Origin: Bacteroidetes bacterium GWF2_43_63
Lineage (GTDB): Bacteria > Bacteroidota > Bacteroidia > Bacteroidales > DTU049
NCBI GenBank assembly: GCA_001769275.1
Contig: MEOQ01000005.1
Span: 62,001 to 126,000 of the forward strand
Direction: 5' to 3'
DNA length: 64,000 bases
Position numbers and translations under genes: made by a program. The notes below the pieces were generated by a model. That model saw nothing but the letters and a program-made list of their open reading frames with translations. It was not told the DNA's origin and did no database searches. Below are positions 1 through 64,000 of this stretch, in pieces; positions within the stretch are counted from its first letter, which is position 1, and each line of letters opens with the position of its first letter.

Positions 1-30
1 GCGTAATCTTTTTTATATTTACAGAAAAAT

Positions 31-594
31 ATGGCTGCAAAGGATATTCAACGCTGCGCATGGAGCACCAACGATCCGCTCTACATCCAATATCACGACG
101 AAGAATGGGGCGTGCCGGTGCGCGACGACCATAAAATGTTTGAGTTTCTGATTCTCGAAACTTTTCAGGCCGGACTTAGCTGGCTCACCATTTTGCGCAA
201 GCGCGAAAACTTCCGGAAAGCCTTTGCCGGCTTTGATTTCGAGAAGGTGGCGAAATTCACCGAAAAAGATTTCAATCTGCTAATGCAGGATGCCGGCATC
301 ATACGCAACAGAATGAAAATTGCCGCAGCCATGACCAATGCAAAGGCTTTTATTGAAGTCAGGAAAGAATTTGGAACATTCTGTAACTATATCTGGGCCT
401 TTGTTGACAACAAGCCGGTGCATTCAAAATTGAAACTGCTGACGGATATACCAGCTTCAACACCGCTCTCCGACGCCATTAGCAAAGATCTGAAAAAGCG
501 CGGATTCAAATTTGTCGGCAGCACCATCGTGTACGCCCATCTGCAGGCCTGCGGCCTGGTGAATGATCATGTGAAAGGGTGCTTTCGATATTAA
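31..594 (+). CDS. tag: DNA-3-methyladenine glycosylase I
   Basis: This base-excision repair enzyme removes 3-methyladenine from alkylated DNA in the cytoplasm. The 187-residue protein has the usual length of the Tag family and its hallmarks: the N-terminal RCAW motif (Cys9), YHDEEWG (residues 21-27), and LETFQAGLSW around residues 42-51 with the expected catalytic-region Glu43. The family zinc site is complete: Cys9, His22, and His180 with Cys184 in the C-terminal NDHVKGC motif. The ATG start lies 30 bases into the window, so upstream regulation is mostly not visible. It converges with the DUF2061 gene; a weak AT-rich palindrome (604-617) separates them. Family assignment is firm. Confidence 0.95.
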   Translation: MAAKDIQRCAWSTNDPLYIQYHDEEWGVPVRDDHKMFEFLILETFQAGLSWLTILRKRENFRKAFAGFDFEKVAKFTEKDFNLLMQDAGIIRNRMKIAAAMTNAKAFIEVRKEFGTFCNYIWAFVDNKPVHSKLKLLTDIPASTPLSDAISKDLKKRGFKFVGSTIVYAHLQACGLVNDHVKGCFRY

Positions 595-626
595 AGTTAT
601 GCGAAGTTTATAAACTTTGCACAGCT

Positions 627-1070
627 TTATACATCGCGCAATTTTACATCGGCATCTTCATAAATCCGACCCCACTTCACATGTGACCACACACGTTCGT
701 GCAGATAGAAAAATCCGATTTTGGTTACCACTTCGGTTCCGCTCAGAATGAAGGAATGGCCTATGTTTCCGGTGACCAGATACGAAAGCAGCGTTGTGTC
801 GAGACTCCCCCAAAAGCGATAAGAAATGCTTTTTACAAGCGATCGCCAGGGTGCAACACTGCCATCGGGGCGACGGCCGGCTTTTACGACATTCCATAAT
901 CGTTCGTGAAAAAAGAACAGCAGAATTTTCGTGAGCACTTCGAAACCAGCAATAGTAGAGGCCTGCGCTACATTTCCAAAAATAATATATCCAAGCACAA
1001 ATGTATCAAAGCTGGCGACAACGCGCCAACTGATACCTTTCACGATGGATCTTGCTTTACTATCTTTCAT
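627..1070 (-). CDS. DUF2061 membrane protein, two tandem domains
   Basis: A small inner-membrane protein of 147 residues made of two tandem DUF2061 units (about residues 1-65 and 78-140), each with the pattern SxxKxxSxRxxxSxDT followed by hydrophobic helices and a final HERxW motif. DUF2061 has no established biochemical role; in other bacteria it occurs near sulfate-assimilation genes, which is not the case here. An in-frame ATG exists 21 bases upstream (1091), but the start at 1070 is preferred: it fits the family N-terminus (MKDSKARS), and a TATTTTTG -7 promoter element lies at 1085-1078, downstream of the longer start, so a transcript would begin almost at 1070. Confidence 0.85.
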   Translation of the reverse strand: MKDSKARSIVKGISWRVVASFDTFVLGYIIFGNVAQASTIAGFEVLTKILLFFFHERLWNVVKAGRRPDGSVAPWRSLVKSISYRFWGSLDTTLLSYLVTGNIGHSFILSGTEVVTKIGFFYLHERVWSHVKWGRIYEDADVKLRDV

Positions 1071-1077
1071 TAAGTTG

Positions 1078-1085
1078 CAAAAATA
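1078..1085 (-). promoter_or_regulatory. -7 promoter element of the DUF2061 gene
   Basis: On the minus strand the bases read TATTTTTG, matching the Bacteroidota -7 consensus TAnnTTTG. It ends 7 bases before the ATG at 1070, implying a nearly leaderless transcript and ruling against the upstream ATG at 1091. No clear -33 TTTG was confirmed. Confidence 0.5.
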
Positions 1086-1131
1086 CGTCAATTTCTACTA
1101 TCCCGACTTGTTTTGTAGAGAAACATGATAA

Positions 1132-1181
1132 ATATCAGGGCCGCCTTATAAAATGCCACAATGGCACAAAGCCCCTGATAT
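1132..1181. repeat. nested inverted repeat
   Basis: Outer arms ATATCAGGG (1132-1140) and CCCTGATAT (1173-1181) are perfect complements, and an inner hairpin TGCCA-CAA-TGGCA sits at 1154-1166. It lies between the 3' end of the AraC-type gene and the start of the DUF2061 gene, both on the minus strand. There is no T-run directly after the outer stem, so it is not a classical intrinsic terminator; it may be a processing or regulatory structure, or an element remnant. Confidence 0.5.
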
Positions 1182-1294
1182 AAAATTAGCGATTAGCGGT
1201 TTTTGATTTTTGAAGTAATTTTCGGTGTAAAAGTGGCAGGGCTCAGAATGACAAAAATTGTTTTTCCTGAGCCCCGCAAATTTTTTTGAAAAAA

Positions 1295-2224
1295 TTACAA
1301 TGGTTTTACCGGCACGCAGATATCCACGATAAATCTGCCGTCTTTCGGTTCCTCAGGATAAATTTCAAAACAGGGCCGGTCGTCGGGTTGATAGCCACTG
1401 GTGGGCAGCCATGAACCATAGACCCAGTCCCATGCTTCGGTAAAGTCTTCGGACCCAAGATCAAAACGTGCAACCACATATTTGCCGGCATCAATTTTCA
1501 TTTTGCCGAACTCGCCATCGGTTTTTGTGGCGGGCGGAACCGTCATACACACGCTGATACGGAGTTTGTTTTCTTCTGTAATTTTAGGATCATCGTGATA
1601 CACAGTCAGGAATTTTAGATCGGGTTGTTGCAGCAGATCGCGTGCTGCAGCCCAGGTACAGAGCTTACCCCACAAGGTGGAAAATAGATCATCATTGCCT
1701 TTGTAGGGTCCGATATGACGGACGTATACAACCGTCATTTCCAGAAATTCCTTCACCTCAGTACTTTTGTTTTGTTTCATTGTTTTCCTCCTTTGTTTTA
1801 TAGGTTTGTCAATACAAAAGTACCCGGTGTTGCGGCAACCGGATTGATGCATATTGCTTTCCGCTTGACCGATATTGCTTTTTTGTTTTTTAAATTCAGA
1901 TGCCGTAACTCCGAAATAGTTTTTAAAGTAACGTGAAAAAACCGACATATCCTGAAAGCCCCATTTGAAAGCGATTTCGGTTATGCTGTCGTTTGGATTT
2001 GACAACATATTTGCGGCACATTTTTCTAGACGGATACGTTGAATATATTGAAAAGGACTTTCGCCAATTAATGCTTTGAAAATACGGTTGAAATGAAATT
2101 TGGAAAAGGCTGCCGCCGCCGATAATTCTTCCAGTGTAAAAGAATGATCGATGTGCGATTCAATGTAATCAGTCGCGCGGAAAATCCGATTTTTATATTC
2201 GGCCTCAAGTTGTTTTTTATTCAT
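1295..2224 (-). CDS. AraC-family regulator with GyrI-like effector domain
   Basis: A 309-residue transcription regulator. Residues 1 to about 110 form the AraC DNA-binding domain with two helix-turn-helix units (FTLEELSAAAAFSKFHFNRIFK, shown in part; then ITEIAFKWGFQDMSVFSRYFK, shown in part), placed at the N-terminus. Residues about 155-309 form a GyrI-like/effector-binding (Rob or BmrR type) domain ending in FEIYPEEP and DICVPVKPL. This order is typical of regulators that sense small hydrophobic ligands and often control multidrug efflux. The open frame runs upstream to a TTG at 2407, but that extension is low-complexity and Cys-rich; the ATG at 2224 begins the HTH domain directly. No efflux gene is adjacent, so the target is unknown. 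Confidence 0.9.
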   Translation of the reverse strand: MNKKQLEAEYKNRIFRATDYIESHIDHSFTLEELSAAAAFSKFHFNRIFKALIGESPFQYIQRIRLEKCAANMLSNPNDSITEIAFKWGFQDMSVFSRYFKNYFGVTASEFKKQKSNIGQAESNMHQSGCRNTGYFCIDKPIKQRRKTMKQNKSTEVKEFLEMTVVYVRHIGPYKGNDDLFSTLWGKLCTWAAARDLLQQPDLKFLTVYHDDPKITEENKLRISVCMTVPPATKTDGEFGKMKIDAGKYVVARFDLGSEDFTEAWDWVYGSWLPTSGYQPDDRPCFEIYPEEPKDGRFIVDICVPVKPL

Positions 2225-2436
2225 GGTAGCAAAAAAGAAAACCGATTCAAAACATATGAAATCGTTTGTAAAAGTACATAATATTTGAAATCCGTTGCAT
2301 GTATTTATATTGATGTTCGGCTTCTTGCAGGCCGCATGAATACATGTATTACCACAGGAGCTGAAGGGAAAATGTGAATGAGGTAATTGAGTAATGAAGT
2401 ATTGCAATCATTTCATTTTGCCAGGAATAATATCTG

Positions 2437-2474
2437 AAAAAAAAACTCCCGCAAAATCAATTACGGGAGTTTTT
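2437..2474 (-). terminator. bidirectional intrinsic terminator
   Basis: Perfect arms ACTCCCG (2445-2451) and CGGGAGT (2464-2470) flank a 12-base loop. An A-run at 2437-2445 gives a U-run on the minus-strand RNA, right after the gene ending at 2522; TTTT at 2471-2474 would also allow weaker plus-strand use. Confidence 0.75.
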
Positions 2475-2521
2475 AAGATCGAAAAAAATGTTGTCAATTC
2501 ATCGGCTGATGTTTTATCGCC

Positions 2522-5500
2522 TTAGTTTTTCACCACTTTTTTGTAGAATGATGTGTTCTGATTTTCGAATTTCATAAAATAAACGCCGTCGCTCAGATCA
2601 GAAATGTTGAATTGAACAAGTTTCTCGTTGCATGCTCCGTATGACCTCACAACTGCGCCTTCAGCACTGTATAAGGTGACAACTGTACCTGTGAAACCTT
2701 CGGGTAATTCAGCAAAAACAATTTCACTGGCTGGATTCGGATATACATTAACAGCTGATTCGCCTGATTCGCCAAGACTGGTTACGTCTAAAACGGTAAC
2801 AGTAAACGAGCAGGAGCTTGTGTTTCCAGATGCATCAGTTGCAGTCCACGAATTGGTTGTTACACCAATCGGGAATTGTGAACCACTTGGTAGTCCTCCG
2901 GTTTGAGTTAGGTCAATCAATGCGCAGTTATCTGATGCTGTTACATTGTACAGATATATTTCTCCAACCGATGAAGTGGTTGTGATTTCAATATTTGAAG
3001 GACATGTTATTGCTGGGTCAATGCTTTCGTTGACAGTGACAATCTGGTCGGTATTTGTTGTGTTCCCGTGAATGTCAGTTACAGTCCAGGTTACAACAGT
3101 TTCCCCCGCTTCGAACTCCGACGAAGGATGATTGCTGGTGACAGATTCAATGCCGCAATTATCGCTGAAAACAGGCATCGCTGTAGCAGGTCCGCTGAAA
3201 TCAGAAATCGTCAGCGTTGCTTCACCATACATGTTGTCGTGCGTATAAAGACTTAGCACAAAAGTCTGCCCGTCCTGAACAGGAATGATAGCGGTACCCG
3301 ACTGATTTATGGGGCCAGTGGTAAAGAATCCGGGAAGCAATGTGTAGGGTGCGCCACCGGTAAGACTGTACTGAGGAACATCGTAGAGCGCACTGTCACC
3401 ACCGATGTAGTCCCAGTTGAAAGTGATGTTTCCATTGCATGTTACAGGGATTGAAGCATTGGTGAAACCTTCATTATCGCTCATGTTGTTTCCGCCAGTC
3501 ATTGAAATAGTGTCGGGAGCACCGCTGATATCGCTGTATCCGTCAGCATTGATCTGATAAAAATTCCAATAGTAAGGATCGAAGGCGCCTGCAAAACCAT
3601 TTTGCACAGAGCAGCCAACATTATGAACAACACAGGAATCGGCATTGATTGTAATATCCGCGGGAGCTGTAACAGCTGGGGCTTCTTCGTCAACAACGGT
3701 AATGTTAACTGAGCATGTACTTACGTTCCCGGCTGCATCGCTTGCCTGATAGACATCGGTAGTGGTTCCTACAGGATATACTCCGCCCGAACCAATGCCT
3801 GAAACCAGAGCAGTCCCACCACCGCTCACGCCATGAATATTCATCACATACGCATCTGTGCAGCACACTGCGGTGAGATCTGCGAAGTTATTTACACCGC
3901 AGTCTTCAGCCAGAATGTATGAAGGTGTCGATTGGCCGTCAAGATTTGTTCCAATTCTCATGTAGTTACTAGAATCTGTTCCGTCCTGAACTTCAATTTC
4001 ATAAACAAGACTAGCTCCAGCTGGAACGAATGTACTGAAAGGATAAGAGAGAATTGTGTCATTACAGTTGGGAATCTGAATTGACATAGAATCCAGAAGA
4101 GTCAGGTTTGCTACATCCATTGTGCCGGATAGGGTATAGAGATTGATTTTTGCTGGCTGATATCCGACTGGTGAGGTGGCTTGATAAATCGCAAAATCTA
4201 CAGTGTCGGTTTGAAGACCTGAGGGGTAGCCCAATGCAGGAAGATCAAATACAACTGCAAGTCTGTTATGCAAAACAACAATGCCATTTGAACAGGCTAT
4301 TCCCTGAATGATGTTTTGCGTGTTGGAATGATACAGATCTATTGGCACAACAGTATTTACGCAATTGTCAATTCCAACCGGCGGAGTGTAATTTACAATC
4401 GCACCGCATGTGCCGGGATCTGTGGACTGAACAACGTCGGCCGGGCAATGGAGTACAGGAGCTCCAACGTCGGATACAACAATGGTATCTACATAATTCG
4501 ATACAACATTGCTGTCTGAATCAATCAGCTGCCAGGTGACCAAGGTTGTGTCGACCGGATAAAAAGCACTGGCATCATCGGTCCCAGTGTAATCATTGGT
4601 GATGGTTGCTCCGCAGTCATCACCATAATAAGGGGTATAAACATAAACAAAAGCGCCACACTCATCCGGATCACTCGCCTGGACATAGGTGGTTGGCGTT
4701 GAGTAGAAAACAGGAGGTGCCGATACGCCACTTGTGACTGTTAATCCGAAGGGTCCGTTTGAGGAACTGTATCCGGTAACATAAACAAAATATTCAATAC
4801 CGGGTTGCGAACAGATATTCACACTGGACTGTAATCCGCAATTGTCGTCGTTACCACCTATGCAAATCAGAGAATCACAATCACCTGTAAACACACCTAT
4901 TTTTGAATCAAAACTTGTTCCTGTGCAGGTGTTGACATTTGAAAACGGACCAGTAGATGTAAATTTGAACCAGACTCCAGGAGCGGTGCTAAGGACAGTA
5001 TTGCAATCAGGAACACTTTGCGCCAATGCTCCCGTAGTAGTACCATAAACGGTGGTTCCCGGCAGCACGTTTACAGCTCTGATGCAGGAGTCGTTTTTAG
5101 TCATATTCAGTCCCATGTGATATTGATTCGCATCGGCACCTGAAAATGTATTGGGCGCACCAGGGCTTGAAAAAGCCCTTGAGTAACCGGCTCCATCTGT
5201 TTTTGACCAGCTGTACCCTGAAACAGAGCCGTCAATGGATGACTGAGAAACTTCCACAACCAGACTCTGGGTATTGTTATAATAGAAAGGCACATCCAGT
5301 GGTATGGTCATCCAATCTCCTGCTACGCCTGTAAGGGTAACCGAGTCTTTGAAATATACGGTTGAAAGTGAACCGGTGTAAAAATCTGCTGCTGGCAAAT
5401 CTGTAAGAGGGGTCAGTCCCATTTTGATTGTGAAATCATTATACTGCCAGGGTCCGAGCGGGTATCCTGATGCGATTTTTATTGCAATGCTGGTTATGTA

Positions 5501-5725
5501 TCCAGGGACCACTGGTGTAGGATTATTGAATTCGCCTACCCTGTAGAGCAGCTGTACTCGCTGTCCCAATACCTGATTCAATGGATAAGAATTTGCACCA
5601 TCAACAATGTTATAATTATAGTATTGGGGAGTTTGTGCCTGTGCTGTTTCTGAGATGAAGACCAGTAACACAAGTAAAGCGCTATAAAACACTTTTGCAA
5701 ATGAAGAGTAGATTTTCTTTTTCAT
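2522..5725 (-). CDS. HYR-repeat T9SS-secreted cell-surface protein
   Basis: A 1067-residue exported protein. It starts with a Sec signal peptide (hydrophobic stretch to AQA around residue 30). The N-terminal third resembles the secreted beta-sandwich modules common in T9SS substrates. The rest carries several HYR (hyalin repeat, Ig-like) domains, recognisable by TCPxxI, GxYPxGTTxV and ATDxSGNTSSC patterns; the clearest occupies about residues 905-985. The last ~75 residues are a T9SS C-terminal sorting domain (VNVYPNPASE, then DLSDGVYFMKF and a final KKVVKN), which directs export across the outer membrane and surface attachment. No catalytic domain was recognised, so adhesion or surface structure is the likely role. 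It is 11 bases downstream of the 151-residue gene and ends before a terminator. Confidence 0.88.
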   Translation of the reverse strand: MKKKIYSSFAKVFYSALLVLLVFISETAQAQTPQYYNYNIVDGANSYPLNQVLGQRVQLLYRVGEFNNPTPVVPGYITSIAIKIASGYPLGPWQYNDFTIKMGLTPLTDLPAADFYTGSLSTVYFKDSVTLTGVAGDWMTIPLDVPFYYNNTQSLVVEVSQSSIDGSVSGYSWSKTDGAGYSRAFSSPGAPNTFSGADANQYHMGLNMTKNDSCIRAVNVLPGTTVYGTTTGALAQSVPDCNTVLSTAPGVWFKFTSTGPFSNVNTCTGTSFDSKIGVFTGDCDSLICIGGNDDNCGLQSSVNICSQPGIEYFVYVTGYSSSNGPFGLTVTSGVSAPPVFYSTPTTYVQASDPDECGAFVYVYTPYYGDDCGATITNDYTGTDDASAFYPVDTTLVTWQLIDSDSNVVSNYVDTIVVSDVGAPVLHCPADVVQSTDPGTCGAIVNYTPPVGIDNCVNTVVPIDLYHSNTQNIIQGIACSNGIVVLHNRLAVVFDLPALGYPSGLQTDTVDFAIYQATSPVGYQPAKINLYTLSGTMDVANLTLLDSMSIQIPNCNDTILSYPFSTFVPAGASLVYEIEVQDGTDSSNYMRIGTNLDGQSTPSYILAEDCGVNNFADLTAVCCTDAYVMNIHGVSGGGTALVSGIGSGGVYPVGTTTDVYQASDAAGNVSTCSVNITVVDEEAPAVTAPADITINADSCVVHNVGCSVQNGFAGAFDPYYWNFYQINADGYSDISGAPDTISMTGGNNMSDNEGFTNASIPVTCNGNITFNWDYIGGDSALYDVPQYSLTGGAPYTLLPGFFTTGPINQSGTAIIPVQDGQTFVLSLYTHDNMYGEATLTISDFSGPATAMPVFSDNCGIESVTSNHPSSEFEAGETVVTWTVTDIHGNTTNTDQIVTVNESIDPAITCPSNIEITTTSSVGEIYLYNVTASDNCALIDLTQTGGLPSGSQFPIGVTTNSWTATDASGNTSSCSFTVTVLDVTSLGESGESAVNVYPNPASEIVFAELPEGFTGTVVTLYSAEGAVVRSYGACNEKLVQFNISDLSDGVYFMKFENQNTSFYKKVVKN

Positions 5726-5736
5726 TTTTCGTAGTG

Positions 5737-6192
5737 TTATTGATTAATTATTGGAGCATTGCCATCCGATGTTCCCTGAACAGGTTTTGCAGCAGAATTT
5801 GATTGTACAACCGGAATTTCTTTCACGGCTGGTTGTTCCACTGTGCTTTGATTCAGCAATTCCTGATACGCTTCCGGATTGTCGTTTATCCATTCGGCTT
5901 TTGCTTGTTCAGAATTGCTAATTCCCTTGTAATTGAGATAGGGAATTGTGAACTCAGGTGTTTGACTTTTTTCAACCTTTACTTCGGTGCTCTTCACAAC
6001 GATAACTTTTTCAGATACCTGCTCAGACGGTTGTTGTGTTTTTACCTGCAGTGGTTCCCCTTGTTTAAAAGTATTCTGTGCATTGACATTTATTGTTGAT
6101 ATGCTCAGTAAGAACAAGACCAACAAACTGCCTGGCACAATCCCAAATCTCAGGCGGAAAATAGCTCCGCCTCTTAATTTTTTTGTTCCCAT
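5737..6192 (-). CDS. small exported protein of unknown function
   Basis: A 151-residue protein I do not recognise. The N-terminus is basic (MGTKKLRGG) followed by a hydrophobic segment (residues about 20-36) ending in VNAQ, so a signal peptide with cleavage near residue 39 is likely. The mature part is hydrophilic, rich in Gln, Glu, Lys and Val, with charged VxVxKxxE repeats (residues 55-80) and no cysteines. It is the first gene of a probable two-gene operon with the HYR-repeat T9SS protein (11-base gap), which suggests a helper or surface partner, but that is inference from position only. A 250-base AT-rich gap lies upstream. Confidence 0.65.
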   Translation of the reverse strand: MGTKKLRGGAIFRLRFGIVPGSLLVLFLLSISTINVNAQNTFKQGEPLQVKTQQPSEQVSEKVIVVKSTEVKVEKSQTPEFTIPYLNYKGISNSEQAKAEWINDNPEAYQELLNQSTVEQPAVKEIPVVQSNSAAKPVQGTSDGNAPIINQ

Positions 6193-6442
6193 GTGGTTTG
6201 TTTTTAAGTTAATAGTTTTATGGCTGCAAAAATAATGAATTAATGAGCATATTCGACCAATGGATAAAAATAAATAAGGAAACGTATAAAAAATACTCGA
6301 AACAGTATAATTATTAGTACAGAGTTGTTTTGATATATTGATTATATTGCTGATTCTTTTGTTATTACACTCAAAATTAGCACAAATATTCTACAAGATT
6401 AGCCCTTAAAACTCACCGATAATTTAAGAAACAACTATTTTT

Positions 6443-8287
6443 TTATTGTACCAGAATTTTATTTCTGTAAATATTTTTTCCAGCAATTTCCACAAGATAC
6501 AATCCGGGACATAAGTCCGAAACGTCAATATGAGTCTCATCTCCGGAGATGTTGCGTTGATCAAAAACAACTTTTCCGTCCATGGAAAACAGTTTTATGT
6601 CGCATTTTGAATTTTCCAACAAGTCAATGTAGATAACATCTGTAGCCGGATTCGGATATATTCGGATATTGCTTTCCTGTTCCGAAACACTTAAATAGGC
6701 TGGCAAAACATTCAACGCAACAATGGCATCAATGGCTACCGGGGTGGTCTGATTGTCTTTCAGTGTTGCTTTGATCAGATAATTTCCTTCGGATGGAAAC
6801 AATGCTGTATTGATGTAGCCGAGCCATTCGTGACGTTTCTCCATGACTTGTTCAGGTCCAGCTGCAATCCATGTAATTCCCATGTCGGTGCTGTAAAACA
6901 ATTGGTACGAACCGAAATCCATCAATAGCGACGAAGGATCTTTGTCAATCCATGCTGAACCATTCACTGAATAATTTTGCCCGTAATAAGTTTCGTAGGG
7001 GCCATCAATATTCACAAACCAGGCACAGCCCTGATCGCGGTATGCCGGATCCTGTGGAATTGTGCTTTGTGCAACAATGAGCACACTTTCTCCAAGCGCT
7101 TCCAGCGCGCCATACAGCACATTGCTGTTAATGTACAGCATGATCCCGTTTTGTTGCGATCGCACCGCAGAACTGCAAGTGGTGTAACCTCCCAAACAGA
7201 TACTGTGATCACCCGCGAAGAAATATCCGCCGCTTCCGTCTATCATCGTTGTGTTGGTCATCAGCTGCGAATAGCCGAAGGTGCCTATTTCGCCAACTAT
7301 ACACGATTGAACATTGACTTTTACAGTGTCGAATGTATAAATGCTCCATGTGCGAACCGAGCAGGCCTGTAGCGTTAGACTGCGATCGCTGATATTCATG
7401 AGCTGGTTTGCATAGGTGGTCTGATTCACCAATCCAGACACATTCAAAGAATCACTGCCGGTAAACCAGAGCCCGATGGTGCGGAGAGTACTGTTGCTGA
7501 TCGCAACATTTGTGTTTGGTTCCGGCATCAGGCCCCACATTACATCGGTGCATGAGTCAATTTCAATGTTATAATCAATGCCGCTTACACCCGGGGTGGT
7601 GTTGTTGAAATCGTAGCTTAGCAATGTATCGCCATCAGGAAACGAATGTGTTATAATGCTTCCGGCCGGGAACTGGTGCCACAAAAGAACGGTTTCTGCA
7701 TTTTTAATAACAACATTTGAAGAACCAGTAATGACAAATTCTCCCGCCTGATTAATGCCGTTAATGTTTATAGATCCTGTTCCACTCAGGCCACAGGTGC
7801 GGAATCCGGTAGTAGTGACATTGTTCATAATCACGCTTCCGTTATCGGCAATTGACATATTATGCGATAGTCCGTTGAAATTGAGTGTGCTGTTTTCAAT
7901 GTTCATAATTCCGCTGCCAGCCGCAATCATAGAGCGCTGATAGAAATATTGCTGCGGCATATTGACTGTTGAATTCAGAATATCAATGCGTGCATCGTTG
8001 CCAAAAACAATCATGTCCCCTGCCAAAAGTACGGTAGCATTCTGTATTAAAATTTTTCCCGTATCAACCGCAATGAGTGTTCCGTTAAAGCTCCAGTTGC
8101 CGGTAATTAAGGTATCATCGGTGATATACAATGTATCTCCCATGATGATGTTTTTATCTGGAAATTGAAAAGCATTTTTTCTCAGTTCCTGATTTTTATT
8201 CATCCATTCTGCGGGCGAAGATTCAGGAGTTTGCTGTTGTGCAAAAGAAAACAAAGGAAGAAAAAATAACCAGAAAAAGTGTCTCAT
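6443..8287 (-). CDS. T9SS-secreted beta-helix-like protein
   Basis: A 614-residue exported protein. An upstream in-frame start (8347) adds 20 polar, Cys-containing residues; the ATG at 8287 gives a clean signal peptide (MRHFFWLFFLPLFSFAQ) and is chosen. Residues about 50-330 show the short, regularly spaced GxxxIxNxTxxxN strands of a right-handed parallel beta-helix (pectate-lyase-like fold), often seen in polysaccharide-binding or -cleaving proteins; no catalytic residues could be assigned. A later part (about 430-530) resembles an Ig-like sandwich. The C-terminus is a T9SS sorting domain (IRIYPNPATDV, then LCPGLYLVEI and a final NKILVQ). Transcribed alone on the minus strand. Confidence 0.82.
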   Translation of the reverse strand: MRHFFWLFFLPLFSFAQQQTPESSPAEWMNKNQELRKNAFQFPDKNIIMGDTLYITDDTLITGNWSFNGTLIAVDTGKILIQNATVLLAGDMIVFGNDARIDILNSTVNMPQQYFYQRSMIAAGSGIMNIENSTLNFNGLSHNMSIADNGSVIMNNVTTTGFRTCGLSGTGSININGINQAGEFVITGSSNVVIKNAETVLLWHQFPAGSIITHSFPDGDTLLSYDFNNTTPGVSGIDYNIEIDSCTDVMWGLMPEPNTNVAISNSTLRTIGLWFTGSDSLNVSGLVNQTTYANQLMNISDRSLTLQACSVRTWSIYTFDTVKVNVQSCIVGEIGTFGYSQLMTNTTMIDGSGGYFFAGDHSICLGGYTTCSSAVRSQQNGIMLYINSNVLYGALEALGESVLIVAQSTIPQDPAYRDQGCAWFVNIDGPYETYYGQNYSVNGSAWIDKDPSSLLMDFGSYQLFYSTDMGITWIAAGPEQVMEKRHEWLGYINTALFPSEGNYLIKATLKDNQTTPVAIDAIVALNVLPAYLSVSEQESNIRIYPNPATDVIYIDLLENSKCDIKLFSMDGKVVFDQRNISGDETHIDVSDLCPGLYLVEIAGKNIYRNKILVQ

Positions 8288-8411
8288 GGGGTCAGATTTT
8301 GTAGTGGTATTACACGCGCCGAAGCATTCACCCTTATAGGGTTTCAATTCATTTTCGTATAATCGGATAACGAAGATAGTGAAAAGGAATTTTTTCGGCG
8401 AAAAGATTTTG

Positions 8412-8419
8412 TAAGTTTG
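8412..8419 (+). promoter_or_regulatory. -7 promoter element of the NUDIX gene
   Basis: TAAGTTTG matches TAnnTTTG and ends 5 bases before the ATG at 8425. No convincing -33 TTTG is visible. Confidence 0.5.
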
Positions 8420-8424
8420 TAATT

Positions 8425-8856
8425 ATGAAATACTGCTACGAATATCCGCGCCCTGCTGTGACTGTCGATGCAGCAATTTTGGTGAAACAATGCAATGACT
8501 GGTTTATTCTTTTGATTGAGCGGAAACACGATCCCTTCAAAGACTGTTATGCTTTGCCTGGCGGATTTGTTGACGAAGATGAAACGCTCGAAGTGGCCAT
8601 TGCGCGCGAGCTTCAGGAGGAAACAAATGTACAGTTGGAAAATTTGCAGCAGTTTCGTGCTTACAGTCGCCCCAACCGCGATCCGCGCGGTCGCACGATT
8701 TCAGTGATTTTTACTTCAATTCAAGATGTATTTCCTGCTGCTGTTGCCGGCGACGATGCCGCATCAGTGAAATGGTTTCCGCTCAATCAGCTGCCGCAAC
8801 TGGCATTTGATCATGGGGAGATTGTAGCGGATATTAAAAGAACACTCCTTGATTGA
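8425..8856 (+). CDS. NUDIX hydrolase
   Basis: A 143-residue cytoplasmic hydrolase of nucleoside-diphosphate-linked compounds. The NUDIX box is complete: GGFVDEDETLEVAIAREL followed by QEETNV, fitting GX5EX7REUXEEXGU, preceded by LIERKHDPFKDCYALP. The motif order resembles ADP-ribose or related NUDIX proteins (family similar to the N-terminal part of NrtR), but the winged-helix domain of NrtR regulators is missing, so this is an enzyme only. The substrate cannot be told from sequence. It is a single-gene unit on the plus strand, divergent from the preceding minus-strand gene. Confidence 0.9.
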   Translation: MKYCYEYPRPAVTVDAAILVKQCNDWFILLIERKHDPFKDCYALPGGFVDEDETLEVAIARELQEETNVQLENLQQFRAYSRPNRDPRGRTISVIFTSIQDVFPAAVAGDDAASVKWFPLNQLPQLAFDHGEIVADIKRTLLD

Positions 8857-9192
8857 ATAAAAGTGCACCTATTTTATAACTCATAATTTCCAATCCAACA
8901 GCCAGACTAAAGATTAGGAAACTTTCAGAAGAAGCTATTAAGTCAACCTCTCTGCGTCGCGAAGCGACCTGAGTGCGTTGAACTTCCTTCCATAGCTCCA
9001 AGCTCTGTGCATTGCGTCGCAATTCTTTACGTCGCCTTTCAACTTTTTACTTTAGAAACTTTTTGAACTTATTCCAAGAGCTTTTCGCGCACAAAAAAAT
9101 GCACGCGCCAAGGGGGTGACGCGTGCCGGAGGGGTAATTATAAACATGAATAAAACATAACTATTGCATTTGCAGGTGCTGCATTGAGCATT
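8857..9192. other. intergenic region, convergent genes
   Basis: This 336-base gap lies between the convergent NUDIX and PorP/SprF genes. Apart from the terminator near its right end, I see no credible ORF or RNA gene; the middle holds small GCGTCGC / GCGACG palindromic bits of the kind found in decayed sequence. Confidence 0.5.
9093..9126 (-). terminator. intrinsic terminator of the PorP/SprF operon
   Basis: On the minus strand GCACGCG (9126-9120) pairs with CGCGTGC (9107-9101), followed by seven T residues (9099-9093). It sits 66 bases downstream of the stop at 9193. Confidence 0.75.
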
Positions 9193-10095
9193 TTAAAGAA
9201 TTGGGGCGGAGGTCCTTGACTTTTGTTTCATGTTGAAACCAAGCACCAGCTCGTGCGTTCCATTGTTGATACTGGTGAGTTTGCTCAGCGTGTAATCAAA
9301 GGCGTAACCGATTGACAAATTGTTGAAATTCATTCCGATCATTAAAACAGCCGCATCCTGTGTCCGGTACGAAAGGCCACACCAGTAGTCCTTGTTGAAA
9401 ATGGCTCTGGCATTGATGTCTAACTGCACAGGCATAGGCCCGTTTTTCTTAATCAGTGCCGATGGTTCCAGATCTGTATTCTCACTTATTTTGAAACGAT
9501 ATCCTCCAAGCAAATAAAAATGTGGAATCTGTTTTCGGAGGTCATTGTTCAAATTCAGAGGATACTGGATGAGTTGTGTTGCCGAAAATCCAGCAAACAA
9601 CCGCTCATTGTGCACATACATTCCAAAATCGGCATCAGGAATAATGACAGATTCGGTTTCTCCGTTAATCACAACATCATTCGGGTTGATGATATTCAGA
9701 TTGCTTTCGTCAACGGTAAGCTGGTAGCAGGAAAGCGCGAGTCCGAAAGCAAATTTTGTTTTCGAACCGGGATTCACTGTGAAGGCAAACGCCCCGCGTA
9801 TTCCCGATTTACTAAGTGGTCCGTACTGGTCATGAATTATTACACCGCCAACACCCATTCTGCTTGCCTGCCCTATGCTGCTGTGCATGCTCAGAACCTG
9901 AGTCATGGGTCCGTCTTTAATTCCTGTCCATTGACGCCTGATCCCAAATCTGAACGGAATATAATCGTTGCTGCCAGCTACAGCTGGATTCAACACAAAT
10001 GAGTTGAAGGTGTACTGGCTGTGCATTGGCTCCTGCTGCGCTGTTGATGCAACGGACAGAAGAAGAATAATTGAAACAAATATTATTTTTTTCAT
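9193..10095 (-). CDS. PorP/SprF family type IX secretion membrane protein
   Basis: A 300-residue outer-membrane beta-barrel protein. After a signal peptide (to about residue 19) it shows the family signature QYTFNSFVLNPAVAG (residues 27-41) and a C-terminal strand series ending in ELVLGFNMK. SprF-type proteins are needed for export or surface anchoring of partner proteins with a gliding-motility-associated (type B) C-terminal domain. The gene starts 4 bases after the stop of just such a partner (10100-13210), a layout repeated many times in Bacteroidota genomes, so these two are almost certainly a secretion pair in one operon that ends at the terminator at 9093-9126. Confidence 0.92.
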   Translation of the reverse strand: MKKIIFVSIILLLSVASTAQQEPMHSQYTFNSFVLNPAVAGSNDYIPFRFGIRRQWTGIKDGPMTQVLSMHSSIGQASRMGVGGVIIHDQYGPLSKSGIRGAFAFTVNPGSKTKFAFGLALSCYQLTVDESNLNIINPNDVVINGETESVIIPDADFGMYVHNERLFAGFSATQLIQYPLNLNNDLRKQIPHFYLLGGYRFKISENTDLEPSALIKKNGPMPVQLDINARAIFNKDYWCGLSYRTQDAAVLMIGMNFNNLSIGYAFDYTLSKLTSINNGTHELVLGFNMKQKSRTSAPIL

Positions 10096-10099
10096 GGCA

Positions 10100-13000
10100 T
10101 TAGTCTTTAATAATAGTTACAATTCCGTTGTATGTTTGCTGACCGTTCATCAGATCGAGCATATAGATGAAGGAGTTTGTTGTGAGTTCGGTATCGTTGA
10201 CTTTGCCGTCCCATTGCGCATCAGAATCATTGTATGCAACGCCTGTTCCCTCAAATTCAAACACCAGTTGACCCCAGCGGTTGAATATCTGAATCCGGAT
10301 GTTTTCAAAGTTTTCAATTCCTTCGATCTGCCATGTGTCATTGACTCCATCTGCATTTGGTGAAAATGCATCCGGAATATTCAGACAAACATCGTTAATG
10401 AAACTGACTGAATATGTCTTCGTTTCTTCACACCCATGTGTGTCGGTTACAGTCACTGCATATTCACCTGATGCAAGATTATCTGCCGTCGCTGCAAATA
10501 TGCCACTGCTCCAGCTATAGGTGTAAGGTGCCGTACCGCCGTTTACTATAAGCCCGATGCTGCCATCGGTCGATTCAGGGCAATAGGCATCGGCTATTGT
10601 TTCAGAAACTAATATTGAATCAGGTTGTGTAAGAAGTACAGTAGTAACTGTATCACATCCATGTGCGTCGGTTAGTGTGACTGAATAAACGCCTGCGTTG
10701 AGACTGCTGATGGATGCTGTGGTTTCGCTGCTGCTCCATAAATATGAATAGGGCTGAGTGCCTCCGCTTGCCGCAACACTGGCGAATCCTGTAAAATCAT
10801 TAAAACATGTGAGGTCTGTGAAAGATGTAATAAAAGAAATTTTCTGTGGTTCAACGATCGTAATAGATGCGATATCGGTGCAACCAGAAATGTCTGTGAC
10901 CGTTACAACGTATGTGCCTGCGCCCAGCCCTGCCAGATCTGGAGCTGTTTCCAGCGGGTCGTGACTCCAATCGTAGCTGATTGCACCAGTTCCACCGGTT
11001 ATCGAAAGATCAATACTGCCGCTGCCATCGCCGAAGCAATCAGGATTAACGGCAACATATGATAGTGAAGGACCTGCAACAAAAGAAGTATTGCCAACTG
11101 TAATGGAGCATCCATTGTCATCGGCAATCGCGAGTGAATATGAATCACCGCTACCGAGGCCAGATACAGATACGCTGCCTCCGCTGACAATAAGCGTTGT
11201 ATCGGAAAGAGTACCTGCACCGGAAAGACTGATCTGATATTCGGTTCCGGCAATCAGTTCCGGCGAGCCGCCGCTGATGGTAATTGTGGAGGTCCCATTA
11301 CTGCAGTCTTCATCGTAGGCAGCTGTCAATTGATTGAGATAGGTAAATTTCATAGGCGTCCCCAAATCGAAACAATCATCGCTGTCAGTATCCCATCCAC
11401 GGGAATCATCCAAGCCGCCATTAGCGATATTCAGCTGGTCATCGAGGGTGAAAGGAACAATCCAGAAATACGGATTTGAGGTGCCAATAGCTGTAAACAC
11501 AGGTGATGCTGGCCCGGATGAATTCAAATCACTGATGTCTTCGTGGTAATCAATCAGGCCTGAAAACCCTGCATCGAGCGCCGGATCAATACTTACAGGA
11601 GCAGCGGTGTAAAATCCATATCCCAGACCGGTTGGATCAATGCCTGCTGCGGGGGGCAAAGTGAAATTGTTGTCGGAAACAATATCCAGATCATCACCGA
11701 AACATAGAACGTATTCATTGGAAGCATTGGTAACATCGACGCTGTTGATAAAGACTTTTACTGTGCCGGCATTGGCGCCGCAGGCTGCTGTCGTTGCGCT
11801 GCAGGTAATGTTGTCCGAAGTGTAGCAGGAGCCGCCGGTGGGTGTTACCGTCATGTTTACATTGTCGCCAGGGCTGAGCGTGTTTACTGTATAACTTGTT
11901 CCGGTTGTCGCATCATTGTTGGCCGATCCGCCGTTAATGGTGTAAGAAATATTGTATCCCGTGGCACCCGCTGCGACCGTCCATGTAAACTGAACGCTGT
12001 TGGTCGTGGATGTACCGCAACTCAGATTAATGGGTGCTGAGGAAGTAACATTAATGGTAACCGTATCGGTAACAGCACCGCAGAAACTACTGGTTGAAGT
12101 CCATACAAAAACATTGTTTCCTGTGCTGAGTCCGCTAACGTAAGTATCAGGGGCTGTATTGTCAAGGAAATTTCCTGATCCGGAAAAAACAGTCCATAGG
12201 CCAGCGGTCATGGGTGAGTTGGCGGCGAGTGTTGTGAATGTATCGCAAACCGCCTGGTTTGGTCCGGCATCCACGATATTGACGCCTGTGTTAACCGCAA
12301 TGGTGTAGTCGCAGTTATCACCGGCGTAACCGTCAATCATCATGTAATACACTTCGCCGGGAGTAAGCGAAGAAGCAGTGAGTGAGAAAGTTCCCGTTTG
12401 ACCTGCATCGGTAAGCGCACAGGGCGATTTAAGCGCAAATAAGTGTGTTGTTGGGTTGTACGAAAATACTCCAGCTTGAATTCCAGACATGCAGGAACCG
12501 CCCGAAACAGTGAAATCGAAAATGGCGGAAGTGGCCATGGCTTCAAATTTTAGCCAGGAGTTATTTTCAATGGTTGCGCCGAAAATGCCGTCGTCAGGGG
12601 TTGGACAAACGCCACCGCCGATAAGGTTGAATGGGGTGTCTTCGCCATAATACGCGGCCGTTGTTCCACAATAATTGGCAATATTACAGACGGGGGTAGC
12701 TTGTCCGAAAATATCGGCTGCCGGTGGATTGCTGGCGCAGGTGGGCGGGGCTCCGCATGAAATCACTGCCGACCAGCCTGCATCGGTACCTGCAGAATTT
12801 GATTTCCAGACAACAGTTACACAGGTGCTGACCGTGTTTATTTTTAACTGCGAACTGTACCCGGTCTGGGTGTTGTCGTCGAGGTAGGTGAGTATTGCAA
12901 TGGGAGTTCCTGTGGCTGCTGTTCCGTCATAAAAGAAGAGCGTGTCGTCAGGGACATCTATGTCGAATGAACCGGATGTTGAAAAATCAAACATCAGCGG

Positions 13001-13210
13001 TTGCCCCGATGAAGAACAAAATGTGACGGTGTAGTTTTCGTTGTTGCCGTAACTACCGGCTCCGCCTCCATCGGTAAAAGTGCCGGAACAGGTGTTTACG
13101 GTTTGTCCGTTGTATGTGGCCATGTTATAAGTCTGACCTGACAAACCGCCTGCAAAAACACAAATGAAAATGGCCGGAAGAAATCCCCTTAAAAAGTAAA
13201 ATCGATTCAT
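10100..13210 (-). CDS. SprB-repeat protein with gliding-motility C-terminal domain
   Basis: A 1036-residue surface protein. Signal peptide (to about residue 25), then a CUB-like domain (about 35-150), further beta-sandwich modules including a fibronectin III-like unit (about 400-470), then at least three SprB/CHU-type repeats (about 720-960) with the pattern GGTxPYSYxWSxxxxT...GxYxVTVTDxxGC. The final ~95 residues form the gliding-motility-associated C-terminal domain: IPDAFSPNADGVNDTW, IFNRWGQLVF, WDGK and IVTIIKD. This type B signal directs T9SS export with the help of a PorP/SprF protein, here encoded 4 bases downstream. Likely an adhesin; it is far shorter than SprB itself, so a direct motility role is not implied. 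Confidence 0.9.
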   Translation of the reverse strand: MNRFYFLRGFLPAIFICVFAGGLSGQTYNMATYNGQTVNTCSGTFTDGGGAGSYGNNENYTVTFCSSSGQPLMFDFSTSGSFDIDVPDDTLFFYDGTAATGTPIAILTYLDDNTQTGYSSQLKINTVSTCVTVVWKSNSAGTDAGWSAVISCGAPPTCASNPPAADIFGQATPVCNIANYCGTTAAYYGEDTPFNLIGGGVCPTPDDGIFGATIENNSWLKFEAMATSAIFDFTVSGGSCMSGIQAGVFSYNPTTHLFALKSPCALTDAGQTGTFSLTASSLTPGEVYYMMIDGYAGDNCDYTIAVNTGVNIVDAGPNQAVCDTFTTLAANSPMTAGLWTVFSGSGNFLDNTAPDTYVSGLSTGNNVFVWTSTSSFCGAVTDTVTINVTSSAPINLSCGTSTTNSVQFTWTVAAGATGYNISYTINGGSANNDATTGTSYTVNTLSPGDNVNMTVTPTGGSCYTSDNITCSATTAACGANAGTVKVFINSVDVTNASNEYVLCFGDDLDIVSDNNFTLPPAAGIDPTGLGYGFYTAAPVSIDPALDAGFSGLIDYHEDISDLNSSGPASPVFTAIGTSNPYFWIVPFTLDDQLNIANGGLDDSRGWDTDSDDCFDLGTPMKFTYLNQLTAAYDEDCSNGTSTITISGGSPELIAGTEYQISLSGAGTLSDTTLIVSGGSVSVSGLGSGDSYSLAIADDNGCSITVGNTSFVAGPSLSYVAVNPDCFGDGSGSIDLSITGGTGAISYDWSHDPLETAPDLAGLGAGTYVVTVTDISGCTDIASITIVEPQKISFITSFTDLTCFNDFTGFASVAASGGTQPYSYLWSSSETTASISSLNAGVYSVTLTDAHGCDTVTTVLLTQPDSILVSETIADAYCPESTDGSIGLIVNGGTAPYTYSWSSGIFAATADNLASGEYAVTVTDTHGCEETKTYSVSFINDVCLNIPDAFSPNADGVNDTWQIEGIENFENIRIQIFNRWGQLVFEFEGTGVAYNDSDAQWDGKVNDTELTTNSFIYMLDLMNGQQTYNGIVTIIKD

Positions 13211-13346
13211 TGGAAAAATAATTTGACGCTAAGATATAACGCTCAAAGCGCGAATTTTTTTCACGGGGACAAGGGGCATGTTTTTGTGGTCATCTGCACG
13301 CTTAGTGGGCAAACGGTAAAGGATAAACAAGCACTGAATGAACGAT

Positions 13347-15095
13347 TTAACTGCGTTTTCTGATTTGATCGATCATCGACCGGGGGAAGGTACGTGAAAC
13401 CGGAATTTCGAAATCAAGTCCGTTTAAATGGAGCCGGAATCCCTGCGCATTGCCCGATACATGGTGAATATTCGATATGTTGATTATGTATGATTTATGA
13501 CAGCGCACCATCTCATCATTGCCAGCCAGTTGTTCCTCGGCCATTTTCATTGTGGACCGGAACAGTTCCTTTTTAACCATGGAATTCACGAAATAATACA
13601 GCGCTACATAATTGTCAGCAGCCTCAATGCAAAGAATATCCTTCAGTGGTATGCTGACTGCCGCATCCTTCCCTTCAAAACGAAATGCAATGATTTTTTC
13701 GCTGGCTGCCGGATGGATTTCCTGGATCTGCTTTGTATAATCGGCTGCCCGGGTCAGATGTTTTTTCATCAGGATCCGTTCTGCAACAAAAATTCCAATA
13801 AAAAGAAACGGAACAGAATAAATGATGACATCGCGGAAACTATGCAAAAACACTTGCCAGCTGAGCGGAAGATAAAACAGGGATATAATGAACGCGATCA
13901 CCAACAGCCCGCCAAAGGCCGCCAGGCTTATCTGAACAATGCTTCTGGTGTCGGAAGCCACCCGTCGCAGGTTGAACACAGAAAGAACAATGATCATAAT
14001 GATGGTAATGAGCAGGAAAATCCGGCTTCTACGTTCAGCATCCGCCATTCTTGATTCTATGTCATTCAGGTTTTTCAAATACTGGATTTCCTCCTGCTTT
14101 TTTTCAACCTGAAAACGGGTTTCGAGTTCGGCAACTTTCCCCTTTATCTCAATACCCGCGATGGTATCTTTCATATTCACATGAAGAAGCAGGAACCGAT
14201 AAGCTTCATCATTTTGCCCCATGGCATGATAAGCAGCTGACATGTCTTTGTACATCATCATCTGCTCATTTTTCATTCTGGCACTGGTTGCATAATAAAT
14301 ACCGGAGTCAAGCGACAGAACAGCGTTTTTGAAATCCTTCCGGGCCAGGTGGAGTTTGCCAAATTCATGAAAAACGAGCGATAACCCTGAGTGGTCATTC
14401 ATTTCACGTGCAACCCGCAGCGCTCGTTCCAGATTGTGAAGGGCACTGTCGAATCTTCCAAGCCGGGTTTCCACTCCGGCAATGCCATAGAGGGCAAACA
14501 GAATCCCTTCGTTGTTTTTAATCTGTTCTTCAATAAGCAGAGAGTTGTAATAAAATGTCAGCGCCCGGTCAAGACTGTCAACCGATTCATGCAGCGCGCC
14601 AATGTTATAAAGACGTATTGAAATCTGGGGATTGTTGTCGAGTTCTTCTTCAAGATTGAGCGACAGGTTGTAATAATGAAGCGCTTTTTCGAAATTATTC
14701 TGCGCCTGATAAATATTGCCGATGTTGTTCAGACAACTTGAAATCTTCACGTTGTTTTTTTCTGCTTCAGCAATACGGAGTGCCTGAAAATAGGCGTCAG
14801 CAGATTTATCAAAAGCGCCGATTTTTTTATAAACCATTCCGCTGAGCAGCAGCGCGTTCATTTGTCCTTCAGCATATCCGTTTTTCAGGCTTGATTCAAG
14901 GGCCATCTGTGAAAGATCCAAAGATTTGGCGGGATCGGAATTCAGAATATGAAAAGCACTGTCATTCAGAATATCAATCCGGGATATTATTTCATTTTCA
15001 GGCTTGGCATCCGGCTTTTCCTGTGCCGGTGCGACCTGAACTGTAAACAGCAGGAGTGCTGTCAGAATCGTTATGAAAGATTTGGGCTGAAGCAT
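13347..15095 (-). CDS. TPR protein with membrane-anchored LytTR DNA-binding domain
   Basis: A 582-residue regulator. Order: signal peptide (to about 25), tetratricopeptide repeats (about 50-325, e.g. NIGNIYQAQNNFEKALHYYN), a coiled coil (about 320-350), three transmembrane helices (about 356-374, 389-408, 421-440) and a C-terminal LytTR DNA-binding domain (about 470-582; motifs IEAADNY, RCHKSYIIN, PVSRTF). The architecture implies an extracytoplasmic TPR sensor joined to a membrane-tethered transcription regulator, without a histidine kinase. Such LytTR-TPR proteins recur in Bacteroidota. Targets are unknown. The YqeY-like gene lies upstream with its stop at 15107, 11 bases before this start, so the two may be cotranscribed. 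Confidence 0.88.
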   Translation of the reverse strand: MLQPKSFITILTALLLFTVQVAPAQEKPDAKPENEIISRIDILNDSAFHILNSDPAKSLDLSQMALESSLKNGYAEGQMNALLLSGMVYKKIGAFDKSADAYFQALRIAEAEKNNVKISSCLNNIGNIYQAQNNFEKALHYYNLSLNLEEELDNNPQISIRLYNIGALHESVDSLDRALTFYYNSLLIEEQIKNNEGILFALYGIAGVETRLGRFDSALHNLERALRVAREMNDHSGLSLVFHEFGKLHLARKDFKNAVLSLDSGIYYATSARMKNEQMMMYKDMSAAYHAMGQNDEAYRFLLLHVNMKDTIAGIEIKGKVAELETRFQVEKKQEEIQYLKNLNDIESRMADAERRSRIFLLITIIMIIVLSVFNLRRVASDTRSIVQISLAAFGGLLVIAFIISLFYLPLSWQVFLHSFRDVIIYSVPFLFIGIFVAERILMKKHLTRAADYTKQIQEIHPAASEKIIAFRFEGKDAAVSIPLKDILCIEAADNYVALYYFVNSMVKKELFRSTMKMAEEQLAGNDEMVRCHKSYIINISNIHHVSGNAQGFRLHLNGLDFEIPVSRTFPRSMIDQIRKRS

Positions 15096-15106
15096 TTGTA
15101 TGTAAA

Positions 15107-15556
15107 TCAGGCTGGCAGCAATTCTTTCACCAATCGCGACACTAAACTATTATCAGCTTTTCCAGCCAATTGTTTTGTAGCCATTCCCATAACCTTACCC
15201 ATGTCCCTGATGCTGCTGGCGCCGGTTTGAACAATAACTTCCTGAATGATTTTTTTCACTTCTTCTTCGCTCATTTGCGCCGGAAGATAGGTTTCAATCA
15301 CATTGGCCTGATTGACTTCAACCTCATACAGATCCATACGATTCTGAGTTTTGTAAATCTCAGCCGATTCCCTGCGTTGTTTCACAAGCTTCTGCAGAAT
15401 TTTCAGTTCGTCATCTTCTGTGATTTCTTTTCCGCCTTCGGCTGTATTGGCCACAAGTAATGCAGCTTTGACACCACGTAATGCTTCAAGTTTTTCCATT
15501 TCGCGCGCCTTCATGGCGGCCATAATGTCGGTGCTTATTTTTTCGAGTAAACTCAT
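15107..15556 (-). CDS. GatB/YqeY domain-containing protein
   Basis: A 149-residue soluble protein of the YqeY family, which resembles the C-terminal tRNA-binding helical domain of GatB but stands alone; its cellular role is unproven. The usual features are present: EKISTDIMAAMKAREMEKL at the N-terminus, LRGVKAAL, and the C-terminal segment with IRDMGKVMG and GKADNSLVSRLVKELL. The open frame continues to an ATG at 15598, but the ATG at 15556 matches the family start (MSLLEKI) and is chosen. The downstream LytTR gene begins 11 bases after the stop. Confidence 0.92.
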   Translation of the reverse strand: MSLLEKISTDIMAAMKAREMEKLEALRGVKAALLVANTAEGGKEITEDDELKILQKLVKQRRESAEIYKTQNRMDLYEVEVNQANVIETYLPAQMSEEEVKKIIQEVIVQTGASSIRDMGKVMGMATKQLAGKADNSLVSRLVKELLPA

Positions 15557-15984
15557 GATTGTTTTGTTTTTTACAAAAATACGAAAATCCGGATTCATGT
15601 GATGCTCCTATTCTGATAACGCCCCGGCCGACGTATTAAATTCCAAATAATGCAATGGGAATCGCAGTTTATTCGCGCATTATATCACTTTCGCAATGTG
15701 CTCCCTTCGTCAGGCTCAGGGCAGCGCATGAGCTCTCACCGCCGGTGCTCGGTTCACAAAGTCTCACAAAGTTCAGCACCAAGTCGCACAAAGTAATATA
15801 TGAGCAAAAGCCGTTTGAAAAACACAAAGTAGTTGTGCTCATCAATTGCAGCAAATTGAACTATGCAAGCTCGCTTGCAGATTAATTTTGCTGCAATTGA
15901 TTACGGCTTTTGCCTCGTTAAATCTACTCTGTGTTACTCCGTGTGTACTCTGTTAAACTCTTTGTCACAAGAAAATGTTTTCAC
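15557..15984. other. intergenic region with nested palindromes
   Basis: No credible gene in these 428 bases. The left part contains repeated CACAAAGT words (15756-15800), and 15804-15913 holds a three-level inverted repeat listed separately. The right part (15915-15975) is low-complexity CTCTGT/GTTACTC sequence of the kind seen in decayed intergenic DNA. Confidence 0.5.
15804..15913. repeat. three-level nested inverted repeat
   Basis: Outer arms GCAAAAGCCG (15804-15813) and CGGCTTTTGC (15904-15913); middle arms ATCAATTGCAGCAAA (15841-15855) and TTTGCTGCAATTGAT (15887-15901); central hairpin TGCAAGC-TC-GCTTGCA (15864-15879). All three pairs are exact complements. The left spacer between outer and middle arms (27 bases) is much longer than the right one (2 bases). 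It may be a MITE-like element remnant or a structured RNA; no function is known. Confidence 0.7.
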
Positions 15985-17349
15985 TCACTCTGGTGTCATT
16001 GCAATTTCACCATGTTTGCGCAATTTATTTCTGTAATAAAACAAAATGAAAGCGGTAGTGATCGTGGCTATAAGATCTGAGGCTGGCAAAGCTATCCACA
16101 CGCCGTCGAGATCAAAAAATCCGGGAAGTATTAAAAGCAACGGAATTAAAAATATCACCTGACGCGAAAGACTGAGAAAAATGGCAATTTTTGCTTTTCC
16201 GATGTACTGAAAAAAACTTGAAACCACCACCTGAAAACCAACAACAAAGAAAACAATCATGGTTATTCGCATGCCGTGAACAGTAGTGGCAATCATGGTT
16301 TCATCGGTGGTAAATGCCCGGGCTATCTGTTCGGGGAAAATCATGCTTGCCAGAAATCCAAAGATGCTGATTCCCGTTGCCCACAGAATGGTCAGTTTCA
16401 AAACATCTGTAACGCGGTTATACTGTTTGGCGCCGTAGTTAAACCCAACAATCGGTTGCATTCCCTGAGTGAGGCCAAGGACTATCATCACTGCCAGCAT
16501 GCCGATGCTGCCTATAATTCCGTAAGCGCCAATGGCATAATCCCCACCGAATCCGGTCAGCTGCAGATTGGTAATGAGTGAAACCGCACTTGCTGCAACA
16601 TGTATCATAAATGGCGATAAGCCAATGGCAAAAATATCCGATACAATTCTTTTCTTTAATCTGAAACCCGACGGTCTGAAGTGTATAAATGGCTTGCGGC
16701 TGATGAAATGCGCCAGCACCCATACCAAACCGATAAACTGTGATACCATTGTTGCAATCGCAGCTCCGCGGATGCCCCAATTGAAAACAAAAATAAACAA
16801 TGGCGCCAGAATAATATTCACGGCAATGGTAAGTAAAATTGAGACCATGGCTTTTTTCGGATATCCCGATGAACGCATAATATTATTCAGTCCGAAAAAC
16901 ATATGCGATATAACTACAGCGGATAAAATAATCTGCATGAAGTCGCGCGCAAAAGGCAATGTATTATCGCTGGCGCCGAACAAACGCAGAATATCCTCCA
17001 GAAATATCATCGACAAAACAGAAAAGGATAGGCCGATAATGATATTCAGCACCAACGCATTTCCCAGAATGCGGATGGCATCGGCTCTGCGTTTTTGTCC
17101 CATGCGGATGGAAACAAGGGCCGAAGCGCCGGCACCTACCAGCGTTCCAAAAGCGATTGCCAGATTCATTACCGGAAAAGTAAGCGCCAGACCCGAAATA
17201 GCCATTGCTCCAACACCCTGCCCAATAAAAATACGGTCGATGATATTATACAACGAACTGGCGGTTGTTGCAATAATGGCCGGCAGCGCATAGTTGAGCA
17301 ACAACTTGCCGATTTTTCCTTTTCCAAGTTCTTCGAGTTTCGGATCCAT
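15985..17349 (-). CDS. MATE family efflux transporter
   Basis: A 454-residue inner-membrane protein with about 12 hydrophobic helices in two homologous halves, the normal size and topology of multidrug and toxin extrusion transporters, which expel cationic drugs or metabolites with Na+ or H+ exchange. Family-like motifs are present: LPAIIATTASSLYNIIDRIF at the start of the first half, GQGVGAMAISGLALTFP, and QGMQPIVGFNYGA in the second half. The frame opens further to a TTG at 17379, but the ATG at 17349 begins MDPKLEELGKGKI, the usual start of this subfamily. Transcribed alone. The substrate cannot be told. Confidence 0.9.
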   Translation of the reverse strand: MDPKLEELGKGKIGKLLLNYALPAIIATTASSLYNIIDRIFIGQGVGAMAISGLALTFPVMNLAIAFGTLVGAGASALVSIRMGQKRRADAIRILGNALVLNIIIGLSFSVLSMIFLEDILRLFGASDNTLPFARDFMQIILSAVVISHMFFGLNNIMRSSGYPKKAMVSILLTIAVNIILAPLFIFVFNWGIRGAAIATMVSQFIGLVWVLAHFISRKPFIHFRPSGFRLKKRIVSDIFAIGLSPFMIHVAASAVSLITNLQLTGFGGDYAIGAYGIIGSIGMLAVMIVLGLTQGMQPIVGFNYGAKQYNRVTDVLKLTILWATGISIFGFLASMIFPEQIARAFTTDETMIATTVHGMRITMIVFFVVGFQVVVSSFFQYIGKAKIAIFLSLSRQVIFLIPLLLILPGFFDLDGVWIALPASDLIATITTAFILFYYRNKLRKHGEIAMTPE

Positions 17350-17672
17350 CCGGGCTGGATAATTTTTTGTAGCGGGCAAAGATAAGGATAAGTGGTCAGT
17401 TGTGAGTGGTCAGTTGTGAGTTTTGTAAGGCGCAACTCTAAATGCATGGGGCCTGGAGCGCGGTGAAATGTGCAATGTTTTGCGGTATTGAATTTTTTTC
17501 GGGGGAAGTTTGTATTCTTGCTTTAATGTCATTTTGTTATTAAAGAATCCTTATATGATTGTATAAATTAAAATTGCATCATAAAAAATTGAATAATAAA
17601 TACAAAAAATTAAAAATATTTGACAAAATAAATTTTATTTCATATTCTTGCAGCTTCAATTATATTACAATT
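17350..17672. other. intergenic region with leader promoter
   Basis: The left part holds a two-copy tandem repeat of AGTGGTCAGTTGTG (17391-17404, 17405-17418). The right part is very AT-rich and contains the duplicated promoter-leader that also precedes the gene at 41817. No gene is seen. Confidence 0.6.
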
Positions 17673-17687
17673 ATGAAATTCAATTTG
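17577..17687 (+). repeat. promoter-leader repeat, copy 1
   Basis: This stretch is a near-copy of 41721-41830, covering an AT-rich upstream region, the promoter, the 5' leader and the first codons (MKFN) of the gene behind it. Long runs such as ATTTCATATTCTTGCAGC are identical in both. Differences are scattered substitutions and small indels. Confidence 0.85.
17619..17650 (+). promoter_or_regulatory. promoter of leader gene, locus 1
   Basis: TTTG (17619-17622), a 20-base spacer and TATTCTTG (17643-17650), one base off TAnnTTTG. The same elements with the same 20-base spacing occur at 41763-41794. The ATG follows 22 bases after the -7 element. Confidence 0.65.
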
Positions 17688-17876
17688 CCAAAGAGTGTGG
17701 AAAATGCCCACCTGCCCGATGTGCCCTCCGAAACCGAAGTGACCGAAAATGGTTTATCTTTGGGTGAAAGCTACGGCACCCTGCTCCGCAAAATTGAAGA
17801 ACTTACCCTCTATATGCTTGAATTGAAGAAGGAAAATGAGGAGTTGAGGCAGATGATTGAAAATACTTCAAATTGA
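17673..17876 (+). CDS. miniature tail-fibre-like leader protein (internal deletion form)
   Basis: A 67-residue protein. The ATG at 17673 is chosen because its leader and first codons (MKFNLP) match the 500-residue gene at 41817 (MKFNFL); the longer frame to 17559 is antisense-like AT-rich sequence. After about 11 residues it passes directly into HLPDVPSETEV and ends in a coiled coil (LLRKIEELTLYMLELKKENE), the same order as the last ~55 residues of the 41817 product (HLPGIPAEFEV, then LLKKVEELSLYVIELQKQ). It therefore looks like the start of a tail-fibre-like gene fused to its C-terminal coiled coil, with the signal peptide and head missing. Without a signal peptide it would stay in the cytoplasm. 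It may be a remnant or a functional mini-form. Confidence 0.6.
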   Translation: MKFNLPKSVENAHLPDVPSETEVTENGLSLGESYGTLLRKIEELTLYMLELKKENEELRQMIENTSN

Positions 17877-17879
17877 TAA

Positions 17880-17940
17880 CAACCATTGACAGTTAACCGT
17901 TAACCAATAACCATTAACTGTTCACCAAATCCCAACCCCA
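17880..17940. repeat. TTAACC-rich inverted and direct repeats
   Basis: Short direct repeats of TTAACC / ATAACC lie between arms ACAGTTAA (17889-17896) and TTAACTGT (17914-17921). The stretch fills the gap between the miniature leader gene and the next lipoprotein gene. Confidence 0.45.
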
Positions 17941-18666
17941 ATGAAAATAAAAGCAATAAGAAAGACTTTAGTGTTTTCTGCTCGCAGAGCTTTATCTGCA
18001 TTCTTGCTCTTATTTATTGGAGTTATTGTTGTGACTTCCTGTCAGATTGAGAAGCGGCAATATATGAAAGGTTTTTTCTTAGGTCAGCGGGCGACAGGTA
18101 AGGTTGTTCAATGCGATAGCAGTCAGTTTGCCGATACTTTTATTGACAATGTAGATACAATGAAGGATGCCGATGTTTGCGCAACTCAACCGGAACTCGT
18201 TTCAGCACCGGATCAAACAAATGATTCTGTTCAGAAAGAACACTTTTCAATGGAAAAGGCGCTTACACAGAGCATATCAAATGTTGACTCAGGATTTCCG
18301 TCTGTATTCAAACGTTTCTTGATCAGAAAAACTTCATTACTGACAGCTATTCCGGCCACTTGTGATACAAAAAAACTGCATCCATTGGCTATTCTTGGAT
18401 TAGGGTTTCTTGGGCTGTCAATTGTTTTATTCTTACTTTACAGTAATTTTTTATGGACAATTTCTAACATACTTGGGTTTTTAAGCATATTGTTTTACAT
18501 ATTAAGCATAGTTTCGCTTTTTATCGCTCGCAGAAAAACCTTGCAAAACAAGGATAACTGGTCTGGGATTGTTATGATAAAGACAGTCTTGACTATTGAG
18601 TTGGTTTTGCTTTGTGTTTTTCTAATTGCATTTGTGGCTGTTTGGTTTCTTGTGATTACAATATAG
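17941..18666 (+). CDS. lipoprotein-like protein with C-terminal membrane helices
   Basis: A 241-residue protein. The N-terminus has a basic start and hydrophobic stretch ending in VVTSC (Cys34), a lipobox-like site, followed by QIEKRQYMKGFFLG; this Cys-x(3)-KRxYxxGF pattern recurs at the N-terminus of small Bacteroidota membrane proteins of unknown function. The middle (60-130) is polar. Residues about 145-240 contain three hydrophobic helices (ILGLGFLGLSIVLFLLYS, a second at about 175-198, and a last at about 215-240), so lipid attachment and membrane insertion would both occur at the inner membrane. Its role is unknown. It is the first full-length cargo gene behind the miniature leader gene at accessory locus 1. 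Confidence 0.65.
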   Translation: MKIKAIRKTLVFSARRALSAFLLLFIGVIVVTSCQIEKRQYMKGFFLGQRATGKVVQCDSSQFADTFIDNVDTMKDADVCATQPELVSAPDQTNDSVQKEHFSMEKALTQSISNVDSGFPSVFKRFLIRKTSLLTAIPATCDTKKLHPLAILGLGFLGLSIVLFLLYSNFLWTISNILGFLSILFYILSIVSLFIARRKTLQNKDNWSGIVMIKTVLTIELVLLCVFLIAFVAVWFLVITI

Positions 18667-18685
18667 GATAATTAAATTCGAAATC

Positions 18686-19129
18686 ATGAAAACGATCTTC
18701 ATTTGTCTTTTAAATATTATCATTTCATATCAGCTGTTTTGCCAAGTGTCATTTAATGACTCGCAGACGAAATATTGGTATTATCGTGACAGATTAAATT
18801 ACTTTGTCATGCCAGGAATTGAACCTGGGCAATCTGTAATCATGACCTGCCGGAATTCGTATAAGGACTATGCTAATAATTATCCGATTTTCAAGGGCAT
18901 TGAGACTGCAAATACGCATAAATTGCAGGGTTATTATATTGGTATGCTCGCTACGGAGTATAAATTACTGAAAGACAACGGTCAAAATGCTGATGCTACC
19001 GCTACCCTACAGGAACTGAATCTGGCACTGGATGCATTAATACGGATGGATAAATGCGAGGATGATATTCCAGTTGCTTTAGTGATTAATCCGCTTAAAT
19101 TGAACAAACCCAACGTTGAACGCGCGTAA
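18686..19129 (+). pseudogene. truncated copy of the 738-residue T9SS protein gene
   Basis: The 147-residue frame matches the N-terminal ~127 residues of the gene at 19668: both have a signal peptide, KYWxYRDRLxYFVxPG, GYYIGxLATEYKLLKDNGQ and ELNLALDALIRMDxCED. After CEDD the copy breaks off into about 20 unrelated residues and a stop, so more than 80 percent of the protein, including the T9SS sorting domain, is missing. The ATG at 18686 and signal peptide (to about FCQ) are intact, so a short secreted product could still be made, but it is best seen as a gene fragment left by duplication and truncation. Confidence 0.75.
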
Positions 19130-19142
19130 AAATTCACAACTA

Positions 19143-19664
19143 ATGAAAACAAAATCAATCAGAAATATTTTTGTGCTTGCGCTTATTCTCACTACTGCTT
19201 TTGGTTGCAGTAAATTTGAGGATGGACCGAAAGTAAGTTTCAGGTCGGTGATGAAAAGAATTTATGGGACATACCGGATTGAATATATCTCAAAAAATGG
19301 AGAGGATCTGACAAATTACTGGAAGTCGTATTACGATCTTAGTTTCAAAATTTATTCTCCGTATTATGAACGACCTGACGATTCTCCATCCTTGGAAGTA
19401 TCTGGTTTTATCGAATGCAATGATTCGTTAATAAGCTATGCTACAGGATATCAGACATTTATTCAAATCGATAAGGATGTATATATTCCAATGAAAAATC
19501 ACATGATTGATACTTCATGGTATCCCGGGCGACACTTTTATCCGTTATTGATGACGCCAGAAGAAGGAAGCGTTAATTTTAAAATAACAAGACTCACGGA
19601 CAATGAAATGTGGCTTTTTCTAGATGATGACCGCGATGTATATGAAATTAAGTTTAAAGAATAG
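19143..19664 (+). CDS. small lipoprotein, lipocalin-like
   Basis: A 173-residue lipoprotein. The ATG at 19143 gives a typical signal (MKTKSIRNIFVLALILTT) ending in the lipobox AFGC (Cys20); the longer frame from 19116 adds only polar residues. The start of the mature protein, CSKFEDGP followed by SFRSVMKRIYGTYRIE and NGEDLT, fits a large Bacteroidota group of small lipocalin-like beta-barrel lipoproteins of unknown function found near secreted T9SS proteins. It ends 3 bases before the 738-residue T9SS gene and is probably cotranscribed with it. Low GC compared with the housekeeping genes. Confidence 0.7.
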   Translation: MKTKSIRNIFVLALILTTAFGCSKFEDGPKVSFRSVMKRIYGTYRIEYISKNGEDLTNYWKSYYDLSFKIYSPYYERPDDSPSLEVSGFIECNDSLISYATGYQTFIQIDKDVYIPMKNHMIDTSWYPGRHFYPLLMTPEEGSVNFKITRLTDNEMWLFLDDDRDVYEIKFKE

Positions 19665-19667
19665 AAT

Positions 19668-21884
19668 ATGAAAAATATTGCTATTTTTTTTATGGTTGTT
19701 GGAAGCACACTAAGTGTGTATTCGCAGGTGTTTAATGATAATGCTGTTAAGTACTGGTTTTACAGAGACAGGTTGAAATACTTTGTTTATCCGGGAACTG
19801 ATGAAGGGAATTCTGTTCTGATGACATCGAGAAATTCTAATGGGCAAGATGATGATATTGCTCAATATAATGGAGCGGAATGGGGGCAGACGCGAAAAAT
19901 CAATGGGTATTATATTGGGCTTCTGGCAACGGAATATAAATTATTGAAAGATAATGGTCAAATTGCTGATGCAAATGTAACGCTTTATGAACTGAATCTG
20001 GCTCTTGATGCACTTATAAGGATGGATAATTGTGAAGACATTGAACCGTGGAATTATCCTTTTGAATTGTATAATGGTTTTTTCATCCGGAATGATGTTC
20101 CTCCAATACTAAGCAGTTCGATGACTGACTATTTTAATCAGGGTTTGATATCTGGGGATTATTCGGACTACGTTGATGAATATGTGAACAGAAGAAGAGG
20201 CTATCCGTTTGCAATTGAATCAAATGTAATTCTATGCTCTAGAAAATATGAGTCTGAAAATAATTATTTTTACCTTAACCATGATAGTCAGACAGATGGA
20301 TTTGAAAACTTAGTTTCAGAATATGCAAACAAAGAGGAGTCATATTGGAATTATTGGAAATCGGACAAATTCATCAGCAATGATGAAATAGTTGGCACAT
20401 TCATGGGGCTTGCTTTGGTAGCAAAATGCGTGGACAATCCCAACATTAAGTATAAGGCAATAGAAATTGCTCAAAAGATTCTAACATTTGCCACAGGAGA
20501 AGTCTACCCATTTCAGATGAGTTACCCTGATATGGATTATATCCTATGGCCAAATGGAGGTAATTCTTTAGGGATTTACTATGCCCTTGGAAAAAGTGTA
20601 GATAAAATGTTTGGTCTTCCAACAGCAACAAATGCTCTTGGTTTTACTGCATATTCTTCAGCTTTGGCAGCCAATGTTGGATCAAATATCGGAAACAATT
20701 TTGACCGCGACATGTATATTAAATTGGTATCAATTTCGGGCGCAACCGGAATGAATTTTAACGCCAGTGCTAGTGCTATCATTACTATTTTAAGTCGCAA
20801 TAATCAGTGGAATGTGATGTATCTGCTTCTGTATGGTTATCTTTTTGACAAAGACATGACCAAAGAGAAATATGGGTATCCGTTTTCGAAATTATTAGAA
20901 CACTTGTCAACAGCTCCTTGCGGGGGGCCTCATAAGTATAAATGGCCAGATGAGGTTCATTATCTTTCAAATGGATGGGCAGTTGAGTATAAATATGACG
21001 CAGATCTGAATTCACAGAATCTAGGCAGTGATAGAACTGGAGTTTTTCCCGGTGTTGACTACATGCTCCTCTACAATCTCGCCTGTCTGGCTTTCCCACA
21101 TGGATTTGATTATGAAGGGCAGCATTATAGTTTTCCTTCCTACGTTAATCAAAACAACAGAAATATTTCTGCGTATTATCCGATGTATTATCCTTTTGGT
21201 GGTGGAATAGAATACGGATCTACGGCCAATCCGGAAGAGATAAAAGCAATAAGCACCATTGAGACGGATATGGTTGTTTCAAATGAAGCATTGTTTCCTT
21301 TAAATGGGCATTATATTCCCGGATACAATGGCGATGTCTCCCTCAAGGCAGGAGAAAGCATAAAACTCACAGACGGCTTCCGCGTAGATGCGGGCGCGCA
21401 TTTTCTGGCGCGGATAGAGAGCTACAGCTGCGGCTGGGTTTCATATAAAAACATGGCGGCGCCTCCCTGGAGTGAGAATTACAGAGGTTGTTACTACGAC
21501 ACATTGATCAGTGTACCCATGGAAAAGCGCGCACCCATTGTGTATTCCGAAGATAGCTATGAGGAAGAGGATTTTGATATGCCGCTGTGGGAAGATTTTT
21601 ACATGTACGATACAACGGCTGCGACAGAGCTTGCGGTGGGTGTGTGGCTCAATCCAAACCCATGCGGCAACAGCGCCACTCTCACGGTTGTTTCGGAAAA
21701 TGAACAGCAGCTCACCATTGAACTGTACGACATGACTGGCGTTAAACGCGAAACCGTTTTCAGCGATATCGCCGACCTCAATCTTGTCCTTGATCTCAAT
21801 CTCAGCTCTTACGCTTCGGGCACCTACATGCTGCGAATCACCGGCAGCGGAGGAGTGAAGGTTTTGAGGTTTGTGAAGGAATAG
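19668..21884 (+). CDS. large T9SS-secreted protein with coathanger-like domain
   Basis: A 738-residue exported protein. Signal peptide to about residue 20 (VYSQ). Residues 21-510 form a domain I do not recognise; it is rich in aromatic residues (KYWFYRDRLKYFVYPG, shown in short; YYIGLLATEYKLL) and in helices, somewhat like an alpha-helical toroid, and its N-terminal ~127 residues are duplicated in the fragment at 18686. Residues about 526-588 match the 3-coathanger stack domain (LKAGESIKLTDGFRVDAGAH). Residues about 655-738 are a T9SS sorting domain (LNPNPCGNSATL, then YASGTYMLRI and VLRFVKE). Base composition changes inside the gene: the first ~1650 bases are AT-rich, the last ~550 clearly richer in GC, suggesting a mosaic origin. 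Confidence 0.78.
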   Translation: MKNIAIFFMVVGSTLSVYSQVFNDNAVKYWFYRDRLKYFVYPGTDEGNSVLMTSRNSNGQDDDIAQYNGAEWGQTRKINGYYIGLLATEYKLLKDNGQIADANVTLYELNLALDALIRMDNCEDIEPWNYPFELYNGFFIRNDVPPILSSSMTDYFNQGLISGDYSDYVDEYVNRRRGYPFAIESNVILCSRKYESENNYFYLNHDSQTDGFENLVSEYANKEESYWNYWKSDKFISNDEIVGTFMGLALVAKCVDNPNIKYKAIEIAQKILTFATGEVYPFQMSYPDMDYILWPNGGNSLGIYYALGKSVDKMFGLPTATNALGFTAYSSALAANVGSNIGNNFDRDMYIKLVSISGATGMNFNASASAIITILSRNNQWNVMYLLLYGYLFDKDMTKEKYGYPFSKLLEHLSTAPCGGPHKYKWPDEVHYLSNGWAVEYKYDADLNSQNLGSDRTGVFPGVDYMLLYNLACLAFPHGFDYEGQHYSFPSYVNQNNRNISAYYPMYYPFGGGIEYGSTANPEEIKAISTIETDMVVSNEALFPLNGHYIPGYNGDVSLKAGESIKLTDGFRVDAGAHFLARIESYSCGWVSYKNMAAPPWSENYRGCYYDTLISVPMEKRAPIVYSEDSYEEEDFDMPLWEDFYMYDTTAATELAVGVWLNPNPCGNSATLTVVSENEQQLTIELYDMTGVKRETVFSDIADLNLVLDLNLSSYASGTYMLRITGSGGVKVLRFVKE

Positions 21885-21983
21885 CATGAGGTCCCGCCTT
21901 TGTCGGGATAAACTCCGGGCATGCGGCACAATGCGCAACGCTCACTCCTTATTCCTAACGACTTTTGACTATTGCCTCACCAC

Positions 21984-23069
21984 TCAGTAAACATTGACCG
22001 ATCCGCCGCTCACATTCAGATTGACAAACGATGTTGCATTTTCAACAACATTGCCTGTGCGGTACTGCTGCGTTTTTTCATCAATGGTTTCAGTTTTCAG
22101 ATTCAGCCGTGCCGGCAGAATGGCCCGTGTTTTTTTCTGATCGCAATTGAACTGCGAAACAATACCTGGAGGCAGAGCAATACTCACATCGCTGCTTCCG
22201 GCAATCAGGTTGATGCTGTGAAATCCGCTGTCAACGGCCGAAAGCGTGAGGTTGCCATAAAAGGTTTTCATGTTGCAGTCTTTCAGCAGCTGGTTGATGG
22301 TGAAATTGCTGAAACTGCCTGAGCCGCTGATTTGTGTTGCGTTACCGATAAACCATTTGTCGCGGCGCGAATCCACCGTTATTGTTCCGGCTTTCTGAAT
22401 GGTGAATTGCGAACCGCGTGAATCGAACCAGGCCGAAGACACGCTTTCAATCTGCATTTCATTCATGTCCGCCTTTATAGTTGCATCGGTCAGTGCAAGA
22501 ATCTGTGATTTTCCGCCGTTGAATGTGAGTGTTGTTTTACCGCTCAGAATGCCGGCTGTGAAGTTTCCTCCCGTAAGATCGATATTCAGAATTCCGGAAT
22601 GATCCTGCATGATAATGTTTCCGTAGGTGTTGTTGATTTTTAAAGAAACGCCAACAGGAACTGCTACAACATAATCAATCCTTACCATTTTTTTACTATT
22701 GAAAACAGCGCCGGCAATCATTTTCCAGTCGGTTTTGAAATCATTGCGACTGCCATTGAATTCTGTTGCAGCATAAATGTAATATCCTGAAGACCCCATT
22801 CTCAGATTGATTTGAGCAAGCTGGTCTTCTGCTTCAATGATATCTTTATCAGTAACTTCTACTATCACATCAAATACAACCGAATCGTTTTGTGATGGAA
22901 TAATTGTTACGTTTCCATATTTATTATCGATTGTAATTTGAGAATTTGCAGCAGCAGAATAACTGCCGTGATAAGTTTTATTTGCGACAAAATATTGTGC
23001 ATAGGCCGCTCCTGAAGCCAGTATCCACAATGCAATAAAAAACAGTTTTGCTTTCATACACTCATTCAT
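21984..23069 (-). CDS. secreted DUF4097-like beta-solenoid protein
   Basis: A 361-residue exported protein. After a signal peptide (MKAKLFFIALWILASGAAYAQ region) it consists of many short repeats of the type ITIDNKYGNVTI, LKINNTYGNIIM and LTLSAVDSGFHSINLIAGSSD (in part), typical of DUF4097/DUF4098 putative adhesins that form a beta-solenoid. It is the third gene of an operon with an ECF sigma factor and its membrane partner; its ATG at 23069 overlaps the preceding stop by 8 bases, and an alternative ATG exists at 23057. It may be the periplasmic output or sensor of that sigma system; this is inference from gene order. Confidence 0.8.
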   Translation of the reverse strand: MNECMKAKLFFIALWILASGAAYAQYFVANKTYHGSYSAAANSQITIDNKYGNVTIIPSQNDSVVFDVIVEVTDKDIIEAEDQLAQINLRMGSSGYYIYAATEFNGSRNDFKTDWKMIAGAVFNSKKMVRIDYVVAVPVGVSLKINNTYGNIIMQDHSGILNIDLTGGNFTAGILSGKTTLTFNGGKSQILALTDATIKADMNEMQIESVSSAWFDSRGSQFTIQKAGTITVDSRRDKWFIGNATQISGSGSFSNFTINQLLKDCNMKTFYGNLTLSAVDSGFHSINLIAGSSDVSIALPPGIVSQFNCDQKKTRAILPARLNLKTETIDEKTQQYRTGNVVENATSFVNLNVSGGSVNVY

Positions 23070-23697
23070 TTATCTGTGCATATTCCTCGTTCACCTGTTC
23101 AAGCATCATGTCGAGAATGTCAATACTCTGTCTGTAATTCTGAACAAGTTGTTCCATTACCATCCCTACGTTCATGCCATTTCCGAGTTCACGTCGTGTT
23201 TGTGCGTTGAGGGTGTCAATCATGGCAAGCTCTTCCTGTACCTGGCTCATAACGTTTTCATCTTCCAGCGAAACTGATTGCAGTTTGGCCTTGCGTTTTG
23301 CAATTTCAGAATCATAGTATCGGGTAATTTCGGCGTAAATATTATCGTCCGGCGTATTTACAACGCTATTGTTCGACGCAATGGCCGATGGATTAACCAG
23401 GACAGGAACAAATACGGTATCGGTTTGCGGTTTTCTTTGAAGTTCCGGTTTTAATTTATCGAGCGACAGAATTTTTTCAGCATCCAATGTCCGGGGCTTC
23501 AATACAAGGGTTGCGACGATCCAGACGATCAAACACGCAGCCGCAATCGATGCCGCGTAAGTGAGCGGTCGCATTCTGACCACACGCGCAGGAGCAGGGA
23601 CACTGCTTTCGATGCGGTCCCACAGCGCAGGCGAGGGATCTTCGTCATCGAACCGCGGCCGGTTTTGCGAAATGAATTTTTCAAGATTATCTTTCAT
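23062..23697 (-). CDS. membrane-bound probable anti-sigma factor
   Basis: A 211-residue protein with one transmembrane helix (about residues 46-66, YAASIAAACLIVWIVATLVL). The cytoplasmic N-terminus (about 45 residues) contains DEDPSPALWDRIESSVP, a segment common in membrane partners of Bacteroidota ECF sigma factors. The periplasmic part has a long, mostly helical region (120-211) likely to be a coiled coil. There is no clear zinc-binding anti-sigma motif. It overlaps the sigma factor gene by 11 bases and the downstream beta-solenoid gene by 8, so the three are translationally linked. Role as an anti-sigma factor is inferred from position and topology. Confidence 0.75.
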   Translation of the reverse strand: MKDNLEKFISQNRPRFDDEDPSPALWDRIESSVPAPARVVRMRPLTYAASIAAACLIVWIVATLVLKPRTLDAEKILSLDKLKPELQRKPQTDTVFVPVLVNPSAIASNNSVVNTPDDNIYAEITRYYDSEIAKRKAKLQSVSLEDENVMSQVQEELAMIDTLNAQTRRELGNGMNVGMVMEQLVQNYRQSIDILDMMLEQVNEEYAQINE

Positions 23698-24262
23698 TGT
23701 GTAAGGGGGATTGCGTAAGTATTTCTTTCAGTTTCTGTTTCGCTCTCATATACTGAGTCTTCGAGGTCGATTCCGATATCTTCAAAATTTGTCCAATCTC
23801 TTCATGATCATAGCCCTCGAATAAGTAGAGCGTAAGCACCGTGCGGCTTCCCGAAGGCAGCAATTGAACGGCTTCTTTAATGCGTTTCACTTCCCGGGCC
23901 ATTTCTTCTTCGTTGAAATCCGGCTCCTGATCGGGCTGATCGAAGCGCTCCATGTCGTCGAGAAATTCAAACCCGGCACTTTTCGAATTCAGATAGTCGT
24001 AACATTTAAACACCACTATTCTTTTGAGCCAGGCTCCGAAAGTGCTTTCATTCCTGAATTTATTCAGTGTGCTGAATGCATCGGTGAATGCTTCCTGAAG
24101 AATGTCTTCTGCTATGTGGGCCAGTCCTGTCATACGTAATGCAACATTGTACATGCTTTTTGAATACAAGCGGTACACTTCGCGAAAAGCATTCCGCTCT
24201 CCACGCCGGCACTGTTCAATGAGTTCTCTGTGCTGATCGGTAAATTCCACGCTGTTATTCAA
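23687..24262 (-). CDS. ECF RNA polymerase sigma factor
   Basis: A 191-residue sigma-70 family factor of the ECF group. Region 2 covers about residues 25-90 (YRLYSKSMYNVALRM, DILQEAFTDAF, FGAWLKRIVVFKCYD) and region 4 about 125-180 (LPSGSRTVLTLYLFEGYDH, then HEEIGQILKISESTSKTQY). No ATG precedes residue 37; translation must begin at TTG 24262 or GTG 24250, and the latter gives a 187-residue form starting MEFTDQHREL. It heads the operon with the membrane partner and the beta-solenoid protein. The intergenic region upstream carries the MITE-like element A. Confidence 0.9.
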   Translation of the reverse strand: MNNSVEFTDQHRELIEQCRRGERNAFREVYRLYSKSMYNVALRMTGLAHIAEDILQEAFTDAFSTLNKFRNESTFGAWLKRIVVFKCYDYLNSKSAGFEFLDDMERFDQPDQEPDFNEEEMAREVKRIKEAVQLLPSGSRTVLTLYLFEGYDHEEIGQILKISESTSKTQYMRAKQKLKEILTQSPLHNER

Positions 24263-24358
24263 AATTCTGTACTAAAGTAGAACGAGATTCCAAAAGGTTG
24301 CAAAAAGCTTGGAAAGTTATAAAAAATTTTCCCGATTTTGGTGATTTATAAATCTTAC

Positions 24359-24576
24359 GAGTCTGTCTAAAAATGATGTTGGAAGCAAAAACAACATTCC
24401 ACCGTCCGAAAGCGACGTAGGCGCTGAAGGACATGGAACCGTTGTTTTTGTTGTTGTTACGACGGTTCCATGTTCCGGCCTGTTTAGAAAACCCTCGAAG
24501 AGTTCCGAACTCTTCGAGGGTTAAGTGTGGCCGGAACGGTGGAATGTCGTAACAGTGAACTGTTTTTGACAGTCTC
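24359..24576 (+). mobile_element. MITE-like structured element, copy A
   Basis: A 218-base element with terminal inverted repeats GAGTCTGTCTAAAAA (left) and the complement of GAGACTGTCAAAAACAG (right). A second copy lies in inverse orientation at 56847-57066, about 85-90 percent alike by eye over its whole length. The interior is fully palindromic: AACATTCCACCGT pairs with ACGGTGGAATGT, ACATGGAACCGT with ACGGTTCCATGT, GTTCCGGCC with GGCCGGAAC, and a perfect central hairpin has 15-base arms AACCCTCGAAGAGTT (24490-24504) and AACTCTTCGAGGGTT (24508-24522). No ORF or transposase. It is most like a non-autonomous transposable element, moved by a transposase elsewhere; a clear target-site duplication was not found. 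Confidence 0.82.
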
Positions 24577-24626
24577 TTAATCTTTTGCGGTGATATTCAA
24601 AGTATTGTGATAGACTGCATTTAACA

Positions 24627-24658
24627 TTTGCACATCTCCGTTTTTTCCCTTAGGTTTG
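24627..24658 (+). promoter_or_regulatory. purL promoter
   Basis: TTTG (24627-24630), a 20-base spacer and TAGGTTTG (24651-24658), a full match to TAnnTTTG. The purL ATG follows 19 bases later. The promoter lies 50 bases beyond the end of the MITE-like element, so the element is outside it. Confidence 0.7.
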
Positions 24659-24677
24659 CAAAATAATCCCGGGAAGA

Positions 24678-27600
24678 ATGTTAACATTTTTTAAGCAGGA
24701 AAGCGAAGGGCTCATTTTTGTAGTGCAGAGCCGCAGTAAGTTGGGGGACAAAGATGTGGAAAAATTCAGGTGGCTGTTTGGTAGCTGCTCTGAAATAACT
24801 ACGGAAGGAATTAAAGGTAAATTTATTGGACCACGCCGCGAAATGGTAACTCCATGGAGCACCAATGCCGTTGAAATTACAGTCAACATGGGACTGGCAG
24901 GCATTGAGCGCATCGAGATGTTCCGTCCCAAATCCGGCAAGATGGACCCCATGCTGGAAATGGAATACAGTGGTCTGACTCCGGAAATGTTCAATCAGGA
25001 GCGTCAGCCGGAACCGATAAAATTTATTGACCACATCGAAGAGTATAATGAACAGCAAGGTCTGGCCTTGAATTTCGAAGAAGTCCGGTTTTTAAAATAC
25101 ATTAGTAAGAAAATTGGCCGGAAGCTCACTGACAGCGAAATTTTTGGGTTCTCTCAAGTGAATTCCGAGCATTGCCGTCACAAAATTTTCAACGGACAGT
25201 TTATTATTGACGGCAGAGAAATGGAAATGTCGCTGTTTCAATGGATAAAGTTGACCACCAAGGAGCATCCGAACGATGTGATTTCGGCATACAAAGACAA
25301 TGTGGCATTTATCGACGGGCCGGAAATTGAACTTTTTTGCCCGCAGCACGATGATGTTCCTTCCGAATTTACAACGCGCAAAGTAGAATCTGTTATTTCG
25401 CTTAAAGCAGAAACACATAACTTTCCAACCACCGTAGAACCATTCTTTGGCGCCTCGACCGGAAGCGGTGGTGAAATCCGCGATCGTATGGCAGGGGGAA
25501 AAGGCTGTATGCCACTGGTTGGCACCGCAGTCTATATGACTTCGAAGCCTCAACTCGAGGAGACCGTTGCCGATGCTGATGGAAAAATTCCGGAGCGTCG
25601 CAAATTTTTATATCAGACACCTGAAGAAATTTTAATAAAGGCATCCAATGGCGCTTCCGATTTCGGAAACAAATTTGGCCAGCCGCTGATTGTTGGTAGT
25701 CTTTTTACTTTCGAACATTACGAAGGCAAGACACTTACCGCTTTTGACAAGGTTATTATGATGGCTGGCGGGGTTGGTTACGGAGTAAAATCACAGGCCA
25801 TCAAAGGAAAACCGGCACCAGGAAATCTCATCGTTTTGATGGGTGGCGATAACTACCGCATTGGCATGGGTGGTGGTGCTGTGTCATCGGTCGAAACCGG
25901 AAAATACACGAATTCGATTGAACTAAACGCTGTTCAGCGGGCCAATCCCGAGATGCAGAAACGTGTTTACAACGTTGTGCGTGCTTTGGCTGAATCGAGC
26001 GACAATCCAATTGTCTCCATTCATGATCATGGTGCTGGTGGACATCTCAATTGTTTAAGCGAACTTGTCGAAGATACCGGCGGCACAATTTTTCTCGATA
26101 AACTTCCAAAAGGTGACCCGACCCTGTCAGATCTTGAAATTATCGGCAACGAGTCGCAGGAACGCATGGGAATGGTTGTGCGTGAAAAATCGCTTCCGCT
26201 GATCGAAAAAATCGCTGCACGTGAGCGCGCACCATTGTATGTTGTCGGCGAGGTGAAAGGCAATCACAAACTCACTTTTGAAGGCGAAGACGGTCGCAAG
26301 CCTTTCAATCTGAAACTCCAATATTTACTTGGCTGCACACCAAAGACGGTGATCGAAGATCGACATATTGAACAGGAATATAATGAGCCAACTTATGAGT
26401 TGCGCGATTTCAATATTTTTCTGAATAATGTATTAAGCACTGAAGCCGTAGCTTGCAAGGATTGGCTGACCAACAAAGTTGATCGCTCCGTAACCGGCAA
26501 AGTCGCACTGCAGCAGTGTTGTGGCGAAGTTCAATTGCCACTCAACAATCTTGGAATTGCAGCTTTGGACTACAGTAGCAAATTTGGGATTGCATCTTCT
26601 ATTGGTCACGCACCAGTGGCTGGGTTGATCGATGCCGGTGCAGGTGCCCGGCTGAGTGTTGCCGAATCTCTTACCAATATTGTCTGGACACCGTTAAAAA
26701 ATGGGTTGCATGGCGTTTCGCTCAGTGCAAATTGGATGTGGCCTTGTAAAAATCCGGGCGAAGATGCACGGCTTTATGATGCCGTCAGTGCATTGAGCAA
26801 CTTCTGTATCGCCCTTGGAATCAATGTTCCGACAGGAAAAGATTCTTTGTCAATGACGCAGAAATACCCAGATGGTTCCATGGTAAAATCTCCCGGAACC
26901 GTTATTGTGTCGGCAACTGCGCAGAGTACTGATTTCACAAAAACGGTGAAACCGGTGTTGACAACAGAGATTGATTCAACATTAATTTATATCGATTTCA
27001 CCAAAGGCCCGTTTGCTCTGGGTGGCAGTATCTTTTATCAGACAATGAATGCGGTTGGGCAGAACGCTCCTGATGTGCCCGATCCCGAATATTTTTCAAA
27101 TACTTTCAATGCAATTCAGACATTGATTTTGAAAAATAAAATTCTTTCAGGCCACGATATCAGCGCCGGAGGAATGATTACTTCATTGCTCGAAATGTGC
27201 TTTGCAAACCCGCATGTGGGGCTCGATATCAACATTAGCACCATTAAAGAAACTGATATTTCAGCCATTCTGTTTTCTGAAAAACCGGGTGTATTGATTC
27301 AGGTAAAAGACACAAAATTTGTTGTCGATTTTCTTTACAGTAAAAATGTTTCATTCTTCCCGATTGGCCGTGTGATCAGCGAGCGAGTACTAAAAATCAT
27401 CAAGAATGTTCAGTACGAATATTTCGATATTGACAAATTGCGTGATGTTTGGTTTAGGAAATCATACCTGTTTGATCGTTTACAAACAAAGCCAGGTATG
27501 GCTGAGAACCGATTTAAAAACTATCATAAGCAGCCGCTGAAATATGAGTTTCCTCCATTCTTCAATGGCAGTTTGCCTGAAGTGAAGAAAAGAAATGTAA

Positions 27601-28355
27601 AGGCCGCCATAATTCGTGAGAAAGGCGTGAATGGTGATCGCGAGATGGCTTACAGCCTGTATATGGCTGGCATGAGCGTGCGCGACGTGCATATGACCGA
27701 TTTGATTGAAGGACGCGAAGATCTGCATGATATAAGCATGCTGGTTTTTGTTGGTGGATTCAGCAATTCCGATGTACTTGGATCTGCCAAAGGCTGGGCT
27801 GCTGGATTTTTATATAATCCTAAAGCGAAAAAAGCGCTTGACGATTTTTATGCAAGACCCGATACATTGAGCCTGGGCATTTGCAATGGCTGTCAGCTAA
27901 TGGTTGAACTCGGTATTTTTAATGAGAAGAAAAAAAATACTATAAAACCTGAAATGCATTGGAATAATTCTCACAAGTTCGAATCCGGATTTGTTGGGGT
28001 GCACGTTCTCCCAAATGAGAGTGTGATGCTTAAAGCTTTTTCTGATTCGAATCTGGGCGTCTGGATTGCGCATGGAGAAGGCCGTTTCAGCCTTTCAGGA
28101 AACGAGAGCGATTACATCATCCCAATGAAGTATTTGTATGAGGAATATCCTGCCAATCCGAACGGATCCGACTTCAATGCTGCGGCCTTGTGTACATCAA
28201 ATGGGCGCCACCTGGCCATGATGCCTCATATAGAACGGTCAGTCTTTCCGTGGCAGTGGGCATATTACAAACCAGGCGCAAACACCGATGTGGTTTCGCC
28301 CTGGGCGCACGCTTTTGTTGCTGCACACGACTGGATTGAGGCGAATAGCAAATGA
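24678..28355 (+). CDS. purL: phosphoribosylformylglycinamidine synthase
   Basis: The large, single-chain enzyme of the fourth step of purine synthesis, converting FGAR, glutamine and ATP to FGAM. At 1225 residues it has the full domain set: N-terminal PurS-like domain, linker (QVNSEHCRHKIFNGQF), two AIRS-type ATP-binding halves (LKAETHNFPT, GxGGEIRDRMAGGKG; second half with GKDSLSMTQ), and a C-terminal class I glutamine amidotransferase (about 975-1225) with nucleophile Cys1072 in GICNGCQLM and a following AHGEGRF segment. Its stop overlaps the ATG of the next membrane protein by 4 bases, so purL is first gene of an operon with that protein and an SDR. Confidence 0.97.
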   Translation: MLTFFKQESEGLIFVVQSRSKLGDKDVEKFRWLFGSCSEITTEGIKGKFIGPRREMVTPWSTNAVEITVNMGLAGIERIEMFRPKSGKMDPMLEMEYSGLTPEMFNQERQPEPIKFIDHIEEYNEQQGLALNFEEVRFLKYISKKIGRKLTDSEIFGFSQVNSEHCRHKIFNGQFIIDGREMEMSLFQWIKLTTKEHPNDVISAYKDNVAFIDGPEIELFCPQHDDVPSEFTTRKVESVISLKAETHNFPTTVEPFFGASTGSGGEIRDRMAGGKGCMPLVGTAVYMTSKPQLEETVADADGKIPERRKFLYQTPEEILIKASNGASDFGNKFGQPLIVGSLFTFEHYEGKTLTAFDKVIMMAGGVGYGVKSQAIKGKPAPGNLIVLMGGDNYRIGMGGGAVSSVETGKYTNSIELNAVQRANPEMQKRVYNVVRALAESSDNPIVSIHDHGAGGHLNCLSELVEDTGGTIFLDKLPKGDPTLSDLEIIGNESQERMGMVVREKSLPLIEKIAARERAPLYVVGEVKGNHKLTFEGEDGRKPFNLKLQYLLGCTPKTVIEDRHIEQEYNEPTYELRDFNIFLNNVLSTEAVACKDWLTNKVDRSVTGKVALQQCCGEVQLPLNNLGIAALDYSSKFGIASSIGHAPVAGLIDAGAGARLSVAESLTNIVWTPLKNGLHGVSLSANWMWPCKNPGEDARLYDAVSALSNFCIALGINVPTGKDSLSMTQKYPDGSMVKSPGTVIVSATAQSTDFTKTVKPVLTTEIDSTLIYIDFTKGPFALGGSIFYQTMNAVGQNAPDVPDPEYFSNTFNAIQTLILKNKILSGHDISAGGMITSLLEMCFANPHVGLDINISTIKETDISAILFSEKPGVLIQVKDTKFVVDFLYSKNVSFFPIGRVISERVLKIIKNVQYEYFDIDKLRDVWFRKSYLFDRLQTKPGMAENRFKNYHKQPLKYEFPPFFNGSLPEVKKRNVKAAIIREKGVNGDREMAYSLYMAGMSVRDVHMTDLIEGREDLHDISMLVFVGGFSNSDVLGSAKGWAAGFLYNPKAKKALDDFYARPDTLSLGICNGCQLMVELGIFNEKKKNTIKPEMHWNNSHKFESGFVGVHVLPNESVMLKAFSDSNLGVWIAHGEGRFSLSGNESDYIIPMKYLYEEYPANPNGSDFNAAALCTSNGRHLAMMPHIERSVFPWQWAYYKPGANTDVVSPWAHAFVAAHDWIEANSK

Positions 28356-29674
28356 TGCTTGCAGCTGAAATTCTATATTGCCTTGCTATAGTTGCAGTAA
28401 TGACGCTGCTGATTTTAAAGTGGAGGCCGTTTTTCTTGCCCGGAATTAAAAAGAGATGGGTGCTGGCTGCCTTCTATTTGAAGGTTATTGCCGGATTGGG
28501 TCTTACATTCATTTATACATCGTATTATTCCGGCAGAAATGATGCTGATATTTTTCGCTATTTCGATGACAGTAAAGTGATGTATGATGTGCTCAAGACA
28601 TCGCCTTCTGATTATTTTACCATGCTGAGTGGCATCAACGACGACAATCAGCGTTTTTTTGATGACTACTACAGTAAAATGGACAACTGGTATCTCAAGT
28701 ATCAGACTGTAATGTATAATGACACTCACACCATTATCCGAATTAATGCATTCATTCGGCTTTTTTCATTCGGCTTTTTTCAGGTTCACAATATCATTTT
28801 TATTATTCTGGGTTTCATTGGGCTGCTGGCGCTTTTCAAGACTTTTATCAAGTACTTCAGCACTAAAGCGCTTGCATTGTATGCAGCAGTTTTTCTTATC
28901 CCTTCCGTTGTATTCTGGAGTTCTGGCATACTGAAAGAAAGTATTCTGATTTTCGCCATGGGTATTTTTCTGTATTCATATCAACAACTGCTGTTTATTT
29001 CATTCAATGTATTCAGGGTTTTATTGTTGTTGTTTAGTTTGGTGCTGATGTATTTTACAAAGACCTATGTCCTGGCTGTAATGCTTCCGGTGGTGATAGC
29101 CAACACATGGATAGTCCTTACAAACAACAGGCATGCGTTTGCAAAACAATTAATTTCGCTTTTGGTATTTATTAATCTCGCGGTACTTGCAGGTAATATC
29201 AATGCCGACTTCAATGTATTTCAGCTGATCACCAATAAACTTCATGATTTTGTCAATCTTGCCCTTTATTCAAATGCCGGAAGCATGATTGATCCGATTC
29301 CGCTTGAACCGAATTTTCTGAGTTTTTTACAGTATTCCCCAAATGCTGTAATAAACACGCTTTTCAGACCTTTCCCTGCGGATATTAACACAATGATTAT
29401 GGTCCCCGTGTTAATTGAGAACATTGTCATTGTCGTAACATTATTACTGGCGGTTATTTTCCATGAGAGAAAAGTGCAAAATGCGCGCATCCTGTTTTTC
29501 TGTCTTTTCTTTGTTATTGTATTATCAGTAATTACCGGACTCACTACACCTGTTCTTGGTGCTCTTGCGCGATATAGAATTCCTTTATTGCCGTTTCTTT
29601 TTATAATGTTGTTTCTGCTAATCGACTTTAATAAAATTGCATTATTGCTTAAAATTAAAAAAGTTGTTGAATGA
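28352..29674 (+). CDS. polytopic membrane protein, unknown function
   Basis: A 440-residue inner-membrane protein with about ten hydrophobic helices (for example residues 5-23, 41-58, 145-165, 185-200, 228-250, 262-285, 360-380, 395-430) and one sizeable polar loop after the second helix (about 60-120) containing RNDADIFRYFDDSK and several further acidic residues. Such a loop with DxD-like residues near the N-terminus is reminiscent of GT-C glycosyltransferases or EpsG/Wzy-type polysaccharide polymerases, but no family signature is certain. It is joined to purL and to the downstream SDR gene by 4-base ATGA overlaps, an odd partnership for a purine enzyme. Confidence 0.75.
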   Translation: MMLAAEILYCLAIVAVMTLLILKWRPFFLPGIKKRWVLAAFYLKVIAGLGLTFIYTSYYSGRNDADIFRYFDDSKVMYDVLKTSPSDYFTMLSGINDDNQRFFDDYYSKMDNWYLKYQTVMYNDTHTIIRINAFIRLFSFGFFQVHNIIFIILGFIGLLALFKTFIKYFSTKALALYAAVFLIPSVVFWSSGILKESILIFAMGIFLYSYQQLLFISFNVFRVLLLLFSLVLMYFTKTYVLAVMLPVVIANTWIVLTNNRHAFAKQLISLLVFINLAVLAGNINADFNVFQLITNKLHDFVNLALYSNAGSMIDPIPLEPNFLSFLQYSPNAVINTLFRPFPADINTMIMVPVLIENIVIVVTLLLAVIFHERKVQNARILFFCLFFVIVLSVITGLTTPVLGALARYRIPLLPFLFIMLFLLIDFNKIALLLKIKKVVE

Positions 29675-30429
29675 ATAAAATAATTCTCGTTTCCGGCGCC
29701 ACCAGCGGTATTGGTGAGTCATGTGTGAAGAAATTTGCAGCCAGTGGCAACAGGGTAATCCTCTGTGGACGTCGCTCTGAGCGCCTCTCGCAGTTGAAAG
29801 ACAGTCTGGTTTCACAGTACGGTGATAATTTTCTCACGCTGTCGTTTGATATAAGAGTTAAAGATGATGTTGTCAATGCCATTGATTCACTCCCTGTCGA
29901 ATGGAAAGCAATCGATGTTCTGGTAAATAATGCAGGCCTTGCACGAGGATTAAGTTCGTTGCAGGAAGGCAACATTGATCACTGGGAACAGATGATTGAT
30001 ACAAACGTGAAAGGATTGCTTTATTTGACCCGTGCGGTTGTCGGACAGATGATTGAACGTAAAAGCGGTCATGTCATTAACCTCGGCTCCATTGCAGGGC
30101 GCCAGTCATACGCAAATGGAAATGTTTATTGTGCAACAAAAGCTGCGGTTGATTCGCTTACAAAAAGTATGCGCATCGATTTTCTTCCACACAACGTAAA
30201 AGTTTCGCAAGTGGCTCCGGGCGCAGTGGAAACTGAGTTCAGTCTGGTTCGCTTCGAGGGCGATCAGCAACGAGCCGCTGATGTTTACAAAGGGTTTACA
30301 CCTTTAACGCCAGATGATGTTGCCGAAGCAGTTCATTATATTGCATCTTTACCACCCCATGTAAATGTGAACGATATTTTGCTTATGCCAGCCGCCCAGG
30401 CTTGTGCTGGTGTTATCCACAAGGAATAA
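29671..30429 (+). CDS. SDR family NAD(P)-dependent oxidoreductase
   Basis: A 252-residue classical short-chain dehydrogenase with a Rossmann fold. The nucleotide-binding motif is SGATSGIG (residues 8-15), followed by GRRSERL, which suggests NADP(H); NNAGLARG lies at residues 87-94; the catalytic triad is Ser140 (INLGSIAG), Tyr153 and Lys157 (YCATK). The motif set and length resemble YdfG-type 3-hydroxy acid dehydrogenases, which act on serine or 3-hydroxypropionate, but the substrate is not certain. The start overlaps the membrane protein stop by 4 bases; it is the last gene of the purL operon. Confidence 0.92.
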   Translation: MNKIILVSGATSGIGESCVKKFAASGNRVILCGRRSERLSQLKDSLVSQYGDNFLTLSFDIRVKDDVVNAIDSLPVEWKAIDVLVNNAGLARGLSSLQEGNIDHWEQMIDTNVKGLLYLTRAVVGQMIERKSGHVINLGSIAGRQSYANGNVYCATKAAVDSLTKSMRIDFLPHNVKVSQVAPGAVETEFSLVRFEGDQQRAADVYKGFTPLTPDDVAEAVHYIASLPPHVNVNDILLMPAAQACAGVIHKE

Positions 30430-30482
30430 GTCGGTGTGTTTCTCTGATTCTTGAGAAATTCTTCTGTTTGAAAAATTTTCTT

Positions 30483-30490
30483 TACATTTG
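30483..30490 (+). promoter_or_regulatory. -7 promoter element of recQ
   Basis: TACATTTG matches TAnnTTTG and ends 10 bases before the recQ ATG. A TTTG at 30467-30470 is too close (12-base spacer) to be a standard -33 element. Confidence 0.45.
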
Positions 30491-30500
30491 AATTTATACG

Positions 30501-32414
30501 ATGGACAACAGAGCTAAGATATTATCAGTGCTTCAGCAATACTGGGGATACAAAATGTTTCGCCCCATGCAGGAAGATATTATCCTCTCCGTCCTGGACG
30601 GAAAGGATACGCTTGCGTTGCTTCCTACCGGAGGAGGGAAGTCCATTACATTTCAAATTCCGGCATTGGCGCAGGATGGCTTGTGCATTGTTGTTTCACC
30701 GCTGATTGCATTAATGAAAGATCAGGTTGAAAACCTGAAAAAAAGAAACATTACTGCTTATGCCATTCACAGTGGGCTGAACCAGTATGAGATTGAAACG
30801 ATTCTCAATAACTGCATTTACGGTGAGGCTAAGTTTTTATATGTTTCCCCCGAGCGGCTTGAAACCGAGATGTTTCTGCTGCGAATCCAAAAAATGCGAG
30901 TCCGGTTAATTGCTGTCGATGAAGCTCATTGCATTTCGCAATGGGGTTTTGATTTTCGCCCTCCTTATCGCAATATTTCAAAGATCCGCTCTTTGATTCC
31001 TGACGTACCTGTAATTGCACTCACAGCAACAGCAACTCCGGCAGTTGTCGATGACATTATGGAGCAGCTGGCTTTCAAGGCGAAAAATGTTTTTAAACAA
31101 TCGTTCTATCGCAGCAATCTTGTTTATAATGCCATTCAGGAAGAGGATAAAACAGGGCGCTTGCTGCAGTTGCTTGATGAACACAAAGGCACAGCCATTG
31201 TGTATGTCCGTAACCGCCGAAAAACAAAGGAATATGCCGATTTCCTGGTGAGGAATAACATCAGCGCGCATTTTTATAATGCCGGATTGCTGCCAAACGA
31301 GCGTGATAAGCGTCAGAGCGAATGGCTGAACAACAAAGTAAGAGTGATGGTTTCCACCAATGCGTTTGGTATGGGTATCGACAAACCCGATGTGCGCCTG
31401 GTGGTGCATATGGATATTCCGGATTGTATCGAAGCATATTTTCAGGAAGCCGGCCGCGGTGGCCGTGATGGCAATATGTCGTGGGCATGGCTTCTGTGGA
31501 ACAAAGCCGATATTATTGAAGCAGAGAAAAACGTGGAAGCATCGTTTCCGGATCCGGAATTCATTTCGCGTGCTTATAACGCTCTGGGCAATTATTTTCA
31601 GATTGTTACAGGCACAGGAAAATTGTCAACATGGAATTTTGAACTTGCCGATTTTTGCAACCGCTTTTCACTCCCTCCGGTCGAAACATTTAATGGCATA
31701 CGCATTCTCGAAAAGGAAGGATATGTTTCACTCAGCGAAGCAATTCATACTCCGTCGAAAGTGAAAATGCTGGCTGACAAAAATGATGTTTATCGCTTTC
31801 AGGTCGAAAACCGCGAACTGAGCCCATTCGTTGATTTGCTGCTGCGCATGTACACGGGTCTGTTCACTGATTTTGTGCGGATTGATGAATTTTCAATCGC
31901 AAGGAAAATGAATGCCGACAAAATGATTGTGATAAAAGGACTTAAGCAACTGAATAAGTTAGGTCTAATCGTGTATGAAGCTGCCAGTGACAGTCCCCGA
32001 ATTACATTTTTGAGCGACCGCATTGATCATAAGAATGTTATTTTTTCACAGGACCATTATTATAACCGAAAAGAGGAAGCAATCAAACGACTGGCATCGA
32101 TGAAGACCTATTTGTCTGGTACAACGCGCTGCCGCAGCCAGCTGCTTCTTGATTATTTCGGCGAAACACAATCGCGCCGTTGTGCTATGTGCGATGTTTG
32201 CGAAAAACGCAGCGATACCGGGCTGTCTGAATATAAATTCAACGAAGTGCTCGATCGCGTTAAACCGGCGCTGAGAGAAGCTCCTATGCCCTACGATAAA
32301 GTGTTGGCTATGTTTGGTTCAATGGATAGCGAAAAAGCCACCAGCGCCATCCGGTGGATGATGGATAATGGCAAAATCGGAATGGACGACGACGGGAATT
32401 TGTACTGGAAATAA
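30501..32414 (+). CDS. recQ: RecQ-family ATP-dependent DNA helicase
   Basis: A 637-residue superfamily 2 helicase that unwinds DNA 3'-to-5' in recombination and repair. Helicase motifs: Q-motif region RPMQEDII, Walker A LPTGGGKS (residues 41-48), DEAH box in VDEAHCISQWGFDFRP, ALTATAT, and motif VI EAGRGGRDG. The zinc-binding subdomain is present (RCRSQLLLDYF and CAMCDVCEKR). The C-terminal region after it is about 70 residues and looks like a winged helix rather than an HRDC domain, so this is a shorter RecQ variant frequent in Bacteroidota. Transcribed as a single gene from its own promoter. A genome can carry two RecQ paralogues, so which one this is cannot be said. Confidence 0.93.
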   Translation: MDNRAKILSVLQQYWGYKMFRPMQEDIILSVLDGKDTLALLPTGGGKSITFQIPALAQDGLCIVVSPLIALMKDQVENLKKRNITAYAIHSGLNQYEIETILNNCIYGEAKFLYVSPERLETEMFLLRIQKMRVRLIAVDEAHCISQWGFDFRPPYRNISKIRSLIPDVPVIALTATATPAVVDDIMEQLAFKAKNVFKQSFYRSNLVYNAIQEEDKTGRLLQLLDEHKGTAIVYVRNRRKTKEYADFLVRNNISAHFYNAGLLPNERDKRQSEWLNNKVRVMVSTNAFGMGIDKPDVRLVVHMDIPDCIEAYFQEAGRGGRDGNMSWAWLLWNKADIIEAEKNVEASFPDPEFISRAYNALGNYFQIVTGTGKLSTWNFELADFCNRFSLPPVETFNGIRILEKEGYVSLSEAIHTPSKVKMLADKNDVYRFQVENRELSPFVDLLLRMYTGLFTDFVRIDEFSIARKMNADKMIVIKGLKQLNKLGLIVYEAASDSPRITFLSDRIDHKNVIFSQDHYYNRKEEAIKRLASMKTYLSGTTRCRSQLLLDYFGETQSRRCAMCDVCEKRSDTGLSEYKFNEVLDRVKPALREAPMPYDKVLAMFGSMDSEKATSAIRWMMDNGKIGMDDDGNLYWK

Positions 32415-32472
32415 GTCAACCCCTGAAAGTTTTAAAAAATTGAGTAATTTAGTCCTTCAGATTTTTTGGAAT

Positions 32473-32480
32473 TAAATTTG
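32473..32480 (+). promoter_or_regulatory. -7 promoter element of the DUF4468 gene
   Basis: TAAATTTG fits TAnnTTTG, 23 bases before the ATG at 32504. Confidence 0.4.
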
Positions 32481-32503
32481 TAATACCCCGCAAAATTATT
32501 TGT

Positions 32504-33031
32504 ATGAAAAAGCTTTTTGTTCTTTCAATTGTTTTATTGTCGGTGCTGGCCGCCAATGCTCAAGTGTCTTTGGATCCAGACACTAAAAAAATTACCTACA
32601 GAGAAGTTGTAACAATGGAAGGGATAAAAGACACCCTGTACAACAGAGCCATCACCTGGATAAACTCTTTTTATAAAAATCCTCAGTCTGTAACTACTTT
32701 ACGCGATCCTGAAAATGGAGTAATCCTTTGTGCGCACAGATTTGCAATGAAGGAAACCGATGCTGACGGAAATGTCTTAACATCGAATATTATTGTTGAA
32801 TACAAATTGAAAATTGAAGCCAAGGAAGGCCGTTATCGCTTCACCTTTGATGAATTCAGAAAGAAGGATTTATCAATGTTTCCGCTGGAACGCTGGCTCG
32901 ATAAAGCCGATCCGCAATACACTCCCAAATGTGATGAATACCTGAATCAGGTCGACACTCAAATAAAGGAAATCATTGCCAGTATGAAAAAAGGCATGGA
33001 ACCTAAAGTTTTGAGAAACGATGAGTGGTAG
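32504..33031 (+). CDS. DUF4468 domain-containing exported protein
   Basis: A 175-residue protein with a signal peptide (MKKLFVLSIVLLSVLAANAQ). The mature part fits the DUF4468 layout, a Bacteroidota-specific TBP-like fold found in periplasmic proteins of unknown function: ITYREVVTMEG and KDTLYNRAITWINSFYKNP (in part) near the start, IVVEYKLKIEAKEGRYRFTF in the middle. It converges with the amidohydrolase gene with only 3 bases between the stops; its terminator lies inside the end of that gene. Confidence 0.8.
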   Translation: MKKLFVLSIVLLSVLAANAQVSLDPDTKKITYREVVTMEGIKDTLYNRAITWINSFYKNPQSVTTLRDPENGVILCAHRFAMKETDADGNVLTSNIIVEYKLKIEAKEGRYRFTFDEFRKKDLSMFPLERWLDKADPQYTPKCDEYLNQVDTQIKEIIASMKKGMEPKVLRNDEW

Positions 33032-33034
33032 AAA

Positions 33035-34201
33035 TTAAATGAGTCTTTTCACTTTGAGTGAACTGAACTCTCGTAGCCCGGGTTGGTAATTTTCAAGCAA
33101 TACCAGCCCGGGTTTTTTGTTTTTTGAAATACTTCCGAAACGATCGTCAATGCCCAGAAACTTAGCCCCATTCAGCGTGGCGGCTTGCAACAATATTTCT
33201 GGTTTCAATGCCGGAAATTTTTGCAACAGAATATCAATTTCCTTAAACATGTTTAGCTCATGATTCGATGAAAGACTGTCAGTGCCAATGAGGATATTCG
33301 GAGTCAATGCATGAATCATTGGAACATCCGGCAAACTGCCGGTGATAAACTGATTCGAAGCCGGGCAGAAACAAAACCATGGATCCTGGAAACAGGAAAT
33401 AATTTTTTCAATCGTTTTTTTGTCAGCAAAAGTGTTGTGAACGAACATGACTTTGTTTGAAGATGGCAATGATTTGCAGGCGGCTTCAGCAGCGGAGTCG
33501 AAAGGCGATGCTTCAGCTTCAGCTCCATGGACATTCCGAACAGGAATCTTCGTTTCGAAATGAATATTTTCTTCATTGCTTTCAAGAAAATGTATGCTGT
33601 GAAATGATTTTTCTTTTGCTATCCGGGTCATCAGAAGCGACACTAGTGTCTCTGAAAGTGTTATAAGCGTGTGTGCCGACAGCGAACAGCTTTGATTCTC
33701 TTCAGCGAATACATTCTGCAGTGACAGCAAGTCGTTGAACCGGTATTTTGCTTCGCGGGGATTAGTGCCAAATACTTCAAGGAATGTATGAAAATGAATA
33801 TTGCTTCTGATTTTTGCACTCAGTGTAATATCCGTATTGCTTATATCTGCTATCGCCACAATGCCCTGCCGCTGCAGTTCATCGATAGCACGCTGAATAT
33901 CGGAAAGGATTATTTTGTCGGAAGGTCTTCTTGAATGTACGCCACTCATAGCCCCATAAAATGCTTCCATTCCGGCATGTTCGGGGTACAAGCCACGGCA
34001 CCAGCTGAGTTCAAGATGGCAATGGCTGTTTACAAGGCCAGGTATCAACAATCCGCAACATCTGTAGGAGTTTGCTTCAATCAATTCACAATACTCAGAC
34101 GGGAAGACCTCCAGAATAGTACCGTCGGTTCCGGTTTTCACTGCCATGCCGCTTCTGATCGTAGAGTCAGGTAACAACAAGTATTCTGGAATGATAATCA
34201 T
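33035..34201 (-). CDS. amidohydrolase family protein, deaminase-like
   Basis: A 388-residue metal-dependent hydrolase with the amidohydrolase fold. Metal-site motifs: NSHCHLELSW (HxH) near residue 58, a later LSAHTLITLS histidine, and GTDSLSSNHELNMF with the catalytic aspartate. The sequence resembles the cytosine deaminase / chlorohydrolase branch, including aminodeoxyfutalosine deaminase-like proteins of the alternative menaquinone pathway (mqn), which many Bacteroidota carry in this shape, but no other mqn gene is in the window, so the substrate is open. The last ~45 bases of coding sequence also form the terminator of the convergent DUF4468 gene. Confidence 0.82.
   Translation of the reverse strand: MIIIPEYLLLPDSTIRSGMAVKTGTDGTILEVFPSEYCELIEANSYRCCGLLIPGLVNSHCHLELSWCRGLYPEHAGMEAFYGAMSGVHSRRPSDKIILSDIQRAIDELQRQGIVAIADISNTDITLSAKIRSNIHFHTFLEVFGTNPREAKYRFNDLLSLQNVFAEENQSCSLSAHTLITLSETLVSLLMTRIAKEKSFHSIHFLESNEENIHFETKIPVRNVHGAEAEASPFDSAAEAACKSLPSSNKVMFVHNTFADKKTIEKIISCFQDPWFCFCPASNQFITGSLPDVPMIHALTPNILIGTDSLSSNHELNMFKEIDILLQKFPALKPEILLQAATLNGAKFLGIDDRFGSISKNKKPGLVLLENYQPGLREFSSLKVKRLI
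33075..33118 (+). terminator. intrinsic terminator inside the convergent gene
   Basis: Arms AGCCCGGGTTGGTA (33075-33088) and TACCAGCCCGGGTT (33101-33114) form a 14-base stem; two positions pair only as G:U, and only in plus-strand RNA (they would be A:C in minus-strand RNA). Six T residues follow (33113-33118). It ends transcription of the DUF4468 gene while lying in the coding 3' end of the amidohydrolase gene. Confidence 0.8.
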
Positions 34202-34325
34202 GGTTGCTCTATTTGAATGCCGTGAAAAGATGGAGGTTTCGCATACATATCCAGAACAAATATCGATAAAATATGTATTTCTTTCAATTTTTTTTTCAAA
34301 AGTCTGCTTTTCTTAAATAATTATC

Positions 34326-34333
34326 TATATTTG
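34326..34333 (+). promoter_or_regulatory. -7 promoter element of the ArsR-type gene
   Basis: TATATTTG matches TAnnTTTG, 25 bases before the ATG at 34359. Confidence 0.45.
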
Positions 34334-34358
34334 CTCATTAATAATAAATATTTTATAG

Positions 34359-34655
34359 ATGGCAAAGCAAGAAATTGATATCAGAAAAATTGAGGACATA
34401 GCACAAAGATTAAGGGCCATTGCCCATCCTGTCCGAATCAAGATTATTTCAATGCTCGAAAAGCAACAGGAAATGAATGTGACCAGCATATACGAAAAGC
34501 TGGAGATAGAGCAGGCAGCTGCTTCTCATCACTTGAATATTCTGAAATCTAAAGGAGTATTACTGTCGCGCCGCGATGGTAAAAACACCTATTATAGCCT
34601 GAAGCCGGATGCAATAAGTAATCTTCTGCATTGCATCAGCGTTTGCGGAGGTTGA
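34359..34655 (+). CDS. ArsR/HTH_5 winged-helix regulator
   Basis: A 98-residue transcription regulator of the ArsR fold. Residues about 10-90 give the winged helix: LRAIAHPVRIKIISML at the start, then VTSIYEKLEIEQAAASHHLNI (helix-turn-helix, shown in part) and LSRRDGKNTYYSLKP (wing). The metal-binding ELCVCDL motif of ArsR/SmtB is absent and only one Cys (plus one at the C-terminal end) occurs, so a metal sensor is unlikely. Its DNA target is unknown; it is divergent from the amidohydrolase gene, 157 bases away, and may control it. Confidence 0.88.
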   Translation: MAKQEIDIRKIEDIAQRLRAIAHPVRIKIISMLEKQQEMNVTSIYEKLEIEQAAASHHLNILKSKGVLLSRRDGKNTYYSLKPDAISNLLHCISVCGG

Positions 34656-34848
34656 TTATTTAGTTTTGTCCGTGAAAATTAAGCTGGTCGTTTAGAAGCA
34701 GCTTAACATTGTATTTGATCGGAATGCAGGTTAGGCAACCTGGAAAATCTATAAGCAAAAGATCTGCAAAAAGCATATGAAACCTGGCATCTGATATTCC
34801 GACAGGCATCAACATTAATTGTCCAATATGGCAGATGCTGACAAATTG

Positions 34849-34873
34849 AAAAAGGCCGCCTTGCGGGCAGCCT
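34849..34873 (-). terminator. intrinsic terminator of the ferredoxin gene
   Basis: On the minus strand AAGGCTGCC is followed by a short loop and GGCGGCCTT, then TTTTT. It lies 25-49 bases downstream of the ferredoxin stop. Confidence 0.7.
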
Positions 34874-34897
34874 TCAGTTTTTTCTGCTGGGCGAATA

Positions 34898-35065
34898 TTA
34901 CTCCGGGTGAATAGCTTCAACCGGGCAAACATCAGCACATGAACCGCAGTCGGTGCAGATATCCGGGTCTATTTTATAAATATTTCCGGCGCTGATTGCT
35001 TCAACTGGACATTCATCGATGCAGGTACCGCATGCAGTACAATCTTCTGAAATAACGTAAGCCAT
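34898..35065 (-). CDS. small 2[4Fe-4S] ferredoxin
   Basis: A 55-residue electron carrier found by reading the minus strand directly. It has two complete cluster motifs: CTACGTCIDECP (residues 9-20) and CTDCGSCADVCP (residues 37-48), each CxxCxxCxxxCP, with the VEAI segment after each, as in clostridial-type ferredoxins. Both clusters are 4Fe-4S and low potential. The ATG at 35065 gives the usual start MAYVISEDC. The stop is 25 bases before a strong terminator. Partner enzymes are not in the neighbourhood. Confidence 0.92.
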   Translation of the reverse strand: MAYVISEDCTACGTCIDECPVEAISAGNIYKIDPDICTDCGSCADVCPVEAIHPE

Positions 35066-35090
35066 AACTCTGTTTTTTTAACTTAGGATG

Positions 35091-35098
35091 CAAAGATA
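35091..35098 (-). promoter_or_regulatory. -7 promoter element of the ferredoxin gene
   Basis: The minus strand reads TATCTTTG, matching TAnnTTTG, 25 bases before the ATG at 35065. Confidence 0.5.
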
Positions 35099-35142
35099 TA
35101 CATAATTGTCAAACGAGTAGAAAATATTCTGAAAAAACACAA

Positions 35143-35167
35143 AAAGAAAAGGCGCCGTAAGGCGCCT
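35143..35167 (-). terminator. intrinsic terminator after fabH
   Basis: On the minus strand AGGCGCC and GGCGCCT form a perfect stem with the short loop TTAC, followed by TTTTCTTTTTG. It follows the fabH stop at 35176 and ends the yceD-rpmF-fabH operon. Confidence 0.75.
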
Positions 35168-35175
35168 CGTCGGTA

Positions 35176-36177
35176 TTATTTTTTTCCGTCGTAAGCCCAT
35201 TTAACATAAATGGCTCCCCATGTGAATCCGGCTCCGAATGTAGCCAGGATGAGGTTGTCACCCTTTTTCAGCTGATCTTCATAATCGAGAAGGCAAAGCG
35301 GCAGTGTAGCGGCAGTGGTATTCCCGTATTTGTGAATATTCACCATCACTTTTTCTTTCGGGAGATTCATGCGGTTACCCGTTGCCTCAATAATGCGGAG
35401 ATTTGCCTGATGTGGTACGAGCCATTGCAGGGTTTCTGAAGTGAGACCGTTGCGCTCCATAACTTCAACTGCGGTATCGGCCATTTTAGAAACAGCCCAT
35501 TTAAAAACAGGTTGTCCTTCCTGATAAATAAAATGCTCGCGGTTTGCAACCGTTTCAGCAGAAGAAGGCCAGGCACTTCCACCCGCTTTCTGATACAAAT
35601 GAATTCGGCCAACGCCATCACTTTCGAGCTTCATATCCATGACGCCGAAATCTTCTTCAGTAGCTTCAATGAGGGCGGCACCGCTACCATCACCAAAGAT
35701 GGGGCAAGTGGCACGATCGGTATAATCTACAATAGATGACATTTTTTCAGCACCGATCAGAATGGCTTTTTTTACCCGGCCTGATTCAATGTAAGCGGTA
35801 ACTGTGGCCAGCCCAAAAAGAAATCCGCTGCATCCGGCATTAAGATCAAAGTGAAAAGCATTTTTAATGCCCACTTTGTCGCTAATAATGCTTGCTGTAG
35901 CAGGGAATTGATGGTCAGGTGTGACAGTGGCACACACTACCAATTCGATTTCTTCAGGTTTAGTATTGGTTTTTTCGAGCAGTTTTTTAACTGCAGCAGC
36001 TCCGAGTTCACTCGAGCCCTTGCCTGGTTCTTTAAGAATATGACGTTCTTTAATTCCAATCCGGGTCATAATCCATTCATCCGTAGTGTCAACCATGCGG
36101 CTAAGCTCTTCGTTTGTCAGGATATAATCAGGCACAGCACCGGCTATCCCGGTGATAGCTGCTCTTATTTTACTCAT
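35176..36177 (-). CDS. fabH: 3-oxoacyl-ACP synthase III
   Basis: A 333-residue ketoacyl-ACP synthase III that starts fatty acid synthesis by joining an acyl-CoA starter to malonyl-ACP; the Bacteroidota enzyme usually also takes branched starters. The catalytic triad is Cys116 ([10 protein letters not shown]), His256 (PHQANLRII) and Asn286 (KYGNTTAA). Length and motifs are normal. It follows rpmF and yceD on the same strand, a conserved gene order; the usual intervening plsX is absent here. Transcription stops at 35143-35167. Confidence 0.96.
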
Positions 36178-36197
36178 TTCCTAGGCAGATTAGTGAA

Positions 36198-36377
36198 TTA
36201 TGAGGCCTTTTCAATTGCCAGTTTTCCTTTGTAGAAGCCACATTCAGGACAAACATGGTGGTAAAGCACCGGTGTTCCGCAGTTTGAACAAACTGCAAAA
36301 GTAGGAGCTTCGACTTTGAAATTCGCTCTTTGGTTACGGGTTCTGGTCTTTGACCAACGATACTTGAGATTTGCCAT
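36198..36377 (-). CDS. rpmF: 50S ribosomal protein L32
   Basis: A 59-residue protein read directly from the minus strand: start MANLKYRWSKTRTRNQRAN, then the four-cysteine zinc site with Cys30, Cys33, Cys43 and Cys46 (VCSNCG and VCPECG), as in zinc-binding L32. ATG at 36377, stop 36198. It lies 13 bases after the stop of the yceD-type gene and 20 before fabH, the standard operon position. Confidence 0.95.
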   Translation of the reverse strand: MANLKYRWSKTRTRNQRANFKVEAPTFAVCSNCGTPVLYHHVCPECGFYKGKLAIEKAS

Positions 36378-36390
36378 TGCAATTTAATTT

Positions 36391-36867
36391 TTATTCATTC
36401 AGAGGTTTCAGTCCGCTGTCGTCTGACAGATTGTCCAGCTTTTCAATCATTTCGTTGTCACACTTGTCTTCGGGATGCACATTGCGCATCGGTAAGGAAA
36501 GAAGTATCATTTCCCTGATCCAGTTCTCTGCCGAAAACTCATAATCCTGTCTGTTAACAAAGAAAATATCATCATTATCAGAATTTTCCAGTTCAGATTC
36601 CTTGACTATGACTTTTCTTGAAGCATTAATCTTCAATTCCAGTGGTCCCAGACAGCGGTCACAGGGAAGTGTTATGGTGCCTTCGCCGCTAAAATCAAGC
36701 TCCATCAGTCTGTCCGACTTCTGCAACTTGCAATTAACCTGCACGGAGGCATCAGTGACTCCTAAATAATTGTCTGCTTCAAAGAACTTTCCATCAACAT
36801 TCCAGGAGAAGTCATGCATTCCTGCTGCTAATCCTGTGAAATGAATGATGTATTGATCAGACGTCAT
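36391..36867 (-). CDS. yceD: DUF177/YceD family protein
   Basis: A 158-residue protein of the YceD (DUF177) group, linked to 23S rRNA processing and ribosomal protein L32 expression; it normally sits directly before rpmF, as here. Residues about 55-80 hold GEGTITLPCDRCLGPLE with the CxxC-like DRCL segment; the C-terminal half contains NWIREMILLSLPMRNVHPED (in part) typical of the family. The frame opens to a TTG at 36894, with ATGs at 36879 and 36867; 36867 (MTSDQYIIHFTG) is preferred because it matches the family start and sits 24 bases after the TATCTTTG element. Confidence 0.9.
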   Translation of the reverse strand: MTSDQYIIHFTGLAAGMHDFSWNVDGKFFEADNYLGVTDASVQVNCKLQKSDRLMELDFSGEGTITLPCDRCLGPLELKINASRKVIVKESELENSDNDDIFFVNRQDYEFSAENWIREMILLSLPMRNVHPEDKCDNEMIEKLDNLSDDSGLKPLNE

Positions 36868-36891
36868 CACGAACCCCATTTTTACGGGCTG

Positions 36892-36899
36892 CAAAGATA
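36892..36899 (-). promoter_or_regulatory. -7 promoter element of yceD-rpmF-fabH
   Basis: The minus strand reads TATCTTTG, matching TAnnTTTG, 24 bases before the preferred ATG at 36867. Confidence 0.5.
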
Positions 36900-36949
36900 T
36901 GAATAATTTGCGGAATACAAAACCAAATTAACGACTTTTCCGTCCGGAC

Positions 36950-38398
36950 TTAGTGGTTGGATTGCAAGAACTTACCTAAAATAGGATCCTCTGTCGCCGA
37001 AACATGGCGTCCGAAGGCAATGCTTTTGCCAGTTACGGGGTGAATAAACTCTGTGTTAATATATTCCGTGTTCCCGTTTACAACGCGTTTAATCGCTTTT
37101 ACTTTTGCCTTGTCCATGTTTGATTTAAGCGATTTTGCATCGTCGATGCTAAGTTTTATCATTCCGGCCTGGCCATTGAAATAGAAAGGATATTCCTGTT
37201 TGTCAGCATCATATGCACCTAAACTTTGAATCGGAAAATACACATAAGAATAAGTGCCCAGTGTTTTTTTGTCGAGCTCTTCCTGTTTGGCTTTGCGGAT
37301 TGCATCTGCTTCTTTGGTACATTCCGAAACCAATGCACTTTTCTTAATATCATATTCTTTCATTCGTCGCTCATACATTTCGCTTGTTTCAAATTCGCCT
37401 TTGGGTTTCGCCATTTCCTGAAGCGATTTTGTCTTCTCTTTAACGCAGTCGAAATACAGATACTCATTGATATTCCATAATTTCACAACCTTTTCTGATC
37501 CGCTGGTTGCCATAAGACCTAATGCGGAGTTGATATACATGTCTTTTACACCTCCACTGTGAATGGTTTTCTGAGTCAGAAGTGAACGGTTTGACACATT
37601 GTAAATTTTGAGCTCACCGCTGCCATCGGCACAGAAAATATATTTGTCACCCGGGAAAAAACTAACTTTTGTTACCGGAAGTTTAAAAAAGTCAAATTTT
37701 GCAATTGATTTTGCCGAATCGGTACGCCAGATTGAAATGCTGTTGTCGTCGGAGCCTGAGACAAGCATGTCGCCGGCATAAGAAAAATCGACGGAATTTA
37801 TTGAGCTGCGATGTCCTTTATATGTGTTTATCAGTTTTCCGTCAATGGCAGAATGCAGCATTACGATTTTGTCCCATCCACCGGAGGCAATGCTGTTGCC
37901 GTCTTTGCTGTAAGTTACGGTTGTTACGGCATCGAGGTGGTCGGTAATTTTGAAAATTTCTCCACCTGTCATTACATCCCAAACGCAAATGGTTTTATCT
38001 TCGCTACCACTGACCAGACGTGATCCGTCAGGAGAAAAACTGAGCGCTGTAATTCTGTCGTTGTGAGCAGCAATCTCAAGTTTTTTTGTCATGGTGGCAG
38101 CATCCCAAAGAATGATTCGCTGATCCCAGCCAGCTGAGGCAACGGTATTTGTTTTTGCATTATACGCAAGAGACAGAACAAATCCTTTGTGTTCGGGAAT
38201 TTCCTTTTCAGTTGCGCCTGATGTTGCGTTGATCAGATATAGCTTAGTGTCGTATGATCCAACAAGAATTTTCTGACCGTTATCAATGATCACGACTGCC
38301 GGAACATCCATTCCAAACGCTTGTGTTTGTTTCAGCAAGGTTTGGGTAAAAGAACTGAAGCTAACAAGAAAGAGTACAACAGATAAAAAGTATTTCAT
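36950..38398 (-). CDS. exported WD40-repeat protein
   Basis: A 482-residue protein with a signal peptide (MKYFLSVVLFLVSFSSF) and about seven WD40 repeats (residues 35-300), for example ITALSFSPDGSRLVSGSEDK and VTTVTYSKDGNSIASGGWDK (in part), which form a beta-propeller, probably in the periplasm. Residues about 310-370 are charged and helical (METSEMYERRMKEYDIKKS-type), and the remainder (370-482) is a small domain I cannot name. WD40 propellers mediate protein contacts; no partner is visible. It is separate from the yceD operon, which starts 83 bases downstream. Confidence 0.88.
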   Translation of the reverse strand: MKYFLSVVLFLVSFSSFTQTLLKQTQAFGMDVPAVVIIDNGQKILVGSYDTKLYLINATSGATEKEIPEHKGFVLSLAYNAKTNTVASAGWDQRIILWDAATMTKKLEIAAHNDRITALSFSPDGSRLVSGSEDKTICVWDVMTGGEIFKITDHLDAVTTVTYSKDGNSIASGGWDKIVMLHSAIDGKLINTYKGHRSSINSVDFSYAGDMLVSGSDDNSISIWRTDSAKSIAKFDFFKLPVTKVSFFPGDKYIFCADGSGELKIYNVSNRSLLTQKTIHSGGVKDMYINSALGLMATSGSEKVVKLWNINEYLYFDCVKEKTKSLQEMAKPKGEFETSEMYERRMKEYDIKKSALVSECTKEADAIRKAKQEELDKKTLGTYSYVYFPIQSLGAYDADKQEYPFYFNGQAGMIKLSIDDAKSLKSNMDKAKVKAIKRVVNGNTEYINTEFIHPVTGKSIAFGRHVSATEDPILGKFLQSNH

Positions 38399-38477
38399 GG
38401 TGCAGCAATATTTCTGAGAAATTTAGACTTCAAAAATAGGGAAAATATATTTATATCCTTAATTATTCCGACTAAAG

Positions 38478-38504
38478 CAAAAAAGCCTGCGCACAGGCAG
38501 GCTT
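38478..38504 (-). terminator. intrinsic terminator of ECF operon 2
   Basis: On the minus strand AGCCTGC and GCAGGCT form a perfect stem with the loop CTGTGC, followed by TTTTTTGC. It lies 26 bases after the stop at 38530. Confidence 0.75.
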
Positions 38505-38529
38505 ACAAGTCATGAGTTTAGTAGGGTAT

Positions 38530-39915
38530 TTAGTTGATGTCGAAGGAAAGTCCGAACTCAACGGGATAAACCGCGGGGCCTTCGTTTTTTTCGAACATTT
38601 CAGAGAGTGCATAGTTTGCGAATAGATTCAGGGGTCCCCAGCCCATTCTGACCATCAGGCCATATTTGAAAGGATTGAGATGGAAACTGCCGTTTGATTT
38701 GAATTTGTCTTTGTCTCCACGATCGTCAATGACAACTTTGCTGTGTGTGCCAAGTCTGACTCCGCCAAAAGCGCCGACTCCCAGATGAAATCCATTATCT
38801 TTCTTTTCGCCGGAGGTGTTGAATTCCAGCATAAGCGGCATGATGAGATATGAGGTGGTGAGTTTGCTTCTGGTTGTATTTGAAACGGTGTCGGAGTAAG
38901 CCATAAGCACTGCAGAATCATTAATCAGACGAACATCATTTTGCAGGCGATAGTTCAGCATGCTCCAACCAAGGCCGGTTGTCAGACCAATGGCCATTTT
39001 TTCTTTTTCAACAAAGGGGATATTAAATTCCATGAAATTAATCTGGGCTCCAATGGATTTTGCAAGATCAGTTTCCATGAAATCGTATCCGGGCGTTGTA
39101 TTTATATCGCCGTATTTCGAAACGAAACTGTTCATCATCAGATCAACGCCGGCCCAGTGACCATTGAATTCACGGGATTTGTCATCATCATTTTCAGCAC
39201 AATTGCCGGTTTGATTGTTTGCGTTTTCGTCAGGTAAGGCCGATCCAACACTTTCACCACTGCGTTTTTTTATGCTTGCTACTCCTTCAATATTCAGATC
39301 AACGTTGGTTGGTGTTCCTTCGTATGCAATTTCAGAAGCGCCGCTGCCTGTGGCTTTGAGACTATCAGTGACAGTTACCCTCATGCTGGATGCTCCTTCG
39401 GTATAAATTTCAGCCGATTTTGCGCTTAGTTCGTAGGCGTGTACTTCGGCTGCCCCTTTTAGTTGCGCAATCAAATGATTAACATTGCCCCCCAACCACG
39501 CTTCTGATGCGCCCTGAAGATCAAGGCTCAATGTTTCACATTGCAAATCCATGCGAAATTCGGCTGCCCCTTCCGAAGTAAGCTTTAACTTTTGGGTGTT
39601 GATAATTCCTTCGGAATGTAGTTGTGACACTGAGCTCAGTGAAATTTCATTTATCACCGGGGCTGTGATTTTCATGTTTATTGCTTCCGTCATTTTTGTG
39701 GCATCGATATTCAAAACACCACCGCTGATATTGTAAATGAGCCCATCGCGGCTAGCTTCCGAACCGGAAAAAAAGATGCCGTGTTCGTCCCCGTTTTTGA
39801 CGGTTATTTCGATGTCGCCCGTCACATTAATTTTAGTAAAGCTGTCAACAATCTGTTGTGCAAACATGGCAGTACAGGTGACAGTCATCAGAGTAATTAA
39901 AACAAGAGTTTTCAT
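38530..39915 (-). CDS. GIN-domain protein with C-terminal beta-barrel
   Basis: A 461-residue exported protein. Signal peptide to about residue 19 (CTAMFAQ). Residues about 25-215 form a GIN/DUF2807 beta-solenoid (FTKINVTGDIEITVKNGDE, LKLTSEGAAEF, LSLDLQGASEAWLGG, GASSMRVTV). Residues about 255-461 look like a small outer-membrane beta-barrel of the PorT type (MEFNIPFVEKEKMAIGLTTG, FHLGVGAFGGVRLG, ending VYPVEFGLSFDIN). It is the third gene of an operon with an ECF sigma factor and a membrane partner, a layout echoed at 21984-24262. Function unknown; it may be a surface or periplasmic sensor or output. Confidence 0.85.
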   Translation of the reverse strand: MKTLVLITLMTVTCTAMFAQQIVDSFTKINVTGDIEITVKNGDEHGIFFSGSEASRDGLIYNISGGVLNIDATKMTEAINMKITAPVINEISLSSVSQLHSEGIINTQKLKLTSEGAAEFRMDLQCETLSLDLQGASEAWLGGNVNHLIAQLKGAAEVHAYELSAKSAEIYTEGASSMRVTVTDSLKATGSGASEIAYEGTPTNVDLNIEGVASIKKRSGESVGSALPDENANNQTGNCAENDDDKSREFNGHWAGVDLMMNSFVSKYGDINTTPGYDFMETDLAKSIGAQINFMEFNIPFVEKEKMAIGLTTGLGWSMLNYRLQNDVRLINDSAVLMAYSDTVSNTTRSKLTTSYLIMPLMLEFNTSGEKKDNGFHLGVGAFGGVRLGTHSKVVIDDRGDKDKFKSNGSFHLNPFKYGLMVRMGWGPLNLFANYALSEMFEKNEGPAVYPVEFGLSFDIN

Positions 39916-39969
39916 AGTTTGTGATTTTGTAATGGGACGAAGAAGGACGTGCGAAAGTTACAGCTGTTT

Positions 39970-40971
39970 TTATTTCTGGCTTAGAGAGAGGCTCTCAGAA
40001 GCAAATCGAGAAATATTACTGTAGCTGAATGTTGCAACATCTCGCAGCGAAATGTCGGCTGGGGTGTTTGCGATGGAGGATTCTCCGTTTAAAATTCCTT
40101 TACCCCAGTCCTTCCAAGCGGTAAGGGTGCCGGTTTGCGGGTTGCTGTTATCCGCATTTGTATTTTTCATTTCTATGATATCATAGAGGGCCAGATATTC
40201 ATTGCGAACATCATCGATATTGCCGGTAGTCATTTGTGTAATTTCTTGTAACTGTCCTGCCTGACGCGGCGACATAGTTGCAATATGTTCGTGATTTCTA
40301 TCAGAGTTTGTAGTGTTGTCGGCCAGTTGCGGTGCATTCTGATAATAATACGTCTGTGATTCGGAAGGATTTTCCGAATTGTTATCAGATGAACTTTCAT
40401 CTGCAACGTTTATTAAATGCAGGTTGGCAAATACGTGAGAATCGCTCTGAATGCCTGATTTATGACTTGATGCCGGCCACAGAAAAAATACGAGAATAAA
40501 AATAGCTGCTGCTGCCGATGTATAATACATCATTCTGCGCAATGAAAACACAACCGGCTCTTTGCGTAAGAGTTTATTTTTATAAGGAAAGGAAATAGCT
40601 TCATCTGCCTCATAACGTGCTGCACTGATGATCTCCAGATCGCGCTTCCGTTGCGGGTTTTGATCGGTTGCCTCTTCGACTTTTTTAATATTGAATGCAT
40701 CCAGATCTTTTTCTGCATAAGCCACCAGCAATTCATCGGTCAGAACAAAAACGTTGTCGGGAATGCTTTTCAGTTGTGCATGCAGCGAGGCGGGAGCTCT
40801 CAAAGGTGCTTCGGTGGCAGATTCCGGCATGGCTTCACCAAACATCAGAAATTCCTCATGCAGCGCCGGATTCATTTCCAGAAAATCCATAAGTGCATCA
40901 GACTCGCTCAGCGACAGCTTTCCGTCGTAGTAATCAACAATGCGTTCCATATAGTTTCCGTGGCTGATCAT
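39970..40971 (-). CDS. membrane partner of ECF sigma factor
   Basis: A 333-residue protein with one transmembrane helix (about residues 167-190, YYTSAAAAIFILVFFLWP). The cytoplasmic N-terminus (1-160) has MERIVDYYDGKLSLSESDALMD (in part) near residue 8, an arrangement seen in zinc-finger-free anti-sigma factors; the periplasmic part is Ser/Asn/Gln-rich with no defined fold. The ATG at 40971 overlaps the sigma factor stop by 4 bases; a second ATG at 40950 (MERIVDYY) would also fit. Anti-sigma function is inferred from gene order and topology, not from a signature motif. Confidence 0.75.
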   Translation of the reverse strand: MISHGNYMERIVDYYDGKLSLSESDALMDFLEMNPALHEEFLMFGEAMPESATEAPLRAPASLHAQLKSIPDNVFVLTDELLVAYAEKDLDAFNIKKVEEATDQNPQRKRDLEIISAARYEADEAISFPYKNKLLRKEPVVFSLRRMMYYTSAAAAIFILVFFLWPASSHKSGIQSDSHVFANLHLINVADESSSDNNSENPSESQTYYYQNAPQLADNTTNSDRNHEHIATMSPRQAGQLQEITQMTTGNIDDVRNEYLALYDIIEMKNTNADNSNPQTGTLTAWKDWGKGILNGESSIANTPADISLRDVATFSYSNISRFASESLSLSQK

Positions 40972-41471
40972 AATATAAGGTCCGGGCTTTTTATGTAATT
41001 TTTCAATGCAATGCGTCCGCGGTAGATGTACACTTTCACCTGGCTTTCGTTCAGGCCGGTTATTTCACCAATTTCTTCGTAGGAATATCCTTCGTAGTCG
41101 CGCAGCAAAATCACCGATTTCTGCATGGGTGGAAGTTTGTCGAGTGCTTCATTCAGAATGGCCTTCAGGTCGAACGACGACGCTTTCTCATCGGCTGCCG
41201 GGTGCCAGCAGTGGCTGTCGTCTTCCATGTCGAAGCCGGTTGAGTAGCGTTTTTTCTTTCTGAAGTAATCGATCATAATGTGATAGGCCGAAGTGAACAG
41301 ATAGGATTTTGCTTTTTCGAAAGAAACCGTTTCCGATTTTTCCCACATGCGGACAAACGCTTCCTGAACGATATCGGCCGATTCTTCACTGTCGGCGGTA
41401 TTTTTCAGGATAAACCGGTAAACTGCATCGGAATACAGCTCAACGCAACGGTTATATTCTTGTCGGTCCAT
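40968..41471 (-). CDS. ECF RNA polymerase sigma factor
   Basis: A 167-residue sigma-70 factor of the ECF type. Region 2 (about residues 8-75) has YSDAVYRFILKNTAD, ADIVQEAFVRMWE and KAKSYLFTSAYHIMIDYFRK (in part); region 4 (about 108-160) has LPPMQKSVILLRDYEGYSYEE and IGEITGLNESQVKVYIYRGR (each in part). It is shorter than the sigma factor at 23687. First gene of an operon with the membrane partner and the GIN-domain protein; the start codon is ATG at 41471. Confidence 0.92.
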   Translation of the reverse strand: MDRQEYNRCVELYSDAVYRFILKNTADSEESADIVQEAFVRMWEKSETVSFEKAKSYLFTSAYHIMIDYFRKKKRYSTGFDMEDDSHCWHPAADEKASSFDLKAILNEALDKLPPMQKSVILLRDYEGYSYEEIGEITGLNESQVKVYIYRGRIALKNYIKSPDLIL

Positions 41472-41816
41472 CAGGTGGTTTGGTTACTTTACAGGCCTAT
41501 GACGGAGTAAAGTTACGAAATGTTACAGGGGGAAGCCAAGTTTATAAAGTTAATCAAGTTTCTAAAGTTAAAAAGGCAGCGTTAGTGCTTACAGAGCATA
41601 AAGCACAATGTCCCGCTTTCATTGTAACAAATACCGGGTATGCAGGGTTTGATTTTTACTGCGATTTAAATGTGCTACATTATTAATGAAATGCGATACG
41701 ACTATAAATTGGTTGATATCATCATTAAAAAATTGAATAATACATACAAAAAATTAAAAATATTTGACAAATAAAAAATTATTTCATATTCTTGCAGCTT
41801 CAACTATAAAACAATT
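41472..41816. other. divergent intergenic region with leader promoter
   Basis: The gap contains a two-copy 18-base direct repeat (41537-41554, 41555-41572; CAAGTTTATAAAGTT type) and, at its right end, the promoter-leader repeat copy 2. No gene or stable RNA seen. Confidence 0.6.
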
Positions 41817-41830
41817 ATGAAATTCAATTT
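41721..41830 (+). repeat. promoter-leader repeat, copy 2
   Basis: Counterpart of 17577-17687, with the same AT-rich upstream part, -33 and -7 elements at the same 20-base spacing, leader and first codons. The identity drops after the first few codons. Confidence 0.85.
41763..41794 (+). promoter_or_regulatory. promoter of leader gene, locus 2
   Basis: TTTG (41763-41766), a 20-base spacer and TATTCTTG (41787-41794), identical in arrangement to 17619-17650. ATG 22 bases later. Confidence 0.65.
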
Positions 41831-43319
41831 TCTGAAACGCCCGGAAACGGCCATTTGTAGAGAGAGCAGCAAGTTTTCCGCAACCACTTGTATAATTGCT
41901 GTTGCAACAATGTTCTTCATGCTGTTGCTCACAAACACAGCCAATGCGCAGGTGCAGAACGAAGTGAACCTGCTGCCCGACACGGGAAACGTGGGTATAG
42001 GCACTGCCAGTCCCACTGAGAAACTGCAGGTGAACGGAAATTCGAAACTCGATGGCAGCGTGTCGGTGACAGATTCACTTTCGGTTGGATCAAAATTGTC
42101 GGTGGGCAGTAGCATGATTGTTCAGGATTCGCTCACGGTTGGAACAAAAATGATAGTCAATGAAAACATGGTCATTGCTGATTCATTGAAAGTGGGCAAT
42201 TCAATTTCAGCAACAGAGATTAAAGGCACAGAAATAATTAAAACAGAATTGTTATCGGCCAAGGAAATTGTTGGAAACAATGGAATGATTGTTTTTGGAA
42301 AAGAAGATGGAGACCCGGCTACTGGATGTGACACAACGCTTGTGGTGGATTATTGTTCCCGCAAAATATATGGAAAGTCTGCATCTTCAGCAATGCCATA
42401 TCCGGGCGTCAGTATAGGATTCACTAGTTCTGCAACAGGAAATAATTCATTTGCCGCTGGCAACAACGCAAGAGCGTGGATAGAAAACAGTATTGCCATT
42501 GGCAGCTACATCAGATCGGCGCGAAAGAACTCCATTACAATCGGATCGGGAACAGGTAGCAATAATTTTTTCACAAACACAAAGGAGAACTGTTTGATGG
42601 TTGGTTTCAATCAGTCGAATGAGGTTCCTTCTTTTTTTGTTGGACCATCTACCATCGTAAATTTACCGGGCAATGTCGGAATTGGCACGTCAACTCCGTC
42701 AGATAAATTGGTGATTGGCAACGGCTACGAACAGATCAGTTTTGGCAGTGCCGTAAATCAGGATGCCGGATGGCTAATCAGCTACATGGGCATGAATGCA
42801 ACCCGCACCCGCACCAACACCTGGCAACCTTCGGTATGGACCATTACTGGTGAAGCCGCTGCCGGTTATGGCGGAGGAGTGATAGCAACTGATGCCGGAG
42901 GGAAAATGTTTATCATTCCAATATCAACAGGAGCAAACACCACCGTAAGTCTTACAGACGCTGAGATCTATGAACGACGCGTGATTGAAATCGGTGCACG
43001 CAGCAATACATCTGGGACATTAGGTGCTGGATTGATGCGGGTTAATGGAAATATAATCTGTCAGGATCTGGAAGTGACACTCACCAATTGGTGGGATGAT
43101 GTTTTCAAACCGGATTATTCGTTAATGACTATTTTAGAACTTGAAAAATATATTTTCGAAAACGGCCATCTTCCTGGCATTCCGGCAGAATTTGAGGTGG
43201 TAGGACAAACCATGTCGGTTCAGGAAATGAATTTGATGCTGCTGAAAAAAGTTGAAGAGCTTTCGCTTTATGTGATTGAACTGCAGAAACAGATTGATGA
43301 AATGAAAAATCAGAAATAA
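41817..43319 (+). CDS. tail-fibre-like secreted protein with C-terminal coiled coil
   Basis: A 500-residue exported protein. The signal peptide is unusually long (about 43 residues, hydrophobic part IIAVATMFFMLLLTNTANAQ). It then has NVGIGTASPTEKLQVNG, a module typical of phage-tail-fibre-like Bacteroidota proteins, repeated later as NVGIGTSTPSDKLVIGNG, and YadA-like head repeats in between (NNSFAAGNNARAW, NSIAIGSYIRSARKNSITIG). The end has DYSLMTILELEKYIFENGHLPGIP (in part) and a coiled coil (LLKKVEELSLYVIELQKQ) likely to trimerise. No intramolecular chaperone domain is seen. It heads accessory locus 2 and shares its promoter and first codons with the 67-residue form at 17673. Confidence 0.85.
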   Translation: MKFNFLKRPETAICRESSKFSATTCIIAVATMFFMLLLTNTANAQVQNEVNLLPDTGNVGIGTASPTEKLQVNGNSKLDGSVSVTDSLSVGSKLSVGSSMIVQDSLTVGTKMIVNENMVIADSLKVGNSISATEIKGTEIIKTELLSAKEIVGNNGMIVFGKEDGDPATGCDTTLVVDYCSRKIYGKSASSAMPYPGVSIGFTSSATGNNSFAAGNNARAWIENSIAIGSYIRSARKNSITIGSGTGSNNFFTNTKENCLMVGFNQSNEVPSFFVGPSTIVNLPGNVGIGTSTPSDKLVIGNGYEQISFGSAVNQDAGWLISYMGMNATRTRTNTWQPSVWTITGEAAAGYGGGVIATDAGGKMFIIPISTGANTTVSLTDAEIYERRVIEIGARSNTSGTLGAGLMRVNGNIICQDLEVTLTNWWDDVFKPDYSLMTILELEKYIFENGHLPGIPAEFEVVGQTMSVQEMNLMLLKKVEELSLYVIELQKQIDEMKNQK

Positions 43320-43321
43320 TC

Positions 43322-46201
43322 ATGAAAAAATTATTTTTGATTATATTTGTGCTGATGACACTTGCTGTTTATGCCCAGCAGACCTTGCCCTGCACTCAGA
43401 TCGGGGTGAATAATCTTGGTGGGCAAAATCCGTACATAACCGGCAGTTGCCTTGAAGTGAGCAGCGATCTGCATGTGAATAACAAAAACGTGATCATGGA
43501 AGCTGACAACCGCATACATTTCGGGCCAGGCACAAATATTTCGCCTGTGCAACAGGGCGATTTGCATGCAAGCATACGCCCCAACGCACTTCAGATTGCG
43601 TGGATCGAGCCGGGAACGGTGGGGAGTGTAGGGCAATTTAAAAAATTGGAGCTGGGCGTAAAACTGAACAATGAAATTGAAGCATTGATTGATGAATTTA
43701 TTGCTGCCGGAAAATCGGATGTTGCACCACGTACGAATCCCAGCCTGAATCCATTTGACCCGGATGAAATTGATGTGTATGCAGAATTTTCTTATCAGCA
43801 AAATCCCGTAAGCTGGGCAGGGCCTTACAGGCAGAATGGTTTTTTCTTTGAGGATTTTGCAAGAAATCAATCAGATTCTGATCCGGCGAACTGGACATGG
43901 GATAATGTCCCAAGTGACTATCGTTTCAGAGTTCGGTTTACTCCAAAAAATACTGGTACATGGAAATGCAGAATAATTGCTATCGTTAATGGATTTGGAG
44001 AATATTCTACCAGTTTTTTTACTTTTAATGTGAATGAGTCTGACGGTCATGATTTCGTAAGTGTCGGGCCAAATAAACGTTTTCTGAAAATCGGCAATGA
44101 ACCTTTTTTCCCTGTTGGCATGAATCTGACGGATCCATTATGCTATGTTGATTTCAATGGAACAATTGATGATCCGACCGATGATTTTGATCCGTATGGG
44201 AACAATTGTTTGGGCTTCCCGGAATCCGTTTGGTCTGGAGCAATGCCATATCAGAAAGTATATACTATTTTTGAGCAAGAGCTGGAGGCCTTTGCTTCTG
44301 CCGGAGCCAACTATTTCAAGATGGATATTCTGCCATGGTTTTCAGATATTGAATTTGAACAAATTTGCAATTATTACAATCGTATGAATGTCGGCTGGGA
44401 AGTTGACAGAATAGTTGAGAAAGCTGAACAGGAGGGCTTGTTCATACATTTCAACACCTCGGTTCAGTATTATTTTCTAAAACCTGACCGAATTATGTGG
44501 GACTGGTCTGCGTATGGCGAAGCAAGCATTTCGGAAGAATGCGACAACAGCTCGGATGAAGGATATTGCTATAATAAGGATCTGGGTTTAACAGATCCCG
44601 AAAGTTTTTTTCTGGATTATCGCGCTATTAAATATTACACAAACAGATTGCGCTACATGATTGCCCGATGGGGGTATTCGACCAATATATCTGCATTCGA
44701 AACCATCAATGAAATTAATGGGACATGTGGAACAAAAGAAGTTTTTCTCGATGTGGCTGAAAATAAATGTAAAGATGTGCCGGGATCTGATTATGCCCCT
44801 TATACTCACGAAGCGTTTTTCAGACAGAAAGTCAATGCATGGCAAAGCAGTATGATTAATTTAATGATTACCTACATGGGACACGATAGGCACTTAACCA
44901 GTGTAAATTATTTAACCGGGGGCCCCAAAATTGCGGATGACCACACTTATTATTTAAATTCGCTGGATATTATTACTCAGCAGAATTATGGAGATTTCCC
45001 CGACTTGTATAAAAACAGTGTAAACATTGTCAATGATTTTCACAACAATGCTGATGCTGGTTCCGATGACCGGCCGCTTTGCGACAAACCATTCATTCAT
45101 GGAGAATTTGGTTCCGTTTCAGGATACAATTATTGGCTATGCGACAACGACGCCTCCTGGATCCGCGACCTCTGGATCGCTTCATTCACCGGCATTTGTG
45201 GCAGCGCACTGCTTTGGGATAATATGCACAAACGAGAGCTGTGGCCGCATTTCGGACGGCTACGGGCTTTTGTTGAAGGATATGATTTTGATGAAAGTGA
45301 TAATGGACAAAAAGGGTGGGTGCCTGAACACGACAGGCATGTAGATTATAAATATTACTCTATCGATACTTTTCCATATCTAATTCATAAACCAAAGTTT
45401 ATTGGCGTTGTTGAGACATTCTATTTAAAATCTCCTGATAAAGAACATGCAATAGGAATTGTAGAAAACAATACATATAATTTCTATACAAGCTGGTCTT
45501 GCAGCAATGATCCTTTTGTTGGTAATCAAAGAGCTAGAGAAGAGTTTGAACAAAAAGACGACAACTTTGATTCTGGCCATAATGATATTACAGATGAAAA
45601 TCCATGGACTCTTGTTGATGACGATATGTATTCAAGTAAAAGAACAGTTTCTTATGACGATGAGAAACTTTATATTAAAGATTTGAGCGGTTATGCCGGA
45701 GTCTGGGGGAAACGATATACTATAGAATTTGTGAGTCCATGGACTCTAAATGTTGTAGCAACAGTTACTGATAGAAAAGGTCCTAATGGAGTTCAGATAA
45801 AGTATCCTGATATTCGCGGGGTGCCTGAAACATCAATGTATCTGATGCGGGTTTATCCATATAGAAATAAATCTGCTGAAACATTTCCAAATGACACCAT
45901 TGCAGTGAAAGAAGTGTACAAAGAGCTGTTATTGGATTTCCAGAGCGATCAGGAGATTGCATCAGAGCCGGAAATTCGCGTTTACCCCAATCCGGCTAAT
46001 GACTGCTTGAATATTGAAATACCCGCATTATCGGGACTGGCCGACATTTCAATTTTTGATTTGACTGGCAGAATGATTAGTAAAACAGTTTCATACGATA
46101 TGCTAACGAAAATTGAAATATCCAGCTTCAACCCAGGCACTTTCATTTTGAAAATCACAACGGGAACCAATACAAAAACCATTAAATTTGTCAAACAATG
46201 A
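43322..46201 (+). CDS. DUF5060 glycoside hydrolase with T9SS sorting domain
   Basis: A 959-residue exported enzyme, probably acting on polysaccharides outside the cell. Signal peptide to about residue 19 (AVYAQ). A DUF5060 beta-sandwich lies at about 145-240 (VYAEFSYQQNP, FRVRFTPKNTGTWKC). A clan GH-A (beta/alpha)8 barrel follows (about 250-680), starting KRFLKIGNEPFFPVGMNL; the likely acid/base is Glu464 (FETINEING) and the likely nucleophile Glu595 (FIHGEFGS). The C-terminus is a T9SS sorting domain (VYPNPANDCLNIE, then FNPGTFILKIT and IKFVKQ). The segment at 45145-45320 is nearly copied at 47232-47405. Substrate not determinable. It lies 2 bases after the tail-fibre-like gene and overlaps the next lipoprotein gene by 4. 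Confidence 0.88.
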   Translation: MKKLFLIIFVLMTLAVYAQQTLPCTQIGVNNLGGQNPYITGSCLEVSSDLHVNNKNVIMEADNRIHFGPGTNISPVQQGDLHASIRPNALQIAWIEPGTVGSVGQFKKLELGVKLNNEIEALIDEFIAAGKSDVAPRTNPSLNPFDPDEIDVYAEFSYQQNPVSWAGPYRQNGFFFEDFARNQSDSDPANWTWDNVPSDYRFRVRFTPKNTGTWKCRIIAIVNGFGEYSTSFFTFNVNESDGHDFVSVGPNKRFLKIGNEPFFPVGMNLTDPLCYVDFNGTIDDPTDDFDPYGNNCLGFPESVWSGAMPYQKVYTIFEQELEAFASAGANYFKMDILPWFSDIEFEQICNYYNRMNVGWEVDRIVEKAEQEGLFIHFNTSVQYYFLKPDRIMWDWSAYGEASISEECDNSSDEGYCYNKDLGLTDPESFFLDYRAIKYYTNRLRYMIARWGYSTNISAFETINEINGTCGTKEVFLDVAENKCKDVPGSDYAPYTHEAFFRQKVNAWQSSMINLMITYMGHDRHLTSVNYLTGGPKIADDHTYYLNSLDIITQQNYGDFPDLYKNSVNIVNDFHNNADAGSDDRPLCDKPFIHGEFGSVSGYNYWLCDNDASWIRDLWIASFTGICGSALLWDNMHKRELWPHFGRLRAFVEGYDFDESDNGQKGWVPEHDRHVDYKYYSIDTFPYLIHKPKFIGVVETFYLKSPDKEHAIGIVENNTYNFYTSWSCSNDPFVGNQRAREEFEQKDDNFDSGHNDITDENPWTLVDDDMYSSKRTVSYDDEKLYIKDLSGYAGVWGKRYTIEFVSPWTLNVVATVTDRKGPNGVQIKYPDIRGVPETSMYLMRVYPYRNKSAETFPNDTIAVKEVYKELLLDFQSDQEIASEPEIRVYPNPANDCLNIEIPALSGLADISIFDLTGRMISKTVSYDMLTKIEISSFNPGTFILKITTGTNTKTIKFVKQ

Positions 46202-46635
46202 AATCAATAGTTTCCGCTTTACTGCTTTTGTTATTGCTTTCTTCATGCAAAAAAGAAACCCCCGATCTGCCGCCCGAATATGAATATCTCAAAGGAGAAT
46301 GGGTGGCGTATGAAACAACGGCATTTACTACAGATTATCATGGTGGATATATATCACACACAAAACCTGTTGAAAATTATGACAGAAGAGTGTTCTTTAA
46401 GGATGACTGTTATATAAGTTCAACTGAAAACATTGGCAGGAAGTACGATATTTCCAATCTGATTGTCAGAGAAAGCTATGACACCAATATAATCCATTTC
46501 GAAACCGGTATTAATTTCTATTTTCATATTAATGAAGATATGCTTGAGTTTGGAGGAGGCCTGTTGTTGTTGTTTCCGGAGATTGACAGTGAGGATATTG
46601 AGGGCGGCAGAACTTATTACAGGAGGGTGCAATGA
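46198..46635 (+). CDS. small lipoprotein, first copy
   Basis: A 145-residue lipoprotein: signal peptide ending in LLLSSC (Cys17), then KKETPDLPPEYEYLKGEWVAYE. A related protein lies at 48207 (SCEREDSLPSEYGYLVGHWVLD), sharing the LPxEYxYLxGxWV start. I do not recognise the family beyond a lipocalin-like small lipoprotein. It overlaps the hydrolase stop and the next gene by 4 bases each, so it is cotranscribed with both. A short AGGAGGG lies before the next start, inside this gene. Confidence 0.7.
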   Translation: MKSIVSALLLLLLLSSCKKETPDLPPEYEYLKGEWVAYETTAFTTDYHGGYISHTKPVENYDRRVFFKDDCYISSTENIGRKYDISNLIVRESYDTNIIHFETGINFYFHINEDMLEFGGGLLLLFPEIDSEDIEGGRTYYRRVQ

Positions 46636-47222
46636 AAAAAACTTTTCTGATAATGTTTCTGTTTTGTTGTTCTTCAGCTATTGCACAGACATACAAACTG
46701 GGCGTGCGGTGCGGTGTGCAGTATAATCAGTTGTACGACGTAGGCCCCAATTATAGAGTTCAATACGTGCCGAATTATGAGTTTCTGTTGTCGGAAAACG
46801 TGTTGCGCAAATGGAATTGGAGTCTACAGATGCAGCAAGGATTTGCTTCACATTTTTACATTGCGGAGAATAATAACACGGGCAAAGAGTTTTTCAATCC
46901 AAGAGCATTTGGGTTTCTGTTCGATTTTTCAATAAAGAAAAGCATATTTGGAAAGGAGAGTGGAAAGTTAATTTTCGCCCCTTATTTGGGATTGCGAACT
47001 TTTTTTTATTATAATACAACAGGTCAAGGATCAACTTATTTTGGAATAGACTGTTTTGAGTTCAAAAAACTTGGTTTTTTTGTTTCATGTCATATTCCAT
47101 TGAGCTTATATTCAGGCTTGCCAGACAAGTACGACCTTACTACTTATCAGCTTTGGGGATCAGAGCTGTTTGTCATTTCGACAGGAGTTGTTTATAAAAT
47201 CATTCCAAAAGAGAATGATTAG
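46632..47222 (+). CDS. small outer-membrane-like protein, first copy
   Basis: A 196-residue protein with a signal peptide (to about residue 19, SAIAQ). The mature part alternates hydrophobic and polar residues in short strands with many Tyr and Phe (FAPYLGLRTFFYY, FVISTGVVYKII), as in an outer-membrane beta-barrel. The paralogue at 48676 has the same length and a similar plan (for instance ITAGVQFGF at the end) but low sequence likeness. The last 8 bases overlap the start of the truncated hydrolase frame. Confidence 0.65.
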   Translation: MKKTFLIMFLFCCSSAIAQTYKLGVRCGVQYNQLYDVGPNYRVQYVPNYEFLLSENVLRKWNWSLQMQQGFASHFYIAENNNTGKEFFNPRAFGFLFDFSIKKSIFGKESGKLIFAPYLGLRTFFYYNTTGQGSTYFGIDCFEFKKLGFFVSCHIPLSLYSGLPDKYDLTTYQLWGSELFVISTGVVYKIIPKEND

Positions 47223-48210
47223 TGCTTTAAATAACAACGACGCCTCCTGGATCCGCGACCTCTGGATCGGATCATTCACAGGCATTTGCGGCAGTGCACT
47301 GCTGTGGGATAATATGCACAAACGAGAGCTGTGGCCGCATTTCGGGCGTTTGCGGGCTTTTGTGGCAGGGTATGATTTTGATGAAAGCGATAATGGACAA
47401 AAGGGCTGGATACCGTATCATGATTATGATGAAATGCACTACGAAAACTGGGTTCGCAAACCCGGTATTGTCGATTTATTTTATCTACGCTCACCCGATA
47501 AATTAAGAGCTGTAGGTGCGCTGGCAAACCGCACCTTTAATTTTTATACGCAATGGGATGTGGCGAAGTGTGATACGTTTAAATGGGGTAAATCACAAGA
47601 TTCTTTGGATTTTGAATTAATTGAGAACCCTAATACTGATACTTGGAATGATCAAGCATACAATATTGCGAAGACTGCATATAATATTAATGAGGCCATG
47701 CAGGCAGATGTTAAATCAAAGAAGAGATACATTGTAACATATTTCAATGCATTTACATTACAAGTCGTTGGTAGCGAAGAAAAGTATAGCGCAACTGGAA
47801 AACTAAACCTGAATTTCCCATTTACCACAGGAACCTCTTCCCGCCCTATTATTCTGTTCACAGTCGAGCCGAAGAACAAGGATAAAAGTGCAGAACAACA
47901 TTTGGATTCGATAAGAAAACAAATAAACGCAGTTACTAATGATTTTCAAATTATTGAAACTAATAATTTTGATATCAGAGAAGCTCGGATTTTCCCTAAT
48001 CCGGCGGGAGAATATATTAACATTGAGTTGCCGGGAAATGAAGCAAATTGCAGGATTGAACTTCTCTCTTCAACTGGAATGTTAGTTATATCAGATGAAT
48101 TTTTCGATATTGTATATAAGCTCTCACTTGATGGGATAGATCGGGGATTGTTTATTTTGCGTTTGGCGTATAATCAGAAAATTGAAACATTTAAACTGAT
48201 AGTTGAATGA
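47215..48210 (+). pseudogene. truncated copy of the DUF5060 hydrolase gene
   Basis: A 331-residue frame whose first part is nearly the same as residues 609 onward of the hydrolase at 43322: NDASWIRDLW, GICGSALLWDNMHKRELWPH, RLRAF and FDESDNGQKGW. It starts after the nucleophile Glu, so the signal peptide, DUF5060 domain, both catalytic glutamates and most of the barrel are missing. It keeps a T9SS sorting domain (IFPNPAGEYINIE, then LFILRLAY and FKLIVE), which cannot work without a signal peptide. The frame otherwise opens to a TTG at 47170; the first ATG is at 47215. Best seen as a gene fragment left by partial duplication or deletion. Confidence 0.8.
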
Positions 48211-48674
48211 AAAAGTGTCTTTATATATCTGTAATTATTTTGGGGTTTATTTCTTGTGAACGAGAAGATTCATTGCCATCCGAATATGGATATTTGGTTG
48301 GGCACTGGGTTTTGGACAGCTGCATTCTTACTCATAATCCAACTTCTATAACTGAATACAAGGATACGATATCTTTAGATTCATTAGGGTACAATCTGCA
48401 ATTTGTTTTCAATAAAACAGGGTTCACGGAGTATATTGAAAACACAGTTGTGGTTGAGACAAAAGATATTGAGTCAGTTGATATTAATATTGTTGATGAT
48501 TCTTCCGGAATAGCAAGTATTGGATATTACATTATTTATCGCACAAATGAACCTTTTGTAACCAATGCATTATCAATTGGGTATGTCTGTAGCACAGATG
48601 TTCTCAAATATAGTTATGTGAGTGATTATGTGTCGTATTCTACAAGACACTTGTTTGTTTTTAAAAGACAATAA
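48207..48674 (+). CDS. small lipoprotein, second copy
   Basis: A 155-residue lipoprotein (signal MKKCLYISVIILGFISC, Cys17 at the lipobox), followed by EREDSLPSEYGYLVGHWVLD. It is a paralogue of the lipoprotein at 46198 and holds the same place: just after a hydrolase (here truncated) and just before an outer-membrane-like gene. Its ATG overlaps the truncated hydrolase stop by 4 bases. Function unknown. Confidence 0.7.
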   Translation: MKKCLYISVIILGFISCEREDSLPSEYGYLVGHWVLDSCILTHNPTSITEYKDTISLDSLGYNLQFVFNKTGFTEYIENTVVVETKDIESVDINIVDDSSGIASIGYYIIYRTNEPFVTNALSIGYVCSTDVLKYSYVSDYVSYSTRHLFVFKRQ

Positions 48675-48675
48675 C

Positions 48676-49266
48676 ATGAAAAAGGCACTTGTTTGTTTTC
48701 TCTTTGTTTCTTCTATGCTTTGTGAAAATTCGGCTCAGAAATTATCGTATTCTTGCGGGTTTAGCTATATTTTTCAATACCCAAACGGTCCAAATATCAG
48801 CAACAACGCATTACCCAATGCAGAAGGAAAAATTTCATATTCGTTTATTAATGCAGAATATTTGAAAATTAATGCAGGTATTGGCGTTGCCACACACAAT
48901 TTTTTACTGAAAGACATTTCGGAAAATAGAACTTACTCATACTTCCGCGCAGAACCATTTGCATCATTGTCGATTATTGGTTGTTTGTCCGAAGAGAACA
49001 ATTTTCTGGTTCATGGAATATATGCCGGAGTTCGCGCCGGTTTTTTCAATCAATGGAATTTTAATCCTTCGTGGCAGGCCGGGCTGATATCCAAACCATT
49101 CGGAAAAGTCAGGTTTTACATGCAGTTCAGTAAATTGTTGTATTATTCAATTCCAGACAATAATTATCTTTTATTCGATTTTAAAGACAATTATTATCCC
49201 CTCGGCAACGAGCGCTGGAGCATCACAGCGGGGGTACAGTTTGGGTTTAGGAAGAAAAAAGAGTAA
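48676..49266 (+). CDS. small outer-membrane-like protein, second copy
   Basis: A 196-residue exported protein starting MKKALVCFLFVSSMLCENSAQ; the ATG at 48676 is chosen over the longer frame from 48622, which only overlaps the previous gene. Strand-like segments (ISYSFINAEYLKINAGIG, shown in part; FYMQFSKLLYYSI; ITAGVQFGFRKKKE) suggest an outer-membrane beta-barrel. It equals the 46632 product in length and position, but the sequences are only loosely alike. Last gene of accessory locus 2. Confidence 0.65.
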   Translation: MKKALVCFLFVSSMLCENSAQKLSYSCGFSYIFQYPNGPNISNNALPNAEGKISYSFINAEYLKINAGIGVATHNFLLKDISENRTYSYFRAEPFASLSIIGCLSEENNFLVHGIYAGVRAGFFNQWNFNPSWQAGLISKPFGKVRFYMQFSKLLYYSIPDNNYLLFDFKDNYYPLGNERWSITAGVQFGFRKKKE

Positions 49267-49340
49267 GGATTACTGTTGGGGGATAGAAGCTTTTGTTAAG
49301 GTTGCAACACAAAGCGCAAAGCAAATCACTTGAAGTTTAA

Positions 49341-49398
49341 TGCTTAATGTTTAAAGAGTGCACAATTTCTTATGCTTTACAACTTTAAGCTTTAAGCA
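49341..49398. repeat. imperfect inverted repeat between convergent genes
   Basis: TGCTTAATGTTTAAAG (49341-49356) and CTTTAAGCTTTAAGCA (49383-49398) pair with a few mismatches. It could act as a weak transcription end for both convergent genes; there is no clear T-run. Confidence 0.4.
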
Positions 49399-49407
49399 AT
49401 TTGAAAA

Positions 49408-49935
49408 TTATTCTTCTGGGCTTGAAACAGGAGTTCCTTTTTCGGTGTCTGACATCACCTGCATGATAAAGGGCATCACCAGCGGTGCTACGGCACCAAC
49501 GGGCTTGTAGAGCAGACTTCCTTCGCGGGTTTCTTTTTTCAGAAATATTCCGTGTGGATCGGCGGAATTGATGAAATTGATAAGAAGACTCAGGATTAGA
49601 ATAAATTTAATGCTTGCGAAAGCCGCACCGATAATGCGATTCACGATTCCGAGACTTAGGTTTTTTACAGCATTCTCAGCCATGCGTGCAACAAGAAAAA
49701 CAAGAATAAGGGCTCCAAGAAAGGCCACCATAAAAGCAATCAGCTGTGTATGTTGCTCATTGGTGCCGAATATATCAGCAATAAAACCACCAATCCATTT
49801 GCTCAGATAAAGTCCAGCAAGTACACCAAGAACAAGCGCTGCAATCTGCGCCAGTTCATGAATCAATCCTTTCGAAAAACCTTTGTATATGCCCCAGCCG
49901 AGGGGGATCAGCAGTACAATGTCAATCAGATTCAC
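49408..49935 (-). CDS. CvpA family membrane protein
   Basis: A 175-residue inner-membrane protein of the CvpA group with four hydrophobic helices (about residues 4-20, 28-52, 66-86, 103-125), start MNLIDIVLLIPLGWGIYKGF and LAQIAALVLGVLAGL. CvpA proteins have been linked to colicin V export and to envelope stress, without a clear biochemical role. The start is a GTG at 49935 overlapping the ATP-binding gene stop by 4 bases (GTGA), so it is translationally coupled to the ABC transporter pair upstream. Confidence 0.85.
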   Translation of the reverse strand: MNLIDIVLLIPLGWGIYKGFSKGLIHELAQIAALVLGVLAGLYLSKWIGGFIADIFGTNEQHTQLIAFMVAFLGALILVFLVARMAENAVKNLSLGIVNRIIGAAFASIKFILILSLLINFINSADPHGIFLKKETREGSLLYKPVGAVAPLVMPFIMQVMSDTEKGTPVSSPEE

Positions 49936-50684
49936 AATTTTCCTTTTAAGTGTCGGGTTAATTGAGTTGCGAAAACAAAGTCATTCAGTTCGGTGTTGTC
50001 TGCATGCAGAATTTCTTTGTTGGTCCCTTTCCACCACAGATTTCCCTTGTAAATGAAAGAAACCTTGTCGCCAATTTCAATCACTGAATTCATGTCGTGG
50101 GTATTGATGACGGTGGTCATCTTAAATTCATTAGTGAGCTCGCTAATGAGTTGATCAATCAGGATTGATGTTTTAGGGTCGAGACCTGAATTGGGTTCGT
50201 CGCAAAAAAGATATCTCGGGTTCATAACGATGGCACGGGCAATGGCAACGCGTTTTTTCATGCCACCGCTTATTTCGGAAGGCATGAGTTTGTTTGAATG
50301 CTGCAAATCGACTCTGCGGAGACAGAAGTTAACGCGTTCCTTTTTTTGTTGCCGTGTCTGATTTGTAAACATGTTGAGCGGAAACATTACGTTTTCTTCC
50401 ACTGTCATGGAGTCAAAAAGAGCACCGCCCTGAAAAACAGTACCTATTTCCTGTCGGATTTTTTTCTGATCATATTCATTCATCGCAGTGAAGTTCCGCT
50501 CGTCGAAAAAAATCTCTCCGTTATCAACCTTATGAAGACCAAGCAAACACTTCAATAGAACTGTTTTGCCTGAACCGCTTTGCCCAATAATCAGATTGTT
50601 TTTGCCGGGTTCAAGTTTTACTGAAATGTTTTTCAGCACCTGTTTTCCATCGAAGCTTTTGTTGATATTGCGGACTTCGATCAT
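49932..50684 (-). CDS. ABC transporter ATP-binding protein, MlaF-like
   Basis: A 250-residue ABC ATPase with Walker A GQSGSGKT (residues 34-41), signature SGGMKKRVAIARA and Walker B YLFCDEPNSGLD. The SGGMxKR signature is typical of the MlaF/Ttg2A group, which powers phospholipid transport to or from the outer membrane. The partner permease of the MlaE family is directly upstream (4-base ATGA overlap). An MlaD-type substrate-binding gene is not adjacent, so the full complex must include a protein encoded elsewhere. Confidence 0.9.
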   Translation of the reverse strand: MIEVRNINKSFDGKQVLKNISVKLEPGKNNLIIGQSGSGKTVLLKCLLGLHKVDNGEIFFDERNFTAMNEYDQKKIRQEIGTVFQGGALFDSMTVEENVMFPLNMFTNQTRQQKKERVNFCLRRVDLQHSNKLMPSEISGGMKKRVAIARAIVMNPRYLFCDEPNSGLDPKTSILIDQLISELTNEFKMTTVINTHDMNSVIEIGDKVSFIYKGNLWWKGTNKEILHADNTELNDFVFATQLTRHLKGKL

Positions 50685-51427
50685 GTGAGCAGGATTTGAG
50701 TGAGAATAACGTTGAACAGAATGATCATAATACTGCTCTGAACCACGGCTTTTGTGCTTGCTCGACCAACTTCGAGTGCTCCGCCGCTCACAGAATATCC
50801 AAAAAAGGAACTGACAGATGTGATGATAAATGCAAAGAAAAGAGATTTGATCAACGAATAGAAAACTTCGAAAGGAATAAAGAATGAACGTACGCCGAGC
50901 ATGTAGGTATCAACGCTGAAAAGGCCAGTGAGAACGGCCACCATATAACCACCCATAACACCCAGAAACATTGAAATAACAACCAATACCGGGAAAATAA
51001 GAACAAAGGCAACAATTTTTGGCAAAATGAGAAAGTTGGCCGAATTGATGCCCATTACATCCAGCGCATCAACTTGTTCGGTAACGCGCATGGTTCCCAG
51101 CTCGCTGGCAATGCGCGAGCCGACTTTTCCAGCCATGATAAGACTCATGATGGTTGCAGAAAATTCAAGAACAATGGAGGAACGGGTAATATACCCGATT
51201 GTATAACGCGGAATCAGCGGACTATCGATGCTGTATGCGGTTTGCATGGCTAAAACGGCGCCCATGAAAACGCTGATAATGGCTATGATTCCTACGGATT
51301 CAATTCCCAGCAGTTTGAATTCGATGAATACCTGATTGCGAAACTGGTCCATGCGGTCCGGCTTTTTGAAAACCCGAAGCATGAGCATGAGATATTCGCC
51401 AATACTGATAATAGATCTTCGAATCAT
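50681..51427 (-). CDS. MlaE-family ABC transporter permease
   Basis: A 248-residue inner-membrane protein of the MlaE/YrbE family with five or six hydrophobic segments. Characteristic pieces include SVGIIAIISVFMGAVLAMQ, the loop AGKVGSRIASELGTMRVTEQ with DALDVMGIN, and GGALEVGRASTKAVVQS near the end. With the MlaF-like ATPase encoded directly downstream it forms the core of a lipid ABC transporter for outer-membrane lipid balance. First gene of the three-gene operon ending in the CvpA gene. Confidence 0.92.
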   Translation of the reverse strand: MIRRSIISIGEYLMLMLRVFKKPDRMDQFRNQVFIEFKLLGIESVGIIAIISVFMGAVLAMQTAYSIDSPLIPRYTIGYITRSSIVLEFSATIMSLIMAGKVGSRIASELGTMRVTEQVDALDVMGINSANFLILPKIVAFVLIFPVLVVISMFLGVMGGYMVAVLTGLFSVDTYMLGVRSFFIPFEVFYSLIKSLFFAFIITSVSSFFGYSVSGGALEVGRASTKAVVQSSIMIILFNVILTQILLT

Positions 51428-51459
51428 GATGCGAATTTAGGAAAAAAAAATAACTAATA

Positions 51460-51555
51460 GAGGCTGTCTCAAAATTCAAACTTCGGTGGCTTCCTTCAGA
51501 ATCAAAAATCAAAAATCGGATATCTCAATTCATCCGAAGTTCTGTTTCTCAGAGA
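51460..51555. other. possible short element with TIR-like ends
   Basis: The left end GAGGCTGTCTCAAAA resembles the ends of the MITE-like elements at 24359 and 56847, and the right end has TCAGAGACGAATT with GTCTC in complement. Both ends also share AACTTCGG in inverse orientation (51479-51486 and near 51533-51540). It lies upstream of serS. The match is partial and may be chance or a different, decayed element. Confidence 0.3.
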
Positions 51556-51568
51556 CGAATTAAAATGG

Positions 51569-51576
51569 TATTTTTG
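51569..51576 (+). promoter_or_regulatory. -7 promoter element of serS
   Basis: TATTTTTG matches TAnnTTTG, 15 bases before the serS ATG at 51592. It lies downstream of the alternative ATG at 51565, which argues against that start. Confidence 0.55.
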
Positions 51577-51591
51577 CAAAAAATTACTTTC

Positions 51592-52863
51592 ATGCTTACG
51601 ATACAACTGATCAGACAGGAAACCGCTTTTGTAAAGGAACGCCTTGCGGTGAAAAATTTTAAAAATATTGCACTGGTTGACGAGATTGTTGCGCTGGATG
51701 ATTCTCGCAGAAAGCTGCAGCTGGAGCGCGACGATGCACAAAACGAGATGAACAGTCGTTCGAAAGAGATCGGTGTTGCCATAAAAGAAAAGAATTCGGT
51801 GCTGGCTGAGGAACTGAAGAACCAGACAGCAGAATTGAAAGAGAAAATCAGAGTGGTGAACCAGCAACACGATGATGTTGTGACTGAGCTGAACGCGAAG
51901 CTGGTTCTGTTGCCCAACCTGCCACATTCTTCGGTAAAATCCGGTCATTCGGCCGAAGACAATGAAATCATTCACAGCGAAGGAATTATTCCTGATCTTG
52001 GCGCAGATGCATTGCCACATTGGGATCTGACCACGAAATATAAACTGATAGATTTTGAACTTGGTGTTAAGATTACCGGAGCGGGATTTCCCGTGTACAC
52101 CGGATTGGGCGCGCGTTTTCAGCGGGCACTGATTTATTATTTTCTGACAGAGGCCATCAAAGCCGGTTATGTTGAAATTCAGCCACCGCTCATGGTGAAC
52201 GAAGCTTCCGGATATGGGACAGGGCAGCTTCCCGATAAAGATGGTCAGATGTATTATGCCAATGAGGATAATCTGTATTTGATTCCAACTGCAGAAGTGC
52301 CCGTGACAAACATTTACCGCGATGTGATTCTGAAAGAAGAAGATTTGCCGGTGAAGAATGCGGCTTACAGCGCTTGTTTTCGCCGCGAGGCCGGCTCATA
52401 TGGCAAGGATGTTCGCGGGCTGAATCGTTTGCATCAGTTCGATAAAGTTGAGATCGTGCAGATTTCAACACCTGATAAATCGTATGCAATCCTCGAAGAA
52501 ATGCGCGAACATGTGGCAGGACTGGTGCGCGGCTTGGGGCTTCCGTTCCGCGTTTTACGCCTTTGCGGGGGCGATATCAGTTTCACAGCAGCACTCACTT
52601 ACGACTTTGAAGTTTTCAGCGCTGCGCAACAGAAATGGCTTGAAGTGAGTTCTGTGTCTAACTTTGAATCATTCCAGGCCAATCGCATGAAGCTCCGCTT
52701 TAAAGATTCGGAAGGTAAAACACAATTGGCGCACACCCTCAATGGAAGCGCGCTGGCATTGCCCCGCATTGTTGCTGCATTGCTCGAAAACAATCAAACT
52801 CCTGAAGGAATACGAGTTCCGGAAGTTCTGGTTTCTTTTATGGGAACCGATATCATTAAATAA
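51592..52863 (+). CDS. serS: serine--tRNA ligase
   Basis: A 423-residue class II aminoacyl-tRNA synthetase that charges tRNA-Ser (and tRNA-Sec). The N-terminal antiparallel coiled-coil arm occupies about residues 1-105. Class II motif 2 is FRREAGSYGKDVRGLNRLHQ (in part) and motif 3 GSALALPRIVAALLEN with NQTPEGIRVPEVL; motif 1 lies in GARFQRALIYYFL. The start ATG at 51592 (MLTIQLIRQE) gives the family length; an upstream in-frame ATG at 51565 would lie before the promoter element. Confidence 0.97.
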   Translation: MLTIQLIRQETAFVKERLAVKNFKNIALVDEIVALDDSRRKLQLERDDAQNEMNSRSKEIGVAIKEKNSVLAEELKNQTAELKEKIRVVNQQHDDVVTELNAKLVLLPNLPHSSVKSGHSAEDNEIIHSEGIIPDLGADALPHWDLTTKYKLIDFELGVKITGAGFPVYTGLGARFQRALIYYFLTEAIKAGYVEIQPPLMVNEASGYGTGQLPDKDGQMYYANEDNLYLIPTAEVPVTNIYRDVILKEEDLPVKNAAYSACFRREAGSYGKDVRGLNRLHQFDKVEIVQISTPDKSYAILEEMREHVAGLVRGLGLPFRVLRLCGGDISFTAALTYDFEVFSAAQQKWLEVSSVSNFESFQANRMKLRFKDSEGKTQLAHTLNGSALALPRIVAALLENNQTPEGIRVPEVLVSFMGTDIIK

Positions 52864-52872
52864 CCCGCTGTA

Positions 52873-53421
52873 ATGAAAAATATAATTGTTCTTACAATTG
52901 TTGCCACTTTGTTTTTTGTTTCCTGTCGTCCGGCTTATGTCCGAAGAGGAGTGAAGGACATTCGGTCTGAACGATTGAAACTGGATGAAGCAAAACAAAA
53001 ATTCGAAGTGCTTGATACAGCTCAGGTCCATGAAATTTATTTGTCCTATCTTGGAAAAATTGATTCAATAAACAAATATTTCAAAGACCAGTACAGCGAA
53101 GGTGCGTGGAAATTGATGACAGAGTTTGGCCAACTGAAAAAACCATTGAAGACTTATTTTGAACAATACGGATCTGTTGAAAAAGATTATTCGTTTGCCC
53201 TTGAGCAATTGGCCGATCTTGAGTATGACCTGAAGTCAAAGAACATCAGCAAAGAGTTGTTTTTAGTTTATATTAACCAGGAAAAGGACGCAATAGGACA
53301 ATTGATCATGAAAAGCAATCTGATATCAGATAATGCGGTTCGCAACGTTAATCATTATAACCAAATCAGTCCGAAAATTGATAGTCTGGTGATTGTTTTC
53401 AAAGCCGGATTGAATAAATAA
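52873..53421 (+). CDS. lipoprotein of unknown function, mostly helical
   Basis: A 182-residue lipoprotein: signal MKNIIVLTIVATLFFVSC with Cys18 at the lipobox. The mature part is rich in Glu, Lys and Leu and likely forms long helices or a coiled coil (KDIRSERLKLDEAKQKFEVL, in part; ALEQLADLEYDLKSK). I do not recognise the family. Its stop codon shares a base with the ATG of the TPR gene behind it, so both are probably made together and may act on the same envelope process. Confidence 0.65.
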   Translation: MKNIIVLTIVATLFFVSCRPAYVRRGVKDIRSERLKLDEAKQKFEVLDTAQVHEIYLSYLGKIDSINKYFKDQYSEGAWKLMTEFGQLKKPLKTYFEQYGSVEKDYSFALEQLADLEYDLKSKNISKELFLVYINQEKDAIGQLIMKSNLISDNAVRNVNHYNQISPKIDSLVIVFKAGLNK

Positions 53422-55235
53422 TGAGAATACTTTTCCTATTCATATTGCTTTTGTCGTTGTATCCTGCTTTTGCGCAGGAAACAGAAAAAGAATTGCTGGC
53501 GCGCGAATACATGAGCGCCGGGGAATATGATAAAGCAGTAGTGCTGTATGAAGAGATTTACGCAAAGAATAATTCGACCTACATTTATGATAGCTATCTG
53601 GAATGTCTCATAAAAACAGAGAACTGGAAAGATGCTGAAAAGCTTACCCAGAAGCAGAAGCGTAATAATCCCTCTGTTCCGCGTTTTCATGTGGATGAAG
53701 GCTATGTATTAATGTTGCAAAGCAACACGAAACAATCCGATAAGATTTTCAACGATGCAATTAAATGGTCTTTATCCTCTGAACAGCTGATAACAGATCT
53801 TGCGGCTGCATTTCAGGTGAGGGAGCTTGATAATTGGGCAATTCAGACTTTATTGGCTGGAAAGAAACAGTTTCCTTCATCAGGAGTTTTGTGTGTGCAG
53901 CTTGCGGGTGCATACAAGCGTTCCGGAAAATATTCAGAAATGATCGATGAATATTTTTTGTTGCTGGAAAACCCAATGTTTGGAATTGCAGAGATACAAA
54001 AACGGATGCAAACTTTGTTGATGGAAGATGCCGAGGGCAAAGTTTCCGAATTGTTTCGAAATAAGCTTCTGGAGCGCGTTCAAAAAGAACCGTCCAACCT
54101 TGACTTTAACAGATTGCTCATATGGCATTACGAACAGAACGGCGATTTCGGGCGTGCATTTGTTCAGGCTAAAGCATATGATAGGCGTACAAAAAATGAT
54201 GGTGACCTGACCTATGATGTTGCGCAACTTTGTGTGTCAAACAAAAAATTCAGCGTTGCTGAAGAAGCGCTTGCATTCATCGTCTCGCTTGGTCCTGAAA
54301 AACTTTTGTTTTCCGATGCCAACGATTTGTTGCTGGAGGTAAGATATCTGAAACTCACGGCCAGTCCAACATCAACTGTTGAAGAATACAAAGCTCTGGC
54401 AGATGAGCTGAAAACAGCCCTGAGCGCATCTGTCAATCGGCGCAATCGCTACAACATGCTTATGCGGCTCGCTTACATTGAAGCATACTATATTTCCCAG
54501 CCCGATGCTTCGCTGTCGCATCTGAACGAAATTATTAATTTCTCCGGTTATCAGCCCGTTGAATATGCTGAAGCCAAATTGTTGCAGGGCGATGTGATGT
54601 TGCTGAAAGGCGAAGTTTGGGAAGCCTCCCTGTTATATTCCCAGGTAGAAAAAGCGTATAAACACGACACCATCGGATTTTATGCGAAATTCCGAAATGC
54701 GCGACTTTATTATTTTCTGGGCGAATTTGATTTTGCATCGGCTCAACTTGAAATTCTGCGCGGAGCCACATCAAAGCTGATTGCCAACGATGCCATGGAG
54801 TTGTTTCTGGTGATTCAGGAAAATGTGGATTATGACAGTTCATATATTCCGCTTGAAAAATTTTCCAAGGCCGGAATGCTTACATTTTGCATGCGTTACG
54901 ATGAAGCCTTGCTTGTTCTCGATACCATTTTGAAAAGTTTTCCGGCACATCCGGTGCTTGATGATGCGGTATATAAGCGTGCTGAGATTTATATGTCCCT
55001 GAAGCAATATGAAAAAGCGGCATCCGAACTGAAGGTGATTTTAAGCGCCTATTATTTCGACATTCTGGCTGACAATGCTCTTTTCATGCTTGGCAATATT
55101 TACGAAAGTTTTCTTCCTGACAAAGATCAGGCAATGAAATATTATCTGCAACTGGTGACCGATTTTCCGGGAAGCATTCTTGTAAACGATGCCCGTCAGC
55201 GCTACAGAGCGCTTCGTGGCGACAATCTGAACTAA
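53421..55235 (+). CDS. exported TPR-repeat protein
   Basis: A 604-residue protein with a signal peptide (MRILFLFILLLSLYPAFAQ) and tetratricopeptide repeats along most of its length, for example EYMSAGEYDKAVVLYEEIY at residue 28 onward and, at the end, DDAVYKRAEIYMSLKQYEKA (in part) and NALFMLGNIYESF. TPR arrays of this type act as scaffolds, often in the periplasm. The middle (about 280-440) shows less regular helical hairpins. Its start overlaps the lipoprotein stop and rsmA follows 3 bases after its stop. Confidence 0.8.
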   Translation: MRILFLFILLLSLYPAFAQETEKELLAREYMSAGEYDKAVVLYEEIYAKNNSTYIYDSYLECLIKTENWKDAEKLTQKQKRNNPSVPRFHVDEGYVLMLQSNTKQSDKIFNDAIKWSLSSEQLITDLAAAFQVRELDNWAIQTLLAGKKQFPSSGVLCVQLAGAYKRSGKYSEMIDEYFLLLENPMFGIAEIQKRMQTLLMEDAEGKVSELFRNKLLERVQKEPSNLDFNRLLIWHYEQNGDFGRAFVQAKAYDRRTKNDGDLTYDVAQLCVSNKKFSVAEEALAFIVSLGPEKLLFSDANDLLLEVRYLKLTASPTSTVEEYKALADELKTALSASVNRRNRYNMLMRLAYIEAYYISQPDASLSHLNEIINFSGYQPVEYAEAKLLQGDVMLLKGEVWEASLLYSQVEKAYKHDTIGFYAKFRNARLYYFLGEFDFASAQLEILRGATSKLIANDAMELFLVIQENVDYDSSYIPLEKFSKAGMLTFCMRYDEALLVLDTILKSFPAHPVLDDAVYKRAEIYMSLKQYEKAASELKVILSAYYFDILADNALFMLGNIYESFLPDKDQAMKYYLQLVTDFPGSILVNDARQRYRALRGDNLN

Positions 55236-55238
55236 ATT

Positions 55239-55997
55239 ATGTTACCGGTAAGACCAAAAAAATCATTAGGACAGCATTTTCTGAACGATCAGAATATTGC
55301 ACGCAAAATTGCCGGTAGTCTGCAGTTTGCAGATGAAAAGGCTGTTGTTGTTGAAATTGGCCCTGGCAGCGGTTTTATGACGCAGTATTTGGTCGATCAG
55401 CCATTCAGATTGCTGTTGATTGAAACCGATCGGGAGAGTATAGAATATTTGCATCAGCGGTTTCCTCAAATGAATGAAAACATATTTCACCGTGATGTGC
55501 TTTCAGTAAAGCTTACGGATTTTTCCGAAAAACCTATGAGTATTATTGGCAATATGCCATATAATATTTCCGGCCCATTGCTTTTTATGGCTTTAGAGCA
55601 GCGCGACATGGTGAGTGAGTGGATAGGAATGCTTCAGAAAGAAGTAGCAGAGCGAATTACAGCAAAGCCTTCCACTAAAGCTTATGGAATATTGAGTGTT
55701 TTGCTTCAGGCATATTTCACGACAGAATTCTTATTCACAGTGCCGCCTTCAGTTTTTATTCCACCCCCCAAGGTGAACTCAGCAGTTATCAGAATGGTTC
55801 CTAAAGCTTCTGATGTACCTCAATGCGAATACGCACAGTTCAAATCGTTGGTAAAAACCGCATTCAATCAGCGACGCAAGACGATGCGAAATTCGCTGAA
55901 AAACTTTTTCGAGCCAGAAATTCTGACAAATCCGGTTTTCAATAAACGTCCGGAAGAACTGACCTGGCAGGAGTTTGAAGCCTTACTTAGTTTATAA
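55239..55997 (+). CDS. rsmA: 16S rRNA (adenine1518-N6/adenine1519-N6)-dimethyltransferase
   Basis: A 252-residue methyltransferase (KsgA) that dimethylates two adjacent adenines near the 3' end of 16S rRNA and acts in 30S maturation. Features: LGQHFLNDQNIARKI at the start, SAM-binding VEIGPGSGFMTQYL, and NMPYNISGP, the NxPY motif that binds the target adenine (the usual N[LF]PY has Met here). The C-terminal domain has AFNQRRKTMRNSLK. The gene closes the run serS-lipoprotein-TPR-rsmA on the plus strand. An inverted repeat follows at 56001-56027. Confidence 0.95.
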   Translation: MLPVRPKKSLGQHFLNDQNIARKIAGSLQFADEKAVVVEIGPGSGFMTQYLVDQPFRLLLIETDRESIEYLHQRFPQMNENIFHRDVLSVKLTDFSEKPMSIIGNMPYNISGPLLFMALEQRDMVSEWIGMLQKEVAERITAKPSTKAYGILSVLLQAYFTTEFLFTVPPSVFIPPPKVNSAVIRMVPKASDVPQCEYAQFKSLVKTAFNQRRKTMRNSLKNFFEPEILTNPVFNKRPEELTWQEFEALLSL

Positions 55998-56000
55998 AAA

Positions 56001-56027
56001 ACTGTCGCGGAATTAATCCGCGACAGT
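56001..56027 (-). terminator. intrinsic terminator of the 215-residue gene
   Basis: Perfect 11-base arms ACTGTCGCGGA (56001-56011) and TCCGCGACAGT (56017-56027) with loop ATTAA. On the minus strand it is followed by TTTTTATAAA, so it best ends the minus-strand gene stopping at 56068; it also follows the rsmA stop closely and may end both. Confidence 0.8.
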
Positions 56028-56067
56028 CAAGAGAAAAACATCCGTCTGTACACATCCTGTGATTCAG

Positions 56068-56715
56068 CTATGCGTGAGCATGTGAGAATACAGTTGCGGG
56101 CCGCAGTGCTAATAACGCTTTCGACATTTCTTCAGCTTCGATGCGAATACGGGCAGTAACGTCAAGGAAGTAGATGTAATTGAGCCATGAATCAATGTAA
56201 TCGAAAAAAGGTGGAAGCGTTTTGTAATTTTCGGGTTGCATCAGCGGAAACTTCGCAAATGTGTGATAGTAATAGTGGGAGAGTTCTAGTCGCGAACCAC
56301 GGTCGTGTACTTCTTTGTAATAGTTTTTTTTGATCCTGATAAAATCAGCCATGTTGGCATATTCAAGATCTTTTAGTGTTTCTTCAAATTCACTGAAGTT
56401 GTGATAAATAGTTGAAAAGTAATACCTGGTAACGGCTGCGTCGCCTTTCATTTTTTCAAATTCATTCTGAAAAAAGTAATGATAAAGTACACTCAGTTCC
56501 AGACAGGATGTTTTGACTTTTTTTAGGTTATCCCTGAAATCTTTTTTGCATTTTTTTTGAACCTCATTGGCATATTTTTCAAAAGTACGTTTCTGTTTCC
56601 TATGGAATTTTTTTATAATCCCTATCTGAGCCAGCGTAAGATCTGACTCGAATGGCTTTGAGTCAATGTTTATATCGAACACAAAACCGTTACTCTTTCT
56701 GAATAATTGAAACAT
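56068..56715 (-). CDS. hypothetical cytoplasmic protein
   Basis: A 215-residue protein without signal peptide or membrane helix. It is rich in Lys, Phe and Tyr, largely helical, with a charged region (residues 35-75, FHRKQKRTFEKYANEVQKK in part) and an aromatic middle (YHYFFQNEFEKMKGD, RLELSHYYYHTF). I do not recognise a family. It stands alone on the minus strand, between its terminator and the MITE-like element B. A 130-base gap lies between its start and the element. Confidence 0.6.
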   Translation of the reverse strand: MFQLFRKSNGFVFDINIDSKPFESDLTLAQIGIIKKFHRKQKRTFEKYANEVQKKCKKDFRDNLKKVKTSCLELSVLYHYFFQNEFEKMKGDAAVTRYYFSTIYHNFSEFEETLKDLEYANMADFIRIKKNYYKEVHDRGSRLELSHYYYHTFAKFPLMQPENYKTLPPFFDYIDSWLNYIYFLDVTARIRIEAEEMSKALLALRPATVFSHAHA

Positions 56716-56846
56716 GGCTGTAAAGTATTTAAGGCAAAATGGCTATCTAATTATAAATATAGCAATAATATCGACAAAAGGCAAACAATAAATGATAAAT
56801 ATTAGTTTTGCGAGAAAGTTTAACAGGCACCCAATTCTAATTCTGA

Positions 56847-57066
56847 GAGACGGTCTAAAAACAGCGTATTGTTACGACATTCCACCGTTCCGGCCACAAT
56901 TAACCCTCGAAGAGCTCCGAACTCTTCGAGGATTTTCTAAACAACAGGCCGGAACATGGAACCGTCGTAACAACGGCAAAAACAACGGTTCCATGTCCTT
57001 GCGCTCCTGAATCGCTTTAGGACGGTGGAATGTTGTTTTGCCTACGAATCATTTTTAGACAGACTC
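56847..57066 (-). mobile_element. MITE-like structured element, copy B
   Basis: A 220-base element, inverse-complement counterpart of copy A (24359-24576), with nearly all paired stems kept. Ends are GAGACGGTCTAAAAACAG on the left and the complement of GAGTCTGTCTAAAAA on the right. The central hairpin has one changed base in each half relative to copy A; read in copy A orientation both changes leave G:U pairs. It starts 6 bases after the meaB stop (reading on the minus strand), so it forms the 3' untranslated region of meaB. Confidence 0.82.
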
Positions 57067-57072
57067 CAAGAA

Positions 57073-58170
57073 TTATTTCAATTCTTCGTAGAATTTTGCC
57101 ACAATTAATTTTGCTGCAGCATAAGGTGATAACTTTGAGGTAAACACCTTTTTTTCCAGTTCACCATTCAGGTGCCGGACATCAGCAGAGCTGGAAAAAT
57201 CGGATTGCAGAATTTCGTTGATGGCCTGCTGATACCGCTTCACTTCCTGTTCGTGACGGAAAGAGACAAAGTATTCTGTTTTTTTGGTGAGTGCTATGTA
57301 ATCCAGAATAGTATCCCAGACTTCGCCGATACCTTTGCCGGAAAGTGCAGAACAAAGGCCAACCTGAGTCAGCCATCCCGATTGGTGAGCCGGCATCAGA
57401 TGCAGGGCGTTTTTTATTTCTGCGGCGGCAATTTTCGCTTTATTCAGATAGTCGCCTTCAGCCTTGTTAACAAATATTGCATCAGCCATTTCCATAATGC
57501 CGCGTTTGATTCCCTGCAACTCGTCACCGGCGCCGGGCAGCTGAAGCAATAAAAAGAAATCGACCATAGAGCGGGCTGCTGTCTCGCTTTGTCCAACGCC
57601 GACTGTTTCAACAATGATAACATCGAATCCTGCAGCTTCGCATAAAACGATGGATTCGCGGGTTTTTTGTGCCACACCACCCAGTGTTCCTGCCGATGGG
57701 GAAGGTCTGATAAATGCATCGGGATTCGAAGAAAGTTTTTCCATCCTTGTTTTGTCGCCCAGAATGCTGCCTTTCGAAATCTGACTCGACGGATCGATGG
57801 CCAGCACTGCCACTTTTTTGCCAATGGCTGTGAGAAAATTTCCAAATGCCTCAATAAATGTGCTTTTGCCTACGCCCGGAACACCAGTAATGCCAATGCG
57901 GATGCTGTTTCCGGAATAGGGCAGGCATTTTTCGATGAGCGCCTGTGCAATAATTTGATGTTCGTTCTTAGAGCTCTCAATGAGCGTTATAGCGCGGCTA
58001 AGCAAAACCCGGTTTCCTGAATTTATTCCTTCAAACAATTCATCAAACGTCGGAAGTTTTGATTTTTTCCCAGCCATTTGCCGGATAGCTTCTTCGTTGG
58101 TTTGCGGAGGCTGTTCAATTCCCTGCTGCACTTTCAGTGCTGATTCAAAAGGTTTTTTATCTTTCTTCAT
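57073..58170 (-). CDS. meaB: methylmalonyl-CoA mutase-associated GTPase MeaB
   Basis: A 365-residue G3E-type P-loop GTPase that protects and gates cobalamin loading of methylmalonyl-CoA mutase. Motifs: Walker A GITGVPGVGKST (about residue 92), VLAIDPSSQISKGSILGDK (in part), the base-switch VETVGVGQSE and NKAEGD for guanine. Length is normal (the E. coli homologue ArgK is slightly shorter). The mutase genes are not in this window. The stop lies 6 bases from the MITE-like element B. Confidence 0.93.
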   Translation of the reverse strand: MKKDKKPFESALKVQQGIEQPPQTNEEAIRQMAGKKSKLPTFDELFEGINSGNRVLLSRAITLIESSKNEHQIIAQALIEKCLPYSGNSIRIGITGVPGVGKSTFIEAFGNFLTAIGKKVAVLAIDPSSQISKGSILGDKTRMEKLSSNPDAFIRPSPSAGTLGGVAQKTRESIVLCEAAGFDVIIVETVGVGQSETAARSMVDFFLLLQLPGAGDELQGIKRGIMEMADAIFVNKAEGDYLNKAKIAAAEIKNALHLMPAHQSGWLTQVGLCSALSGKGIGEVWDTILDYIALTKKTEYFVSFRHEQEVKRYQQAINEILQSDFSSSADVRHLNGELEKKVFTSKLSPYAAAKLIVAKFYEELK

Positions 58171-58210
58171 GACAGGGCAAAATTAGCTGCAAACCGCAAT
58201 CGGACTACAT

Positions 58211-58723
58211 TTATTTTACAAGAATTTTCAACCAGTCTTTTTCCAGCGATTCGACTGGTGTTTCAACGATGCGTCCGAATTCTTCATCTCCTCTGTAAAA
58301 AATGAATGTCGGAACAAGACTGACATTATATAAAACCAGTTCATCTTCAAAGCCAGACGCTGTCTTATTCTTGTCAACAGAAAAAATGCGGATATCTGCT
58401 TCCGGAAACCCAAAGCTATCGGCAATTTTCAGAAAACGTGGCACCTGCTCTTTGCTGTCGCCGCACCACGAGGCCATTACAATTACAATCCGGTAATCAT
58501 TGCCAAAGGCAGCCAGAAGTGGAAGTGTTTCGGGATCCGGATTGTATGAACCGTACTCGAGAGAGTAAAACTCTGCAAAAACCGGGAGCATAAGCCCTTC
58601 GCGGTTGCATTCTCCAATCAGGATGTCTTTTTTTGCAATAGTGTCGAAAACGACCTGGTTCTGCTGTGCGTGTATGTTTGAATACAATGTCATTACGGCG
58701 ATAAAGAAGAGTGCTTTGTACAT
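58211..58723 (-). CDS. exported thioredoxin-like protein with one active-site Cys
   Basis: A 170-residue exported protein with signal peptide (MYKALFFIAVMTLYSNIHAQ). The thioredoxin fold is recognised by VIVMASWCGDSKEQVPRF (from residue 80) and the cis-Pro segment SLVPTFIFYRGDEEFGR. The usual WCxxC is WCGDS: Cys87 is present but the second Cys is Ser90, so a normal disulfide exchange cannot happen; a monothiol reaction, thiol binding or a non-redox role is possible. This variant is known in Bacteroidota thioredoxin-family proteins. It is divergent from the GGGP synthase gene. Confidence 0.8.
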   Translation of the reverse strand: MYKALFFIAVMTLYSNIHAQQNQVVFDTIAKKDILIGECNREGLMLPVFAEFYSLEYGSYNPDPETLPLLAAFGNDYRIVIVMASWCGDSKEQVPRFLKIADSFGFPEADIRIFSVDKNKTASGFEDELVLYNVSLVPTFIFYRGDEEFGRIVETPVESLEKDWLKILVK

Positions 58724-58727
58724 AGGG

Positions 58728-58759
58728 TTGTCAGGTTAAAAAAAGGTTTTTTATCTTTG
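58728..58759 (+). promoter_or_regulatory. promoter of the GGGP synthase gene
   Basis: TTG (58728-58730), a 21-base spacer and TATCTTTG (58752-58759). The ATG follows 15 bases later; the element shows that the TTG at 58757, inside the promoter, is not the start. Confidence 0.6.
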
Positions 58760-58774
58760 AGCAATCTAAATACC

Positions 58775-59506
58775 ATGCAAAAACAAAATCAAATATACGA
58801 TTTATTTCTGAAGCCCGGCAAGCACATTCTAATACTTGTTGACCCAGATAAATTCGATAAACAGGAAGCTGCAAATAGTTTCGAAAAACTAAATTCTCTT
58901 ATTGATGTGGTTTTGGTTGGAGGAAGCTTGTTGTCGGAAACCCGCACAGAGACAGTGATTGAAGAACTCCGGGAAATGACTTCTTTGCCGGTAATCCTTT
59001 TCCCGGGCAATGCAATGCAAGTGACTGAAAAAGCAGATGCTATCCTTTTTCTGCAGCTTATTTCAGGACGTAATCCAGAGTTTCTGATAGGCCAGCATGT
59101 GCATGCTGCGCCATTAATTGCACGCACCAAACTCGAGGTTATACCCACTTCCTATATGCTGATTGATGGCGGCAAACGCACTTCGGTAGAATACATTTCT
59201 CAATCAATGCCAATTCCTTCAGACAAAACCGATATTGCCGTGGCAACTGCTTTAGCCGGGAAATTTCTCGGACACAAGCTCATTTATCTCGAAGCTGGAT
59301 CTGGTGCACTGAATGCCGTTCCGGCTGTCATGGTCAGCGAAGTTTCGTCAAAAACAAATCTTCCAGTTATTGTTGGAGGAGGCATCAGAGATGAAAAAAC
59401 CGCACTTGAATTATTTAGTGCCGGAGCCAACGCAGTTGTGATTGGAAGTTTATTTGAAAACAATCCGGAAGCGGTAGTGCGGATTGCGCAAAAAATCAAA
59501 AAGTAA
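58775..59506 (+). CDS. geranylgeranylglyceryl phosphate synthase-like protein
   Basis: A 243-residue (beta/alpha)8 enzyme of the GGGP synthase / PcrB family, joining an isoprenyl diphosphate to sn-glycerol-1-phosphate, the first ether bond of archaeal lipids. Motifs: LILVDPDKFD at the substrate-binding start, VLVGGSLLSE, IPTSYMLIDGGKRTSVEY, YLEAGSGA, PVIVGGGIRDEKTA and ANAVVIGSLFENNPEA. Homologues with archaeal-type (group II) sequences occur in many Bacteroidota; the chain length made cannot be told from reading. The TTG start at 58757 is rejected because it lies in the promoter. It may share an operon with the DPP-IV gene 21 bases downstream. Confidence 0.92.
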   Translation: MQKQNQIYDLFLKPGKHILILVDPDKFDKQEAANSFEKLNSLIDVVLVGGSLLSETRTETVIEELREMTSLPVILFPGNAMQVTEKADAILFLQLISGRNPEFLIGQHVHAAPLIARTKLEVIPTSYMLIDGGKRTSVEYISQSMPIPSDKTDIAVATALAGKFLGHKLIYLEAGSGALNAVPAVMVSEVSSKTNLPVIVGGGIRDEKTALELFSAGANAVVIGSLFENNPEAVVRIAQKIKK

Positions 59507-59527
59507 AAACGAACGATAAATACTGGT

Positions 59528-61660
59528 ATGAAAAGACTTTTCTTATTCCTCATTTTGCCAATTCTGGCACTGAATGCAGCTTTTTCGCAAAAACAGACGC
59601 TGTCGCTGGAGCAAATGTTTACAGACCGAAGCTTGTATCCCGGCTATGTGTCGGGCTTGCAGCCACATTTCTCGCAGAGTTACTTTACATACTCTTCTGA
59701 TGAATATGAATTGAAAAAGGTGGATGCAAAAGGAAAAGAAACTGTGCTGTTTTCGCTTGCAGATCTTAATGCAGCTCTCTCAGGCGCTGGTGTTGCCGAG
59801 ATGAAATATTTCCCCGAATATGAGTGGATGAATGATTCAAAAATCCGAATCGTTGAGGCAAATAAATGGATTGAAGTTGATGTGAACTTGAAAAAAGCTG
59901 AGGTAAGAAACTCCTGGAATAAAGAAGCGAAAAACCTTGATATGAGCCCATTGAACAACATTGCGGCTTATACCATCGATAACAATTTGTTCATTTCTGT
60001 TGGTGGTGCCGAAAAAGCCATTACTGCTGAAACCAATAAAGGGATTGTTTGTGGTCAGACCGTTCACCGCAATGAGTTCGGAATTGAAAAAGGTATTTTC
60101 TGGTCGCCGAAAGGAAACATGCTGGCTTTCTACAGAATGGATGAAACCATGGTCACAGATTATCCGCTGGTTGACATCAATGCGCGTGAGGCCGAATTGG
60201 CGAATACAAAGTATCCCATGGCTGGAATGACCAGTCATCAGGTGACACTGGGTGTTTATAACATTACCGCTGGGAAAACTGTTTTCATGAAAACCGGCGA
60301 ACCTAAGGAACAATATCTCACCAACATCAGCTGGAGCCCTGATGAGAAGTTTGTTTTCATAGGTATGTTGAATCGTGATCAGAATCATCTGAAATGGAAC
60401 CAATATGATGCTTCGACCGGCGATTTTATAAAAACATTGTTTGAGGAAAAAAGCGATCGCTATGTTGAACCAGCGACACCGTTTGTTTTTTTGCCAGGGT
60501 CAGCCGATAAATTTATTTGCCAAAGCCAGCGCGACGGATATAATCACTTATATCTTTTCAATACCGAAGGAAAACTCTTGAAGCAGCTTACAAGCGGTTC
60601 GTGGATGGTTACGGAGTTTGGTGGATTTGATGCGAAAGGTGAAAAAATATGGTTCACTGCAACAAAGGACTCGCCGCTTGAAAATCATGCCTATATTTTG
60701 AATATTAAAGATGGAAAAATTACGAAAATTACTGCTGAGTCAGGTACTCATACAGTCTTCCTGACAAAGGATTTTTCATTGGTGTGTGACTATTTTTCAT
60801 CAGTTACGATGGCTGCATCGTGCAGTATGAAAACAACTGCGGGAAAAGAAATAAAATCTTTACTGAAGAATGAAAACCCGCTTGAAGACTATGCTGTACC
60901 GACTCCGGAATTTTTAACGCTTAAGGCAGAGGACGGAACACCGCTCTACGGGCGACTTTTGAAGCCAGTTGATTTTGATTCGACCAAACAATATCCTGTG
61001 ATTGTGTATGTATACGGAGGCCCGCATGCACAGCTGGTTAACAACAGTTGGACGGGAGGTGCGGGTATGTTTCTGTATTACCTTGCATCGAAAGGATATA
61101 TTGTATTTACGCTCGACAACAGAGGTTCGGCGAATCGCGGACTGAATTTCGAAAGCGCCATTTTCCGCAACTGTGGGACTGTTGAAGTTGATGACCAGAT
61201 GGTAGGTGTCAATTGGCTCAAAAGCAAGTCCTGGGTCGATCAAACCCGCATGGGCGTTCATGGTTGGAGCTATGGCGGATTTATGACCATCAGTATGATG
61301 CTCAAACAGCCGGGTGTCTTTAAAGCTGCGGTGGCCGGTGGTCCGGTGATTGACTGGAAATATTATGAAGTGATGTACGGCGAACGCTACATGGATACAC
61401 CCGAGTCAAACCCCGATGGATACAAGAATGCAGCACTTACCAATTATGCAGACAAACTTGATGGTCGCTTATTGATCATACAGGGGTATCAGGATGCGAC
61501 CGTGGTTCCGCAGCATTGCCTTTCGTTTCTTGAAGCGTCAATCAAAGCTGGTAAACTGGTCGATTTTTTCATGTATCCGAATCATGAGCACAATGTACGC
61601 GGCAAAGACCGGCTGCATTTGTACAGGATGATTGATCAGTATTTTGAGGATCATTTGTAA
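59528..61660 (+). CDS. S9 family peptidase, dipeptidyl peptidase IV-like
   Basis: A 710-residue exported serine peptidase that removes dipeptides, typically Xaa-Pro, from peptide ends. Signal peptide to about residue 21 (ALNAAFSQ). Residues about 60-460 form the DPPIV N-terminal beta-propeller (NMLAFYRMDETMVTDYPLVD, in part). The C-terminal alpha/beta hydrolase domain has VYVYGGPHAQLV, the nucleophile Ser581 in GWSYGGFM, an Asp in GYQDATVVPQH and the His in YPNHEHNVRG. Full family length. The enzyme probably acts in the periplasm on peptides. Confidence 0.95.
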   Translation: MKRLFLFLILPILALNAAFSQKQTLSLEQMFTDRSLYPGYVSGLQPHFSQSYFTYSSDEYELKKVDAKGKETVLFSLADLNAALSGAGVAEMKYFPEYEWMNDSKIRIVEANKWIEVDVNLKKAEVRNSWNKEAKNLDMSPLNNIAAYTIDNNLFISVGGAEKAITAETNKGIVCGQTVHRNEFGIEKGIFWSPKGNMLAFYRMDETMVTDYPLVDINAREAELANTKYPMAGMTSHQVTLGVYNITAGKTVFMKTGEPKEQYLTNISWSPDEKFVFIGMLNRDQNHLKWNQYDASTGDFIKTLFEEKSDRYVEPATPFVFLPGSADKFICQSQRDGYNHLYLFNTEGKLLKQLTSGSWMVTEFGGFDAKGEKIWFTATKDSPLENHAYILNIKDGKITKITAESGTHTVFLTKDFSLVCDYFSSVTMAASCSMKTTAGKEIKSLLKNENPLEDYAVPTPEFLTLKAEDGTPLYGRLLKPVDFDSTKQYPVIVYVYGGPHAQLVNNSWTGGAGMFLYYLASKGYIVFTLDNRGSANRGLNFESAIFRNCGTVEVDDQMVGVNWLKSKSWVDQTRMGVHGWSYGGFMTISMMLKQPGVFKAAVAGGPVIDWKYYEVMYGERYMDTPESNPDGYKNAALTNYADKLDGRLLIIQGYQDATVVPQHCLSFLEASIKAGKLVDFFMYPNHEHNVRGKDRLHLYRMIDQYFEDHL

Positions 61661-61702
61661 ATACGAGATCAGAAATACAAGATCAGAAATACGAAATCAG
61701 TG
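61661..61702. repeat. three-copy 14-base tandem repeat
   Basis: The unit ATACGAGATCAGAA occurs about three times with small changes right after the DPP-IV-like gene stop. The rest of the gap to 61875 holds no gene. Confidence 0.6.
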
Positions 61703-61875
61703 GAAATGTGCTGCCCTCGTAAAACGTGACGTGTTCGCCGATGTGGCGCGTTGCGCCTGTGGGAATATGAGCGACGTTTTGAGATGCGAAAATTTTCAGC
61801 AATCCTTTTACCTGATTTATTATCGAATCACAGGAAAATTATTGTGTGAGAAAACAGATCAAATCTGTTAAACGA

Positions 61876-64000
61876 CTATTTCACAAACCTCATAGTTTGC
61901 ACTCCGCTTTCAGTCTGAATCTTCACAAAATAAATACCAGCCTCATATTGGCTGACATCAATGGTATTCTTCGCGCCGGACATGTTATCCTGCTTTAACA
62001 GTTGCCCTTGCGAATTTGTGATAGAAATCAGATAGTTTTGATTGTATGAAGATTCAATGAATAATTCACGTTCAGCCGGGTTGGGATAAATGATAAACGG
62101 ATTGTTGTTAGAATCATCAATGCCTGCAATTACTGATGCAAGATAGTTTGAACGTACAAGGTGATCCGCTTTTGCTGAGCAATCGGGTGTTTCGAATCCT
62201 ATGAAAAACTTCACAAACAACGGTGAGGGGCTCGGGTAATTATAAAAATATGTATTGCCTGGCACACTGCCAATTTGAATCACTTGACCACTGTTCATAA
62301 TTCCATACAGACTATAGTTTGCAACAGGCAGACCTTCATAAGCGCTCCATGTAAAACCATACGTGTTCGATGGCTGATCGTATGCGCTGAGCAAGGTAAT
62401 TGTTTTGTGATAATCAGACATAATTCCTTCATTACTACAACTGTCTGTCACTGTAATTTTATAACTATTGCTCATTGCTTGAGGGTTCGAATTTGTGTCA
62501 ATAAAGTTAGTTGTGGTCGAAGGCACTTGCCCAATTAGATCAAAAATATTGGTGGACACCTCGCTATAGATATATATACTGTCCGATCCCGTAGGAGGCG
62601 TATCCCACACAATTTTATTTTTATATGTGAGTGTGTCAAACTCAACATAGCAGATGTTATGATTAAATACTTCAGAATACGTGAATAATGCAGTCAAATT
62701 CACATTATTGGTGGCTGTAAATGAGTATGATGAGTTAAATGAGACGGTATTCGATCCGATTAACCATTTGACAAATGAATAACAGGAAGATGCAGGCGTA
62801 GCTGTTACTGTAACGGATTGATTATATGTATATGTGCCAGCTCCACTAACAAATCCTTGATTTGCTGGATTTGCTGTAGTGGTAATGATATATGACTTGG
62901 GGGTAAAGTTGGCGATCAGACTCCTGTCGCCATTAACGGTAAAAGAATAGACTGAATTTGTTGACACCACAGTTACATTTTCTGTCCAATTGGCAAATGT
63001 GTAATGAGAATCTGGTGTCGCAGTAAGAGTATCTATTAATCCCAATCCACAGGGCCCTGATCCGGTAATGCTTCCTGCACCTGAAGGATTAACTAAAACA
63101 TTAATAGTATGAATCAGGGGTAGTTTAACAATCCAATAGTCCCTATCCCCGTGATTTCCGGTCACATCCCCATCGGTTGAATTGCTATAACCAGCCACAA
63201 TATATCCGTAATCGGAAGTTTGTTGGATAGAATAGGTAATCTCTTCATTACTACCCCCTAGTAATTTGTGCCACAGGATATTACCGGTTGAGTTTAGTTT
63301 AATAATGCAATAATCAATTCCACCATGATGAATTCCGGACATGTCTCCATCGTTTGAACTGGTTACTCCCGCAACAATGAAACCCCCATCTGAAGTTTGT
63401 TGGATAGAAGTAGCAACATCAGCCCCACTTCCCCCTAATGATTTTTGCCAGATTGTATCACCTACTGGGCTTAACTTAACAATCCAATAGTCGTCAGAGC
63501 CATTATTCCCGGTAACGTCGCTATCATTTGATCCGCTATAACCGGCAACAATAAATCCCCCATCGGAGGTTTGTTGGATTGAATAAGCTACATCTGTGCC
63601 ACTACCACCTAAGGATTTTTGCCACATTAGAACTCCTGAAGAATTTAATTTAATGATCCAATAGTCTTCATTGCCATGATTTTCTGTTACATCACCATTT
63701 GTTGAAGAGCTCACGCCTGCAACAATATATCCTCCATCAGATGTTTGTCTAATTTGATAGGCAAAATCGTCTCCACTTCCACCCAATGACTTCTGCCAAA
63801 TAAGGGTTCCAGATGAATTGAGTTTAACAATCCAACAATCAAAATTACCATGGTTTCCCGTTACATCACCATTAGTAGATTGGCTAGATCCTGCTATTAT
63901 ATATCCTCCATCGGAGGTCTGTTGGATAGTAGAAGTATAATCTTGTGAGCTCCCTCCTATTGATTTTTGCCATATAATAGTTCCAGAAGAGCTTAATTTA
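61876..64000 (-). CDS. repeat-rich T9SS-secreted protein (5' end outside the window)
   Basis: The 3' part of a larger gene; the frame is open to the window edge with no start codon needed inside (the first TTG at 63786 is internal). From the N-terminal side: five 58-residue repeats with QTSDGGYIVAG and DYWIVKLNSSG as cores, matching beta-propeller-like repeats; two bacterial repeat units of the InlB_B type (GAGSITGSG and CYSFVKW); a fibronectin-like region; and a T9SS sorting domain (IIYPNPAERELFIE, then YEAGIYFVKI and MRFVK). It is a surface or secreted protein, perhaps an adhesin or a glycan-binding protein; no enzyme domain is visible in the part present. Confidence 0.88.
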   Translation of the reverse strand, partial: KLSSSGTIIWQKSIGGSSQDYTSTIQQTSDGGYIIAGSSQSTNGDVTGNHGNFDCWIVKLNSSGTLIWQKSLGGSGDDFAYQIRQTSDGGYIVAGVSSSTNGDVTENHGNEDYWIIKLNSSGVLMWQKSLGGSGTDVAYSIQQTSDGGFIVAGYSGSNDSDVTGNNGSDDYWIVKLSPVGDTIWQKSLGGSGADVATSIQQTSDGGFIVAGVTSSNDGDMSGIHHGGIDYCIIKLNSTGNILWHKLLGGSNEEITYSIQQTSDYGYIVAGYSNSTDGDVTGNHGDRDYWIVKLPLIHTINVLVNPSGAGSITGSGPCGLGLIDTLTATPDSHYTFANWTENVTVVSTNSVYSFTVNGDRSLIANFTPKSYIITTTANPANQGFVSGAGTYTYNQSVTVTATPASSCYSFVKWLIGSNTVSFNSSYSFTATNNVNLTALFTYSEVFNHNICYVEFDTLTYKNKIVWDTPPTGSDSIYIYSEVSTNIFDLIGQVPSTTTNFIDTNSNPQAMSNSYKITVTDSCSNEGIMSDYHKTITLLSAYDQPSNTYGFTWSAYEGLPVANYSLYGIMNSGQVIQIGSVPGNTYFYNYPSPSPLFVKFFIGFETPDCSAKADHLVRSNYLASVIAGIDDSNNNPFIIYPNPAERELFIESSYNQNYLISITNSQGQLLKQDNMSGAKNTIDVSQYEAGIYFVKIQTESGVQTMRFVK
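63110..64000 (-). repeat. 174-base tandem repeat region
   Basis: In-frame tandem repeats of about 174 bases (58 codons) inside the T9SS gene: five complete or nearly complete units plus a partial one at the window edge. Motifs like CCATCGGAGGTTTGTTGGAT recur at about 63208, 63385, 63556, 63731 and 63905. Units differ by scattered substitutions. Confidence 0.8.

What the first reader, a model, noticed from the sequence alone, without database searches (positions are those of the whole stretch)
24359..24576. Pair of highly structured MITE-like elements
Copies at 24359-24576 and 56847-57066 are inverse complements of about 220 bases with TIRs of the form GAGnCTGTCTAAAAA and an interior that folds as one closed set of stems around a perfect 15-base hairpin. 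They lie 32 kb apart with no transposase in the window. They could be a non-autonomous transposon family, or a structured RNA family spread by it.
Basis: partly seen in the sequence, partly recalled or inferred. Interest (0 to 1): 0.65.

Follow-up and report, generated by a model that had tools for sequence, protein, structure and literature searches.

The report
REP hairpins nested inside MITE ends
The two elements belong to a family of dozens of short, non-coding mobile DNAs in this uncultured Bacteroidales genome: ends like those of an ordinary insertion sequence enclose a pair of hairpins of the kind copied by a different, single-strand transposase, and the loop of one hairpin holds a third repeat with its own transposase gene elsewhere in the genome.

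Summary
The 218-bp and 220-bp elements exist as described (fold z = -10.1 and -9.4) and are two of at least 47 TIR-bounded copies in this 4-Mb genome; a sister genome in the genus has more. TIRs (GAGnCTGTCTnAAAA) with 3-bp duplications at young copies support a MITE. The interior is not a structured RNA gene. It is a REPIN-like pair of inverted hairpins (REP-A, CATTCCAYCG…CATGGAAYCG). REP-A also occurs without TIRs, in another genus of the family and in a second REPIN family of this genome, and REP-A or related hairpins directly flank REP-associated tyrosine transposase (RAYT) genes in the sister genome and in this one. In both window copies the loop of hairpin 2 holds a second palindrome, REP-B (CCCTCGAAGRGTT…AACYCTTCGAGGG; 53 sites genome-wide), and two REP-B copies flank another RAYT gene of this genome. 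The element is thus a three-level nest of parts from three transposition systems. Length classes of about 171, 198 and 219 bp and deletion products show modular loss and gain. No parental IS was found here; relatives carry multi-copy ends with the same TIR. Movement and transposase specificity are inferred. Kind: new variant of known kinds (MITE plus atypical REPIN).

The parts
24359..24576 (+). copy 1, whole TIR-bounded composite element (218 bp)
24359..24373 (+). left TIR GAGTCTGTCTAAAAA
24562..24576 (-). right TIR (GAGACTGTCAAAAAC on the minus strand)
24387..24449 (+). REP-A hairpin 1
   Evidence: covariance model R1, 76.2 bits, E 1.2e-18; this copy is in the training set
24455..24554 (-). 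REP-A hairpin 2, inverted relative to hairpin 1, so the pair is a REPIN
   Evidence: R1, 58.6 bits, E 9.4e-14; not in the training set
24490..24522 (.). REP-B palindrome in the loop of hairpin 2 (AACCCTCGAAGAGTTCCGAACTCTTCGAGGGTT)
   Evidence: contig C5:86492-86520 = window 24492-24520
56847..57066 (-). copy 2, whole TIR-bounded composite element (220 bp)
57052..57066 (-). left TIR of copy 2, GAGTCTGTCTAAAAA
56847..56861 (+). right TIR of copy 2 (GAGACGGTCTAAAAA on the plus strand)
56978..57040 (-). REP-A hairpin 1 of copy 2
   Evidence: R1, 70.8 bits
56870..56972 (+). REP-A hairpin 2 of copy 2
   Evidence: R1, 58.2 bits
56904..56932 (.). REP-B palindrome in copy 2 (two mismatches to the pattern)
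   Evidence: C5:118904-118932
51460..51474 (+). solo TIR GAGGCTGTCTCAAAA, remnant of a related element without hairpins

Best explanation
Each copy is a non-autonomous composite mobile element with three nested layers. Outer layer: IS-type terminal inverted repeats, so that a DDE transposase supplied in trans could move the whole unit with a 3-bp target duplication. Middle layer: a REPIN-like pair of inverted REP-A hairpins, descended from a RAYT (HuH/Y1, single-strand) system native to this bacterial family. Inner layer, in the long size class that includes both window copies: a REP-B palindrome in the loop of hairpin 2, whose probable RAYT lies on contig C40 of the same genome. SHOWN: the nested anatomy; hairpins existing without TIRs; REP-A and REP-B hairpins flanking RAYT genes; size classes and deletion products; co-inheritance of left and right spacers with arm type. 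INFERRED: that a DDE transposase moved the TIR unit, that the flanked RAYTs act on these hairpins, and that REPIN insertion plus later hairpin gain, loss and exchange made the size classes. The strong RNA-like fold follows from stacked inverted repeats and need not mean an RNA function.
For: Copy number and TIRs: 63 BLAST pieces from 40 scored candidates in the own genome; TIR pattern 82 sites against 11 in the reversed control. TSD: 3-bp flank matches at zero offset 10 observed, 3.0 expected, p = 0.0005 over 66 parsed elements of both genomes, none of 4 bp or more; with stricter TIRs 8 against 2.45; TAA, TTA, TGC. REP-A hairpin: 97.4% of cells paired, 8 pairs with double changes, covariation 0.41 against 0.185 shuffled and at most 0.14 when slid. 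Census with model R1: at least 145 hairpins in the own genome, 38 in G002, 34 in G005, 2 in G001, 0 in G003. In the G005 loci read, the hairpins lie without paired TIRs; a second REPIN family of the own genome also lacks TIRs. RAYT link: G002 RAYTs L101 and L105 are flanked by REP-A hairpins; own-genome RAYTs L102 and L106, not in the training set, are flanked by related hairpins at E about 1e-6; the proteins match only NCBIfam REP_Tyr_transpos at 4e-7 to 7e-17, below its cut-off, with invariant NHxH and a Y..xNP motif; the one PDB match is TnpArep 4er8 (weak). REP-B: 53 sites, 0 in the control; two flank RAYT L114 on C40; 15 free copies read. Modularity: length classes about 171, 198, 219 bp; L045 = L011 without its REPIN (40/45), L141 = L065 without its REPIN (43/46), L078 = L065 without hairpin 1 (116/123). 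Co-inheritance: left and right spacer rho 0.31, spacers and arm type 0.42-0.47, all p < 0.001, while the hairpin loops do not follow the left spacer.
Against: No autonomous parent IS was found in this genome; a draft assembly can lose multi-copy IS. Neither window copy has a 3-bp duplication at zero offset, and outside the GTCTAAAAA subfamily duplications are not detectable. No empty site was found among held loci. No own-genome RAYT is flanked by the exact REP-A sequence, only by relatives of it. RAYT hits are below the curated NCBIfam cut-off. REP-A lacks the GTAG/GTGG foot of canonical REPs.
Confidence: 0.77

Rival explanations
1. Target-site model: the TIR palindrome is only a landing pad. 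A RAYT inserted REPINs again and again into pre-existing short TIR palindromes (mini-MITEs or terminator-like stem-loops), and the composite never moves as one unit.
For: Very short TIR-only elements exist (L045 45 bp, L141 46 bp, L056 41 bp). Literature precedent: REP dimers inside palindromes in Anabaena variabilis and Halothiobacillus neapolitanus (PMC3733652). Hairpin loops do not follow the left spacer. The TIR-like 15-mer also forms a terminator-like stem in another genome (L156).
Against: The spacers on the two sides of the REPIN correlate with each other and with REPIN arm type, so ends and REPIN were copied together. TIR-only copies look like internal deletions of particular full copies. 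The 3-bp matches sit outside the TIRs. Full copies greatly outnumber TIR-only ones.
Confidence: 0.15
2. A structured RNA (regulatory RNA, attenuator or riboswitch) spread or carried by a MITE.
For: Very strong fold on both strands; covarying helices; most copies intergenic, 7 of 24 between divergent genes and 16 between co-directional genes.
Against: No Rfam match in the window. The same hairpin occurs alone, in inverted pairs, without TIRs and beside RAYT genes. Loop and length vary from 15 nt upward. The two strands fold almost equally well. No promoter-like site was found and the one terminator-like site is no more than chance. DNA hairpins acted on as single strands would give the same covariation.
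Confidence: 0.05
3. A plain MITE whose palindromic interior arose by chance or internal duplication and has nothing to do with RAYTs.
For: TIRs, size, AT-rich ends and the lack of a coding frame fit a MITE.
Against: The same hairpins occur without TIRs in another genus and flank RAYT genes; REP-B is an independent family flanking another RAYT.
Confidence: 0.03

Closest known systems
REPINs (REP doublets forming hairpins) with RAYT/TnpAREP, Bertels and Rainey 2011, PMC3116915
   Same: Two inverted hairpins with a spacer, many intergenic copies, RAYT genes flanked by the same hairpins, excision-like products.
   Different: Canonical REPINs have no IS-type TIRs around them; these hairpins lack a GTAG/GTGG foot, and their loop carries a second REP type.
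TnpAREP subclass 2.6 / RAYT group 5 of Bacteroidetes with atypical secondary structures, PMC6006769
   Same: Bacteroidota hosts, RAYT flanked by hairpins without GT[AG]G, copies elsewhere in the genome.
   Different: Subclass not formally assigned here; motifs NH[FY]H and Y[IV]xxNP only partly fit the published 2.6 signature, and some features also fit subclass 2.4.
REP dimers inside palindromes (A. variabilis GTAG-15, H. neapolitanus CGTC-1), PMC3733652
   Same: A REP dimer enclosed by a longer inverted repeat.
   Different: There the palindrome is described as the site into which dimers are inserted; here the ends look like IS ends, show 3-bp duplications and co-inherit with the REPIN; plus a nested REP-B.
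IS5-family-derived MITEs of Bacteroidetes such as BrickBuilt of Porphyromonas gingivalis, PMC4596501
   Same: MITE with GAG-starting TIRs (ISPg4 TIR GAGACTGTTGCA), short target duplications, intergenic, Bacteroidales.
   Different: BrickBuilt holds tandem 23-nt repeats, not a REPIN. A TIR match to IS5 is a resemblance only; no parent transposase was found.

Membership tests
MITE | terminal inverted repeats at both ends of many copies | tested here: met
   47 own-genome copies with hairpin core and two TIRs; pattern 82 against 11 control
MITE | target site duplication | tested here: met
   3-bp flank matches 10 against 3.0 expected, p 0.0005, for the family and mainly its young subfamily; not seen at either window copy
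MITE | parent IS with matching TIRs | tested here: inconclusive
   none in the own genome for DDE_Tnp_1, DUF772, DDE_Tnp_1_6; the same TIR at contig ends, as for multi-copy IS, in G005, G013, G016, G034, transposase not recovered
MITE | empty site in a relative | tested here: inconclusive
   no junction match among held loci; no close strain available
REPIN | two REP hairpins in inverted orientation, in high copy number | tested here: met
   opposite strands in both copies; at least 145 hairpins
REPIN | the same REP flanks a RAYT gene | tested here: met
   sister genome RAYTs L101, L105; own genome RAYTs L102, L106 with related hairpins
canonical GTAG REP | GT[AG]G tetranucleotide at the foot of the hairpin | tested here: not met
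   alignment A1 shows no such foot; so filed as atypical REP, not canonical GTAG REP
RAYT (REP-associated tyrosine transposase) | HuH motif and catalytic tyrosine; match to the curated model | tested here: inconclusive
   NHxH and Y..xNP invariant; only NCBIfam match is REP_Tyr_transpos, E 4e-7 to 7e-17 but below its 80-bit cut-off
structured RNA family | match to a described family | tested here: not met
   no Rfam match at gathering score
RAYT/REPIN | single-strand cleavage of the REP by its RAYT | not testable with these tools
   needs biochemistry

The most novel reading that the evidence does not exclude
One element is spread by two chemically unrelated transposition systems: DDE cut-and-paste through the outer TIRs and HuH/Y1 single-strand processing of the inner REPIN, with a second HuH system inserting its own REP into the loop. 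Such a dual-vehicle element would let hairpins ride as MITE cargo after their own RAYT is lost, and would explain the modular size classes.
Probability: 0.35. Interest if true: 0.68.

Novelty: new variant of a known kind. Interest (0 to 1): 0.5.

Why it matters
MITEs and REPINs are normally treated as separate kinds of miniature mobile DNA with unrelated enzymes. A high-copy family in which a REPIN, itself carrying a second REP type, sits inside IS-type ends shows that REP sequences can spread as passengers of another transposition system. That bears on how REP families persist after losing their RAYT and why some REPs seem to lack a dedicated transposase. It also gives sequence and structure for a poorly described, GTAG-less REP class of Bacteroidota, with candidate cognate transposases.

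Tried and rejected
Structured RNA: no Rfam match, hairpins beside RAYTs, no promoter-like site and only chance-level terminator-like sites. IS1182 or IS4/IS5 parent in the own genome: none. The G005 IS1182-like transposase contig (L147) did not overlap the contig-end tail of L127. Plasmid and phage records: no match to the element; the IS-end tail gave only weak chance hits. Viral contigs: no REP-A hairpin; one TIR-plus-terminator hit, not followed. Empty sites by flank joining: none among held loci. L156 looked like an IS end but is a terminator-like stem-loop with a TIR-like sequence. The Mantel result for TIRs alone is weak, since the two TIRs are inverted copies under the same constraint; the spacer-only test was used instead.

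Full report
WHAT WAS CHECKED. Both copies are at the stated places, inverse to each other, 218 and 220 bp, 87% identical. Their folds lie about ten standard deviations below dinucleotide shuffles on either strand (DNA parameters). Rfam has no match in the window.

COPY NUMBER AND ENDS. In the window's own assembly (G000, 3.98 Mb, 51 contigs; the window is C5:62001-126000) BLAST scored 40 candidates and all of them matched. The TIR pattern GAGNCTGTCTNAAAA with one mismatch occurs 82 times against 11 for the reversed control and exposes further copies of a diverged subfamily (CATTCCACCG changed to TATTCCATCG, with matching changes in all four arms). I parsed 66 TIR-bounded elements in G000 and the sister genome G002; 47 of G000 hold the hairpin core. 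Three-base flank matches occur 10 times where 3.0 are expected (p 0.0005), with none of four bases or more; with stricter TIRs 8 against 2.45. They are mostly TAA or TTA, in the GTCTAAAAA subfamily to which the window copies belong, though the two window copies themselves do not show one at zero offset.

THE INTERIOR IS A REPIN. The core is two hairpins in inverted orientation. Both share the arms [CT]ATTCCA[CT]CGT and [CT]ATGGAA[CT]CGT, with variable outer and inner stems. In 26 hairpins (A1) 97.4% of cells pair, and covariation far exceeds shuffled and slid controls. Because the two hairpins are inverted copies, arms 1 and 4 and arms 2 and 3 are also perfectly complementary, so the strand can refold; one search shows the alternative. 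In the G005 loci read, the hairpins have no paired TIRs, and G000 itself holds a second REPIN family without them. The hairpin is therefore broader than the TIR composite.

TRANSPOSASE GENES. In G002 two RAYT-like genes are flanked by these hairpins (L101/L073 and L105). In G000 two RAYT-like genes (L102, L106) are flanked by inverted pairs of related hairpins that the model finds at E about 1e-6 although they were not in its training set. The proteins hit only REP_Tyr_transpos in NCBIfam, below its curated cut-off, and share NHxH and a Y..xNP motif. A profile of five hits only TnpArep 4er8 in the PDB, weakly. Published work describes Bacteroidetes RAYTs (subclass 2.6) flanked by atypical hairpins without GTAG (PMC6006769), which fits; formal subclass assignment was not made.

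THE INNER HAIRPIN IS A SECOND REP. The 'perfect 15-base hairpin' is a palindrome found at 53 places in G000 and never in the reversed control. Fifteen copies outside REP-A elements were read. Two copies bracket a RAYT gene on C40: one ends about 40 bp before its start and one begins about 20 bp after its stop; that protein gives the best RAYT match of all (E 6.6e-17). So the loop of hairpin 2 holds a REP of a different RAYT system. Element lengths fall into classes of about 171, 198 and 219 bp according to the insert in that loop.

HOW IT PROBABLY AROSE AND MOVES. Spacers on the two sides of the REPIN correlate with each other (rho 0.31) and with arm type (0.42-0.47), so ends and REPIN were amplified together; the hairpin loops are independent of the left spacer, so they are exchanged or replaced. 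L045, L141 and L078 look like particular full copies that lost the REPIN or one hairpin. Best reading: a REPIN came to lie between IS-type ends, the composite spread in trans as a MITE, and hairpins were gained, lost and swapped inside. The rival, that RAYTs repeatedly inserted REPINs into pre-existing TIR palindromes, has a published precedent (PMC3733652) and is not excluded.

PARENT IS. No DDE_Tnp_1, DUF772 or DDE_Tnp_1_6 protein is in G000. In G005, G013, G016 and G034 the exact TIR lies a few dozen bases from contig ends, as expected of a multi-copy IS, but its transposase was not recovered. ISPg4 of the IS5 family in Porphyromonas has a similar end, GAGACTGTTGCA (PMC4596501); this is a lead, not an assignment.

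HOST AND SURROUNDINGS. Copy 1 lies between a divergent ECF sigma factor gene and a phosphoribosylformylglycinamidine synthase gene; copy 2 lies 6 bp beyond the stop of a meaB gene and upstream of a 215-aa gene with no family match. Of 28 copies examined with simple ORF calling, 24 are intergenic (16 co-directional, 7 divergent, 1 convergent), 3 overlap a called ORF and one lacked a flanking ORF on one side. I found no evidence of a regulatory role and do not claim one.

VERDICT. Observation confirmed; MITE reading supported; RNA-gene reading not supported. The family is a new variant of known kinds: a MITE-ended REPIN with a nested second REP.

Noticed in passing
window 51460-51474: Solo GAGGCTGTCTCAAAA end in an intergenic stretch, followed by a spacer resembling those of family members but without hairpins.
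   Followed up: partly
L192-L204 (several contigs of the own genome): A second REPIN family (GCAAACATAATATTCCATCGTCC...) without the TIRs; many copies share other flanks (left CTGTCATCCTGAGACATCCAGCAAAACGCG, right GTGTGTCATTAGCAG), perhaps another composite.
   Followed up: partly
L109 (own genome C17:22216-22824): A third RAYT-like gene flanked by repeats of the form CACTCAGGTCGATTTCATCGACGCAGAGAG; copy L023 of the studied family is inserted beside such a repeat.
   Followed up: no
L156 (G119:C6) and L127 (G005:C51): GAGGCTGTCTCAAAA followed by its complement and a T-run forms a terminator-like stem-loop, at L156 with no IS nearby.
   Followed up: partly
L054 (own genome C48:7940): Hybrid copy: one hairpin of the T-type (TATTCCATCG), the other of the C-type (CATTCCACCG), i.e. 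a recombinant between subfamilies.
   Followed up: no
L115 (G002:C452): Another RAYT-like gene flanked by repeats of a different kind (GGTGTCTGACA...), with no REP-A hit by the model.
   Followed up: no
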